DNA of 64,000 bases from Cliona cf. orientalis. Taxonomy: Eukaryota > Porifera > Demospongiae > Clionaida > Clionaidae. Of this stretch, positions 1 through 64,000 are shown in pieces. The translations under genes were made by a program, and so were the position numbers. The notes under the pieces are model-generated. The model made no database searches and was not told where the DNA came from. It saw only the letters and a list, made by a program, of their open reading frames with translations. The stretch lies in the NCBI GenBank assembly GCA_963930775.1, contig OZ005689.1, positions 22,628,058 through 22,692,057 of the forward strand. The letters run 5' to 3'. The first letter of the stretch is position 1, and the number at the start of each line of letters is the position of its first letter.

Positions 1-66
1 TTTTTTGCATTTTTGGGTCAATCCACAAAAATATCAAACATTAGTACTCGCAAAAATTAGTTACCT

Positions 67-504
67 TACCGTATTGACTCTAATTTAATGGACATCTCTA
101 ATTATCCGGACACCATTTCGAAATATTTTTTTACCTCTAATTACACTGGACAGTCAATGAAGTTGAATTTTGTTATTCTAATTATCTGGACATCGTCGTT
201 CTAATGCAGACAGCTCGCGTGCACGTGGTACTGCTCGAGCAAATTTTGCAATGGACAGCTGCTTCTATCGTGGTACTAAAGGAGGCGAGTTGTTCTCTTC
301 CCCACCATAAACTGGGAGCTCCAGATACCGTCTCATTTTCTCAATCTCTGCAGCTGCTCAGTCACGTCCATTCGCATGCGTGAAAGCATGTTCTAATTCA
401 TCGGACACTTCGAATGCCAACTATTTTCGTGTACTCTAATTACAGCAGACATTGGCCAAAATAATTCTTTTTCTGGTGTCTGTTACATTAGAGGTAATAC
501 GGTA
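67..504. mobile_element. Palindromic TA-flanked MITE
   Basis: The ends are inverted: the left arm reads CCGTATTGACTCTAATTTAA and the right arm, reversed, reads CCGTATTACCTCTAATGTAA. Each is bounded by TA. Internal stretches repeat words such as CTAATTATCCGGACA. No intact gene is inside. It belongs to the group of elements in this window that begin TACCGTA and end TACGGTA, which look like non-autonomous Tc1/mariner-type elements (inferred from the TA target). Confidence 0.65.
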
Positions 505-789
505 TTTATGTAATGTAGTTATACATGTAGAGTATCGTGTGCGGTGAAAAATCCTGCATTTGTGACAGTGATGGTATGTAAGTTTTCTTTCTAATGTATC
601 CATCCTTCTTCCAGGGTGGGGTCTAGGCAGAGACCAACTTCTGACCTACAGGTATGACATTGTGTACATCACTGTTATACATATGTACAACCACAAAGGG
701 CAATAAAATGTACTACAGTGTAGATCGGCAGTGGGCAAGTTTGTACTGGGCTAGGCTGGTCACTTGCCCAGCCAGAAGGGTAAATAGGC
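505..789. other. No gene seen
   Basis: AT-rich sequence without coding signal or recognisable repeat. Confidence 0.5.
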
Positions 790-1073
790 ATTGGTATATG
801 TTACTATGGTAACAGTGTGTAATGTTAGTAAGACCAGCACATTCATAGTTAAGTTCTATTCACAAACTACATGTAGCTACCCTAGCCCACAATAATTTAA
901 TCAATGTACAGTGCCTATTGGTATACCTACCTTAGATGATTTCTACCAAGCTCTAACTACGAAATCATCTACAATATACTTAATTCTTGAACATGACTTA
1001 ACTATGGATGCTCTATTGGAGAATGGTCTTAGTGATCTTAGATGTTGTTACCATAGTAACATATACCAAGGGG
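790..1073. repeat. Palindromic repeat ending in GTTACCATAGTAACA
   Basis: The left end TTGGTATATGTTACTATGG is the inverse of the right end CCATAGTAACATATACCAA. Related single ends lie near 1,728-1,755 and 42,608-42,640. This suggests a small foldback or MITE family. The open frame overlapping it begins with GTG and has no recognisable domain. Confidence 0.55.
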
Positions 1074-2040
1074 GCAGCTCTGTTTTGTTAGTTTGTAAAC
1101 ATGACTTCACCATAGATAATAGAGGAGGGAGGAGGGATTGGAAATGCTCGTATGTGTATACGGCGGATGCTCCTGACAGTCACGTGACTCTATCAAAAGT
1201 TCACAAATTGCACAATTTCGCTACACCGCAAAGGCTGCACTTAGAGAGAGTCTTTGTGCATTGTAGCCGAGTCGCCCGAGGTCCTGAAGTCAAAAGAAGA
1301 AAGAATCAGGCACCTTTTCTGAGTAGGTGGGCTGCCATTTGGCCTTCTGGTATTTTCCTGGGACCTGCGAGCGGTGTAAGCCTTTGTTAAACGCCTCGAT
1401 AGATCCAGCATCAGCCAAAGAGTGCTAATGACGACCTGAAGTACAATGCTTCATTATAAAACAAGCGCAACAAGGACCAAACAAGCTCAGGTAAGTTCAA
1501 TCTGAGTATGACTTGGGCTGTTAATAAAGCTCGCAGACCCCAGTGCTATCCCCAGAAAGCTCGCGGATGCTTCTAAAGCACATGGTAGGCAGCCACAGAC
1601 ACTGCCCAATCACTCTCACTTCCAGTTCTATCGCTGACAGCGGAAGAAACTTTGTATACGAGGTAAAACATAAAAAAGACCATTCAAACTCGCTTTCAAT
1701 TCTTGGTTTAGCCATAATACTAGATACTGTTACCATAGTAACATATATCAATTGTGTATAGTAACAGAATCACCTTTCTAGTTAACTCTCCAACAAAGGT
1801 TATCAGATCTAACTAGGCATATTGATGTTGGTGCATGGGTATGACGACACATAAAAATTTTCACTGGATAAAATTCCACCAAACCCAGCTACCCTTTTAT
1901 TGCAGAAAAAGTGGAAAAATTTTTTATCAATGCAGTAAGGTCGCCATATTCTCTATATAATATTGAAGAAATGTTTCTCCTAACGAAAATTTCTACCTAT
2001 ACGGTGCATACAAAGGAGTACAACCAACAGTAAAATATAA
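1074..2040. other. Intergenic, no gene seen
   Basis: It contains one more GTTACCATAGTAACATATA end near 1,728. Short frames on both strands lack codon bias, domains or splice context. Confidence 0.5.
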
Positions 2041-2480
2041 TCTAAATGAAGGTCATTGAGCGTGAAACAGCTAGAATCAAAGCACTAGAAACTGCCCAGC
2101 TTCTTTTAAACAGGGACCTGATTGGTTATAAATAACTTGCATGCCCACTTGGTAATCTTACTTTCTCTGTTCTCTCTATCCTAATATTGCCAACACCACA
2201 CAGTACACCTGACAAGGATTTAATTAGTGTTTCTGCTACTATAGGCCCCGCCCTGTTTGTGAGTGGCTGGTTTGCAAAAATGCTGACAGCTGCAAAAGTG
2301 GTTTGCAGTACAGTAGTAGCTCTTTGGCTTCCCACAATCAGCTCAGCTCAGAGACATACACCTAGTGGTTGAAATCTACTCTAGTGCAAAGGAGTAAAAC
2401 TACAGTAATCCAGCTAATAATTATTTTTCATCCAGAAAGGTCATTGAGTACGAACTAACTGTAAGCACTAGTAAACTGTC
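2041..2480. repeat. Dispersed repeat segments
   Basis: A phrase near AAGGTCATTGAGYRYGAA followed by CTGYCCAGCTT occurs at about 2,043, 2,438 and 4,038. The segment 2,225-2,310 (GAGTGGCTGGTTTGCAAAAA) recurs at about 28,567-28,655. Function unknown. Confidence 0.5.
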
Positions 2481-2500
2481 CAGCTTGATTGGTACATTAC

Positions 2501-3655
<1,155 letters not shown>

Positions 3656-4033
3656 CTAGAGCTCTCTAGAGCACATACCCGCTCTCATTACATTGCATCT
3701 GAGCCGCCTAGGGTTAAGAACTGCAGCATATGCTTGTTGACAATCTTAGCCTACATAATATTGTGTTGGATTGTATGCATGAGCAGTGAGCAGAAAGCAC
3801 ATAATTATGGCCTGCAGTAGGGTGCGTGGCCAATAAAAATGCCATATTTTTTACACTCATGGGCCTTGCCAGCAATTCGAAGCATAATGGACAATTTCAA
3901 AAAACATCTTATACATACAGTCACTTAAATTAGATGCATGCCTAGATCTCCTGATCTGGCAATTTTTGTGCAGACAAACAGACAGACAGGCTCTAAACTG
4001 ATTCCTTTACCCCTTCTGCATGCATGCGGGGTA
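3656..4033 (+). mobile_element. Dispersed CTAGAGCTCT..GGGGTAA element, short copy
   Basis: It starts CTAGAGCTCTCTAGAGCACA and ends in GCATGCGGGGTAA. Longer copies lie at 25,414-26,037, 26,646-27,045, 42,017-42,560 (inverted) and 47,326-47,824. There is no coding capacity. The palindromic CTAGAGCTCTCTAG start and the GC-rich hairpin-like end are shared by all copies. Confidence 0.55.
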
Positions 4034-4259
4034 AAAAAAGGTCACTGAGTATGAAATAGCTATAACCAAAGCACTGTATAAACTGCCCAGCTTCTTTCAA
4101 ACAAGAAAATGAAAACTGTGTGGATAGGACACATCACTTCAGTTAAGCCCTGCATGCAACTTACATGCTCTTATGGTACTGTCTATAAACACCAGCCAGC
4201 CTGCACATGTAATGCTATAATTATATTACCTACAAAACTTTAATTGGGATACATGAGAA

Positions 4260-4450
4260 TACCGTAAATCGCGAATATTTTGTTGTTAAAATATTTTCGG
4301 ACAGCCTGGCTTATACGAAAATTGAACGCACGAAAATACATGCACAATATTAACGATAATGCGGTACAGGGTCGTTTGTCCGAAAATTATTTAGCGTGAA
4401 AATTAATAGCATGAAATATTTTAGACACGAAATATTCACGAATTACGGTA
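4260..4450. mobile_element. Short TA-flanked palindromic MITE
   Basis: The left end TACCGTAAATCGCGAATATTT mirrors the right end, which finishes AATATTCACGAATTACGGTA. It is the same TACCGTA superfamily as 67-504. Confidence 0.7.
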
Positions 4451-4485
4451 CATGGTGGAATGCACCCCCACTAAGGTCTTGCAAC

Positions 4486-5020
4486 TACCGTATAGCAGGA
4501 AATTTTCGAGGGTAGCAATTTTCGCGGATGTGGGATTTTGAACTTTTTTGCGTTTTAATTTTCGAGTATCAGCCCTGAGACAAAGCCACACCCCCAAATT
4601 GGATGCAATGAAAACCACGCCCCTCTTCTTTCACACGCGCGTGCAAATCATATATTATGCATAGCAGATAGTGTTAAATACGAGCTAACTATGTCTGAAC
4701 TAAGAAGCTGTGTTGTGGAGGCGATGATCCGTGGCTACCACGAGTATCAAAGCATTTGAGAGGCTGAAGTTGGAGAAAATCTGACATGTATCCGAGAATC
4801 CGGCAACGTCCATTACCCCTACATTCCTCGTTCAAGGTGCTAGTTAGCTAGAGAAGCAAAACGTGTCATAAGACGGCGTTACTTGCACGTGACGTTACTG
4901 ACATCAACAGTGCTAGCGCTGGCTTGCTATTTAATTTCAAGGTATAAAATTTCGCGGATTCACCCTGATCCGCGAGAACAGCGAAAATTGATGCCCACAA
5001 AAATTTCCCGCTATACGGTA
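4486..5020. mobile_element. TA-flanked palindromic MITE carrying host gene fragment
   Basis: The arms TACCGTATAGCAGGAAATTT and AAATTTCCCGCTATACGGTA are inverted copies with TA at each end. The same arm sequence, with a different interior, bounds 20,256-20,475. The centre is not palindromic and contains a coding-like segment (4,691-4,826), so this looks like a Pack-MITE. Confidence 0.7.
4691..4826 (+). pseudogene. Captured 5' fragment of a HIRAN-like protein gene
   Basis: From an ATG at 4,691 the frame reads MSELRSCVVEAMIRGYHEY, then QSI, a TGA stop, and continues EAEVGENLTCIRESGNVHYPY. The pattern RGYHxYxxxWE..GE.L.C.RE.GN resembles the start of HIRAN-like proteins common in invertebrates (recalled family pattern, not searched). 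The stop falls where that family has Trp, so TGG to TGA is the simplest explanation. It lies wholly inside a MITE, so it is inferred to be a transduplicated exon with no present function. Confidence 0.5.
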
Positions 5021-5818
5021 GTTTGTTGGCCCATGACCCCCTCTCATCATTGACCTACCCTATGATTCACCCATTTTCCACTGGTATCAGCATTAAAAAC
5101 TTCAGTTACTAGCTAGGTGATTCCCAATAAAAATAGAGTAGTTACAGTTGGATTGAAATACCCAGAGGGCATGCATGCCTTTAGTCTTGCACCAGGATGT
5201 GCATGCTTGTGTATAAAGTAAGAAGGTGCTTTTGTAAGGTAAGTAAAATCATTCACATCAGCAAGTGTTTTGTTCAGAGCAAAAGGGGCTATAGGTACAT
5301 GCAACTTCCCCTCCTCCCTGCTACATCACTAATGTGTACATGTACATGCACCGTATTTATTCGAATAGATGCCACACCCTGATTAGTAGCCAGCCTTGAA
5401 TAGTAGCCCACACAGGGAGCTCTGCAAATTTTGAATTTTCTAAAAAAATGCCTGAGCATGTACATAATATTATGTACAAATGTCATATACATGTACAGCT
5501 GGTACAGTTGCTTTGCTATCTACAATACAAGTAGTCAATAATCGGCTTACTGTGACAGCTACTATTATAGATGACTACGGTAGCTACTGCAAGTATGTGA
5601 TGATCATTAACTATCACTAAACCTTTGCTGGGATGATTGTTGTAAACAGGAGGTTCTTTTTTGGGAGATTCAGTTTGTCTCTGTCTTCTCATCCGCAGGC
5701 CCTTTGAGCAGGAGAGGAAAGGACCTGGGATGAGGCTAGATGGAAGACAGAGAAAAGAGGACGAGGCCATATTATTAATATCCCGCAACCCCCCCCCCCT
5801 CGATGGTTTACATCACCC
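5021..5818. other. Intergenic with repeat fragments
   Basis: A single TACCGTA-type end lies near 5,350 (ACCGTATTTATTCGAATAG). Otherwise AT-rich with a C-tract near 5,790. No gene seen. Confidence 0.45.
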
Positions 5819-5824
5819 TAGTTA

Positions 5825-8562
5825 CAGTGTGTAATTTAAGGCTTGACATTTGCTTGGCCAAGATGGCCAATCAGAGGAAGAATTGGTTGGTCGTTTTCAA
5901 TTTTGGTCGGTCATAAGAATCACTGCATACACAAATTAAATTAAATTTTGCATTATTACATTAGTGATAATATTATATAATATTGCATACGAAAACATTG
6001 TGTAACTATAACTGATTAGCATGTAATGATTATGACAAAGTACACACAGTCACTGCCTCCTTCATTAAGATTCGGAGTCTGAGTCTGACTCAATATCTAT
6101 CCAGCTGTCCCAGCTTTGAAGTAAACTGTCAGATTCAGCATCAGAATTCGACTCTGCATCAGAAACTTGTTCACTCTCGTGTGTGTCTGAACTAGTAGAT
6201 GCAGCCGAAACTTTGTGTTGTTTATACTGAGCTCTCGGTCTCTGGTTGGGTCGGCGCAGTTTGTCTTTCCACCATAAATCGATAGCATGATCGGGGTTGA
6301 ACTCTTTCAAAGGAACACCCGCAGTAGACACAATCAGTAAGTCATCCAGAGTTTGATTTGAAAGTTGAGTTCTCTTGGTAGATTTGATGACATTCACTTG
6401 AGAGAACACTCTCTCAAGTGTTCCATTCGACACTGGTAAGGAAAAAAGCAGCTCCACTAGCGTTAGAGCGTTGGCCCACTCAGTAGAAACTGGTGCATGA
6501 AAGAGACGCCACCATACACCCTGGTAGCTCAGTGTTGAGAGAGAGATATATTGGCATGCGTATTGTAACATAGCATCAAATTCTGTATGTATTTCCTCTA
6601 TATCAGCACCAGCACCTTGTAGTGGAATTGTAAATTTCTGTACAAGGTGGTCAATAGCTTCCAGAGGGTCCTTTTCATTGAGGGCCTTTTGCCATCCCTG
6701 TGTTGCAAGGATGAAGATGATATCTCTCAAACATTGGAGGTCTGACCATGCTAGCCTTGATTTGATGTTGTTCTTGATTAGTGTGCAGTATTCGACATGG
6801 TGGTTTTCGAAGTGTGTCTCTGCTGTGTCAAAGTTTTTTAATTGCTGAGCCTGGTAGATTGTATTCTCACCTTCCTTCGAGCATTTTTTGACTGTAGCTA
6901 CATATGTTGGCCATTGCTGTAGTGGTGAAGATTCTAGCTTTTCCAACTCCTTTACTGACTTCAACAAGCCAGTGAGGGCAGCGAGTATGTCTAGGTTGTC
7001 TTGTTGCATCACCTTAGAAAGAGAGACACATGGAGTGAGAAGATCAACAAAAATGGCACAACCTAGGATATATTTGGCATTTGTCCACTGCCTGTAGTAG
7101 CCTAGAATCTTTGCTCGGTCCGTAGACTTGAAAGAATGATCTTCAGACATGGCAGCAAGATGATTAGTGTAAGCACCGTATCTAGACAGAACACGCTTCA
7201 TAGCATTCCATTTGTGCCCAATCCACCTTGAGCCGCAAGCCCTGATTGGCTTTGATCCACCGTCCACCAAAGCAAGGCACTCCTTTAGGTCAGCTATGAC
7301 TTCTTCCAGTTGCCGACACTTTTTAGGTGATTTCGAGTATAGCAAGTATAGATTGAGGAGCATACCATCTACTGAATCAAAGTACGTTGTCTTTAGAGCA
7401 TCTTTGATAGCAAGTTCCAGCCTATGTGCCAAGCACCACATCCAAAACATCCATGGAAGCTTTGCCTCTACAAGACCTTTCAAGCCACCACCAGCGATAT
7501 TAGCTGAAGCACCATCTGTGCCAATCCCCACTAGCCGAGTACATTTCTCGCTATCGATCGCTTCGATTCCCAGACTCTGGAGCAATTCCTGCAGCATATC
7601 AAACATCCCTTGACCAGTAACTGTTGATGGTCTCATAATCTTGAAATGGCTGGTTCTGGTAGACACTTTCTCATTAGTTCCATCTTTATCAAACCAGACA
7701 ACAAGCACAAGTTCATTGTCCACATTGCCGGCATCAGTCGAACCATCTAGTAGTAGAGAGAAGAACTTAGCTTTTCGAAGGTTTTCAACTAATTCCTTCC
7801 TTATGGCTTCCGCAGAGTAGTGTACGAACGAACTTCCCGCTGTCTGAGTGCGATAGTTCGTGCCTAGGTCGACTCCATGTTTAGTCTCCAGCTCACAAAT
7901 AGCAGGATATTTGCGAAAGGATAGCTTCTCTCTTGCCACAAAATAGGCTATGTCGAATTTCTTCCGGAGTCGCTCTTTCTCGTCGTCAGGTAGAGTGCTC
8001 AGTGCCATAGCAATGGGGGCATAGGAGTAGCAGCTTTTGCCCTCGGCCTTTGCGCTCTCTTGTTTCAACAGAGACATCGCGTGATCATGCTGGTCGCTGT
8101 GGGCGTGGTCACGTATGTTGCTCGTGCGTACGGAGTCGGCACCGACGATCCAGCGATCACTGAAGTTTCTTCGGTGCATGATCCTCGATCGAAACCTCGT
8201 ACAAACGCTACATTTCAGCCTTTTCACCACCTTTTTTCCGCTCTTGATCTCCGATTCGCAGTCTAGCCAGGTAACAGTCTTCAGCTCCTTGTCGAAGTCC
8301 TCCCGCCATTTTCGGTAGGTTGTTACAGCAACTTTTCTCTTTTTTGGCGTTTGTTCAGAAGCGGAAGAACTCGCTCGTTTCATAACGCTTGCTAGTATAG
8401 CTAGAAATAGACTATTACAATAAACTGTACGCAGTACTTAGCCTATACGACTTTAGCTCGCTAGACGCTAGGACAAAGTGGCCGACCACGTGCTAAGTTG
8501 ACCGGTCATTCTAAATAAACGTACGGAAATTGGCCGATGGCCGGCAGTAAAATTACACACTG
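5825..8562 (-). mobile_element. Complete hAT-type DNA transposon
   Basis: The element has 13-bp inverted ends (CAGTGTGTAATTT at 5,825; its inverse ends at 8,562). Subterminal GGCCAATC/GGCCGATGGCC-type motifs lie inside both ends. TAGTTA directly flanks both ends (5,819-5,824 and 8,563-8,568). hAT elements usually make 8-bp duplications, so the 6-bp match is either a variant or two edge substitutions. The single internal gene is an intact transposase, so the element may be autonomous. Confidence 0.88.
6065..8383 (-). CDS. hAT-family transposase, ZNF862/C17orf113-like
   Basis: An uninterrupted 772-aa frame with a true ATG at 8,383, ending TAA at 6,065. Order: a basic N-terminus with a PKKRKV nuclear signal (about residues 13-18); a TTF/BED-like zinc finger around CSVCTRF...HSDQHDHAM (about 58-103); the RNase-H-like core with LLDGSTDAGN (about 214) and GIGTDGASANIAGG as acidic catalytic regions; a WCLAHRLELAIKDAL C-x2-H motif; a GSRWIGH tryptophan site; and the C-terminal hAT dimerisation block SLPVSNGTLERVFS...KSTKRTQLSN (about 655-690), which supplies the last acidic residue. 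The C-terminus is Ser/Asp-rich. All expected hAT hallmarks are present without stops, which suggests recent activity. It sits inside its own terminal repeats as the only gene. Confidence 0.92.
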   Translation of the reverse strand: MKRASSSASEQTPKKRKVAVTTYRKWREDFDKELKTVTWLDCESEIKSGKKVVKRLKCSVCTRFRSRIMHRRNFSDRWIVGADSVRTSNIRDHAHSDQHDHAMSLLKQESAKAEGKSCYSYAPIAMALSTLPDDEKERLRKKFDIAYFVAREKLSFRKYPAICELETKHGVDLGTNYRTQTAGSSFVHYSAEAIRKELVENLRKAKFFSLLLDGSTDAGNVDNELVLVVWFDKDGTNEKVSTRTSHFKIMRPSTVTGQGMFDMLQELLQSLGIEAIDSEKCTRLVGIGTDGASANIAGGGLKGLVEAKLPWMFWMWCLAHRLELAIKDALKTTYFDSVDGMLLNLYLLYSKSPKKCRQLEEVIADLKECLALVDGGSKPIRACGSRWIGHKWNAMKRVLSRYGAYTNHLAAMSEDHSFKSTDRAKILGYYRQWTNAKYILGCAIFVDLLTPCVSLSKVMQQDNLDILAALTGLLKSVKELEKLESSPLQQWPTYVATVKKCSKEGENTIYQAQQLKNFDTAETHFENHHVEYCTLIKNNIKSRLAWSDLQCLRDIIFILATQGWQKALNEKDPLEAIDHLVQKFTIPLQGAGADIEEIHTEFDAMLQYACQYISLSTLSYQGVWWRLFHAPVSTEWANALTLVELLFSLPVSNGTLERVFSQVNVIKSTKRTQLSNQTLDDLLIVSTAGVPLKEFNPDHAIDLWWKDKLRRPNQRPRAQYKQHKVSAASTSSDTHESEQVSDAESNSDAESDSLLQSWDSWIDIESDSDSES

Positions 8563-8568
8563 TAGTTA

Positions 8569-8817
8569 TATTCTAATTTTATCACACTCTATAATAATAC
8601 TATCATAGAGTCGGTAGACTCTATAAGTAGGATGGCCCGGACACTCCATATATACAATTCATTGCAAATACCCAAATATCAATATCTCAAAACAGATAAC
8701 TTTGTGAAATTTTCAAAATCAGAATCTCCAGCAAATTGTCTATCTAATAAGACCAAAATCATTCATCAAAACAATTATACATGCAAGAACCAGATGTTAA
8801 AAAAATGCCATTGGTCA
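8569..8817. repeat. Dispersed repeat fragment
   Basis: The segment from about 8,590 (ATAGAGTCGGTAGACTCTATA onwards) recurs at about 41,006-41,200, and its first part recurs inverted near 52,505-52,555. It is non-coding and probably part of the MITE family described at 9,440. Confidence 0.55.
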
Positions 8818-9060
8818 TTCTTTCTTTCTTTCTCTCTTTTTCATTACCAGGGCTAACTCAAGACTGCCTTGATCGCTCATCTTAGTTTGAGTATAAATCC
8901 ACTCCATTTTGTAGCACGCAGTGCAGTGGCACACTAATATTCCGTTATCTTGACAGCTACGTAGTCATGGGTGTGTACGGTGCATTAACGACTGGGTGTG
9001 TCCGAGATACGCCATTTGCATGCTCAGAATGAGTTGCCATGGTGAAGTGATATGACCGTA
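8818..9060 (-). mobile_element. SINE-like repeat, 3' part
   Basis: On the minus strand this reads ...GGATTTATACTCAAACTAAGATGAGCG... and ends in a short (GAAA)n-type tail. The same unit, longer, is at about 36,150-36,595 and 52,030-52,365 on the plus strand, each with an AGAAAGA-rich tail. The tail and shared 3' half suggest a retroposed SINE, truncated here. Confidence 0.5.
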
Positions 9061-9439
9061 GTCAGCGGCGTGCGCCACAGCATCCAGCAAGCAAGCTAGC
9101 TAGCTACGCACACGCTAGCTAGCCTCTTAGCTATGTCAGTGCGAGCGCTAGCACTGGCTAGCAGCTAATTAAGCTAATAGCAACCGTTCTTCGAGCTTGG
9201 CAAGCCCCTCAGCAGTCAGCCAGCTCAGTGACAAAGATAGTGGTAGCTACTACCGAAGAGTCTCATGGCAGCTTCTTTGTCATGCCACTATGTGGATTGG
9301 CCAGGCACAGGAACGTGAGGGGCGTGGCTACAAATTTTGCACGCACGCGCAAACTTCGCACCTCCCATCTTCTATTGATGGACTATTGAGAGTTGAATAA
9401 ACAAACCATGTAAGATGGCACTGCTAAATTACGCTGAGA
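9061..9439. other. No gene seen
   Basis: GCTAGCTAGC-rich sequence with no recognisable feature. Confidence 0.4.
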
Positions 9440-9845
9440 GCAATAAAAAAAGAACAGAAACAAGTATAAAAACAATTGAATAAAATTGAAGGATGAAGTA
9501 GGGATGGCAGGGTCAAAAAGTACACAAACAAGATTTGTACGATAATTACATCCACTATACATCCCTACGCTTGCTTTTTGAGTAGCTATATAGCAATGTA
9601 TGGGGTGCAAAAATAATGCGACTGAATCAAAGCTGATCGACTATCCTGAGCCATAGGTAGGGGACATTTTCTCCCATATGCACATCAAGAACACTCATTG
9701 ACACAAACAAGTCGACAACAATAATCGAGAAAAGCAAGCGTAGGGATGTATTGTGGATGTGATTATCCCTACATATCTTGTTTGCGTACTTTTTGACCCT
9801 GCCATCCCTACTTCATTCTTCAATTTTATTCAATTGTTTTTATGT
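9440..9845. mobile_element. Palindromic MITE, GCAAGCGTAGGGATG family
   Basis: The left arm (AATTGAAGGATGAAGTAGGG ... TACATCCCTACGCTTGC) is the inverse of the right arm (GCAAGCGTAGGGATG ... CCCTACTTCATTCTTC). Fragments or copies occur at 34,527-35,430, 41,205-41,300 and 50,262-50,640. Confidence 0.7.
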
Positions 9846-9960
9846 GTATTAGGTATTATACCTGGCAATTTCAGGGAGGGGGAATCCCAGGGTGGCCCCC
9901 TCTGTATTAATCCCTGATAATATGAGACTTCCAAACATGGTATGTAGTGCAAGCTTTATG

Positions 9961-9973
9961 CACTGTTAAAATT
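9961..9973 (+). repeat. Putative left terminal inverted repeat
   Basis: CACTGTTAAAATT, matched by the inverse at 23,802-23,815. GTGTA motifs follow within 150 bp (near 9,977, 10,001, 10,040 and 10,067). Confidence 0.5.
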
Positions 9974-10326
9974 CCCGTGTAATAACAGCACTAAAATAAG
10001 GTGTAGTTTTGATGTCCCAAAAGTGACTATTCAATGAAGTGTAAAAACTACGATTCAGATTGAGTGTACTCTTAACACTTGATTATAGAGTATCTTTTAC
10101 ACTTGTGGTGCTAATTTAGCATACCAGAAGGTGTCACTTCTAAACTTGCTGTGGTAAAAATGAATGTATTATAATGGTGTCAAAACAAGAATAAACCAAT
10201 GAAGCAAGAAACAAAATGAAACTGTATAGAATAAACTTTAAAGTATCCATAACAAAAAAAAAAAAAAAAAAACCAAAAAACTGTCCATAGCCTATATACA
10301 ATAAAACACTAGCCTAGCATCTTACT

Positions 10327-13300
10327 TTAAACTTGTTTCTGGATTGAACTAATGGTTCCAATGGCAGTTGCAGAGAGCTTTTGAAGGTTGGGTAAATCGA
10401 AACAAAATTTCTCCATGAAACCATACAGCATTTTCGCCTGAGGTGGGTAATCTATGTTGAACACATAATAGTAGGCCATGAGAACCACAACGGCAGATCT
10501 GAAGTCAGTCAAAGTCTTTTCCTGTACTTGATTCTCGCAGATGATGTAAAATTGTTTAAGATGAAAAATGTCTTCTCCAGTTCCAATAATGTATGGACGA
10601 GGGTTGTTGAATTGGTAAAGAACAGATGTGAGGCTTCTACTAGGCTGGAAAATAGTGTGTGCATTTCATGTGCATCATTAAATTTCATGTGTGTGCATTC
10701 GAAATATTAAATTTAATTGAGTGTGTCCTACCTCCATATACACAAAAAAGAAGTCAGATGCCGTCTTTGGTTTCACTATGAGTAGCTTAGTCAGTAGCAG
10801 GGAAACAACAGCATCAGTCTGGCCTACAATGTTGAAAAATTAATATACTGAATTATGCAGCAGCTGATATGTCTTGTACCACAATATATGACCTTTCACG
10901 ACAAAACCAAGCATATTGCGCTGGATATCAATCTGAGATTCAGGCCTATTTAGTTCCCAAGGTGATAATTATCATTTTTCACTTTTTGGCATACATCGAT
11001 AGAGGAATCATTCCTCTACATAAAAATCTGCTTCGTAGCTTCTAGAATGCTATACTTATGGCTCGAAGAAGTCCGCTGTGTAGGTAACATTGACCGTCCA
11101 TGATACGGAGCTGTTGCCATAGTTGCAGGTAGGCAAGCACGGCAGCTGCACAGAAATAAAACTCTCCAGTCACTTCTTTCTTCGGTTTTGTGTACTAATG
11201 ATCTAACGTTGTTCTTTTCCATTGAAACGATAGCTGCTGCTTTCTTTCCAACGTTTTGGCAGCCATCCAGCTCTTTGACTTAGTGGGTGGGGCCACGTAT
11301 TTTGCATAAACGGCGAGTATACGGACTTCCGTGTGCAACATACGTAGAAATGTTTCATCGTGCTCGCTGCACATTTTTAATACGGGCGATCCAGGTATAT
11401 TTTGGCTCATCTCTATGACTACATGGGCTAGAGACTTCAAATTTGCAGGAGCAATAGTTCAAGGGTTGTACTTGGTAATGGTGGCCTTAGCTAAAAATCG
11501 GTTGTCAGCGCAATGGCTGGTTTTGCCATGTAAGGTCACATATATTTTATAAACATGGAGTTTGTACATGAATACTTGTAAGTTGATTTACACAAACCTT
11601 TAGACACGTTTGATTCATCCAAAAGTTTGAGATATTCCTCTGTGCCAGACTTGTGACAGAGTTGAGCATACGAAACTATCTTTGGAACCCAATTTTCCCA
11701 CTTTACACCAAACACGTCACTCAACCCGGTTTTACCAGTAACACCTTCAAATTCTTCTATCAGCTGCATAAGGTAGAAGGAGCATCTGATAGCAATACTT
11801 TCAAGATGCATTCACATGCACATAATCACTTGTGTACATGAACACAAAAAGTCATAAAAATTAATGAATACACACACATGTAACTGAAGATTTACCGTAT
11901 CTGGGTCACACAGTGGAGGGAACTCTTCCTGTACATCCTTCACTTTTGGTACATCTGTCTTTATCCAGACCCGTCTATTCGGTGCACACTCTTTCATCAA
12001 TATCCTCACTCGCTCCATGTTGGCGTTGTCCTTTCCCATCTCCTTCTTCAATGACTAAAGTAAAAACACAGATATAAACACTGCAAATCGCATGTCAAAT
12101 ATGACAGTGCTTTATACCTGCTTGTGTCTGTCATACGTGACATCATCCATACTAGCTGTGCCATCAACCTTTGCCCACAAATGATATGTTGTAGGTTCCT
12201 TCGAGTTCTTCTTTGCTGATGGCACAAATTCCATTCCAGTAGCACCCTGACGTTTTTTCCTTCTCATGTTCTTCAATCTCGTGTCGAGTTTCTTGATCCA
12301 TGAGTCCTACAAGTATATATCAATTACAAAATTAAATAAATCAAGTATATGCAGGTATTATTAAATTTTACTTACACTTCCAGTTCCAATAGTATCTTTT
12401 AAAACTGGAAACGTTGAGACAATCTTGCTTGCAACTACTTGTATTTGATTGGTACTTGGGTACTTGCAGTAGTTTAGACACTTTGCAGATACATCCTGAA
12501 CTATAGCACGTCTGGTAATATCAGTGACCTGCCCAGTAGTCAACTCGGCCATTACAATTTCACTATACTGTTTAGGCACAGTGAAGTCATCCTCCCAACC
12601 AGGTAAGTGATCTGGAACACTTTGCATGATTTGAACCTATGGAAAATAAAAGAATATAAACAAACATGCACATATTATTTTACAGATTCTTTTCATACTT
12701 GAGCAACTCCAGGAGACTTTGACTTGCGTTTTGTTGAATTCTTGTCTTGGTTAACAGCAACCTTAAGAAATGTGTTCATGGTAATTGTAACAAAGATCAT
12801 TACATCTTTGTCAGTTTAAGAAAAGTTATTTGGTTGGAATCGTGCAATTTGATGTGGGTAGTTGTGAAAGCATGCAAATGACTAGCCTCGTCCCCAGGCC
12901 CCTCTCAACGCGGGGAGAAGGGCCTGGTACACACCGACTGCGCATGCGCCAGTTTGTACCCAGAATCTGGGTACATCGTATATTCCCGTAAAATATTCAG
13001 TAAACTAAGTATTTAAGATTACGTCATCCTTTCTCTCTGGGTGTTTAGATAGAGAATTCAAAGCACTAGCTCATACCCCATACACCATATCATACATGTA
13101 CATACCACAAATGGAATCCCAAATGGTTCAGCGTACCATCATGAATGGTCTGGACATGGCTTTTGCAGACATTCCAATACCTAATGGTACAATTATCGTT
13201 TTCAAGCGCTTGACTTTCTACGGATAAAGTGGCGAATGCGAGGTCAGTGTGTACCAGGCCCTTCTCCCCACGTTGAGAGGGGCCTGAGGACGAGGCTAGC

Positions 13301-15913
13301 AAATGACATTAGTTAGTCAGTGTGTATTCAGCACAAAGCACTATAACAAAGCCACATTATTCACAAATGTAGCTGTATACACTGTATCCTGTAGGTTGGA
13401 TCACAGTCTTAAATGTGTAGTTAAACGATTGCCAATGGTGCTATACAAGCCAGATTGTGTGATTTTAATGATTGTAAATAGCTAAGCGAGAAAGCAACAC
13501 CCTCGATCTTAGCTAAAGGCGTGGCTTGTGGTGAAGCTGCTTGTGGGGTGGGCATTTAATAGAATACCAATCAATTCAATCGATCGAGCAATGAGATGGC
13601 TAGTCTAGTCAAAGTGACTTACCACTAGTCCAGCGCCCTTTGTGTTAGCGACAGCTAAGCTGCTGGGTCTTAGCAGGCTAATTGTTGACTTGGCGTACTT
13701 TGACGAAGGCTCGGCATCTTGATCTAGGCTGTACGTGCCTCACATGCGAATATGCACGAGCACTCGATAGAATAAGCACTTGATAAGCAGAAGGAACATG
13801 ATTTCCTGTATTATTCATTGTGTATTCTTAACTGCGATTCTTTTGATTGTGAGTTATGGGAAAACTCACCATTCGCATCAAAAGAATCCGTAATCAAAAC
13901 TATACCTATGATATATTTTCTTTCTACTTACAGACTGAGGAGTAGCACCTTCCTCAGGATCAGGGAGAAGCAATTTTCTAGGTCCACACCGAGATGAGAT
14001 AGCACTGGGAGTTTTTTCAGGTTGAATTCTGATGTTGATCTGTGAATAAAGCATACGGTGTAGATCGTCAACAATGAAAACACCAAGTCATGCAAAGGGG
14101 ACTTAAGCTAGGGTATGCGGCTACTAGAATGCCAAATGTCCAATTAAAAAACCGAATACATGTATATAATATGCATAATTATTAAACAAGCTCATTATTT
14201 ACACATACATGCACTTTCATTGTGTGTACTGTGTAATAAAGCACTCACAGAATCATCATCAGATTCGGAGTCAGAGAGGAATCGAAATGATGACTGGTTT
14301 TTTGGTCGCTTTGAGTTGGGTTGAAGAGAAGAACTGGCGAGATGAGAAGAACTCTCTGCAGGGGTGGGACTGACCTGTGATGTACATGTATATATAAAAT
14401 AGTCAGTCACATTATGCATAAAAAATGACAAAATGCACATTACACTAGCAAGACTTGAATCAATTTTCATGCATGGGATGTCAATCAGTAAATTCAAATC
14501 TAGGGGTCTTAGTGTTTAGAGAGAACTCAGTACTTGTAATATATTATGCAAAGCACTAATAAAATCATCACTCAAGCTAGGGTATGCGGTTACTAGCTAG
14601 GAATGCCAAATGTCCAATTAAAAAACCGAATACGTATGCATAATTATTTGATAAGCTAATTATTTGCACATACATGCACTTTCATAGTGTGTACTGTGTA
14701 ATAAAGCACTCACAGAATCATCATCAGATTCGGAGTCAGAGAGGAATCGAAATGATGACTGGTTTTTTGGTCGCTTTGAGTTGGGTTGAAGAGAAGAACT
14801 GGCGAGATGAGAAGAACTCTCTGCAGGGGTGGGACTGACCTGTGATGTACATGTATAATTATATAAAATAGTCATAGTCACATTATGCACAAAAAATTGT
14901 AGTCAAAAAATAAAACAATAATAAAACACACATTACATTAGCAAGACCTAAATCAATTTTCATGCATGGGATGTCAAGACTAGTAAATGTAATTCTAAGG
15001 GTCTTAGTGCTTAGAGAGAACTTGGTACTTGTACTAGCTATTTTATGTGAAGCACTAACAGAATTATTGCTAAGATTGTCACCACAATCAGAGAGGGAAT
15101 GGGATGATGATGATTTTCTTGGCCGCTTTGACTTGTATTGAAGATTGAGGTGAGAAGTACTCGTTCCAGGGCTGATGTGAGAAACACTCTGCCCAGGGGT
15201 GAGATGAGAACTGCTCTGTCGAACGGTAAGGTGAGAAGTACTCTGCCCAGGGGTGAGGCGAGAACTACCCTGTCGAACGTTGAGGTGAGAAGTACTCTGC
15301 CCAGGGGTGAGGTGACAAGTACTCTGTCCGGGGGTGAGGTGAGAAGTACCCTGTCGAACGTTGAGGTGAGAAGTACTCTGCCCAGGGGTGAGGTGAGAAG
15401 TACTCTGTCCAGGGGTGAGGTGAGAAGTACCCTGTTGAACGTTGAGGTGAGAAGTACTCTGTCCAGGGGTGAGGTGGGAAGTATTCTGAAATCATTTAAA
15501 ATTGAGTTACCATGACAGTGTTAACTCTTCTATTACAGCTAACGAAATTAAAAAATAACAGTTTTTGCTTGCCTCATAAATTTCACTATCAGAGAGTGCT
15601 AGGATATCTCTGAAACCATGCTGTATTCATGCATATTAAACATGATCAGGTTTGAAACAATAAATTGTATCCATGCTAGTTGCTTAGGAATTTATCTTAC
15701 AACGATACTTACTTGGAGAGCCTCTTTCACTTTTTTCACCTTTTTAATATCACCTAAAGCGGTAACTCCCAGCTGCTTAAGGTCCTCAATATCGAGATCG
15801 AAAAGGACTTCTTGATCTATCTTATTCATACGAAAGATGGATATGATATCCTCAGTAATCCCTTGCAGTCTTAACAGAGAGCACACTTTCTCGTATTCTT
15901 CTTGGAACTCCAT
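10327..15913 (-). CDS. SAMD3-like protein, 12 exons, SAM domain plus repeat region
   Basis: Twelve exons join in phase on the minus strand: 15713-15913, 15060-15485, 14714-14839, 14249-14374, 13932-14039, 12699-12761, 12376-12636, 12118-12306, 11896-12054, 11598-11763, 10732-10823 and 10327-10521, giving about 703 aa ending TAA. Exon 1 encodes a SAM domain (EEYEKVCSLLRLQGITED, DLDIEDLKQLGVTALGDIKK). Exon 2 is thirteen 9-residue repeats of the form STSHLTPGQ/GTSHLNVRQ. Exons 3-5 are Ser- and Asp-rich. Exon 7 onwards resembles the conserved C-terminal half of SAMD3-like proteins (LPGWEDDFTVP; YPSTNQIQVVASKIVSTFP; WIKKLDTRLKNMRRKKRQ; DVQEEFPPLCDPDT). Biochemical function is unknown. The weakest splice choices are the acceptor at 11,764 and the CTTAAG acceptor of exon 6. 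It is head-to-head with the zinc-finger gene. Confidence 0.8.
10824..11597. other. Unusually long intron of the SAMD3-like gene
   Basis: Most introns in this gene are 60-130 bp, but this one is 774 bp. It holds overlapping frames around 11,016-11,440 (minus) with some coding-like composition, possibly an insertion. The flanking exons splice in phase directly (split GGC codon), so no extra exon is needed. Confidence 0.45.
12883..13298. mobile_element. MULE-like palindromic MITE with 9-bp target duplication
   Basis: Inverted ends TAGCCTCGTCCCCAGGCCCC / GGGGCCTGAGGACGAGGCTA are flanked by the perfect 9-bp direct repeat GCAAATGAC (12,874-12,882 and 13,299-13,307). A 9-bp duplication is typical of Mutator-like elements. 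It lies in an intron of the SAMD3-like gene. A 38-codon ATG frame (about 13,112-13,228, plus strand) is inside and not recognised. Confidence 0.8.
14103..15060. repeat. Tandem duplication containing exons 3 and 4
   Basis: Exon 4 with its flanks (about 14,103-14,570) and exon 3 with its flanks (about 14,571-15,040) are near-identical copies 465 bp apart. The end of exon 2 and the following intron form a more diverged third copy: SKRPRKSSSSHSLSD corresponds to SKRPKNQSSFRFLSD. The exons are both 126 bp and phase 0, so the protein gained 42 residues per copy without frame loss. Confidence 0.85.
15135..15485 (-). repeat. In-frame 27-bp coding minisatellite (exon 2)
   Basis: Thirteen units of 9 codons alternate between TPGQ- and NVRQ-ending forms, giving a higher-order period of about 81 bp. 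All units keep frame on the minus strand. The plus-strand frame over the same sequence is a shadow. Confidence 0.9.
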
Positions 15914-16060
15914 GTTTTCAAAATCGATCGAAGTTCCACACGTACACTTGCACTCTGACAACGCAATTCAAAAACACGTGTAGTCTATGTCAACGCATGC
16001 GCAATAATTCAATGCTACATGGCATGCGCACTAGGCGTGGTCTTTTTTGAAAACTTCAAT
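15914..16060. promoter_or_regulatory. 147-bp divergent promoter
   Basis: The start codons of the SAMD3-like (15,913, minus) and zinc-finger (16,061, plus) genes are 147 bp apart. The gap has a CACGTG E-box (15,975-15,980) and two GCATGCGC motifs (15,995-16,002 and 16,022-16,029) resembling half of the NRF-1 palindrome. There is no clear TATA box. Co-expression of the pair is inferred. An in-frame upstream ATG at 16,019 could extend the plus gene by 14 residues. Confidence 0.65.
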
Positions 16061-19000
16061 ATGGCGAGTAGTGTCGAAGCTTTCCGTGGTTCTCGGCATC
16101 ATTGTCCTATGTGTTCTGATTTCAGTACTCCAACAGCAAAACTCTTACTAGGGCACTTAAGCAGAGTACATTCGCATTCACCAAATTTTTCATTCACCTG
16201 TGGACTCGATGGATGCCTCACTACATGTAAAAGCTATTCATCGTTACGAAAGCACATACAACATAAGCACAAATCTTCTCTCTTCAATCAAGAGAACGAA
16301 CCCTCGAGGAGTAACCAATCGTTTGAAAACGACGAGGACGGTCATACTCAAAGCGGCTATGATCATGAGTGGTTGGACCCTGATGTAGGAGGGGCTGGCC
16401 CGCGAGACTATCAAATCGCAGAAGATCAACATCTTTTCCAGCTAAACTCGGCAAGGTACACTTAAATACATGGCTGTGTCTACAGTGCCGGTACCGGCAC
16501 CGCAATTTAAGCGTTATAGTGCCGGTAAGTCCATATAAAATACTGTACTCTTACGTAGCCCTAGTCCCCGCCCCCTCCTGCATATGGCAATATAAATTTG
16601 TACATAAATTTGCCGGCACTCTAGACACTGCGTAAATACATATTAGTTAGACACTGTTTAGGAGGTTTGGATTAAGTGGCAAGAACGGTACCGCGAAATT
16701 TTTGAACTACAGAAGATACCGGTGACCCTGTCACAATAGCACGGGCCCGGGATTCTACCATAGCCCTTCGGTCTTCTAAATCACGTAGAAACCTCCTATA
16801 TAGTGTCTAACAAGTTTAGATCATACCTATACTGCAATTTGATTGCCGTGTAGTCACCTACAAGATTATCATACCTAAACAGTGTAACTATTATTTAACA
16901 GTGCCCATAGGCTTGACATATAAATCATGCTGCCTAGCAATAGTCCAACCCATAGGCAACAATTTTTTACAGGTTTATGGGACCAATCAGATAACAGTAT
17001 TTATTACAACTAGGATCTAAATACTTGTAATGCTGGAGGTCACTCCATTACAGCATAATAATTTGAAATTTAAGTAAACCCTGGCTTCTATTTATGATGT
17101 GCCTTAATTGGGAACTCGTATAAATGCAATAACAATATTATGTGATCATATAGGTGGATTATGAAGTTGAAAGAAGTGAGGAAACTCACTCAGCAATCAG
17201 TCAACTGTATCTTGGGGGATGTTACAGACCTATGCGATGACATAGTGACTCGTATGCAGAGAGATATCACTTTGAGACTTCAGAGTGCTGGAATCACACC
17301 TGCTGATGTTCCCGGGCTATCAGACTTATTAGATTCCTCCAATCCACTTTGTCGTCCTTTTGATGGTTTGGATACATACTATCGCCAAGTGGCTTTTATG
17401 AAGAAGCACTTGAAACTTGTTGTAAGGGATCCATTGGCAATAAGTAATATTTAGTCAGGGTTTCATGTGTATTTGTGTGTATACTCAGGAACCTGTTGAG
17501 GTGGAGTTAGGAATAAAGTATATTTGGAAAGGTTCTGGTTTGACGAGAAGGATGATACAGAAGAAGGATACTTTTTCGTATGTTCCCATTCTAGCTGTTT
17601 TGGAAAGGATGCTACAAAATTCCTCCATCTTTCAAGAAGTAAAACTTTTTTGCTTAATTTTTTTATCCTTTTATTTAAGGTATGTACATACACACATACA
17701 TAGGTTGCTACTGATCACAGACATGATGATGCTTTACTTGAAGATTTTTGTGATGGAATCAAAGGACGAACTCATACGCTATTCAGTACTAGATCTCTCC
17801 AGCTCATCATGTACTTCGATGAGTTGGAAATCTGCAATCCAATTGGAAGTGTAAGGAAGAAACACAAGCTAGGTTAGTTCATTGTTTGTGTAGTACTATT
17901 AATGACAATTTAACCTGTTTCATACATACAGGTTTTTTTTACTTTGTACTTGGAAACATACACCCTCGATATCGCTCTTCTTTAAAAGCAATCCAACTTG
18001 TGGCAATCTGTAAGAATGAGTATTTGAAAACGTATGGGATTTTTACGGTTGTGCAGCACTTTGTCAAAGATATAAAGAAACTTGAACAGGTAAAAAGATG
18101 GCAGATGTAAAATGTATCCATAAATAAAGGGGTGTGGTTCATATGTGCACATACTGTAAATGCATTTTCTTAGTAAAGGAACACGTGTTCACTGTGTCAC
18201 GTGTCCCATATGTGCTGTGTATTCACTGTGTCTAGTGTGTTTTGTGTGTCCTGTGTATTCACTGTGAACCAGTGATTACATATTATACATGTACTACTCT
18301 ATTTAAAGGGTGTTACCATGGATACTGCTGAAGGACCTATGCATATGAGGGGTTCTATCGCATCATTTGTTGGTGATAACCTGGGTAGCCAAGCTTTAGG
18401 AGGATTCAAGGAGGGTGGCAGTGCGTTTCGTCCATGTAGGCACTGTATGGTCACTCGGACCGAACTGAGCAGTAAGGTACATGTATGTTGTGAATGAATG
18501 TCATAATAATTTTATTACCATGTATGCTTGCTAATTGTGTAGATGTCGGAGAAAGATCTACAACTACGATCCCCTAACAACTACGACCACACATGCAATC
18601 TTTTGGATTCCCTGGATGATCCTTACCATACCACAACTTATGGCGTTAACCGACGATCATGCTTGAATGAGCTTACTTACTATCACGTTTCGGATTATGG
18701 TTTGCCTCCAGATATTATGCACGACATTCTCGAGGGGTATCTACCTTACACTCTCAAACTGCTACTATCTTACTACATTACTACTCTCAAGCTATTTTCC
18801 ATAGAGGATCTAAATGAAGCTATTGTGAATATGGACTATGGCCATGCAGTATCTTCCAGACCACAGCGTTTAGGCATCAGTGATCTGTCTACGCAGAGTG
18901 GATGTGCAAAGTTCCTACTTAGTGGTATGTGTTACTTAATATTTAAATAATTTGCTGACTTAAGTTTTTTTAGCTGCTGAGACATGGGTGTTTGCCAGAC

Positions 19001-21044
19001 TTCTTCCAATAATGATCGGTCATCGTGTTCCTCATGAAGAACCACACTGGGTACACTTTTTACAGCTTCTTGATATTATGGAGATTATATTTGCACCAGT
19101 CTTGGAAGAAAATGTCCCTGCAACACTACTAGTCTCAATTGAGTCTAACCTTCAAACATTTGTCACCTTGTACCCAACATCGAATGTGATACCCAAGATG
19201 CACTATTTGCTTCACCTCCCTCGATTCATTGAGAAGTAAGTGCATGATTTTCACAGCATTATACACATGGAAAAAAAAACAACTAATTCTTGTTTCTTTG
19301 TAATCCTAACAGCATTGGCCCCTTAGTAAGGCATTGGACCATGCGCTTTGAGGCAAAGCATCAGTATTTCAAGTCTCTGGCAAATTCCATGGGTAACTTT
19401 ATCAACATTTCTCATTCATTAGCAATGAGACATCAAACATATCAATGCTACATTCTGCAAGATGAAGATTTGTTGAAAGACTCTATTGAGTGTGGACCAG
19501 GTTAGATAGATTGTGTGCGTGGTACATCCAATATTCTATTATTTCTGTTTTTATCATAGCATAACACTATCCATGACAGAGTTTGGGGAAGATCTCACCA
19601 AATTACTGCCTGTAGCTCCATCCAGTTTATTTCGGTAAGTAATATCAGGCATCAGCTCAAAATTTAATGTTGTCCTTGTATTTATGTACACTCATGCATA
19701 CGTACAGTCAAAACCTCGATTATCCAAACCCTTTTGGCCAGCTCAAAACTCCAAGCATTCGGATAGGCAAAAGTTCGGATAATTGAGAGTCTATAATATT
19801 TAATGTACAGCTAACCATGCCTAGTCTCGTCCCCAGACCCAACCCCCAAAAGGAGGAAAGGGTCTGGTATACATCGAGCGTTTTCTTGGGCACACAGGAT
19901 GCAGCTCGTCATGTGACCGTCATGATAACACATCGGTTTGGCATAGCAACGCATCAACCGCTCTCATAAGCAGCAATAGCTGGCTATAGCGAGGTATTAC
20001 ATGATAATCACATGTAAGCCACATGCATGGCATGACAAAATTCAGAAACCCACGTCAGCAAGCCCGAGAAAACGCTTGATGTGTACCAGACCCTTTCCTC
20101 CTTTTGGGGGTGGAGTTTGGGAACGAGATTAAACCATGCCCACTCCAATAAGTTACAGTGTACATGTATATCATAGACTTACTAAGCATTTCGATGTTTC
20201 ATCACATTTTGGATGAGCTCACTTACGCTTTACACAGTGACCTTCTTGAAGGCTACCGTATAGCCGGAAATATTGGCGGGCATTAAATTTGGCGGTTGAG
20301 TCCAAAATCGCTATTGAAAGAATATTGGCGGATTTAAATTTGGCGGTTCGGTATGGGATCGCCATATGTATATATGCGAGTAGGAAATTTTGGCGGATTT
20401 TAATTTGGCGGTTGTAATAATAGACCGCCAAACCGCCAAATTTAATTCCCCGCCAAATTTTCCGGCTATACGGTATTTTGGCGCTTCTGTCATTTGCACA
20501 AACAGCAAACGATGGCCGCACTACGTATACACTCTACTGCACATGTGCACATTGATACCATGCCTGACATTTATACTTTGACCTGCATAATTTTGCTTGG
20601 CTCTGATCAGATAATCAAGGTTGGACTGTACATAATTATTGTGTACATCACAATGTCATAATAATTATTTTTATTGTCAGTGTTCAATATTCACACATAC
20701 ATGCATACAGAGCTAAATGGATCAAGTTCAATGGGATGCACTTGAAACCAGGTGTTGTGGTTGTGCTGTCTCCATATGTACAATCCACTGAGAGTCCAGA
20801 ATTTGGGTCAATCTTGGAAGTTTTCATGCTACCATGTCAGGGAGTTTTTCTGGGAGTGAAGGTGTACGAAGTTTCGGATTACAATGAACACCTTCATGCT
20901 TGGGGTGTCAGGTGCACGGACACAACTCGAGCATTGAATGTTAAATCTTTGTGTAGTCCCCAATTGTTGCATGCTAGAACATGTCCTTGCTCACTTGGCA
21001 TTGAAAAGTTCATTTCACTTAAGCATTCTATTGTGCATGCATGA
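16061..21044 (+). CDS. C2H2 zinc-finger / transposase-like protein, 11 exons
   Basis: Exons 16061-16455, 17154-17421, 17489-17638, 17704-17872, 17932-18089, 18309-18476, 18543-18924, 18974-19235, 19313-19500, 19580-19634 and 20711-21044 join in phase to about 842 aa ending TGA. Exon 1 has two C2H2-like fingers (HCPMCSDFS..HLSRVH; FTCGLDGCLTTCK..HIQHKH). The core carries MYFDELEICNPIGS, FYFVLGNIHPRYRSSLKAI, FVGDNLGSQALGGF with CRHC, LPPDIMHDILEGYL, WVFARLLPIMIGHRVP, PKMHYLLHLPRFIE and LVRHWTMRFEAKHQYFKS. This is the recognisable layout of a large invertebrate/fish family of unnamed ZnF proteins. I infer a distant CACTA-like transposase from the D..MHD..EG and CxxC regions. Introns 1 and 10 are long because MITEs sit in them. 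The two shortest exons and the start choice are the least certain parts. Confidence 0.85.
16472..16634. mobile_element. Short MITE with GTGCCGG ends
   Basis: GTGTCTACAGTGCCGG at the left mirrors CCGGCACTCTAGACAC at the right. It lies in intron 1 of the zinc-finger gene. Confidence 0.6.
16646..16811. mobile_element. GTTAGACACTG palindromic element
   Basis: It begins GTTAGACACTGTTTAGGAGG and ends CTCCTATATAGTGTCTAAC. Relatives lie at 22,361-22,497 and 41,640-41,774, and a single arm lies at about 37,400. It is in intron 1 of the zinc-finger gene. Confidence 0.7.
19822..20131. mobile_element. MULE-like MITE with 9-bp target duplication
   Basis: Ends TAGTCTCGTCCCCAGACCC / GAGTTTGGGAACGAGATTA are flanked by AACCATGCC on both sides (19,813-19,821 and 20,132-20,140). 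It is the same family as 12,883-13,298 and lies in intron 10 of the zinc-finger gene. Confidence 0.8.
20256..20475. mobile_element. TA-flanked MITE, CCGTATAGCCGGAAA ends
   Basis: A near-perfect palindrome with arms TACCGTATAGCCGGAAA / TTTTCCGGCTATACGGTA and an internal GGCGG-rich mirror. Its ends match 4,486-5,020. It lies in intron 10 of the zinc-finger gene. Confidence 0.8.
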
Positions 21045-21196
21045 TTTATAACATGGTGAGATTGTTTTTATTTACAGTTATTATTATCTATGTTATGACA
21101 TTGTATTATTGTATTTGTGACTGGTTTTGTTAAGTTGGAGAAAAGAAATGTTTGATGGGTGACTGGGAATGTTGATGATTGAAGTGACAGATTTGA

Positions 21197-23537
21197 TCAA
21201 CAGTTCTTGAACTTTTTGTTTGGTGGGGGAGAAGGAGTACCAATGTCATGATCATCACCGTCTGAACCATGATTTAACAGAATATAATACACTTACTGCC
21301 ATAAAATAACATCATAGTTCAAACTTACCAACAGATTCCTTGGACGCACCAAAAAGTTCTGGGCTTGGTGTTCTATCTTCAACTTCTACACAGATACAAT
21401 GTCATAGGTATAGCTACATAATTATATAATAAAGCACCCTATCATTGCATGGCATCTCCCGCTCCCCCCTGGGTTGGATGGGTAAATAGTAGGAATTTGA
21501 CAGAGTACCATGCCAAGAACTAGCCTCATCCCCAGACCCTCTATCCTTTTCCACACATGCTGGATGTATTGCATCACCAGCACACAGAGGAAGGGTCCAG
21601 CAACTCTTGCACAGTTTTTGTTTTCTAGAGGAATTTATAATATAGAGCCAATGGGGTGTGAGCTGTCATGTGACATTGCAATCATTAACCACAGGCATAC
21701 ATGTGAGTGTATAGTTAACAAAAAATTTGAGACTAGTGGCTGTGTAGGGCCATCGAAATTGAGAATGATGCCAACAACCTTTGACCTTTATTCCTCGCGC
21801 TTTCGTGAGGAGAGAATGGCAGGCTTTGATGGATTGATTTTCGAGCGAGATTTCGAGACAGCCATTGCTATCCCGATTGGTGGTGGGATTTGAACATTTA
21901 ACACGCACATTATCACAAAGGTCAGGAGGTCATTCCATATTCTTTACATGTGTTGCACCGTTTACTATTATACATATTATGGTAAGGATTCGTGTACGGA
22001 AAGTTTCACGGTCGTTTTTACGGAACAGTTGACACATGCGCAAACAGTGTGTACCAGGCCCTTTCTCCTCCTCCTCAAAGGGCCTGGGGACGAGGCTAAG
22101 TCAATAACCCCTCTCCTGGGGTATTCCCAGATGTCAATACACCTATCCACCTGTATAGCACATGGGTGGGGTAGTTCGGGGGGGGGGGTGTTCACTGACA
22201 GGTGCATAATTTTGATAACAAATTGTAACTAAGCAACCTACCACTTGCAGATGAATTGCTAGCTTCAATGTCTGAATCTAAGGAGTTCAATAAAAATTAA
22301 TAAAAACTTATGGAAGCGTAGACAAAAAGAGCCTAGAGCTATGAATTATTATGTAATAGTTAGACCGTGGTTACTAGGTTTCTACGTGATTATTTAGAAG
22401 ACCGAAGGGACTCGTGTAGAACCCGAGCGAAGTGAGGGTTCTATTGAGTGCCTGAGGGCTTCTAAATCACATGAAAACCTAGTAACCACGGTCTAACGTA
22501 TTTAGATCCTAGCAACAAGCTGAAAACTTCTTTGCAATACCAGCAACAAGACATAAATCGAGCGAAATACCGTCATCTTTGAGGTCATTTCAATGCTGGT
22601 ACAAGTGCCACGGCAGCTATTGAACTTAGATGTGTGCTTTTAATAGAATCACACTTTAATATTGTGCCAGCTGCCACTGGACAAGGCAAGCAGTGTGTAG
22701 CTATGTAGTAAGCCTCTGTATACATAGTTTAGCTTATACTCAATATCTTTCCTGAGCAAGGCTCCCATGACCGTTAGAAATGTGTTGCTATGTAGCTATG
22801 GCCTTGAGACATGCAATTATTACAAGGGTATATGGGTTATATGAGGATTTACAAGGGTTCTATGAAGATTTACAAGGGTTCCTCGAGTCTATTTAGGACC
22901 CTACTTTGGATCAATGAGATTACAGTATTAATTTTGTTACAACTACGACCTAAACTATATTATAATACCTTCAGATTCTTCATCCACCTGACGATTCCCA
23001 ATCTGATCCACTCTGTTGCGGTACGCTATTTCCAGAAATCGTATTGCAGTCATGATAAATGGAAGTAGTCTTGGATAGGTTAAAAGAATATACGCTTCCT
23101 TTCGCTCTTCTGGCATTTATCCGGGTCTAGATCTCTTGCTTGCAGCTAGCTTGATTGGTAAAGACCACGTGGACAGGGCCATAGCCACACCCCACGTCAA
23201 TTAGCTACCTTTTGATGTGACCCAGGGACATCATAGTAGCCTCGTCCCCAGCCCTCCCCGATCTTTTTCTCTCGCGTGCGTTGAAAAAGATCGGGGAGGC
23301 TGGGGACGAGGCTACATCTATAGTACATGTATACATTACAGGAAGTTTACAGAGCAAGATAATCATGAATAAGTAGCTATGTCTTGTCATACTTTCAGTC
23401 CGATTCGTGATCACGAGTAGGGCCGTGAATCATGTATTGTAGCTACTGTTTTTGAACACATTTATGCCATCAGAGTATTGAACTACAAAATTCAACAAAT
23501 TGGTACTTACTGTCAGGTCTGGATGCTGGGAGTGCAT
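21197..23537 (-). CDS. Small acidic Ser/Asp-rich protein, five micro-exons
   Basis: Exons 23511-23537 (27 bp, ATG), 22969-22987 (19 bp), 22242-22277 (36 bp), 21329-21385 (57 bp) and 21197-21261 (65 bp, TGA) join in phase to 67 aa. It starts MHSQHPDLT and continues VDEESEDSDIEASNSSASEV, then RTPSPELFGASKES and a proline/lysine tail ending NKKFKNC. Every junction has GT/AG, and split codons (GAT, GAA, GAC) resolve sensibly, which is hard to get by chance over four introns. I do not recognise it. Its 3' end converges on the zinc-finger gene 153 bp away. A TTTATAAA motif lies just upstream of the ATG, probably too close to be a TATA box. Alternative: the last exons of a longer gene. Confidence 0.6.
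21522..22103. mobile_element. TAGCCTCG MULE-like element, larger copy
   Basis: It starts TAGCCTCATCCCCAGACCC and ends CCTGGGGACGAGGCTA. Flanking 9-mers do not match, so it may be composite. It lies in an intron of the small acidic gene. Confidence 0.6.
22361..22497. mobile_element. GTTAGACCGTGG palindrome
   Basis: Arms GTTAGACCGTGGTTACTAGG / CTAGTAACCACGGTCTAAC form an almost perfect hairpin. The centre is related to 41,640-41,774 (TTTAGAAGACCGAAGGG). Confidence 0.75.
23238..23315. mobile_element. Minimal TAGCCTCG hairpin
   Basis: A 78-bp perfect-looking hairpin TAGCCTCGTCCCCAGCC...GGCTGGGGACGAGGCTA, with the loop at TCTCGCGTGCGTT. It is the smallest copy of the family. Confidence 0.75.
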
Positions 23538-23801
23538 GGTTTATAAAAGTTAATTTACTTTTTTATTTGTAGTTACTGCATTTATGGGGTAATTGTAACA
23601 ATATTGAGTGTAGTTAAAAGTGCTAATAACTAGGAATGTGCACCTTAAAGCTAGGTACAAATTATCTACCAGACAATGAAGTGCTGAAGCAACACCAATG
23701 AGTGTAACTGTTACACTTTGCTTATGATTTACACCTTTAGGTGTCATTTCTACACTATCAGATGGTTTAGTTTCTACATTGGTGGTGCTAATACTACTAC
23801 C

Positions 23802-23815
23802 AATTTTTAACAGTG
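23802..23815 (-). repeat. Putative right terminal inverted repeat
   Basis: Minus-strand CACTGTTAAAAATT, pairing with 9,961-9,973. GTGTAGAA, GTGTAAAT and GTGTAACA follow inward. Confidence 0.5.
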
Positions 23816-24666
23816 TGGCTAGGTACATGTATATGGTGCAAGCTCTAGCTATCTAGCTATATGGTGTCTATGGTGCAAGTTCTATATGCAGGGTTGCATA
23901 CAGGATTTTTTCTGGGGGGGGGGGGGGGGGCGATCTCACGGATGACTTGCATATGTATATGCGCCGCTGCCATGCGTATATACTAGTAAATAAATCACAC
24001 AATAATGCTGTGATAACAAACTTGTGTATGTCATCATAATATTATCATTTGTGCTATATATATTACATGTATATTATTATGGATTCTGGGGGGGGGGGGG
24101 GGGGGAGATCCCAGTGCGCCCCCCCCCCCCCCCTCTGTATGTAACCCTGATATGGTGTCTATGGTGCAAGCTCCAGCTAGCTGGCAACCTATAACATGGT
24201 GACTATGGTGCAAGCTCCAGCTAGCTGGCAACCTATAACATGGTGACTATGGTGCAAGCTCCAGCTAGCTATATACATGTATGGTGTCTAGGGTGCACGC
24301 TCTAGCTAGCTAGCTATTATTATGGTACAAGCTCTAGGGTGCAAGCTCTAGCTACCTAGCTAGATAACAATACATAACCAGGGTATATTTCAGAATTTCA
24401 CACAAGAGGGGGCAAACACATAGCAGTAAACTTCAAGGTAGGGGGGCAAATGCAAATCCAAGAGGAGGCACCCTCATATTAAATATAGGGAAAGCCAATT
24501 TCAAAGGGAGGGGGGATGCTCCCCCCCTCCCACCCCCCTTGAAATGAACCACAGTAGCAAAGTAAATTGATGCAAGAATGCAAGATCTAGAGGTAATGGG
24601 ACTTCTAACTATAATAAAAGGTTCTTGGATTAGGGGGGAATAGCAACAATTACAAGAAGTATAGTA
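23816..24666. repeat. ATGGTGCAAGCTC tandem repeats and G/C tracts
   Basis: Units of ATGGTGCAAGCTCCAGCTAG recur from about 23,840 to 24,350, three of them within longer repeats of about 55 bp. G and C homopolymers lie at 23,917, 24,088 and 24,118. A similar GGTGCAAGCTC array precedes the related gene at 43,209. Confidence 0.7.
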
Positions 24667-25145
24667 ATGGATGATATCATGAATGGTAAGTAAACAGCAA
24701 TATATTGTATCACTAACCTCTATCGTAGTGGTCATCTTGTAGTTGCAGTTAACGAGTTCCACCATCTTCAGAGGCGACTGGCTGAACAGGAGAGAACGTT
24801 GACAGAGATAGGAGAGCAGGAGAATGGCTACCTCATGCAGGTAAAATTGTATAAAGTGTAAACAATTACCTCACTCAACTATATGTATAGCAGCAAATCA
24901 TCATCCAAAGAGGGACCATAAACGTAGGGGAAAACAAAGGAGAAAGCATCCTCAATCTTCTCTGTCTCGTACTGCTGGTAACTCTCTCCAGTCACCCTCT
25001 CCCTCTGGAAGCAGTAGTCCAGGGCCTTCTGCCTCAACATTAGAGTCTCCTCCTCCTCCTCCTCCAACACGGGTAGACAATCTCATTGACATGGACGCAC
25101 CACAATCTACACCTGGACAGTCAATGGAGGAAATAATGTCTACTT
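24667..25145 (+). pseudogene. Copy A of an unrecognised three-exon gene family (frameshifted)
   Basis: It parallels the gene at 43,209-43,741. Exon 1 is 24667-24685 (MDDIMN then a GT donor), exon 2 is 24743-24840, and exon 3 starts about 24,894. Exon 2 reads NEFHHLQRRLAEQERTLTEI but is 98 bp against 108 bp in the copy at 43 kb. It lacks 10 bp within the coiled-coil end, which puts exon 3 out of frame. The expected exon 3 frame still spells HHPKRDHKRRGKQRRKHPQS, SPSPSGSSSPGPSAS, VDNLIDMDAPQSTPGQSMEE and IMSTLNI. The minus-strand frame over exon 3 is a shadow. Confidence 0.65.
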
Positions 25146-25413
25146 TGAATATTGAAATTATGACACTTTTCTTAATTGCAGTAGCAAATAATTATTCTCT
25201 GTGGACAACTTGATGATTGTGGCAAGTTGTACACCGACCACTACGTTGTTCACAGAGAATCTTCATTTTCTTATGTTTTTATTATTCTGTCAGATTTCAA
25301 TGTACGTAAGAGGCTTAATTAACTATTTTTAGAGTCCCATCATAAAGCCAATTCACTGCTCCAGTGGTGCCCATTGCTACATGCACACATTTGATCAAGT
25401 GCAGACCACAAAA
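25146..25413. other. No gene seen
   Basis: AT-rich. The first 100 bp are still alignable to the 3' flank of the 43-kb copy (CTTTCTTAATTGCAGTA). Confidence 0.45.
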
Positions 25414-26037
25414 CTAGAGCTCTGTAGAGCACATACCCGAGCGCACATTGTGCAATCTATAGAATTGCTTTTGTGTGCATGGCTATAATTTTGTGAACTT
25501 CAGAAAGTTAGTGGAAGTGCTGCTTAATTGTATGTGGCTACCAGAGGTCCCGGTGACAAAAAGCACTCTCTCTGCAACAGATTTACACTACTAGGAGATG
25601 TGAACCGATACTTCCAATATTTTGCTGTAATAGTATAGCCATAGGGCTGCAGATTTCAGCTCTGTCAGCGGACGCGGATGGACTATAGATTTCATGAGCA
25701 TTATTAATTTCGATGATCTTTACCAGTCATATTCTTGGCTACTTAGTTGTGTGCATGAGCAGAAAACACAATGGCATGCATTATGCATTGAGTAGGCACT
25801 GTCGATAGGTGTACGTAGCTACGTTTGCCAAAAAAAGGCACTGTTTGTGACGCCCGTGGACCGTGTCCATCGATTTGACACACACTGAAGCTAGTTTTTC
25901 GCCAAATTCGATTGATTTCTTGTGCTTATGAGTCGCTTAGATGCCTGTATCTCGAGATATGGAGATTTTTGTGCTCACGACGACAACGACAACGACACGA
26001 CCGATTACTTTACCCCCTGCACATGCACGTGGGGTAT
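25414..26037 (+). mobile_element. Dispersed CTAGAGCTCT..GGGGTAA element, long copy
   Basis: It starts CTAGAGCTCTGTAGAGCACA and ends TTACCCCCTGCACATGCACGTGGGGTA. Internal landmarks shared with other copies include GTCGATAGGTGT, GACGCCCGTGG and GAGTCGCTTAGATGCC. Confidence 0.65.
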
Positions 26038-26099
26038 TAACAGTGGGTCATCAGTCAATTTCCAACCAAGTAGCCTCTGGTGCAGAAAATGGAGTGAGC

Positions 26100-26160
26100 T
26101 ACCGTACTTCTTCTAAGAATTCGGCCCTTCAAGTATTCGGCGCCCTTTACCATAATACAC
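26100..26160. repeat. Single arm of the AATTCGGCCCTTC MITE
   Basis: TACCGTACTTCTTCTAAGAA followed by TTCGGCCCTTC matches one arm of 35,687-35,909. The other arm is absent. Confidence 0.55.
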
Positions 26161-26219
26161 CTGTGGGAGGGATCCCGGGTGCACTAGTAGTCAACAATAC
26201 TCTATTCTACTATACTCAC

Positions 26220-26426
26220 CACAACTAGCAAGAATCTGTTAAACTTGTGGCTGAAGAAAGCTCCGAGCATTCCAACGAGAGAGATGACAACGATGAGACA
26301 GCCCACAGCTATTAGGAGGTAGGGCCAAACCAGGAACACTTGCTGGCCGATGATATCGACAGTGGTCTGCTCCTGAACCTCCAGCCACACCCCAACACCA
26401 ATTAGAATTAGGACTTCTCCTGGAGC
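26220..26426 (-). CDS. Tetraspanin-like exon (partial gene)
   Basis: A 207-bp phase-0 exon with CCCGCAG acceptor and GTGAGT donor encodes 69 residues: APGEVLILIGVGVWLEV (end of the first membrane segment), a short extracellular loop, then VFLVWPYLLIAVGCLIVV and ISLVGMLGAFFSHKFNRFLL (second membrane segment and cytoplasmic turn). The spacing and the G..GA..FSHKFNRFLL block fit tetraspanin TM1-TM2. No exon with the CCG loop, and no start exon, was found nearby, so it is either part of a long-intron gene or an orphan copy. Confidence 0.6.
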
Positions 26427-26645
26427 CTGCGGGAGGGGGTGGGGCCAACATAAATTGGTGGTTTGCAGATCACTTGGAATCCAGATGCAAAATGGTCAAA
26501 ATCACTTCTTGAGTACTCTATAAGCCTCGGTATGGTTTACTTTATGCCTGACTGGATTAAATAAAAAGGATCTACATGTATAATCATTGATCATAAGGGA
26601 AGGAGGAGGAAGGGAAATTTTGCTATAATTATACCATGCCTAACA
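26427..26645. other. No feature seen
   Basis: Intron or intergenic sequence upstream of the tetraspanin-like exon. Confidence 0.4.
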
Positions 26646-27045
26646 CTAGAGCTCTCTAGAACACATACTCCACGCACGTTGCATCTGTATCCACATCTGC
26701 GCTATATAAAGATGAGAGTTGCAGCAGAACGGCGATATATAGCTGACGACTCTTCCCTACGTATGGTGCTAGGCTGTGCGCATGAGCAGAAAGCACCATG
26801 TCATGGCCTACAGTGGGTAGAGTCAATAGGCATGGCCAATAAAAATGCAGCATTTGTGATGCTCGTGGGCCTTGCCAAATGATTCGAAACACAATGAAGC
26901 CAGTTTTCAATGATTTCGACAGATTTCTTGTGCCTACGAGTGGCTCAGATGCTTAAATCTCCAGATGTGGTGATATTCCACAATATTTATGCTACGAACA
27001 CAATCGATTGCTTTATATTTACCCCTTGTGCATGCATGCGGGGTA
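26646..27045 (+). mobile_element. Dispersed CTAGAGCTCT..GGGGTAA element
   Basis: It starts CTAGAGCTCTCTAGAACACA and ends GCATGCATGCGGGGTA. It is the same family as 25,414 and lies close behind it in the same orientation. Confidence 0.6.
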
Positions 27046-27176
27046 ATAATTTATGAAGCAAACCACAACAGTCTATTTGGATGATTCCTTGTCTCAGGCA
27101 ACTGAGTAGAAGGGTATACACCACAATGTGCCCTGTACTTCCATTTATGATGGCAACTTTTCATGTACCCCCATAT

Positions 27177-27351
27177 ACCGTAGTTAATCGAATACAATGC
27201 ATGATCCAATTTAACGCAATAAATTAGCATTTTACAAATTCTCATAACGTTTAGATATGAGCGGTTGACGACCCTTACCTGAAAAACGCGCGTTTTTCAA
27301 AATTGAAATTATTTTTTCTCCATGCGTAGTATTAGATTAAGTACGGTATAC
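27177..27351. mobile_element. Short TACCGTA-type MITE
   Basis: TACCGTAGTTAATCGAATAC at the left mirrors GTATTAGATTAAGTACGGTA at the right. A related single arm is near 32,380. Confidence 0.6.
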
Positions 27352-29188
27352 TTTTGGTGTACAAGAAAGCAAGATGTTTCTGTACGCAACATTGGAAAGC
27401 CGAGGAGGGCCTGGGAGCGAGCAAGCGGTATAGCACACTTCAAGGGAGCAAATAACGGCTTCTTTTGACAGTCAAAATCCTTGATCATAAAATTCAAATT
27501 TGTGTATTTCTACAGCTCAGTCCCAAGGATTCAATGGGCCAGTAATCCCACTAGCTTCCTATCCCTGTGGTATAGTCCCCCTCCTATTAACGTGTACTTC
27601 ATGTATTTCAATGTCAAAACACAAAACAGCTGACATATAATGTTACGTATATGTACTTCGAACCACACCATGCGCCAGAGATCAGTTCGTGCATGCGCAA
27701 ATCCGGATCCACTAGTTAACAACTATTATTATTAATATTATGTACATGCTCAGGCATTTTTCCAAGGGGGGGGGGCTGGGAAGGCGCCACATGCGTAGTG
27801 CGGCAATAATACTTTGTACGGGAAATACATGTGATGGCTAAAAGTTGGCTACTCACTAGTAGTCATAGTGAAGGATATACATGACTATAGTAGATGTCAG
27901 TAGCATGTAGAGAATCCCTATTATAAGAACGGGTCATTTCTTTGGGACAAGTGGAATTCGGAATCCAAGCTTCTAAATCAAGACTGTCCTGACCCTCCCA
28001 TAGCTAGATACATGTATGGTTATGGAGGCACCTTGTTTGCTGACTCAGCACCAGTGTATCTCCATATAAGGATGTGCATCAGGTGGTGGTGAATGAGGTG
28101 CTGAGTAAGCAAACAAAGTCCTACACAGTGCAAGTATGAGTCACCCCTAGAATAGATGAGGCGTAGTTGGATTTCCATGTAGTACGTATACAGTATCCAA
28201 AACATGATCTGTATCCTAGTCCTATTCAGACTCGGTAATAGTCTATCCAGTGGTAAATGCTATTACGAGGTTGGAGAATGAGAAAATGATCAACGACAAG
28301 AGGAAACTATCACGAGTATATACCAACCACAAAAAAGGTCATGGATCGGGATGTAGGCTGGTAAAAATGAAGCTGCCACACTGACTACGCTGTTAGGCAT
28401 GATGTCCTTAAATGTAGCTAGAGATCTCAACCTTGGAGGCCTCCATTCTGCACGCACAATGTTGACGATCGCCTGCTTAGATATGCCACACGTAACTTTC
28501 TTCCCATACACATGCACGCACAACCACAGACACAAAAGGTATTAGGATGGTGGTCACTACCCCGACTACCAGTGTTTCCGCTACTATACTTGAAAAGGGC
28601 CGCCCCGCCCTGTTTATGAGTGGCTGGTTTGCAAAAATGCTGACAGCTGCAACAGTGCACATGCACCCATATAACAAAATTATAGTAACATGTATATAGA
28701 TTGCACATAAACAGTGACTATCCAAGTGCAAAAGTAAGCCTGCATAAGCAAATCATTCCTTCTTCATGGCCAGTATATATCCCATAATAATATTCAATGA
28801 TAGTAATGTTAATTTAGTCCTAGAGGAAATACTGTAGTCCAAAGACTAGAATGCTGTGGGTGCACACAGACACTTTGAGCCAGCACACATACACACACAC
28901 ACACACACACACATACTCATACTCTCTCATACACACGTGCATGCACATTCAGACGTTCATTACAATATATACATGTATATGCGGGCACAGTGCATGTACA
29001 TGTATGTACTTGCTGTCCTTGCTCAATACCTCCCTCCCCCAATTTCCACCCTCACAGTGAGCAACAGAACCTGCATTATCATTGCATATAATGACGTTAA
29101 TATAGAAATTATCTTCAGAAGAAAGGGGGAGGGACATGTATATGCTATCCTGGGAAATTGACAAGCTCTTAAACTGCTTATTAATGGC
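27352..29188. other. Repeat-derived intergenic sequence
   Basis: 27,510-27,720 resembles 48,240-48,600 (TCAGTCCCAAGGA ... CATGCGC..GAGATC). 28,560-28,655 repeats 2,220-2,310. A (CA)n tract is at about 28,886-28,912. No supported gene. Confidence 0.5.
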
Positions 29189-29612
29189 TACCGTATAATC
29201 TGGTTAATAAGCGCATGCGCTTATAGTGGTAAACGGAACGACAGTATGCGCTTAATAAAGGATATGCGCTTGTATGGCACATAGCCACGCCCACAAACGT
29301 TTGGGCACGTGATGGATGCGAGGCCCACTCACACTAGTGCTAGCTGGCTCGATCGATCGAGCGCTTTAGCGTTTACAGCTGCCACTCAAGACGACCAGTA
29401 CTGGCGATTTGTCTGAAACTCGATCTTCTTGCATGATATGGCCATCATTTCTCCAAAGATATCTGGACTCCACATACTTTCCAGCCGGTCAAGGTCAGGT
29501 TCATAGAACGCCACGCCTATTAAGCACATGCGCTTAATAAACAATAGCTTGTTACGAGAAGAGAGCATGCGCTTAATAAATAATGTGCGCTTAATAACCA
29601 GAGTTTATGGTA
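29189..29612. mobile_element. TA-flanked MITE with TTAATAAGCGCATGCGC arms
   Basis: The left arm TACCGTATAATCTGGTTAAT and the inverse of the right arm TACCATAAACTCTGGTTATT match, followed by repeated AAGCGCATGCGC. The centre has a minus-strand coding-like frame (FYEPDLDRLESMWSPD...NRQYWSS), possibly captured and not recognised. Confidence 0.65.
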
Positions 29613-30116
29613 TATCAGGATGCCACCTTATAACACTGCACTTTGAACTCGCAAACGAGTTACTAGCAGCTATAAGTAGCCACACAGATATGCACAGAAC
29701 GGCTACTGTAACCCTCTGGTGCATGTGGCCGAGGGTTAAATATATCAATAGGCTATTGGATTGTAGTCACAACTGGCTTATAGTGGGCATATGCATTACA
29801 CTTGCACTCACAATGGAATCTAAAGTAACAGAAAATCATACATAAGCATAAAAATGCAAGCATTCTGTAAATGGTGCAAGTCAGTGGCACAGCAAAAACC
29901 AGTGTAAAAAGGTGGTGTAATCTCCCTATTCCTAATGTGGTGCAATTTTTTTTGTGTAACATATTATCAAGTATTGCGCATCAAGAATGCAACATTGGGT
30001 GGTGAAATAATAAAAGTAGACTAACTTATGCAATAAGATAAATCATTGAGGTAAGTGAGGTGTGATTGTATATAAACGGGAGCTAGAGTCAATGAGGAGC
30101 AGTCAAAAGGAATAAC
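29613..30116. other. Upstream region of the next gene
   Basis: It contains GGTGCAAGTCAG and several GTGTAA words resembling the subterminal motifs at 9,961 and 23,815. A TATATAAA box lies at 30,069-30,076. Confidence 0.45.
30069..30076 (+). promoter_or_regulatory. TATA box
   Basis: TATATAAA 41 bp before the ATG at 30,117. The related gene at 43,209 has the same box 35 bp before its ATG. Confidence 0.6.
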
Positions 30117-30674
30117 ATGGGAGACTTTATGAGTCGTAAGTTAAACTCCTTGAAGTGACACCTACATGTACTAGCCTTTGTTGCGGTGCAGGCATGATTC
30201 TTTGTGAGATACAGCTGGCAGAAAGAGAGAGGGCATTGTTGGAGCTAGAGAGAAGGTGGAGAGGCGAGGGGGGAAAGTGGCCACAAATAAGTATGACTGC
30301 ATGGCTTATTCCTTAACTACACTCGCTCACTTGACTGTGCAATAGGCTATCCTAAGAAAAGAAGGAGGAGGAGGAGGAAGAGAAGGAGGAGGAAGCCACA
30401 GAGAGCTGGAGGCAGTTCCTCAGTACCACCCCCTCACAATTCAGCCCAGGATGTAACTGGTGACAGTACTGCTGCAGCCCATCTCTCTCCTTCCACAGCC
30501 AGTGAGATAGTCTCTGCACCCCATCTCTCCACTCCCACTGATGTAAACCATGCTTCAGGGTCGTCCACTGTGAGTGGACCCGTAGACACTCCTGCTAACT
30601 TCATCGATTTAAATTCTCCACAATCGTCACCTGGAGGAAACATTAATGGGATGATGGCTTCCTTGAACATATGA
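30117..30674 (+). CDS. Copy C of an unrecognised three-exon gene family
   Basis: Exons 30117-30135 (MGDFMS), 30192-30290 and 30346-30674 join in phase to 148 aa ending TGA. Exon 2 gives a short heptad-like helix (EIQLAERERALLELERRWRG). Exon 3 opens with an arginine run (KKRRRRRRKRRRRKPQR, likely nuclear) and continues Ser/Thr/Pro-rich. It closes with NFIDLNSPQSSPGGNINGMM then ASLNI. That tail matches NLIDMDAPQSTPGQSMEEIM-STLNI in the other copies, so the conserved C-terminal motif and the basic block are probably functional. No family was recognised. The layout suggests a small nuclear coiled-coil protein. Confidence 0.65.
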
Positions 30675-32512
30675 ATTGTCTTTTCTTGTCTTTCCATATA
30701 AATTTTTATGACGCAAGAATTTCTAATCATACACAATAGCATTAACATATAATAGTTATCTACCAGTAATTGGGTGCATGAGATGCATGGTCAAATGCAC
30801 CCCATTTACTGGCAGATAACTATTTTGTTGGTAGTTGACCTCTGTTCATCATTGGCCTACTTTATGGTGACCCAACCCCTTCCCATAGCCGGCAAATTGC
30901 CTATAAAAACTTTGGTTGTTAAGCAACTACCAACAAACATTCTTGTGTGTCCATGTCGTACAAACATTTAGGTGTGCATAAAGCTGCATGTACACACACA
31001 TTCTACAAAGCTATAGTCCCTTTTCTCATATCGTGTCACATATGGTTGTGGTTGTAAAGTAGCTATCAAAGGCTCAGTGCTTTATCTTGGTGGGTATACC
31101 AGTTTCAAGATGAAATCCAGTATCAGCTCGTTGGTACTATACTATACATTGAGGAGAGGCTTGGATTAATCATGATATTGTCTCAGAATATCTCTCTCCT
31201 ACAGTCTCTCTCTTCTTCCTCTTCTCTCTCTCCCCCTTCTCCTTCCTTTCCCCCTCTCTCACTCTCTCTTCCCCTTTTTTTCTGTCTCTCTCTCCTCTGA
31301 TTCCCCTCTTTCTCCCTCTCTTTCTCTATCCCTCTCCCTCTCAGCTCTTTGCCACATTCATTAGCCCTTTCCATAGAAAAATGGCCAGGATGAGCCCCTA
31401 AGAAAAAGTGGAGATATACATGTACAATCATAGCCACAAACCAAGTTAGGTTACTACCAACACCCTTTGGCCAAGCACCCAGGGGGGTATACACGTTCAA
31501 GCAGGTCTCTGCCTCCCTTCAAGACCACAATAAGCCAACCACAGCCACTACCCCAGCTCATAGCAACAGTGCCAATTTGGCTGATGGCTATATCTGATAA
31601 CTACAGTGAGAAAGGGGTTAACTTGAAATAATGTAAACAGTAGAGGGTGGTGGTGGTGGCCAGCAATGCAGCTCTCATGTAATTACATTACACCAAAAAA
31701 ACCCCTAAAAAACTGTAACCATTACCATAATACTGTTACTACAATGTAGTGTACACTCACTAGAGACAAGCACAATATGCTGGCATTGCTTTGAGAATAA
31801 TAGGTGGTTTTGTTATGCCAGCATAATGCCAGCATAATGCGAGCATAATAGGGTTAAATTATAAGGCAGTCAGGTATTTGACCAAGTACATTACATTGTA
31901 TATAGTACTTTTCTAATGTTTAGTGAATAATGTAGTCTAGTATGGTGGTAGCTTATCTTTTCTATGAAATAAAGCTACAAGTTTCCAAATGAGATTAGTA
32001 TCAAAATACTAAAAATTGAGAGAATGGAGAGCATAATAGGTACAAAACAATGAGCATAATTGGCTTGGTGTTGGTAATTAGAGCATAGCATAATAGGAAC
32101 TTTAAAAAGCATAATGTGCTGTCCCTAACAATCACTACAGACTGTCACAGTACTGCATGCAAAGCTAGCCTAGCACTATATACATGTACACTGTAACATG
32201 TACATGTATACATGTACACATGTACAGGTGCATGTCCATACAAACACACTGCAGCTTCAATGTCAGAAAGCTCCATGCCATGCCAGCTGCATTATTACTA
32301 CACATGGAAAAAATGAAAATACGCACTCTTCTGATAAAGGTTGTCAATTATTCCATACCAGGTATACACATTTATTTACCGTACTTAATCTATACTATGC
32401 ATGGAAAACAAATAATTTCAATTTTGAAAAACGTGTGTTTTTTCATCAATCGTTCCATACTAATATATAATAATATTATAAACATTATTATATCCTGTTG
32501 CTATGTGCTATA
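30675..32512. other. Intergenic, low-complexity patches
   Basis: A polypyrimidine tract lies at about 31,190-31,370. Short tandem CAGCATAATGC repeats lie at about 31,817-31,860. TACATGTACA words cluster at about 32,185-32,225. No supported gene. Confidence 0.5.
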
Positions 32513-33161
32513 TGTGACCGTCTACGGGAAAACCCGGCATATGGGATCCGCGTGCTATTCGCGCAATACGCGTTTTTAGTAGCTCAGGTTGAAATTTGTC
32601 AAAGTCCAGATTTTGTCATATACATGTCGAACAACCCTTCTTCTAACTGTTGCCGTCTTCTACGGAGGCTAGTCGTGCTATACGAAGGCGAAATAAGCCT
32701 TCATTTTGACCCACCTAGTCGGCACACAGAGCCCGTTGCTATGGGCGCTAATTAGAATTCTCTACCTAGATACAGCTAGATTCATCGATCTACTGTACAT
32801 TCGCTCACCTTTTTAGCTTCTTGGGCATCTAAGAACAATCGGCTGTCGTTGTCAACAACGAAATTCAACTCTTGCTCGATCTTTACGTTCATTTCGAACG
32901 GCTCCACCCAGGTCCATTTAATTGATTTCCGGGTCACGCGGAAACGCCATACGCGTGCATAGCAACGCCTTTAGACCGCAATTTCTTGATTATTGGGGGT
33001 GTGGCGCGATCGCAAACAAAGCGCTGTATCTCCACAACGAAGCGCATGATCGGTCTAGAACTTGAACGCGAGTTAGCTCTATGGTAGAGCTTATCATAGA
33101 TGCATCAAACTCAACTTTCACAAAAAATCCCATATGGCGGGTTTTCCCATAGACGGTCACA
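32513..33161. mobile_element. Pack-MITE copy 1 carrying a captured first exon
   Basis: Arms TGTGACCGTCTACGGGAAAA and its inverse TTTTCCCATAGACGGTCACA are bounded by TA on both sides. The 560-bp interior is nearly the same as that of 60,480-61,145, but the arms differ between copies in a matched way (see findings). The interior holds a minus-strand ATG exon with donor. Confidence 0.8.
32809..32892 (-). pseudogene. Captured first exon inside Pack-MITE copy 1
   Basis: ATG at 32,892, 28 codons: MNVKIEQELNFVVDNDSRLF then LDAQEAKK, followed by a GTGAGCG donor. The same exon, open and unbroken, is in the copy at 60,787-60,870. It was probably taken from a host gene with part of its upstream region and first intron. 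The parent gene is not in this window and not recognised. Confidence 0.55.
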
Positions 33162-34526
33162 TATTAGCCATATTGCACTGGTAACTGTGCAATATGAGTA
33201 GCCTCAGGTAAATTTACTGTGCAATATTAAATACTTCAGGCCTTGAACAATAAACATGTTGGTAGCAACAAAAGTAAAACTATCAATGGAGCGTCTAAAT
33301 GGAACGTATGGCGGGAAAGGTAGCGGGAGATCGCCAGTTCGAAGAGATGGGCAGAGTCGTTGATCGATCGATCGATTGCGAGTCAACACAGTGTACGCGT
33401 ATCCAGGTAAGCTTATTGCATAGACACGTAGCCTCGTTTTTAGGATAGTCAACAGCTCGAGCTTCGTTTCTTGGCTTCTGAGCTCGATATTGCAGATCAC
33501 GCTAACGATGGTAGTTCATTGTCAAGCATCGGATGGCTGTAGCAAGCTAGCTGTGTGGGTTTGATCACACCCCTCGATCACGAGACGTTCAGAAGTTCGA
33601 TTGACGTTCGAGAACTGGACTCAGAGAGCGGCTTTGTGTGTCCATTTTGAGTAAGATAGCTTTGCCTTTTCTTTTTTTTTTTTAGTGTTCTATGCGTATC
33701 TATGGTAGCTATGCCCACGGGATATAAACTAGTTATATCACGCGCACTCGGGATGCATGGCATTTATTGCCCTCAACCCTCGGGCGCTTTGCGCCCTCGT
33801 GCTTCGGTGCAATAAATGCCATACATCCCTCGCGCCCGTGATATAACTATTACTGAGAATTCTTAAAATGCTAATTTATTACATTAACAAGTTTAGATCA
33901 TTACATGCACAGTAGCAATTTATTTTTCTGCGGTTATCAGGTGATGATGACATAATCTATGAGGTAATTGCCAGAAAATTCAGGGCCTCCGTGGAGCTTT
34001 TCTGAGATTTGAAAATCTGTGTATATCTGATACATTACCCAGTGAATATACTACAAGCTAAGCCCTACTTTCTCCTTTAAACCTACCAAACCAAGGGCTC
34101 ACATGTATAATATGTGAGAAAAGGGACCACTCGGGATATTTTATAAAAATTGAGTTTTTGGCATGGATTGATAGCTCTATGTGTGCTGAATCCAATGGTG
34201 CAAGTTTCATGAAAAAATATTGATCACAAGCTGAGTTATGATGCACTCGGGTAGGTATATTTGTTTATCGGAAAATGCGCATTTTTAATTGAAGTTTACA
34301 TTAATTTGTATGTACCCAAGCAAATAAACACCCATAACTATAGTTTACATGTTGCAACTCTATGAACATAGCATATATATATCACTATGAAGCCAAAAAT
34401 TCTCAATAATTAACACCATACACTCCTGATTCAGTATGTAAAGTGTCGCTATATTCTGATATTGATCCATGTATTGATTTTCCATTCCTGCATGCATGTG
34501 CCACATATATATATGTGTGTGCACGG
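33162..34526. other. Intergenic with a long hairpin
   Basis: 33,735-33,845 forms a hairpin (AGTTATATCACGCGC...CGCCCGTGATATAACT) with CG-rich arms around an ATGGCATTTATTG mirror. No gene seen. Confidence 0.5.
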
Positions 34527-35430
34527 CTACTCAAAAAGCAAGTGTAGGGATATATAGTGGATGTGATACGTTATCTCTATTTGTTGCATGAAGCCGTATA
34601 ACATCAAAGGCGCCGCTATGCCAATATATGCGATACTGGCACGGGTCACAGATATTGGCACAGTTCACTCAGAATATGGCACAGGTCAAAGTTCACGAAG
34701 CACACTTATGGCAAAATCAAGCTACCTAGCGAGGCCTATCGTAGCCATACCTCGCCAACTGTCTGTTCATGGATCGGTAGTAACTCGGTCTAGATCTTGG
34801 AGACAATCCAGCTCTGCCTTCGGTCCAAGTAAGTTTTGAAATCGAGCAGCCCGTTCTTTTAGAGCGCGGCCGAGTAAACTCGCCGCGCGATAGGCTTTTC
34901 CGAGGAGTCTAGTTTCTCTCTGGGACCATAGGACACACAGCATGGAAAGAGGTCCTTCGCTAGTTGTTCATGCAACAAATTAGTTATTACACGGACTTTT
35001 CTCGTGCCACACAGCAGATATTGGCACGTAGCTCCGTAAAGCACTCGGGCCTGCGGCCCTCGTGCTTTACGTCACTACTGTGCCAATATCTGCCGTGTGG
35101 CACTCGAGCCTGTGTAATAACCAGGCCCGTAGGCAGGGGGGTGCACGTGCACCCCCTTTTTTCAGCATAATACTATTGCATGTCACATCACAGAAGTTCT
35201 TAATTGCATGAGCAATAGACTGAGGCGGCATGCTATATTCCAACCCTTGTTGCGAGTACATTATAGTAATTAAATTAACCCATACACATGTGCACCCCCC
35301 TTTTAAAAAGTCTGGCTACGGGCCTGATAACTAATACAAACCTTGTTTGTGTATTTTTTGGCACTGCCATCCCTACTTCATCCTTCAATTTTATTCAATT
35401 GTTTTTTATACTTGTTACTGTTCTTTTTTA
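34527..35430. mobile_element. Composite GCAAGYGTAGGGAT element with nested insertions
   Basis: The left arm CTCAAAAAGCAAGTGTAGGG and the right arm ending CCTACTTCATCCTTCAATTT match the family at 9,440-9,845. Nested inside is a CAGGCCCGTAGGC...GGCTACGGGCCTG element (35,122-35,326) and a CG-rich hairpin near 34,985-35,100. Confidence 0.55.
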
Positions 35431-35686
35431 GTGCCCCCAGGGTATTTCATGCATGATATAATCATTATTTTTCATCAATGCCACCTAGCTGACTAATCTC
35501 ATGGGTACAGAGGCTGGGCATGAGACTCACCATGGTGACCAGATATTACGGTTTGCTTATTCATTGTTATAAAATGCATGGAACCAGCTCCTGGACGTAC
35601 ATGTAGCTATATCCAACCGTGCTCTAATGTTACAATAATGTATTATTACAATATTATAGGGTAGCAGGTACATCACTGATTCAGCA

Positions 35687-35909
35687 TACCGTATTTCTTC
35701 TAAAAATTCGGCCCTTCTAATTATTCGGCACCCTTTACCGAATGATTGAAAATAGTCTCTAATTTTCGGCAAAGGTCGTCACGCGTATATGCTATAAACG
35801 GGAATAGAATGCGCACGCAGAGAGAATGTTGCATATTAACCTCTAAAAATTCGGCGAAGCTAAAGCAATATTACTATTTTCATGCCGAATTTTTAGAAGA
35901 AATACGGTA
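35687..35909. mobile_element. TA-flanked MITE, TTCTTCTAAAAATTCGG arms
   Basis: TACCGTATTTCTTCTAAAAA mirrors TTTTTAGAAGAAATACGGTA. The interior is non-coding. Confidence 0.75.
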
Positions 35910-36149
35910 TATGTGCAATCCTGTCCTTTGAGTCAGGCAGCTATGGTACCCCAAACACACCATGAGTTCAAACTTGAATACTCCTGTAAATGCAAATCCC
36001 AGGCAGTCTTTTGATAGCTAGCTAGGACGTCTTCTTTTGCATCACACACTATTGAACACGCATAGGTAGGATTCTCGAGACAACTCAGGTAACCAGTGAC
36101 CTGCGATCACCCTCGTTATCTCAATCCTGAAGCTTGCTAGATCGGCAAA

Positions 36150-36595
36150 CTTAAAAAATTAGAAGGCTGTTTAGAACCAAGTAGCGACAAAAACCTTCCA
36201 TTTTGGGAGCGTATTTTATAAGCCAGTAAGTTTACTGTTGGTAATAGCCACCATAATTGATAGTTCACTGAGCTGATCAGCTGAGCGCTTGCAGGTCCTG
36301 CATCAATCGCGGATGCGCCGGCGCATGCGCGCCACTGACATCGGTCACATGACTTCACCATGGCAACACCTTATGAGCATGCGCATTATATGACAAAATG
36401 GCCAATCAGACACACCCACTCGCAAAATGCCCTGTACACACCCACAATTAAATCGCTGTCCTGATAACATAAAATGAGCATGCCACAGACGTGCGCGCTC
36501 CAAAATGGAGTGGATTTATACTTAAACTAAGGTGAGCGGTCATGGTAGTCTTGAGTTAGCCCAGGAAAACAGAAAGAAAGAAAGAAAGAAGAAAC
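36150..36595 (+). mobile_element. SINE-like repeat with AGAAAGA tail
   Basis: Shares TCACCATGGCAACA, GAGCATGCGCATTAT, CAGACACACCCACT and GGATTTATA..AAACTA with 52,030-52,365, both ending in a GAAAG-rich tail. The reverse strand of 8,818-9,060 has the 3' part. Confidence 0.6.
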
Positions 36596-37698
36596 AAAGA
36601 ATGAGAAATGGCTATTTTTTTGAACATCTGGTTCTGGCATATACATGTACAATTGAGTTGATGAATGGTCTTGGTCTTATTAGACAGATGATTAAATTTT
36701 GCTGTAGATTCTGATTTTAGTGGAAATGCTGTTTAGTTCTGTGATGTCAGCTACTACCTCTATTGTGTATGCTAATGCTCTCTTATTGGGTTTCATAGGG
36801 CTTCAGCTGATTGGGATAGCCAGTAGCCAAACAGTAGTAGGCATCTTTATCAGTTCATACATGTATATTTGGCCACTTAGTTGACAACGTGTATGCATTG
36901 TGCATTGAGTAGGTGCTGTCGATAGGTGTGGGTACGGTGGGCAGCAAAAACACTCATGGATCGTGTCCCTCGATTTGATGCACACTGAAGTCAGTTTTTT
37001 GCCAAATTCAATTGATGCTTACAAGTCACTTAGATGCCTACTATACTCAAGATAGTGAACATCCATGCAAAAGTAGATCTACAGATTACACATGCACATG
37101 TGCGTGCGGGGTATGTACTCTACAGAGCTCTAGTTACATGTAAATAATCAATCAGTTATGCATTATAACTGTGCATGCTCAAGCTACATGTACATGTACA
37201 TATGTGCATGCAGCACAGGCCAGCCCCTTTACAAGCGGGAGGAAGGGTCTGGTATCATACATGTACCTATAGATACGCGAGTTGTTCCAGTGTTTTGCCA
37301 CTATTTTTCTTAATTCATAAAATTATAATCATGCACATAAAAGTAGATCTACAGATTGCCCAACGTGTGCATATCACCGTATGTGCCCTGCTTTATAGTT
37401 AGACACTGTTTAGGAGGTTTCCACGTGATTCAGAAGATCGAAGCGCTTTATGTAGAATCCCGAGAAATGCTTAGGCTTGGTTGTATTAGTCCAGATGATA
37501 TCACCCGAAACCACCGATTCTCTCTCTGCACCAGATCTAGACTAGGAAGATATGAACTGCTACTATACCTACATTTTGTTGTATTAATATGGCTATCTTA
37601 CAGTCAGATTCGGTTCCATAGGGCTTCAGTCAAGGATAGCAGCCAAACAAATGTTGATGATCATTACCAGTCACTGTTCATATACATGTACATGTACC
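36596..37698. other. Fragments of the CTAGAGCTCT element family
   Basis: 36,880-37,133 and 37,400-37,680 resemble internal parts of 25,414-26,037 and 42,017-42,560. One GTTAGACACTGTTTAGGAGG arm is at about 37,400. No gene. Confidence 0.45.
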
Positions 37699-38061
37699 AG
37701 TGGCGTATCCAGGATTTAACAAAGGGGGGTGCTTAACGATGTGCGCGCGAAAATTTGAAAGCCACGCCTACTTTTGTTGACCACACCCACCATTTTCGCC
37801 CGTTATTGGGTGTGCATTATTAAGAAGCGCCCACGCTCTCCACTCTTCACCGCTCAAAAACGATGAAAACGTTCAGGTGAGCAGCTACTAATGAACTAGC
37901 TAGCGATTTTGAAGCTTTAGCATAGCGTTTTTATATAGTAAAGTGCTAGTGACATTATTTATTGATATAAACTAAGGCATGGTAGCACCAATTAATTTGT
38001 ATGCCTCTGAGGCTAGGGGGGGTGCTCGAGCACCCTGAGCACCCCCCCTGGATACGCCACT
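37699..38061. mobile_element. AGTGGCGTATCCAGG element
   Basis: AGTGGCGTATCCAGGATTT at the left and CCTGGATACGCCACT at the right are inverted. The flanks share ATGTAC, a possible short target duplication. Non-coding. Confidence 0.7.
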
Positions 38062-40380
38062 ATGTACTAGGGCACTTAGTTGTGCACATTAGCAGAAAGC
38101 ACATGCCTGTGTGCATCATGTAGGTACTGACCATAGGTATGGCTACGATGGCTACGAAAACGGCAGTATTTGTGATGACCGTGGATTGTAATTTCTGCAG
38201 TACTACCATTTGATATTTATGGGCTTGTTCAATTATACCTACACGTTTCGAGTTCGTTTAGCACTGTGACAATGCAGGTAATATTTCGACTGGAATATCA
38301 TTTATCATCTGGTAAAATTTAATTATTGATGTTGTCTTGGTCTGATATGATGTTTTTTTGCAGTAATTTTGTTTGTCCAGCATATCCTGACAAGTCACTC
38401 AAGTACATTTATAACAGTACCAATAATAATACTACACTAGCTACAGCATTGGGCATTCTCTGGTAAAAATTTACTGGGGGAGGATGCCCTTGGATCCCTC
38501 ACTTGCAATTCGTGAATTGACTCCAGTTTATGTAGCCACGATCTCACACATAAGTGGGAAGGGTGAGTGGGGAGGTACAACAGGAAGCTATTATCAAGCC
38601 ACATCCCCAACACTTCTTTCCATAGAAAATGTGTACAAATCTGAATATTACTAACACGTTTGTTTTGAGGTACATATACATGTATGTGATTCAGGATTTG
38701 CATTGTCCTAACTACTAGGTGATGCTTCCCCCTCTTAAGTCTTATGCTTGGGGCGTGAGTCTCACAATGATATCTCAGGGCTCAATCTTACAATCTCACG
38801 CCTCAGCTCTGCTCAGTTACATGTACTCAGTATAGTGTACATATACCCCAACTAACTTGCATATAATATGGCGGAGCTCCTAAGGTATGCATTGTACAAT
38901 TTGATTGAATAATTGCATCATGATCTCACCTATTGATCTCACTCCTAAAATGTAAGAGTCACTCCTGACCTTGAGAGTTATGCCAAGAGGACCCATTCTG
39001 TTTTCACATGGTAGAAAATGATCCCCCTACTGGCTAAAGACTATTGGCAGACTTCAAGAGTTAATGTCTGGTATATTTTCTTTGTTACCGTATTTATGCT
39101 AATAGAACACAAGCTAAAACTTTTGCGCAATTTTCTGGTAAAGGTCGTCATAGTCTCTATTAAGATACATCATGAAAAATCTTAGAAAGCATATTTTCTT
39201 GTGCTAATTAGATCTTGCTTTTTATTAATATAAACACAGTATCTACATGTATTAGATCCCTCAGCTGTAACTGTCATGCCAAGTTTTCGAACGATTTTTC
39301 TTTATAAATGGGAGGAGTTCAAATGATGCATTCTGAGGAATGCATCACATTTGAACTCCTCAATAGTATTGATTTTCCGCCATACTTGCACCATGGTTGT
39401 AACATTCTGACCAATCAGATTGATTTATAGGAGGTGTCTAAATAAAATAGACACCTCCTAGGAGGTGTCTATCTAGATAGACACCTACCTCTGAGGCTAT
39501 GAAATTTTATATGATCATGCCTGCTAGGGTAGTTACAGCATCTTTTGTTAGTGAAAGAGATAAAGTACAGAGCTCTAGTGCTATGCAGACTACTGTATGC
39601 AGATGATTAGTGGGCAGGTCTTACTGCGTTAATTGAATGGGTGGAGCGAATGATTGCCAAGTCAGCGGTAGTAAAAACTGAGCTGCACTCTTACTACCTC
39701 GAGTTGATATCAAGACAGCGATGACATGGCCGGCCTTTTGTACGCAGCGATGATAGTATTATGATTCTGAAAGTCAAGGAAGAAGCTTGAGTTGGACAGA
39801 AAACGGCGTCGGCTCACTATGCATCGATGTCCAGCGTCGACTCGATCGACGACAATGGTTTGAACTGTTGCTAAATACGCGCTCGAGCCTTTTATGGCCG
39901 GTGCTGTAGTTGCTAGGCCGTAGATACGTTGTCAGGACCACGTAGCCAATGGTACAAGTCGGTTACATCACTCGGTTCGGTCTCTACGCGATTTACACAG
40001 CCTCGGGCCTCCGGCCCTCGGTGTGTAAATCCCGTAGAGACCTTCACCTCGTGATGAAATCTATACATGTACCTCCTCAGTAGCTGCATAGATAATAATG
40101 GTGCACGTGGTATGGGATTGTCAGTATCGTGTGTACACTGTCACCTCAATCACAGAGATGGAATTCGAGACAGGCTCTCAACCTCGATAGTGACAAGTTT
40201 CAATGCTTCAATTACAAAGATAAAGTCGATAGCACAGTACAACTTCAGAGCTTTACATGTAGATTGGTCCCAAGCTACATACGGATGGAGAACAATGCGT
40301 TCTTAGTCTCGTACCCAGGCCCTTTCACCTCCTCCGTACAGGGCCTAGGTATGATATATCATCAATAGTCCATATCCAGG
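38062..40380. other. Intergenic with small hairpins
   Basis: A degenerate TACCGTA element is at about 39,088-39,244. Repeated AGACACCTCCTA hairpins lie at 39,425-39,490. A CG-rich hairpin is at about 39,976-40,050 (GGTCTCTACGCGATTTACAC and inverse). A single TAGTCTCGTACCCAGGCCC hairpin is at about 40,305-40,357. No supported gene. Confidence 0.45.
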
Positions 40381-41639
40381 TTTTTATTTAGGATTTTCGT
40401 CAAGGGGGGGGGGGCAAACACGACAATTGCGGAGTTAAAGGGGACTATAGTAATACTTCATCCATAAAGAATATTGTAATGTAGAATAGTACTAATATTG
40501 TCTGGGGGTGTGCTCCCCCAGGAAAATTTTTTAACTCTATAACCTCTGAGACTGTTCTGGTGGCTTCTGAGCACTTGGTTGGGGAGAAGCCTGTCAGTGA
40601 TATCCCTCCTTTTTAATAGTCAAATGTTGGATGGGGAATGTGTTTCCTAACATGCGTAGCGCGAAGCTTCAGATAGTTTGTAGGTTAAATATGAGCAAAA
40701 CTACCGTGTTGGACACTTTCACCATTTAAACTTTTTACGTGTACATGTATTGTACGTATGGTTGGTCCATCATACATGTAGGTTTCATCATAGGCTGGCT
40801 GAATTTATTTTTATTGACTGGGGCTTGGGATGTAATGAAAAACTTTTAATATACATGTGTATCCCTTGACCCTTATGGAAAGTATCATACGTACTTCAGG
40901 GCTTAATTTAGGGGGCAGGGGGGGCGCTCACCCCCCTTGATCCCCTTGTAAAGGTAGTATTATCACATGCACAAAGCCAAGAAATTGCCTTAATATGAAT
41001 CATAGAGTCAGTATAGACTCTATAAGTAGGGATGACCTGGATATGCCATATATGTAATACATTATAAATTCCAAATATCTCAAAACAAGTAACTTCGTAA
41101 AATTTGTAAGTGTAATAATCAGAATCTCCAGCAAATTATCTATCTAACAAGACCAAGATCATTCATCAAATCAATTGTACATGCCAGAACCAGATGTTTG
41201 AAAAGTATGGATGGCAGGGTCAAAAAGTACACAAACAAGATTTGTAAGGGTAATATTATAAGCATCTGCTATACATCCCTATACTTGCTTTTTGAGGGGT
41301 GCAAAAATAATGCAACTGGATCAAAACTGACTATCCTGAACCATCGTGACAACCAGGGAACAACCTGAATGTGGTACATTCTCCGATGAATTTGGTGGAT
41401 ATCCACCCACGCACTATTTATTACATGTAAGTAGCATTGGACCTTAAAAGCCGGCCATATCTATATTTAGATCATAGCTGTAACAAATACTGCAATCTGA
41501 TTGGTCATTAGCAGGTACCTATATGTGATAGTACCCCTACAAGTCTGATAGAACCCCTACAAGATTTTGATAGAACCCCTACAACTTTGTATCCTCGGGC
41601 TATTATAGTGTTTTACTATTATGATCTAAACTTGTTAGG
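40381..41639. repeat. Repeat fragments
   Basis: 41,006-41,200 repeats 8,590-8,790. 41,205-41,300 is an arm of the GCAAGCGTAGGGATG family. G- and C-tracts lie at 40,405 and 40,917. No gene. Confidence 0.5.
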
Positions 41640-41774
41640 TTAGACACTGTTTAGTCGGTTTCTACGTGATTTAGAAGACCTCAGGACTCCGTAGAACCCT
41701 CGCTGCGCTCGGAATTCTACATAAAGCCCTTCGGTCTTCTAAATCACGTAGAAACCTCCTAAACAGTATCTAAC
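41640..41774. mobile_element. GTTAGACACTGTTTAG palindrome
   Basis: Arms GTTAGACACTGTTTAGTCGG / CCTCCTAAACAGTATCTAAC with a mirrored TTTAGAAGACC centre. Family of 16,646 and 22,361. Confidence 0.75.
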
Positions 41775-42016
41775 TGATATGTAGTCTATTATTGTAGCCA
41801 TGCAAATAATAAAGTGTGTACATGTACGTAGTCTCCCAGAAATAAAAAGGATATCGTATTTAGCATCACATTATCAATGAATAGTGAAGGGACAGATTGA
41901 GATGGCCACATGCATCCATATGGCTTATATATGTAGACTGTGCACACACTATATTGACGACCTTTTACCATATGCACCATTAGAACTATGCAGCTACTGG
42001 GGATGTGGTCAAGTAG
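41775..42016. other. No feature seen
   Basis: AT-rich spacer. Confidence 0.4.
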
Positions 42017-42560
42017 TTACCCCGCGCACATGTGCAAGGGGGTAAAGTAATCGATCGTATCGTTGTCGTTGTTGTAGTCGTTAGCAGAAAAATCGCCATA
42101 TCTCGATGTCTAGGCACCTGAGCGACTAGTAAGCACAATGAATCAGTCGCATTTGGTGAGAAATGGGCTTCAGTGTGCTTCGAATCAAGGGATATGGCCC
42201 ATGAGCGTCACAAATGGTGCCTTTTTGTTAGCTTTCGTAACCACGCCTATCGACAGTGCTATTCAATGCATCATGTATGCAGGCTTTGTGCGTTCTGCTC
42301 ATGCACATAACATTGAAGATTGTGGACTGGTAATGGTCGTCGATAATGCTAGTGGCACATGTTGGGCTGGTAGCCATCTGCAGACTGGAATGCAAAGCAC
42401 CCGTATCTACATGTACCTAGTCTAGATCTGGTGCAGAGAGAGAGAGTCAGTGGTGTTTTGGCTGATATCACCACGGGCTTATGGGATCTGATACAATCAA
42501 GCAACAGATCTACAGATTGTGCAATGTGTGCGCAGGGTATCTACTCTATAGAGCTCTCGT
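42017..42560 (-). mobile_element. Dispersed CTAGAGCTCT..GGGGTAA element, inverted copy
   Basis: It begins TTACCCCGCGCACATGTGCA and ends ACTCTATAGAGCTCT, the inverse of the copy at 25,414. Confidence 0.6.
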
Positions 42561-42835
42561 TTGTGAACATGATTTGACTATGGATGCTTAGTGGCATTAG
42601 ATGGTGTTACCATAGTAACATAATATACCAATGTACATGTACAAGTTACAGTTAGGATACTATGTGCTGGTAGCAGTTACCATAGCAACATAAATTTTCA
42701 ACCCCAAATTGTGGGACGATAGGGAGACATTAAGTTAACGGGTCAGTAGTGACTGCTACCAAAATAGGGTTTCCCAATTCTATGCTTTGCCCCTTTTCCT
42801 TGTAGAATATACAAACTAACATCTAATTATCATAT

Positions 42836-43075
42836 ATGGTGCAAGCTCTAAGGTGCAATCTCCATGGTGCAAGCTCTACCTGTGAAAACTCTATGGTGCA
42901 AGCTCTATGGTGCAAGCTCCATGGTATGGTGCACGCTCTCCATGGTGCAAGCTCCACCTGTGCAAGCTCTATGGTGCAAGCTCCATGGTTCAAGCTCGAT
43001 GGTGCACACTCTCCATGCTCCATGGTGCAATCTCCATGGTGTAAGCTCTATGGTGCAAGCACAAGGTCAAATGTA
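42836..43075. repeat. ATGGTGCAAGCTC tandem array
   Basis: About fifteen degenerate 13-15-bp units ending CTCTATGGTGCAAG/CTCCATGGTGCAAG. Frames open on both strands are repeat artefacts. The array immediately precedes gene copy B, as a related array precedes copy A. Confidence 0.9.
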
Positions 43076-43166
43076 TATAGCATATGCCTTATAACATTAT
43101 ACAACCACAGTAGCATAATAAGTTGATGCAAGAATACAAGATTTAGCGGTAATGTGACTTCACTAT

Positions 43167-43174
43167 TATATAAA
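43167..43174 (+). promoter_or_regulatory. TATA box
   Basis: TATATAAA, 35 bp before the ATG at 43,209. Confidence 0.6.
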
Positions 43175-43208
43175 GGATTAGGGAATAGCAACAATTACAA
43201 GTATAGCA

Positions 43209-43741
43209 ATGGGTGATATCTTGAGTGGTAAGTAAGCACAGGATTATATATGACTAACCTCTATTGTGGTGGTCATCTTTAGTAGTTGCAGCTAATGAGC
43301 TCCACCATCTTCAGTGGCGACTGGCTGAAAGGGAGAGAACATTGATGGAGATAGAGAAGAGGTGGAGAGCAGGAGAATGGCTATCTCGTGCAGGTAAAAT
43401 TAATATAATTAACTCACCTAACTACAAGTATATGCATAACGGCAGACCATCATCCAAAGAGGGGCCGTAAACGTAGGAGAAAAAGGAGGAGAAAGCATCC
43501 TCAATCTTCTCTGTCTCGTACTGCTGGTAACTCTCTCCAGTCACCCTCTCCCTCTGGAAGCAGTAGTCCAGGGCCTTCTGCCTCAACATTGGAGTCTCCT
43601 TCTCCTCCTCCTCCAACACGGGTAGACAATCTCATTGACATGGATGCACCACAATCTACACCTGGACAGTCAATGGAGGAAATAATGTCTACTTTGAACA
43701 TTCAATTACTATCTAATGACCAATATCTAACATTGTTATAA
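43209..43741 (+). CDS. Copy B of an unrecognised three-exon gene family
   Basis: Exons 43209-43227 (MGDILS), 43286-43393 and 43446-43741 join in phase to 140 aa ending TAA. Exon 2 encodes a helical block (NELHHLQWRLAERERTLMEI, EKRWRAGEW). Exon 3 begins with a dense basic stretch (HHPKRGRKRRRKRRRKH) and runs through Ser/Pro-rich sequence to NLIDMDAPQSTPGQSMEEIM, STLNI and ten further residues. The gene at 30,117 stops directly after LNI. No known family was recognised. It is closely similar to the broken copy at 24,667, including flanks and introns, so the two are recent segmental duplicates. Confidence 0.65.
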
Positions 43742-44636
43742 CTACATGTTTCAAACTGTGACACCTTTCTTAATTGCAGTATCTGTAGAAACAATCATTC
43801 TCTGGAAATGGTCGAAAACATACGTGAATTGTGTCCATGCGCAATTATTTATAAATTGTGCATCAAATACTATCCCATAACCTTAATAGAGGGGGAGGAT
43901 TGGGATGGGATGCCCTCTCTACTACACGTATCTTCGATATATATGCATAGTACATGTACAAGCAGCTATCTGTCCCAGCTGATTCAGTCTACTGTCACTA
44001 TAAAGACCAAGGGATATCGATAAGTAGTACAAGTAACAGTTGCGTACCATGCATGATTCATTCCCAGAATATTGGGAACTTTGCCACTGACTATTACGTG
44101 GCTATAGATACTAGAATTGTACAGCTCATGTAGCTAGTTAATGAAATTGCATAATGTAGTCCTAGCCTTCAGGTTTGCTGTAGATACTTTTACTCATGCC
44201 TTACTTTTTCTTGCTTTCTAGCCGTCTACTTAAGTTGGATGCAAGCTATGATGCAGCTGCATTTTGTGGTGAGCTTCAGCAATATATGGGGTTGGATACT
44301 CTCTCTCCTCCCCTTGTTGTTTACTCTTGCTAAAGTACACGTGGCATGTTACCGTCAGGAAGTAAAAAGATCACGGACATTGTAATAGCTGTTGCAACAC
44401 TGCCAGATCATCATATACAGGTTTCCAGAAGCTTACAAAATCAAGGACCATGGCCGACACTAAAGCAGTTAGTATGGGAAACAATGGCTAAAGTTGGCTA
44501 CCCAGTCCAGGGACTAGTAGCCATAGCAGGGTTGCATACATTGATGGGCTAATGGCCAAATTGAACATAAATTGGTATTACTCAATGATCACCTTACTAA
44601 GGCAGCCAGGTTGCTTATAGCAGTAATGCCGTATTA
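43742..44636. other. Unassigned
   Basis: The 3' flank of copy B resembles that of copy A for about 80 bp. Short coding-like words near 44,220-44,335 (RLLKLDASYDAAAFCGELQQ) may be a gene relic but cannot be assigned. Confidence 0.4.
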
Positions 44637-44689
44637 GTAAGGTATTGATACTAACACAGGCTGAAAAGGGGAATGCAGAAAAAGAACCG

Positions 44690-44761
44690 GGAAGCTGCTG
44701 GGAATCGAACCTAGGTCGCTGACTTGAGCCGCTAGTGCTCTAGCCACTGAGCTACGATCAC
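44690..44761 (-). repeat. tRNA-like SINE head
   Basis: A 72-nt cloverleaf-like segment: D-arm GCTC/GAGC, T-arm CTAGG/CCCAG around TTCGATT. The anticodon loop lacks the usual T33, so it is not a working tRNA. Confidence 0.6.
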
Positions 44762-44904
44762 CCACGGCCACCAGTCCCCTCCACATTCCATACTGCTGAG
44801 TGGTACTGCTACTGTGCCTGCTGAGTGGTACTGTTACTGTGCCTCCCTCCTGTATAGCAGTACCACTCAGCAGCATGGAATGTGAAGGGGACTGGTGGCC
44901 GTGG

Positions 44905-44976
44905 GTGGTCGTAGCTCTGTGGTTAGAGCACTGGCGGCTCAAGCCAGCGACCTGGATTCGATTCCCGATGGCTTCC
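44905..44976 (+). repeat. tRNA-like SINE head
   Basis: The partner of 44,690-44,761 with a weakened T-stem (CTGGA/CCCGA). Confidence 0.6.
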
Positions 44977-45061
44977 CGGTTCTTTTCCACATTCAGCCTG
45001 TGTTAGTATCAATACATTACTAATTATTTACCAGGCTACATAGAACCATCTAAAGCAGTAA

Positions 45062-45500
45062 TACCTATGCCGGTTAATATTTGTGGGGTGCTAATTCTAG
45101 TTATTTTCGTGGTTGACTTAGCAGTCACGAAATTTTTCCACCTACGAAAAGTAATGCCTAGGTTATGCGCGAGTCCATGATGATGGGCGTGGCCACAAAC
45201 ATTGTGGCAGCGCGGCCAACACTTCCCAGTAATAGCAAGCAACAGTGGCCACTGTTATCCAGCTGATAGCGTCTTCGACACTAATACTATTATTCCTCCT
45301 TTTTTGTCCAAGTCTCTATAGGTATGCATGGCTTAGTAGCAAAGAAGATCGTGAGCGAGATCGAGCGCGTATATCTATTACACTTGTGCAGTGCCATGTC
45401 CCTGTACTGGTTGCTGTCACGAAATTTAAAACCACAATGATTAATTTTTCGGAATTTCCATGAAAATTAGCACCCATGAAAAATTACCCACCATACGGTA
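45062..45500. mobile_element. Degenerate TACCGTA-type MITE
   Basis: The right end CCACCATACGGTA, with mirrored GGGTGCTAATTTTC / GGGGTGCTAATTCTAG arms and TCACGAAATTT words on both sides. Confidence 0.5.
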
Positions 45501-45510
45501 ACCACTGTCT

Positions 45511-46769
45511 ACATGAAAGTTCTTAGCTTAACAAGGATGGGCACACACACTCTCATCACCCCATCTGCATCCTAAAGCTAGCTGGAAGAGAAAAAATCCG
45601 GGCAGCCACCGGGAATCGAACCCAGGGCCACTGGCTTGAGCCACCAGCGCTCTACCACTGAGCTACGACCACCCTTAGGCACCCGAACTCCCCCTTCCAG
45701 CTTTTAAGGGCGAAAGTCAACCCTATACCCAAACTACGTTCACGGAGTCTGCCGGGATAATTAAATCACCAAAGCACAGAGCCCCAACAATAGTAATTAC
45801 ATGAAAGTTCTTAGCTTAACAAGGATGGGCACACACACTCTCATCACCCCATCTGCATCCTAAAGCTAGCTGGAAGAGAAAAAATCCGGGCAGCCACCGG
45901 GAATCGAACCCAGGGCCACTGGCTTGAGCCACCAGCGCTCTACCACTGAGCTACGACCACCCTTAGGCACCCGAACTCCCCCTTCCAGCTTTTAAGGGCG
46001 AAAGTCAACCCTATACCCAAACTACGTTCACGGAGTCTGCCGGGATAATTAAATCACCAAAGCACAGAGCCCCAACAATAGTAATTACATGAAAGTTCTT
46101 AGCTTAACAAGGATGGGCACACACACTCTCATCACCCCATCTGCATCCTAAAGCTAGCTGGAAGAGAAAAAATCCGGGCAGCCACCGGGAATCGAACCCA
46201 GGGCCACTGGCTTGAGCCACCAGCGCTCTACCACTGAGCTACGACCACCCTTAGGCACCCGAACTCCCCCTTCCAGCTTTTAAGGGCGAAAGTCAACCCT
46301 ATACCCAAACTACGTTCACGGAGTCTGCCGGGATAATTAAATCACCAAAGCACAGAGCCCCAACAATAGTAATTACATGAAAGTTCTTAGCTTAACAAGG
46401 ATGGGCACACACACTCTCATCACCCCATCTGCATCCTAAAGCTAGCTGGAAGAGAAAAAATCCGGGCAGCCACCGGGAATCGAACCCAGGGCCACTGGCT
46501 TGAGCCACCAGCGCTCTACCACTGAGCTACGACCACCCTTAGGCACCCGAACTCCCCCTTCCAGCTTTTAAGGGCGAAAGTCAACCCTATACCCAAACTA
46601 CGTTCACGGAGTCTGCCGGGATAATTAAATCACCAAAGCACAGAGCCCCAACAATAGTAATTACATGAAAGTTCTTAGCTTAACAAGGATGGGCACACAC
46701 ACTCTCATCACCCCATCTGCATCCTAAAGCTAGCTGGAAGAGAAAAAATCCGGGCAGCCACCGGGAATC
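45511..46769. repeat. 288-bp tandem array with tRNA-like module, 4.4 copies
   Basis: Units start at 45,511, 45,799, 46,087, 46,375 and 46,663. The last is cut at about 46,769 in the T-arm of the tRNA-like part. I see no difference among the copies. Each unit carries a minus-strand tRNA-like segment followed by a SINE tail. Confidence 0.95.
45601..45672 (-). repeat. tRNA-like segment in tandem unit 1
   Basis: D-arm GCTCAGTGGTAGAGC, anticodon arm CTGGT-GGCTCAA-GCCAG, T-arm CTGGGTTCGATTCCCGG. The acceptor stem pairs only with several G-U wobbles. Repeats at 45,889-45,960, 46,177-46,248 and 46,465-46,536. The loop GGCTCAA has G where T33 belongs, so it is a SINE head or pseudo-tRNA rather than a charged tRNA. 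Confidence 0.65.
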
Positions 46770-47210
46770 TATAGTACCCCCCCCTCTCCATACACACACT
46801 CACTCACCATATTCACCATAATGGCCCCTGCACTTCCATCTGCAATGATAGTTTTACTGACATCAGCACACTATACCTGAATGGAAGGAACGTTATACAC
46901 CTGTAGATCATGTACATGTACGTCCGTACATTTGTTGGTTTACTAAAGAAGAAAGCGGCATACACACTGTACTAAAAATGCTGGCCTCATCCCTATGGTG
47001 AGCCATCTGTTTCAAAAATTCAACCCTTATTATACATCCAAGATAGCAAGACTTTCTTGGTACATTTCTAAAAATTTATGAGGGATTTAGTACTCTATGT
47101 GATATTTTTCAATACCAATGTGAGAGTTGACCTTTCAAGAGTAACAAAACACCTCTTTCATGGAATATCCAGTACAGAATACTTCAAGTGAGCAATCAAG
47201 TGCTTATTTT
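46770..47210. other. No gene seen
   Basis: A C-tract at 46,778 then unremarkable AT-rich sequence. Confidence 0.45.
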
Positions 47211-48111
47211 CAGGCCCGTATGCAGGGTGGGGGCAGATGAACCCACTTTTTTTGGCCATTTAGAGTATTGGAAATCTAGGTGTAACTTGCATGTTTCTTT
47301 ACACAGCTAAGGGTTGCTTTCCAAACTAGAGCTTTGTAGAACACATACCACAGGGTCCACATGCATATTGCACAATCCATAGATCTACTTTTGTGTGCAT
47401 GGGGAAAAAAGATCTAGACTAGGTAGTAGATAAAGGTATCTTATATTCTGATTCGATAGGGCTTTGTATTCCAGTCAGCAGCCAAGCATATGCCACTAGC
47501 ATTATTGAGACCCTTTACCAGTTCATAATATTTGTTATGCGCATGAGCAGAAAGCACAAGGCCTGCATGCATAACGCATTGTCATTTGAGTGGGCACTGT
47601 CGATAGGCATGGTTACAAAGGCTAACAAAAAGGCACTATTCGTGACGCTCATGGACCATGTCCCTTGATTCGCACACTGAAGCCCGTTTTTTGCCATATG
47701 CAACTGATTTGTTGTGCTTACGAGCCGCTTAGATGCCTAGGCATTGAGAGATGGCAATTTTTTGTGTCAACGATAATGACAACATAACTGATTACTTTAC
47801 CCCTTGCACATGCGCATGGGGTAATAACACACTGAATGTACAATAGCTATGCAGTACAGAGTAGTACAGTGTAGGTATTGTAACAACACAGAGTATTTAC
47901 TAAGGTGAAGGTGGCAAAATTCAGCAATAATAAATGTCAGATTGCCTCAGAATTGCTCTCAAAGAGTCTAAATTTCCAAAATTTCTGGGGGAAGAATGCC
48001 CCCAGACCCCGTACGTGGGCTGTGGGCTAATGCCCACAACATACATGCATCAAAGTCTGAGATACGCCCCCTATGTAACCCCCCTTTGAGAAAGGCTGCT
48101 GTACGGGCCTG
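47211..48111. mobile_element. CAGGCCCGTA element with nested CTAGAGCTCT copy
   Basis: CAGGCCCGTATGCAGGGTGG and CTGCTGTACGGGCCTG are inverted ends. The copy at 47,326-47,824 (CTAGAGCTTTGTAGAACACA to CATGGGGTAATA) is inserted inside. The smaller relative is 35,122-35,326. Confidence 0.65.
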
Positions 48112-49689
48112 ATTTTGTCAACAAAAATCCTCGATCTCCACTGTAGGTAGGAGTACCAGCTGAATAACGGGTGACTACCCCTGAAACAATCATCAGTGTA
48201 TATACAGAAACTATTTTCAAATCTCAGGCTTATTTGAATAGCTCAGCACCAAGGAGTGGATCACCGATCACCCACTAGCTGCCTAATCCTGCGGTATAAC
48301 CTAACCCCCCCCATGACACACAAAAACAGGCGACATCTCTGACCCGGCTACCAAAGGGATCTAATTGGTTCAGCGGGCCAGGCCATTCCGTGCGATGGGA
48401 TAGCCATCTTAGTACCTTGGCACATAGTCTCACGTTCTGAAATCTTCGCACTAAGCTATAATAATAAGGTAACTTACTACGTACATAGACTGCTCTGGGT
48501 CATACTCTGCATGTGTTGACCGTGTACTTTGACCCAGGCCATGCGTCTGAGATCTATTAATTTTGCGCGTGCGCAAACCTGGATCCTATTCATATCCGGA
48601 TATCCATAGGCCATATCCTAGGCCGGCCTACAGCCCTGCCCATCTGATTATTAATAGTTATTCATAGAGCGTCACAACTGCGCATGTGCACGAAGGCACC
48701 GCGCGCGCAGAGTGCGGCTATAATACTTTTAAAACAGACGACCCTAACCTACGAAAATCTCTTATACTTGGCTTGCAGAAGGTGGGAGTGCGGTTTTGTT
48801 AAAAAGCTAGTTGAGACGATCTAAATGGTATGTTTTCCGATGATTTTGGAGAGTATACACCCACGCATTTTTATTTAATAAACATCGGACCTTAAGATGG
48901 TTTAGTGTTGAAAGTTGTAGTTGAAAAGAGGTTTTATGGTACTCTGCTTGTCGTGCTAGCAGACACTCTAGCAGTACGATTTAGGTGGTTTTAAATCTGG
49001 AGTTGGTAGAGCTTTATGTAAATGCCGTCAATGTGTGGCCACTGGAGAGGATATCCAATCAAAGGTATCAACATTTCTTGCATACATCTGCATGTATACA
49101 AGTAGCATTGTACCCGTGGAGGCCTTTACATCTTAAACATTACACACAAACAATTGGAAAGGCCTTGGTATTTATGAGGCTATAGACATATACATGCATA
49201 CGTGTGCATGCACACAAAAGCCATGAGAGTGGTATTGTGCACAATCATAGCCATCAGACTAGAGGTCAATTAGAGGCCATCAACCTACATTATGGATTTT
49301 CTTTTGTTAATTGAATGCTTGATGTAGCAAATCATGAAAATTGTGTTTTGTGGTTACATGTAATTTTAATTAATTTAATGTAAATTTTATTGTGCTCTCA
49401 AGCATTCATATATTTAATCCTTACACAGTTTAATGAAAAACAGTTTGAGTTGAGCACACCAGCAGCAATATGATTATCACTGCTCTTTGCTTAGTGACGA
49501 AATGGCTGAATGAGGTTCAGTCACTTATGGAATTCGCTACCACAGTCTGCTGAATGATATAGAGCATTTTCATGTCGTAAACATGCAAATGTCTTAAGAT
49601 GTAATACAAGGACTTTGATTCATCTTCAAGCAAATTGCATTTATCTGGTATAGATTGTCAACTCTGGCTTCTATGCATACATGATTTTG
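48112..49689. other. Intergenic
   Basis: 48,240-48,600 is related to 27,510-27,720. Short frames at 48,985-49,185 are not recognised. Confidence 0.4.
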
Positions 49690-50170
49690 TATCGTAAATT
49701 TCTTGCAGCTGCCCAGATGTGGATATTTGCTATTCATCGTCCACTAATAGTTGGAGACAAGATTCCCCTAAATGATCCACTCCGGGAGTGTTTCCTTCAT
49801 TTGCTAGAAATTAAGAAGTATTGCACAATTCGTGTCGCATCTTCTGCTTCAGGATCATACATATAAGCACGGGTGGATCAGCACAACAGAAAGTTCACTC
49901 AGTGCTATCCTGATCAAAGGCGCACACCAAAAATGCATTACATGGTTCATTTTCCAACTCAGTTGCCGCTATAAGTGTATTATGATTATTAATTTTTATT
50001 TATTTTGATGCATAATTATGTTATAGCACTAGACCACTAATTACAACTTGGTGTATGAGAATGGAAGCCAAGCACTCTTCAAGAGTGTAGCACACTTGGG
50101 CAATTACCGAAATGTTCCCTTTTCAGTGGCAAGGCATCATCAAAGACTTGTGTGCAAATCTTCGTGGAAA
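49690..50170 (+). pseudogene. Decayed copy of the C2H2/transposase-like gene family
   Basis: Pieces in order: FLAAAQMWIFAIHRPLIVGD then KIPLNDPLRECFLHLLEI (49,700-49,815), NRKFTQCYPD and TPKMHYMVHFPTQLPL (about 49,895-49,975). The last piece is frame-shifted sequence which in pieces spells a WxMRMEAKHS-like block and GNYRNVPFSVARHHQRLVC (about 50,050-50,155). These align with WVFARLLPIMIGHRVPHEEP, PKMHYLLHLP and LVRHWTMRFEAKHQ of the gene at 16,061. Stops and shifts show it is dead. Its wording differs enough to be an older subfamily. Confidence 0.75.
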
Positions 50171-52029
50171 CTTCTTCACATACACTAATTTAAAATGCGG
50201 ACTTTGTACATGCATATAGCTTACTTAACACAATAGATGTTATGTTAGTCAAACATTACAAGTATTAAAAATTAAAGGATGAAGTAGGGATGGTAGGACC
50301 AAAAATACACTAACAAGATTTGTAGGGATAATCACATAAACTATACATCCCTATACTTGCTTTTCTCGATTATCATGCATGCACACACCTAATTCGTCGC
50401 TGATGTCAATAATATAATATATAATCTTGTCTTGATTCAAATTATTTTGACATTGTATGTGAAAGAAAATCCTATTATAAATTTTTACTCGTGATGATTG
50501 TAGGCCGGATTACTGGTTAGTTCAATGTCTATAGCTAATAATTAAGGCTACTCAAAAAGCAAGCGTAGGGATGTATAGTTGACGTTATCCCTACAAATCT
50601 TACTTGAGTATTTTTGGTCCAACCATCCTTTACTGTTCAGTTCTTTTGTTATACAGTGCTTCAAGGCAAGAAAGCCAATTTTTTGAACTTCTATTTTTTG
50701 GGTTAAATGAGCTTCACTGTGCTTAATAACAACTACAGATATAAAAATCACTTTCGTCTTTTTACACAACTCAATATCCCCATATATAGCTAATAGAGAA
50801 GCCACACAAGTTCAGGCAGTTTTTGAGCCATTTTTTACAAATCTTGGATAAAAGTGGCAATATCTCAAGAGTACTTTGGACTTGAATCTCAAGAGTACTT
50901 TGGAGTTGAATCTTCAAATTTGGGAATATGAAACTAATACAAGTACATTGAGAGGCTCAAGTGGATTTTTTTAACTCAAAGTACTTTTCAAATAAAATGC
51001 CAAAAGTTTTTGACTCTGAAATGACATTTTTAATATCGGACAAACCATACTTCCCTTAGCCTTCAAACTTGTGTCCAAGTAACTTCATATGGTGCCACAT
51101 CAGAGGAAAAAGTGCAGTTTCTTAACTCAAAATAAGCTTTTTCTATGCCAAAAGTATTTTTTAAAGTGGAACTGCTTGTGAAGCCATTGAGGCGAAACTA
51201 ATGAAAACTACATCCCATAAATCCACCTGAAAATTTCAATATGGTTATAGAAAGTGTAAACCAGATTTCATCTGATAGTATTAAACAGAACCATCTTTAC
51301 AACCATTTAAGCTAAAAATCAAAAAAATTAATTTGCTCTTTTGCCTTAAAGCACTGTACTTGTTGCTCCTTTTTTATTGCACTCTGGGCAACTAATGATT
51401 CATAATTGTAATGATACCACCTCACATGGTTTGTCCATTAGACTATCATCTTCATTGTCAGTGGTTAAAACTACCATGATCAGATTCAGTACTGGTCTCG
51501 CTAGCCACACCCTTCAATCTTGTCATTATCACCAGCCATGCATCTTGTACCAGTCTATGTGTTACTTCATGTATGTGAGTGCATCACATGTGTGCTGTGT
51601 GTCATAATAATATTATTATAGCTAGTGTGTTCAGAAGAACCAGGCAACTTTTGAAGCTCAAGTCAGTTTCTGCATACATCCCATCAGCATCAAAAGGTTG
51701 GCCTATTATAGTACTAGCATACAGTTTGATTTCAGGTTATGGAGTGCATGGTAACACCAATGGTGCTGACCTGAGAAAATCTGGTACCACGAAGGCTAAT
51801 ATTAAATTTTGTGCATTCAACTTCCTCCATCATAATAATACAAAGGTAATGTGATTTATTTCAGAGGTCAACAATAATACGAACTTGATTTAATAGAGGG
51901 TTGAACACACGTCCGAATGGACTTTATGATAGAATCTCAAGAAGGCATCAGTGAGAAATTTTGTATAGAGTGAAGGATGGGATCTTCCTAGTCTTGGCCT
52001 GTCGAGTAAACTGAACTGATCCGGTCTTT
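50171..52029. other. Repeat fragments and unassigned sequence
   Basis: 50,262-50,365 and 50,550-50,640 are arms of the GCAAGCGTAGGGATG family facing each other. Frames at 51,377-51,860 are not recognised. Confidence 0.45.
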
Positions 52030-52365
52030 AGACACCAGATGTCTTCACATTTTATAGATCAGTAAGTTTATTGTTGATAGTAGCCAGTTCACCAGCTGAG
52101 CACGAGTGCCACTGGTTTCGGTCACATGAGTTCACCATGGCAACATTGTCAGAGCATGCGCATTATAATATGACAAAATGGTGTGGCAGACACACCCACT
52201 AATTAAACACGCTGCTTAAATGTACGATTCAGTGACTTTCATGATAACAGAAGTAGTGTGCCATAGACCTATGCTCAACAAAACGGAGCGGATTTATTGA
52301 TAAACTATGGTGAGACATCATGCCAGTCTCGAGTTAGCCCTGGATAAGATGAAAGAAAGATTGAC
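52030..52365 (+). mobile_element. SINE-like repeat with GAAAGAAAG tail
   Basis: Parallel to 36,150-36,595 (TCACCATGGCAACA, GAGCATGCGCATTATA, CGGATTTATTGATAAACTA). Confidence 0.6.
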
Positions 52366-53575
52366 ATAATGTACGTTTTTTACAAACTTAAAAACGTCCA
52401 ATTCATGCGTACGTGATCGTTTTCGGGGCTTGATAGATGGCATAGATCACGAATATGAAAGTTAAAATCATAAAAGTCATAACGTTTTTGTTTTGTATTA
52501 TGTATATGGCATATCCGGGCCATCCCTACTTATAGTCTACCGACTCTATGATAAATTATATGTATGCAGTCCAAACTGGATAAAAATTTACGGAGGTTTA
52601 TTCAGTCTGGGCCAGTGTATGTCTTGTGTGGCTGGCAAGACGATGATCTACCCATGTTTTGTGTAATTATAAGGACATTACTGTGGTTTCTGAGTGCCCA
52701 TTACTGGTTCTGGAAAATTTTTTTACAACATGATCATTACATAGTTTACATCATTAGGACAGTCTTATAGCTACAGTAACCATAGCAGTGTCATATTAAT
52801 TGTACTTGTTAACAGTACACAAAACTCCGCCGTTTGCATCATCACATCGAGTTACATTATTCATTATAAACAAGGATAACTCCGTATTCCAAATTTTTTT
52901 CATTAATTTTTGTGTTTAGGTACCACTCAAATGCAGATCAATCAAGGCATAGCTGACTGCAATAATGTATGACAACAGTAACGCTACAACAGAGATCTCT
53001 AGAGCACACAATGTCATCCATTTCAAGTCTTGCATGCTATAGCAATAGATCTGTTTGTGATACAATCCTAACCTATACTGAATATGAGAATGCGTAGTTT
53101 AGTAATAGCTGCAGAACCAACTGGCGGTGCAAGTGATAGGTGTGGCCACTCAAAACTGTATAATAATAGAATTCTTCATGAAAATTATTAAGTTCTGTCA
53201 TCAATCCAAAACACAAGTATGTTTAATGTCACAATCATGGGATAATGTGGCTAGCATGCATGATCATCTATTAACAGTACATGCTCACAAAACAGAGACA
53301 TAGTTCATGCACAAACAGTATCCTGCCTGGGCAAGATTGTCCATTAGTACCATGCGCATGCGCGGTTGCAGAGGCCACACCCCTCAAAGCAAGCAGCTCC
53401 AATTAAGTGTGCGATGGCAACGTTCTCGCTCTGCTCGAACGTTGCTACCGGACTACTGACAGGCAGGGGTTTTTCTGCATAGAGCCCAGCAAGGTATGTT
53501 TCCCCCCCCCCCCCCAAGAGGTTCTGTTTCCCCCCCCTAAAAATTTTCAAAAAATTAATTAAAACCTGGACTAAT
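52366..53575. other. No supported gene
   Basis: 52,500-52,555 is the inverse of part of 8,590-8,650. The frame at 52,564-52,770 has no recognisable domain. Confidence 0.4.
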
Positions 53576-53965
53576 TACCGTAGAAACTGGTTGTTAAGCG
53601 CATGCGCTTATAGCACGCGGCAGCAAGAAAATATGCGCTTAACAAAAAGTATGCGCTTAACAGGAAGCATGCGCTTAATTAAAAGTGCAAATACGGTAGG
53701 TGGGGCGTGCGTAAAGAACGTGTCGAGGGTAGATGGGCCTACAACGGTGGCCAAGAAGCGACCAGAGAGCGTAATTCTCGATGTTTTCTTCTCCAGCCTA
53801 CTTCTAGCCTTCTTTCTGGGCTCATGTAACCGATCGCTCGTCGTTCGGCTGGCTTGCTGGGCATATGCGCCTAACAAAGAGCGGTAAAGCTCGCACAAAA
53901 CTATGCGCTTAATAAAAAGTATGCGCTTAACAGCGAGCAGCGCTTAACAACCAGTTTCTACGGTA
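53576..53965. mobile_element. TA-flanked MITE with AAACTGGTTGTTAAGCGC arms
   Basis: TACCGTAGAAACTGGTTGTT mirrors AACAACCAGTTTCTACGGTA, followed on both sides by runs of ATGCGCTTAA units. The centre (53,700-53,885) is not palindromic and on the minus strand reads SRTTSDRLHEPRKKARSRLE then SGRFLATVVGPSTLD without stop. It looks like captured coding sequence and is not recognised. Confidence 0.75.
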
Positions 53966-54954
53966 TGTTGAAGTGTTACTTAGGTGCCTTTATGGGAACA
54001 TTAATATTAATTTATGCTTTAGCTTCCCGCGCTTTGCGCGGGAGGGGGCACATCCCCCTCCCGCACCCACCCCCTTGGGCCGCCAAGGCGGCCGATTACT
54101 TCAAACTTCTCCCATGTTCCCCCCCCCCTAAATTTTTGGGCCAGATAAAACCCTGACAGGTATGAACAGACCTCACCTCTCGCTTCGCTCGAGGCTTGGT
54201 AGCTAGCGCCAGTGCTTAGCATGTTTTCGAAACGCGTGGCGCTTTTGCGCCGATCGTTCGACAATGCGTCTCTAGCTGTAGCTATATGGCTCGAGGCATT
54301 AAGGCCACTCTTCTTTGTGCACACGGCCCTACAGTTCTGACCAATCCTGAGCCTTGTAGTGCGGCTCGTTCATAGCAACCGGGCACATCCAAGACGCGTA
54401 TCCATGCCCTCACATAATTTTTTTTTTTTTTTTCAAGGCGACCAGAACACTAAGCAGATAAAAAAATTGTTCGAAAACCGCCACATAGTTGAGCTGGATG
54501 CATAGTAGAGCCATACAATGCAAGCAGGCAGCCTATACATCAATTTTGATCAAAGTGGGTAATGGTCGTCACGTTAATGTGCGCGCGTGGCCCCGCCCCT
54601 CACGTAGCGCGTGGGCGGAAAACATTGCAAATGCATGGCTTCCTATACAAACATATGGGGTAACTTCAAAGGGCCGTAACTTTAATTCTAAGGCGTGAAT
54701 CAAAATTCCCCAGGATCAAATCTCTAGTTTCGACCCATTCTGCGTGCCCATGTAAAAATTGTCTCCCCAAGTGCTCCCAAACCCCCCATGAATTAGATTA
54801 TTTATTTAAATTTGCTTTTTTTTCTACTTAGTGTTTAATTTTTTTTCCCTATAAAACTTTATGCGTATTGCATGGGATATACAATAGTACAGAGTACTAA
54901 TAATAAATGCATACCCTAATAATTAAAAAGATGGATTAACACAAAATGACTGCC
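53966..54954. other. Intergenic, incl. CR1-like 3' end
   Basis: A GGGTTTTATCTGGCCC-type segment at 54,130-54,155 and poly-T at 54,418. 54,800-54,954 is the short A/T-rich 3' tail of the reverse transcriptase element on the minus strand. Confidence 0.45.
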
Positions 54955-56580
54955 TTATAGTTTCAGGTGCTTCATGAATGACACATAATTGTTGGTTTCA
55001 ACACACGAGTTGTCCAAAGTGTTCCAAGTTCGTAAAGTGTGTGGGAAGAAAGAGTAGTGATACGAATTGGTTCGGGCAAGCGGCACAACAAGTTGCTGAT
55101 CATGGGGTGCTCGGAGATCTCTAACATTCTCACTGAGTGGCGGCAAGTGTGGGAAATAACACAGATTGTGTATGATTTTAAACAATAGACCAAGTTTTAG
55201 GTGAATTCTACGCTCCTCTAGTGTTGGTAGGTTGAACAAGTCCAGTAGTTCATTATACCCAGCATCCCACCGACGTGCTGCAAACTTGAGACCAAACTTC
55301 TGAACACTTTCAAGCTTGTGCTTGTCTCTTATCAAATGTGGATCCCACACCTGGCACGCATATTCCAGATGCGGTCGAACCATGGATAAGTAGAGCTGTT
55401 TGATCATGCTTGGGTCTGTGGAGTCATAGAAGCGTCTGTAGAGTAGGCCTAGGATTTGCCTTGCTTTATTACAGATTGACTCTATGTGAGGTGACCAGGA
55501 CATATTGCTGGAGAGTAAAAGACCCAGATACTTGTAGGATTCGACCACTTGCAATGGCATTCCAAGATGTAATTGATTATCTGGTAACTTGGGTGTTGGT
55601 TTCCTGGAAATCACCATGCATTTACACTTGGAGGTGTTAAATGCAAGGAAGTTAGAGATAGACCAACTCTCAATGAGTGATATTGCATTTTGTAGGACCT
55701 CGTAATCTGCCTCTTCAGAAATCATATGGTACAGGAGAACATCGTCTGCGAAGAGATTGACCTTTGAGCAAGTATCTGTAATACTGGTTGGTAGATCATC
55801 AATATAGATGAGGAATAATAGTGGACCGAGTACAGATCCTTGAGGAACTCCAGAAAGTACTGGAATAGTTGAGGATTCAGAACCATTGACCACTACAGCC
55901 TGTGTTCGTTTGGCCAGGTAATTATTCAGCCAAGTGTTGATGTTGGCATCCAAACCAAGGGAGGAGATCTTGGACATCAATGGTAGATGTGGTACAGAAT
56001 CGAATGCCTTTCGGAAGTCAAAAAAGACGGCACATATATCTAGACCATTTTCTAGCTCTTTGAGCCATTGATCAGTTATATGGAGTAATGAAGTGACGGT
56101 CGATCTTCCTTCCAAGAATCCCCATTGATTAGCTGTAAGAGGGTTGTGGTGAACGAGGTGATTCATGACAATGTTGTAAACGTGGCGTTCAAGCACCTTG
56201 CTCACAATAGGTAGAAGTGATATCGGCCGATAGTTGGTTGGATTTTTCATATCAGAGTTTTTTGGTATCGGAACCACGAGAGACTTCTTCCAGACAGAAG
56301 GGATAGTACCAGACTGCAAGGAAAGATTAAACAGTTTAGTAAGTGATGGAGCAATACTACAAGCTGTTGCTTTCAACATTCTAGCAGAAATTCCGTCTTG
56401 ACCACTCGCTTTTGACACGTCCAATGATGCGACGAGATCATAGACTTCAGATTCAGTGCAAAGCAGTTCTTCAGGGTAGCTGACCGAAGGTGTGCTCCCG
56501 AGTTCAATGGGTGGGTGAGAAGTGTTAAAGCAGGAGCCAAAAAATGAGTTCAGCCTTGTCACTATCAGTATAGGCCACAT
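54955..56580 (-). CDS. Non-LTR reverse transcriptase, CR1/L2-like, 5'-truncated
   Basis: A 541-residue frame with all main RT blocks: KASGQDGISARMLK, VVPIPKNSDMKNPTNYRPIS, the FFDFRKAFDSVPH catalytic aspartate block, LSGVPQGSVLGPLLFLIYID, NLFADDVLLY (the FADD active site), and the thumb region KYLGLLLSSNMSW, LVRPHLEYACQVWDP. The C-terminal part has the FFPHTLRTWNTL motif usual in these elements. No endonuclease domain precedes it. Upstream sequence to about 56,690 continues the protein in another frame (HDKYFLSLNPKDPKKFWKAI, SDKAEL), so a frameshift lies close to 56,560 and the ATG at 56,580 is not the native start. It is retroposed and probably dead on arrival, but with an intact polymerase core. 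Confidence 0.9.
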   Translation of the reverse strand: MWPILIVTRLNSFFGSCFNTSHPPIELGSTPSVSYPEELLCTESEVYDLVASLDVSKASGQDGISARMLKATACSIAPSLTKLFNLSLQSGTIPSVWKKSLVVPIPKNSDMKNPTNYRPISLLPIVSKVLERHVYNIVMNHLVHHNPLTANQWGFLEGRSTVTSLLHITDQWLKELENGLDICAVFFDFRKAFDSVPHLPLMSKISSLGLDANINTWLNNYLAKRTQAVVVNGSESSTIPVLSGVPQGSVLGPLLFLIYIDDLPTSITDTCSKVNLFADDVLLYHMISEEADYEVLQNAISLIESWSISNFLAFNTSKCKCMVISRKPTPKLPDNQLHLGMPLQVVESYKYLGLLLSSNMSWSPHIESICNKARQILGLLYRRFYDSTDPSMIKQLYLSMVRPHLEYACQVWDPHLIRDKHKLESVQKFGLKFAARRWDAGYNELLDLFNLPTLEERRIHLKLGLLFKIIHNLCYFPHLPPLSENVRDLRAPHDQQLVVPLARTNSYHYSFFPHTLRTWNTLDNSCVETNNYVSFMKHLKL

Positions 56581-58313
56581 GAGTTCCTTGAGATAAAGTA
56601 GGAATAGACGGTTTGCTTTTATTGAGATACTTGATCGCTTTCCAAAATTTCTTTGGATCCTTTGGATTTAACGACAGGAAATATTTGTCATGGACTATAA
56701 AAGAAAAATGACCATCTGAAAAATATTTTTCGTTGTATATAGTATAACTACATCCTACATCTGTTACAAGTACATACCTATCCTTATTTAAAGGCTTATA
56801 TTAACATAATTATGTTATTTTAGCATGTGGTGCTATTTTAACAGAGCTATTGTTATTAATTTTGTAATCATAAAATTATCACCACAAAAGTTATGGAATG
56901 TTTATAGCAAATTATAATGTGATTTCATGCAGTTTTCATGATTACCTTGTCTAATGCTATAATTTTATCTGCAAGTCAACTTAATGGTCACATTTAAAGC
57001 CGGTTAATTGCGCAGGAAGTCCCTGCCCCGCGCGTGCGGACGCTCCACACATGCGCGCGCAGGGGCAATGCATAAGGCGCCACGCGCTGGCTAAGTATAA
57101 TTGATGGACGCCAAAACGTACATAGCTGTTTATCGACAATAATAAACATTGTCAGTCTACGCTAAGGTGACCGGAAGTCCATACATTTTATCGGAAAATG
57201 GAATTTTGTACTACGTATATGGGGGTTAATGATATGCAAGCCGCGCACGTGGTGGTAAAAATTATAGCTACATTATTCAGCTTGTAACTTTTGCTGTGAA
57301 CAAGTTATGATCTTGTCTAAGGTACCATTGAAGAGAGCACAAAAAGCGCTTTCTATTGGTATCACGACCATCAAGAAGTGTAGTCTTCACTAGTGACAAT
57401 GGCGGCCACGGTGGTCAGCCCGCGCCTGGCTAGGACAGACTTTGAATTTTGTGCAAATCAGTAATGGGCAAGCTGTACCTCTAGGCCCTGGTATACAAAT
57501 AGGTAAGTATCAGACTATCTTACCTACAATCTGGAGAGTATTGGACTTACCTGGTGAACACCAAACACACTTTAAAAGAACAAATAATTCATGACTTTAG
57601 ACAGACTTCCATCCAGAGTACAACATAGCTAAGCTATTAAACACAAGTCAGGCTAAACTTTAGTACTAGTACTAGCTACAGTCCAAGTGAAAACTCTTCG
57701 TGGCAAATAGATTCTTCATAGTGAGCCATCTTGTCTGCTGACTATGGACAAATTGCTGTCTGGAATGAACTTTGAATTTTGTGCAAATCAGTAATGGACA
57801 TTCTAGAATGAGCACAAGGGTAGATTTATGATCCATACTATGTCCTTAACCTGCAGCAGTGGCATGGAATCGATACTGAGTAAACTGTCTGAGAATGAAG
57901 CCTTGGAAATCTGGAAAAAGTTCATTGAACAGCCTGGCTTCTAAGTGTAGCACTGGGGCCCGCGCCCTTTGTCTATAGAAGTATATGGGGAGTAGTCCGC
58001 ATGAGGTAACCACAATTACAAGGTGTGACGCGTTGTGGCGCGCCAGCTATGAATATTTTACAACTTCCTTTTTCTGATAAATCAGGCACCTTAGTGTAGA
58101 CTGTTGTACTGTTCAATAATAACAATAAGAGAACCAACATAGGCACCCCTTGCACCTGTCGAAACCAGTGCTAGGGCTGGAAAGAACGCAGTGTATTTAA
58201 GCAGTGGCAGGCACAACCAGCACGTGTGTTAGTAGGTTGAGTAAGAGAGCTCAGTCTGTTACCCGGCAAGAAGAGCTGCGGAGCTAGGAGCTAGGAGCTT
58301 ATTACTGGATTCA
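56581..58313. other. Remnant RT 5' end, then intergenic
   Basis: 56,581-56,695 encodes the out-of-frame upstream part of the retroelement. The phrase TGAATTTTGTGCAAATCAGTAATGG occurs twice (57,440 and 57,772) as a duplicated segment. 58,190-58,313 is likely the 5' untranslated part of the next element. Confidence 0.5.
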
Positions 58314-60018
58314 ATGTCGTCTCATCGCAGTCAGGCCCGAACTGGGGGTGACCCTGAGCAATCCTCCCTACCGCCTTCTGACCCCACTCCGCCGCCTCCA
58401 CCTTGAGGATCCAGAAAGAGATGGTGGTAGTGATCATCGTGATGATGAGCTCCTAAGAAATGATGGTCCGGAGTCAGCCACTGGTCGGTGTTCTGGCGAT
58501 GTAAATCAAGAGGCTGTTACGGGAGCTGTGTTAGAGGCGCTAGCAAACCCAGAGGTGGTGCGTAGACTTCTTGCAGTAGTCTCGTCGGAGGGGCCTCCAG
58601 GCGCAGCTTCATCATCGAGAACCACCTCGAGATCGGATGGTAAGTTATCAGTGATAGCTCTATCAGTGTTCAAATTTACCTTACTACGGGCATGAGCCAT
58701 CTGTATTTCTTTGCTCTTTGTATTTTTTCTCCTGGCTGCAGGAGCATCCCCGCCTGGAGATATGCCGAGGCTTATTGTGGATCTCTCATCCCCTAAAGGA
58801 GCAAGCACAAACGATTTCATTAGTCCCTCACTGTGCTCTCTTTCATATGCATCAGTAGATGATGCAGCAGCCTATGTCTTTCAGGCAGGGAGAGGAGCGT
58901 TGCTGGCAAACCTAGACATCAAGTCAGCATATCGTAACATTCCCGTGCACCCAGGTGATCGTCATCTACTGGGTATCCAGTGGCAGGGGAAAACATTTGT
59001 GGACACCTGCCTACCTTTCGTTCTCCAATCAGCTCCGAAATTATTTAATGCAGTAAGTAGCTGACGCCCTGGAGTAGATGATCGTTAATGAAGGCGGAGC
59101 TCAAGCGGAGTTTGTCATCCACTACTTCAATGATTTCTTGTTCGGGGGTCGTCCTGGCTCAGACGTCTGTGGCAGGGTCCTGGATCTTGCTCTGCATCTG
59201 TGTCAGGTAGTGGGATTCCCAGTTATGCAGGAGAAGGTCCTTGGTCCAGCTACAGTGATAGATTTCCTGGGCTTCGTCCATGGAAATCAGATTGCCCACA
59301 GAGAAGCTATCATGCATTAAACAGGTGATCCATTCATGGAGATCAAAGAAGAGTTGCACAAAGCATGTTCTTCTCTCGCTGATTGGCAATTTGCAGCATG
59401 CATGCCAGCTCAGTGGTGAAGCCAGGTCGTACCTTCCTACGCTGTATGATTGACCTATCGAAACGTCAGGTCCATATGGATGGCCATCTGCGGCAAAATG
59501 CGGGCAGACCTTCAGTGGTGGACAGCATTTCTTTATACGTGGAGTGGAGTATCAGTAATCTCAGCTCTCTGCAGACGTCCTGTAGATGCCAGGCTCATCT
59601 CTGATGCCTCCGGCTCCTGGTGATGCGGAGCCTACTTTGACAGCAAGTGGTTTGCTCTCGCTTGGTCCTCTTGTCCTGCATGGGCAGAAGTGCACATTAG
59701 CATTCAAGAGTTGTTACCAATCGTTTCTTGCACCATATGGGGGAGTGACATGGACGGTGATCATATTCGTTGCTTATGTGACAATGCAGCATGATTAATA
59801 AGCACGCAAGTAAGCATCCCGTGGCGATGCATTTGGTCAGGTGCCTCTTCTTCATATGTGCACAATTTAACATCACGTTGACTGCAGAGCACAAAGCAGA
59901 CATCACAAATGAAGCAGCAGATGCACTGTCGAGGAACACTTTGCCAGCTTTCTTCCTGAAGGTGCCATCCGCTCATCGAACTCCTTCAGCGATACCTATT
60001 GCTCTACGATTAGGGTAG
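58314..60018 (+). pseudogene. Degenerate DIRS-like retroelement (gag remnant, RT, RNase H)
   Basis: A gag-like start (MSSHRSQARTGGDPEQ) stops after 30 codons. A second frame gives EAVTGAVLEALANPEVVRRL and ends at a GTAAGT/CTGCAG intron-like gap (58,639-58,740). RT follows: PRLIVDLSSPKGASTND, LANLDIKSAYRNIPVHPGD, LPFVLQSAPKLFNAV, then a small insertion and an in-frame TAG where ADALEW is expected (about 59,055-59,077). The catalytic box reads HYFNDFL rather than YxDD. RNase H survives in pieces (SDASGSW, AYFDSKWFALAWSS, AEVHISIQELLPIV, CDNAA, NEAADALSRN). The WxGK/HPxD style is that of DIRS/PAT-like elements. No tyrosine recombinase was found. Confidence 0.75.
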
Positions 60019-60099
60019 TGAGCTCATGTAAGTTGTATCCAGAAAGTGAAAGTTAAATCTTAATGATATTCATATACTTATTATTATTACTATAACTTC

Positions 60100-60479
60100 T
60101 TTGTATCTCATGCATTTCCGTGTCTTGTGCATTCTCTGTATCTTGTACATTCTCCGTGTCTTCTGCATTCCCAGTATCTAGTGCATTCTGTGTCTTTGCA
60201 TTCTCAGTATCTTGTGCATTCTCCGTGTCTTATGCATTCCCAGTATCTTGTGCATTCTCTGTATCTTGTGCATTCCCTGTATCTTGAGTATCCTCTGTGT
60301 CTTGTGCATTTTCCGTGTCTTGTGCATTCCCAGTATCCTGTGCATTCTCCGTGTCTTGTGCATTCTTCGGATCTTGTGCATTCTCCGTATCGTATGTATT
60401 TTTTGCATTCCCAGTATCTTGTACATTCTCTGTATCTTGTGCATTATCTGCATTCTCCGGGTCTTGTGTATTCTCTATA
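60100..60479. repeat. 18-bp minisatellite, left block
   Basis: Degenerate units of TCTTGTGCATTCTCCGTA. Long open frames on both strands (rich in Cys/Ile/Leu or His/Lys/Met) come from the repeat. Interrupted by the element at 60,480. Confidence 0.9.
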
Positions 60480-61145
60480 TGTGACCGGATTTGGGAAAAC
60501 CCTCCGTATGGGATCCGCGCGTGATTCGCGCAATGTGCATTTTTAGTAGCTCAGATCCAAATTTGTCAAAGTCCAGATTTTGTCATATACATGTAGAACA
60601 ACCCTTCTTCTAACTGTAGCCGTCTTCTACGGAGGCTAATCGTGCTATACGAAGGCGAAATAAGCCTTCATTTTGACCCACCTAGTCAGCACAGCCACCG
60701 TACACGGAGCCCGTTGCTATGGGTGGTAATTAGAATTCTCTACCTAGATACAGCTAGATTCATCGATCTACTGTACGTTCGCTCACCTTTTTAGCTTCTT
60801 GGGCATCTAAGAACAATCGGCTGTCGTTGTCAACAACGAAATTCAACTCTTGCTCGATCTTTACGTTCATTTTGAATGGCTCCACCCAGGTCCATTTAAT
60901 TGATTTCCGGGTCACGCGTAGTATGCGGAAACGCCATACGCGTGCATAGCAACGCCTTTAGACCGTAATTTCTCGATTATTGGGGGTGTGGCGCGATTAC
61001 AAACAAAGCGTATCTCCACAACGAAGCGCGCGATTGGCCTAAGACTTGAACGCAGGTTAGCTCTATGCTAGAACTTATCAACCATGCATCAAACTCAATT
61101 TTTTGAAAGAATCCCATACGGAGGGTTTTCCCAAATCCGGTCACA
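60480..61145. mobile_element. Pack-MITE copy 2
   Basis: Arms TGTGACCGGATTTGGGAAAA / TTTTCCCAAATCCGGTCACA, flanked by TA on both sides, inserted in the minisatellite. The interior is nearly identical to 32,513-33,161. Confidence 0.85.
60787..60870 (-). pseudogene. Captured first exon inside Pack-MITE copy 2
   Basis: The same 28 codons (MNVKIEQELNFVVDNDSRLF...) and GTGAGCG donor as 32,809-32,892. Confidence 0.55.
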
Positions 61146-61860
61146 TATTTGTTGCATTCCCATTATCTTGTGCATTCTCCGGGTCTTGTGCAATCTCCGT
61201 ATGTTGTGCATTCTCCGGGTCTTGTGTATTCTCTGTATAGTTGCATTCCCATTATCTTGTGCATTCTCCGTGTCTTATGTATTTATTGCATCCCCAGTAT
61301 CGTGTGTATTCTCTGTATCTTGTGCATTCTCTGTCTCAGTATTCTCCGTACGAGTCTTGTGCATTCTCTGGGTCTTGTGTATTTTATGTATTCTCTGTGG
61401 CTTGTGCATTCTCCGTGTCTTGTGTATTCTCCATGTCTTGTGCATTCTCCGTATCTTGTGCATTCTCCGGGTCTTGTGCAATCTCCGTATCTTGTGCATT
61501 CTCCGGGTCTTGTGTATTCTCTGTATCTCATGCATTCTCTGTATCTTGTGCATTCCCTGTATCAAGTGCATTCTCTGTATCTTGTGCATTCCCTGTATCA
61601 AGTGCATTCTCTGTATTTTGTGCATTCCTTGTGTCTTGTGCGTTCTATGTATTGTATGTGTCAGTGTGTCTTATGCATTCCTGTATCTTGTATATTTTGT
61701 GCGGCATTCTATATATTACTGGTACATGCATTAATATTTTCAATACCTTGAGTATTCTGTGTATCTTCTGTGTTCCCTGTATCGTATATGTATCTAGTAC
61801 ATTCTCCATATTTTGTGTTTGTGCATTCTCTGCATGTATGTCATGCATTCTCTGTACATC
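61146..61860. repeat. 18-bp minisatellite, right block
   Basis: Continuation of 60,100-60,479 with units such as TCTTGTGCATTCTCCGGG, grading into diverged units after 61,620. Confidence 0.9.
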
Positions 61861-61867
61861 CCTACAC

Positions 61868-62040
61868 TGTTAGGATGCTATGATAGCACCCCACCTTGGT
61901 ATTTTCATTAGTAGAGCGCTGCTGTAACATCCCATCACATTATGAAGGGGTGCTGAAAGTGCACCACAAGGGTGTTTTGTCTCATTTGAACTGTAAAGGG
62001 GTGTGGCATTGGTGTTAATTATACACATTTCATCACTTAG
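61868..62040 (+). repeat. Possible EnSpm/CACTA left terminus
   Basis: CACTGTTAGGATGC at 61,868 shares its first eight bases with the ends at 9,961 and 23,815 and is followed by GGGGTG/CACCCC subterminal words. It lies 1 kb before the CACTA-like gene at 62,894, in the right orientation. Confidence 0.4.
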
Positions 62041-62139
62041 AGAGATGGATGACTCACTACTTCTGCTACCAACGTAGCTAGCTTTATCAATTTCTCTCTC
62101 TCTCCCACGCCCCCCCTCCCCGCAAAGGACAGTAAGGCC

Positions 62140-62340
62140 TGCTCAAGACACGAAGAATGAACAAGATACGGAGAATGTACAAGACACAAAGAATGCACAA
62201 AATAGCTACAGAGAATGCAGAAGACACTGGGAATGCATAAAACACAGTGAATGCTCAAGATACAGGGAATGCAGAAGACAGAGAATGCACAAGATACTGG
62301 GAATGTAGAAGACACGGAGAATGTACAACACAGCAAACTC
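62140..62340. repeat. Minisatellite block in opposite orientation
   Basis: GAATGCACAAGATACNGRGAATG units, the reverse complement of the arrays at 60,100 and 61,146. Confidence 0.85.
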
Positions 62341-62451
62341 GGTATACAAGTATGGAGCACGCGGGATGTCCGTATTCTTTTCAGATACGGGGTAAGTACG
62401 GAGTACGTTGGTAAACGGACTTACACGTGCTCCATTCCTACAACACAACAG

Positions 62452-62855
62452 CATAGGCTCCAACTTTTCCTGAATAGCTCCAGGGACATAGACCACACCC
62501 ACTAGATACGCCCATCATTAATTAAAACTCCACCCATACCACACCCAATATGATTGAATTTGTTGACAACAATGGCCAGAATATACTTTCTAAAGCATGA
62601 ATTTGCAAGCCTAGTAGACCTCCTGTAGTGTAGTGTTGCTACTGCAAAAACCAATGTTTGTAAGGCACTACCACAAGCAGCTTGTTCATTTTGCCACAAG
62701 TAAGTGACTATTTGTACTACTACTACAGTGTTTATGCTAGTGTCTGGACCTCTTCCGGGACCAATAATACAATTGTAATAGAGCCTTCCGGGACGCGGGA
62801 CAGTTGCTAAAAATCCGGGACTGTCCCGGAGATTCAGGGACAGTTGGAGCCTATG
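62452..62855. mobile_element. MITE with CATAGGCTCCAACT ends
   Basis: CATAGGCTCCAACTTTTCCTG and the inverse of the right end CATAGGCTCCAACTGTCCCTG match, and CAACAG flanks both ends. Inserted just before the next gene. Confidence 0.75.
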
Positions 62856-62893
62856 CAACAGTACTACTGAGTCCATTCTACAACTGTCTGAAT

Positions 62894-64000
62894 ATGGCCG
62901 AGGAAAGCACTGCGCAAGCGAGTGTTAATGCCGAAGATAGTGACCAGGCGATTTCTATTCAACCCAAAAGGCGCCGATGCTCACTGCTTTGTGGACACTG
63001 TGATCGCTATCTCTCAAAATCAACGTACTATCGGCATCGTGCGGCATATTTCAACCATGCATCTGGCCATTGGCAGCGTTTACAATCAGATGACGTTTCA
63101 AGTTCGTCTGACGACCCATCTTCAGGTGCTGAGCAGGAAAACCACCTCTACAACGAGGGGCTAAGTGAAGGTCAGTGATTTAATCTAGTTCAAGGGTTGC
63201 GGTGGAGCTCCTCCCCTCATTTTGCGTCGCGGTACGCAACGTACAATAGTGAGTCGTGGTTGTTCTGGGGTAACCTTGCTTGAGCCTGCCAGTATTTTTG
63301 GTGCTGTGCCTGTACGGTTGGAAGTGTGGTATAAAGTACACTATTAATTTTGATTGTATTACCCTAGCCACTGTAATCACGTGTATTGACGTGTACTACA
63401 GATGTTGAAAGTCAGAGCTCTGAGTCTGATTCTGATAGTACTAAAGGGGATATCAACTCGAGCAGAATTTTGGATGATGTCAGAGAATTTGAGGTGAGTT
63501 TGTAGCTATAGAGATCAGCTATAAAATTGTAATAGTTCGATATAAAACTGCTTTTTTTCACTTTAGTTGGAAGAGATATGGATATCTAGCAGTGACGAAG
63601 ATGAAAGTATGATTGAGGAAAAGAATTCTGAATCAGTACCTTGTGATCGGCCAGTCTGGCAACTAGTGTACTTTCTTTTAATGTGGCAAACTTTGTATCG
63701 CGTATCTAACACTGCATTGAAAGTTCTGCTCAAATTTTTGTCCCTATTTGTACTCCTGTTTGGCCGAGCATTTGCTCCAGCAGCCGTGAATGAATCCTTA
63801 CACAGATTTGCAGCTGAAATTCCTCATTCAATTCAAAATGGTCATAAACTCCTATGGAACACTACAGGAGATGATTTCATCACCTTCGTCGTTTGCCCTA
63901 AATGTGATTCTGTATATAAATATGATGACTGCGTTGTCACTGTTGGTGGAAAGAAGGAATCAAAAAGATGTGAAAACGTTGCTTATCCTAACCATCCATC
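62894..64000 (+). CDS. CACTA/EnSpm-type transposase gene, 5' part (runs off window)
   Basis: Exons 62894-63170, 63402-63493 and 63567-64000+ join in phase. Exon 1 (MAEESTAQASVNAEDSDQAI...) has a C2H2-like finger (CSLLCGHCDRYLSKSTYYRH) then acidic Ser/Asp sequence. Exon 2 is SESDSD-rich. Exon 3 carries WQLVYFLLMWQTLYRVSNTA, LLKFLSLFVLLFGRAF and FVVCPKCDSVYKYDDC (zinc-binding Cys pairs), the usual lead-in to the Tnp2-like DDE domain of animal CACTA elements (recalled family layout). The catalytic domain itself lies beyond the window. No stops in the visible part. Confidence 0.7.

What the first reader, a model, noticed from the sequence alone, without database searches (positions are those of the whole stretch)
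9961..23815. A possible undescribed 13.9-kb transposon carrying three spliced genes
A SAM-domain/SAMD3-like gene and a ZnF/transposase-like gene are head-to-head. A 67-aa acidic gene sits behind, and inverted CACTGTTAAAA ends with GTGTA subterminal words lie 278-366 bp outside the outermost codons. If real, the SAMD3-like family, known for unexplained expansion in invertebrates and fish, would be an accessory protein of a CACTA-like element. The two TIRs match over only 11-13 bp and no target duplication was seen, so the claim is provisional.
Basis: partly seen in the sequence, partly recalled or inferred. Interest (0 to 1): 0.88.

Follow-up and report, generated by a model that had tools for sequence, protein, structure and literature searches.

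The report
Two-gene RAG-fold transposon with SAM partner
This stretch is a real, intact-looking jumping gene of the CACTA type whose cutting enzyme is probably folded like the antibody-gene recombinase RAG1, and it travels with a second, SAM-domain gene that is found beside the cutting enzyme at many places in this genome, which points to a so far unrecognised partner protein.

The parts
9959..9960 (.). left copy of the 2-bp target duplication, TG
   Evidence: single TG at the empty site C2:13114365 (L043)
9961..9971 (+). left terminal inverted repeat CACTGTTAAAA
   Evidence: element boundary fixed by the empty site
9961..23815 (.). whole element, 13,855 bp
   Evidence: empty site with 99.5% (636 bp) left-flank and 94.1% (254 bp) right-flank identity
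10327..15913 (-). SAM-domain gene, 744 aa, 12 exons: 15913-15713, 15485-15060, 14839-14714, 14374-14249, 14039-13932, 12761-12699, 12636-12376, 12306-12118, 12054-11896, 11763-11598, 10823-10732, 10644-10327
   Evidence: open splice model; SAM_1 E 4.7e-6 (27.3 bits, cut-off 23) at residues 7-59; core found at further loci
15914..16060 (.). 147 bp between the two start codons, presumed shared divergent promoter
   Evidence: promoter role inferred
16061..21044 (+). transposase gene, 842 aa, 11 exons: 16061-16455, 17154-17421, 17489-17638, 17704-17872, 17932-18089, 18309-18476, 18543-18924, 18974-19235, 19313-19500, 19580-19634, 20711-21044; N-terminal C2H2-like finger, catalytic core, C-terminal domain that is BAH-like in a homologue's model
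   Evidence: open splice model; 87 homologues; D310, D403, E664, C423/C426, H640/H644; fold of homologue P0031
21197..23537 (-). possible 67-aa acidic gene (17 D/E, 5 K/R), exons 23537-23511, 22987-22969, 22277-22242, 21385-21329, 21261-21197
   Evidence: splice model only; region 21180-21420 found nowhere else
23805..23815 (-). right terminal inverted repeat, reverse complement of CACTGTTAAAA
   Evidence: last 232 bp shared (93%) with C1:31772413-31772651, where homology ends 2 bp beyond the repeat
23816..23817 (.). right copy of the 2-bp target duplication, TG

Best explanation
It is a cut-and-paste DNA transposon of the CACTA/EnSpm-Mirage-Chapaev-Transib (CMCT) group with a two-gene core. 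SHOWN: exact ends, 2-bp TG duplication and an empty site for this copy; open gene models for a transposase with the acidic triad and the C2C/HxxxH motifs, and for a SAM-domain protein; the same two genes, divergently arranged, in at least two further diverged element lineages whose ends were read (the 9.9-kb lineage and the 8.5-kb lineage), and head-to-head at 28 places in the census. INFERRED: the transposase cuts at CACTG/CAGTG and joins to TA/TG-like dinucleotides; a short shared promoter makes both proteins together; the SAM-domain protein is a working partner of the transposase, most likely one that multimerises through its SAM domain, binds the element's own subterminal words or the transposase, and helps bring the two ends together, a job like that of plant TNPA or of RAG2. 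I put about 0.95 on the SAM gene being an integral part of the element and about 0.45 on this end-assembly role.
Against: No experiment shows that the SAM protein is needed. The census is not a set of independent events (copies of one element count several times) and is incomplete: only 54 of 390 and 56 of 398 transposase candidates were scored. Nine of 39 SAM loci had no transposase found within 15 kb, and 15 of 44 transposase loci no SAM gene. Two of 14 terminal-repeat pairs lack matching 2-bp flanks, and the C5 copy of the third lineage sits in an AGCT repeat without a clean 2-bp duplication. The SAM-core model is poor (pLDDT 51) and gave no telling fold match. The SAM hit of the 9.9-kb relative is below Pfam's cut-off (15.6 against 23 bits). 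Subterminal words are not above shuffles in the window.
Confidence: 0.82

Rival explanations
1. The SAM gene is an integral passenger that acts on the host (for example against silencing, or on chromatin) and is not part of the cutting-and-joining complex. Fungal elements of the same group carry TET/JBP genes, which may be such factors.
For: A sub-lineage here also carries a PARP-domain gene just downstream of the transposase at 7 loci, so these elements do take on enzyme cargo. TET/JBP cargo in fungal CMCT elements: PMC12730594 (passages and section 16).
Against: The SAM gene is much more constant than the PARP: same position and orientation in lineages with different ends and different third genes.
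Confidence: 0.35
2. The SAM protein is a self-made repressor or dose regulator of transposition, transcribed divergently so that it rises with the transposase.
For: Divergent start codons 147 bp apart in the window.
Against: Nothing specific; a pure repressor would be expected to be lost from fast-spreading copies, yet the three nearly identical copies keep it.
Confidence: 0.1
3. Two ordinary host genes that happen to lie between chance copies of an 11-mer.
For: The 11-mer is only slightly enriched genome-wide.
Against: Empty site to the base, copies with sharp ends and duplications, recurrent pairing.
Confidence: 0.01

Closest known systems
Animal CACTA/EnSpm elements (e.g. SmTRC1 of Schistosoma; PMC1636069, passages seen)
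   Same: 2-bp direct repeats at the ends (7 of 14 copies there), Transposase_21-related transposase, elements of several kb with non-autonomous copies
   Different: SmTRC1 ends begin with CCC, not CACTG; the passages seen describe one ORF with a Transposase_21 domain and no SAM-domain partner gene
CMCT group including ESTA, Plavaka and Transib/RAG1 (PMC12730594; passages, section 16 and part 1 of the reference list seen)
   Same: C(2)C and H(3-4)H motifs between second D and last E, 5'-CA..TG-3' ends, 2-5-bp duplications; ESTA also duplicates TA; accessory genes known
   Different: the accessory gene there is a TET/JBP dioxygenase in fungi; here a SAM-domain gene, plus PARP in some elements, in an animal-like genome
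ProtoRAG / RAG1-RAG2 (recalled; RAG1 and BbRAGL structures matched)
   Same: RAG1-type fold, CACTG/CAC ends, a second element-borne protein
   Different: 2-bp, not 5-bp, duplication (5 bp recalled); the partner has a SAM domain and no Pfam hit to Kelch or PHD; the genes diverge instead of converging (convergence recalled)
Plant En/Spm with TNPA and TNPD (background passage of PMC1636069)
   Same: two proteins essential for transposition in Spm, one of them the Transposase_21 enzyme, the other binding DNA
   Different: TNPA and TNPD come from one alternatively spliced transcript; here two separate divergent genes, and the second is a SAM-domain protein

Membership tests
CACTA/EnSpm (CMC) | terminal repeats starting CACT(A/G) | tested here: met
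   CACTGTTAAAA at both ends, boundary fixed by the empty site
CACTA/EnSpm (CMC) | 2-5-bp target duplication | tested here: met
   TG in window; 12 of 14 pairs with matching 2 bp; AA, TA, CA in the 9.9-kb relative
CACTA/EnSpm (CMC) | Transposase_21 (PF02992) enzyme | tested here: inconclusive
   no hit for the window protein; among 87 homologues 9 carry precomputed PF02992; scanned ones P0001, P0009 and the C5 relative score 20.4, 27.9 and 27.5 bits against a cut-off of 28.6
CMCT group incl. Transib/RAG1 | DDE triad with C(2)C and H(3-4)H between second D and last E | tested here: met
   window D310, D403, C423/C426, H640/H644, E664; six columns invariant in 41 of 41, E in 40 of 41
CMCT group incl. 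Transib/RAG1 | RAG1/Transib-type fold | tested here: met
   [not shown]
CMCT group incl. Transib/RAG1 | place in a transposase tree (EnSpm, Plavaka, ESTA or other) | not tested
   no reference set of these lineages was at hand; 7 of 87 homologues carry precomputed Plavaka PF18759
RAG transposon (ProtoRAG) | RAG2-like Kelch/PHD partner | tested here: not met
   partner has only SAM families at E up to 1 in Pfam
SAMD3 family | N-terminal SAM domain plus a conserved core | tested here: inconclusive
   SAM_1 met in the window and the C5 lineage, below cut-off in the 9.9-kb relative; core homologues found are tick proteins and unnamed ones
SAMD3 family | sequence kinship with vertebrate SAMD3 | not tested
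   no SAMD3 sequence was at hand; the name is recalled from family resemblance

The most novel reading that the evidence does not exclude
SAMD3-like genes of animals are, in origin, the dedicated partner gene of CACTA-type transposons whose transposase has the RAG1 fold: a second, independent 'RAG1 plus partner' system. Their scattered expansions in invertebrates and fish are then transposon copies, and vertebrate SAMD3 a tamed relic of such a partner.
Probability: 0.3. Interest if true: 0.92.

Novelty: new variant of a known kind. Interest (0 to 1): 0.76.

Why it matters
RAG1 with RAG2 is the best known case of a transposase of this fold that needs an element-borne partner. Here is another element with a RAG1-type transposase that keeps an unrelated partner gene, divergently placed, across lineages so diverged that their proteins share only about a quarter to a half of residues in most exons. 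It gives a concrete, testable partner pair, a source of intact-looking copies for assays in culture, and a possible explanation for a puzzling SAM-domain family. It also shows that element lineages of this kind picked up a PARP-domain gene.

Tried and rejected

In the census counts, SAM rows were merged if on one strand within 12 kb, transposase rows within 6 kb. For one search the rows were entered as 11 merged ranges; with the rows entered singly the number of transposase loci was also 44. For PARP, 37 of the 44 rows were used; the 7 dropped are further pieces of places already in the list.

Full report
WHAT WAS CHECKED FIRST. CACTGTTAAAA stands at 9961 and, inverted, ends at 23815. The pattern is only a little commoner than its reversed control (187 + 153 against 161 + 141), so the 11 bases alone prove little. 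But several of the first 100 places listed are inverted pairs. I read 14 complete pairs, the window included: 12 have the same two bases on both sides (TA or TG), two do not (L010, L011). Copies of a 2-kb non-autonomous family (L010-L016) are about 89-92% alike over 2.1 kb, and the similarity stops within 5 bp of these ends.

THE WINDOW COPY ITSELF. A search with window 9861-10200 found the left flank again on C2, 100% over 100 bases, ending at the base before the element. The C2 stretch (L043) is the empty site: left flank 99.5% over 636 bp, right flank 94.1% over 254 bp, overlapping by a single TG, where the window has TG on both sides of 9961-23815. Further right the C2 site is rearranged, so it is a related site rather than a pristine allele. 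A search with 23560-23930 found the element's right end at C1:31772413-31772651 (93%), ending two bases beyond the repeat. The element is therefore 9961-23815, 13,855 bp, with a 2-bp duplication.

RELATIVES WITH BOTH GENES. A 9.9-kb element (C1:11227973-11237868, duplication AA) has SAM gene and transposase in the same layout; window-to-relative identity is 26-61% per transposase match and 32-35% per SAM match. It has further copies at C2:13534620-13544520 (TA) and C3:3464638-3474536 (CA). The compared ends, 563-637 bp each, are 98.7-100% identical and stop within 3 bp of CACTGTTAAAA. SAM exons and transposase exons are present in all three. A second lineage, 8,469 bp at C5:3597757-3606225, has ends CACTGCAAAAA and a 96.5% identical copy on C7 with duplication TA; the C5 copy lies in an AGCT repeat and shows no clean 2-bp duplication. 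It, too, has a SAM gene (SAM_1 above cut-off) divergent from a transposase, and in addition a PARP-domain ORF (4.3e-9) inside the element in both copies.

CENSUS. Three SAM queries (window, 9.9-kb, C5 lineage) and two transposase queries give 39 SAM loci and 44 transposase loci. 30 of 39 SAM loci lie within 15 kb of a transposase locus; 28 of the 30 are head-to-head; a random locus would lie that near with a chance of 0.65%. 29 of 44 transposase loci have a SAM gene within 15 kb. The nominal P values (5e-58 and 3e-15) overstate the case because copies are not independent. Against: nine SAM loci and 15 transposase loci are unpaired. Some of that is incomplete search (54 of 390 and 56 of 398 transposase candidates scored) or decay; three transposase loci that looked SAM-free at first gained a SAM gene when a closer query was used. 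The two pairs not head-to-head are C1:25456065, next to another element's transposase, and a single exon at C1:32386384.

HOW IT MOST LIKELY WORKS. The transposase, a RAG1-fold enzyme, cuts at the CACTG/CAGTG ends and joins the element to dinucleotides, mostly TA and TG here, leaving a 2-bp duplication. The duplications, ends and empty site are shown; the chemistry is inferred from the family. The SAM gene is part of the element: shown by co-mobilisation in copies with sharp ends. Its job is inferred. SAM domains often make polymers, and elements of this kind have repeated subterminal words that differ between families (GTGTA, GGGTA, CACAC, CACCC, mostly not above shuffles). A partner that multimerises and helps to assemble the ends, as TNPA or RAG2 do, is my first choice (about 0.45). 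A host-directed role is next (about 0.35).

THE SAMD3 QUESTION. No call tested this: the searches returned only tick proteins and a few unnamed ones, and PDB has no match to the core. The claim that vertebrate SAMD3 descends from such an element is therefore kept as the novel case.

VERDICT. A real, exactly bounded, recently inserted-looking CMCT/CACTA-type element, a new variant of a known kind because of its recurrent SAM-domain partner gene. The third gene is unproven. Ten paper searches (listed under Tried and rejected) showed no report of such a partner; Repbase was not searchable.

Noticed in passing
L040/L042 (C5:3597757-3606225), L041 (C7 copy); also C1:14935827, C3:4260020, C1:30662498, C3:7720552, C1:32380918: A PARP-domain ORF (about 250 aa in C5, C7 and C1:14.9 Mb) lies just downstream of the transposase at 7 of 37 PARP places, inside the element in the C5 and C7 copies. 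A large cluster of related PARP frames on contig C10 may be the host source.
   Followed up: partly
[not shown]
   Followed up: no
L010-L016, L019; L009, L020; L017, L018: Non-autonomous families of 2 kb, 3-4 kb and 0.28 kb share CACTGTTAAAA ends and 2-bp duplications with the window element.
   Followed up: partly
window 49469-50155 (+): A decayed fragment of a second transposase of the same family.
   Followed up: no
window 45600-46536 (-): Four tRNA-Glu (CTC) genes in tandem, 288 bp apart, predicted by ARAGORN.
   Followed up: no
window 14249-14374 and 14714-14839 (-): Two exons of the SAM gene give the same 42 residues: a tandem exon duplication within the gene model.
   Followed up: no
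window 6065-8437 (-): A 790-aa open frame that looks like a hAT-type transposase or zinc finger 862-like protein (label recalled, no search made).
   Followed up: no
P0088, P0091, P0092 and others: Tick proteins share the SAM gene's core but have another N-terminus that I recall as PB1-like, in place of the SAM domain; ticks also hold a transposase homologue, P0059.
   Followed up: no
G000:C1:12885214-12904332: A further probable element, 19.1 kb between inverted CACTGTTAAAA ends, with SAM exons and transposase exons divergent inside; flanks not read.
   Followed up: no
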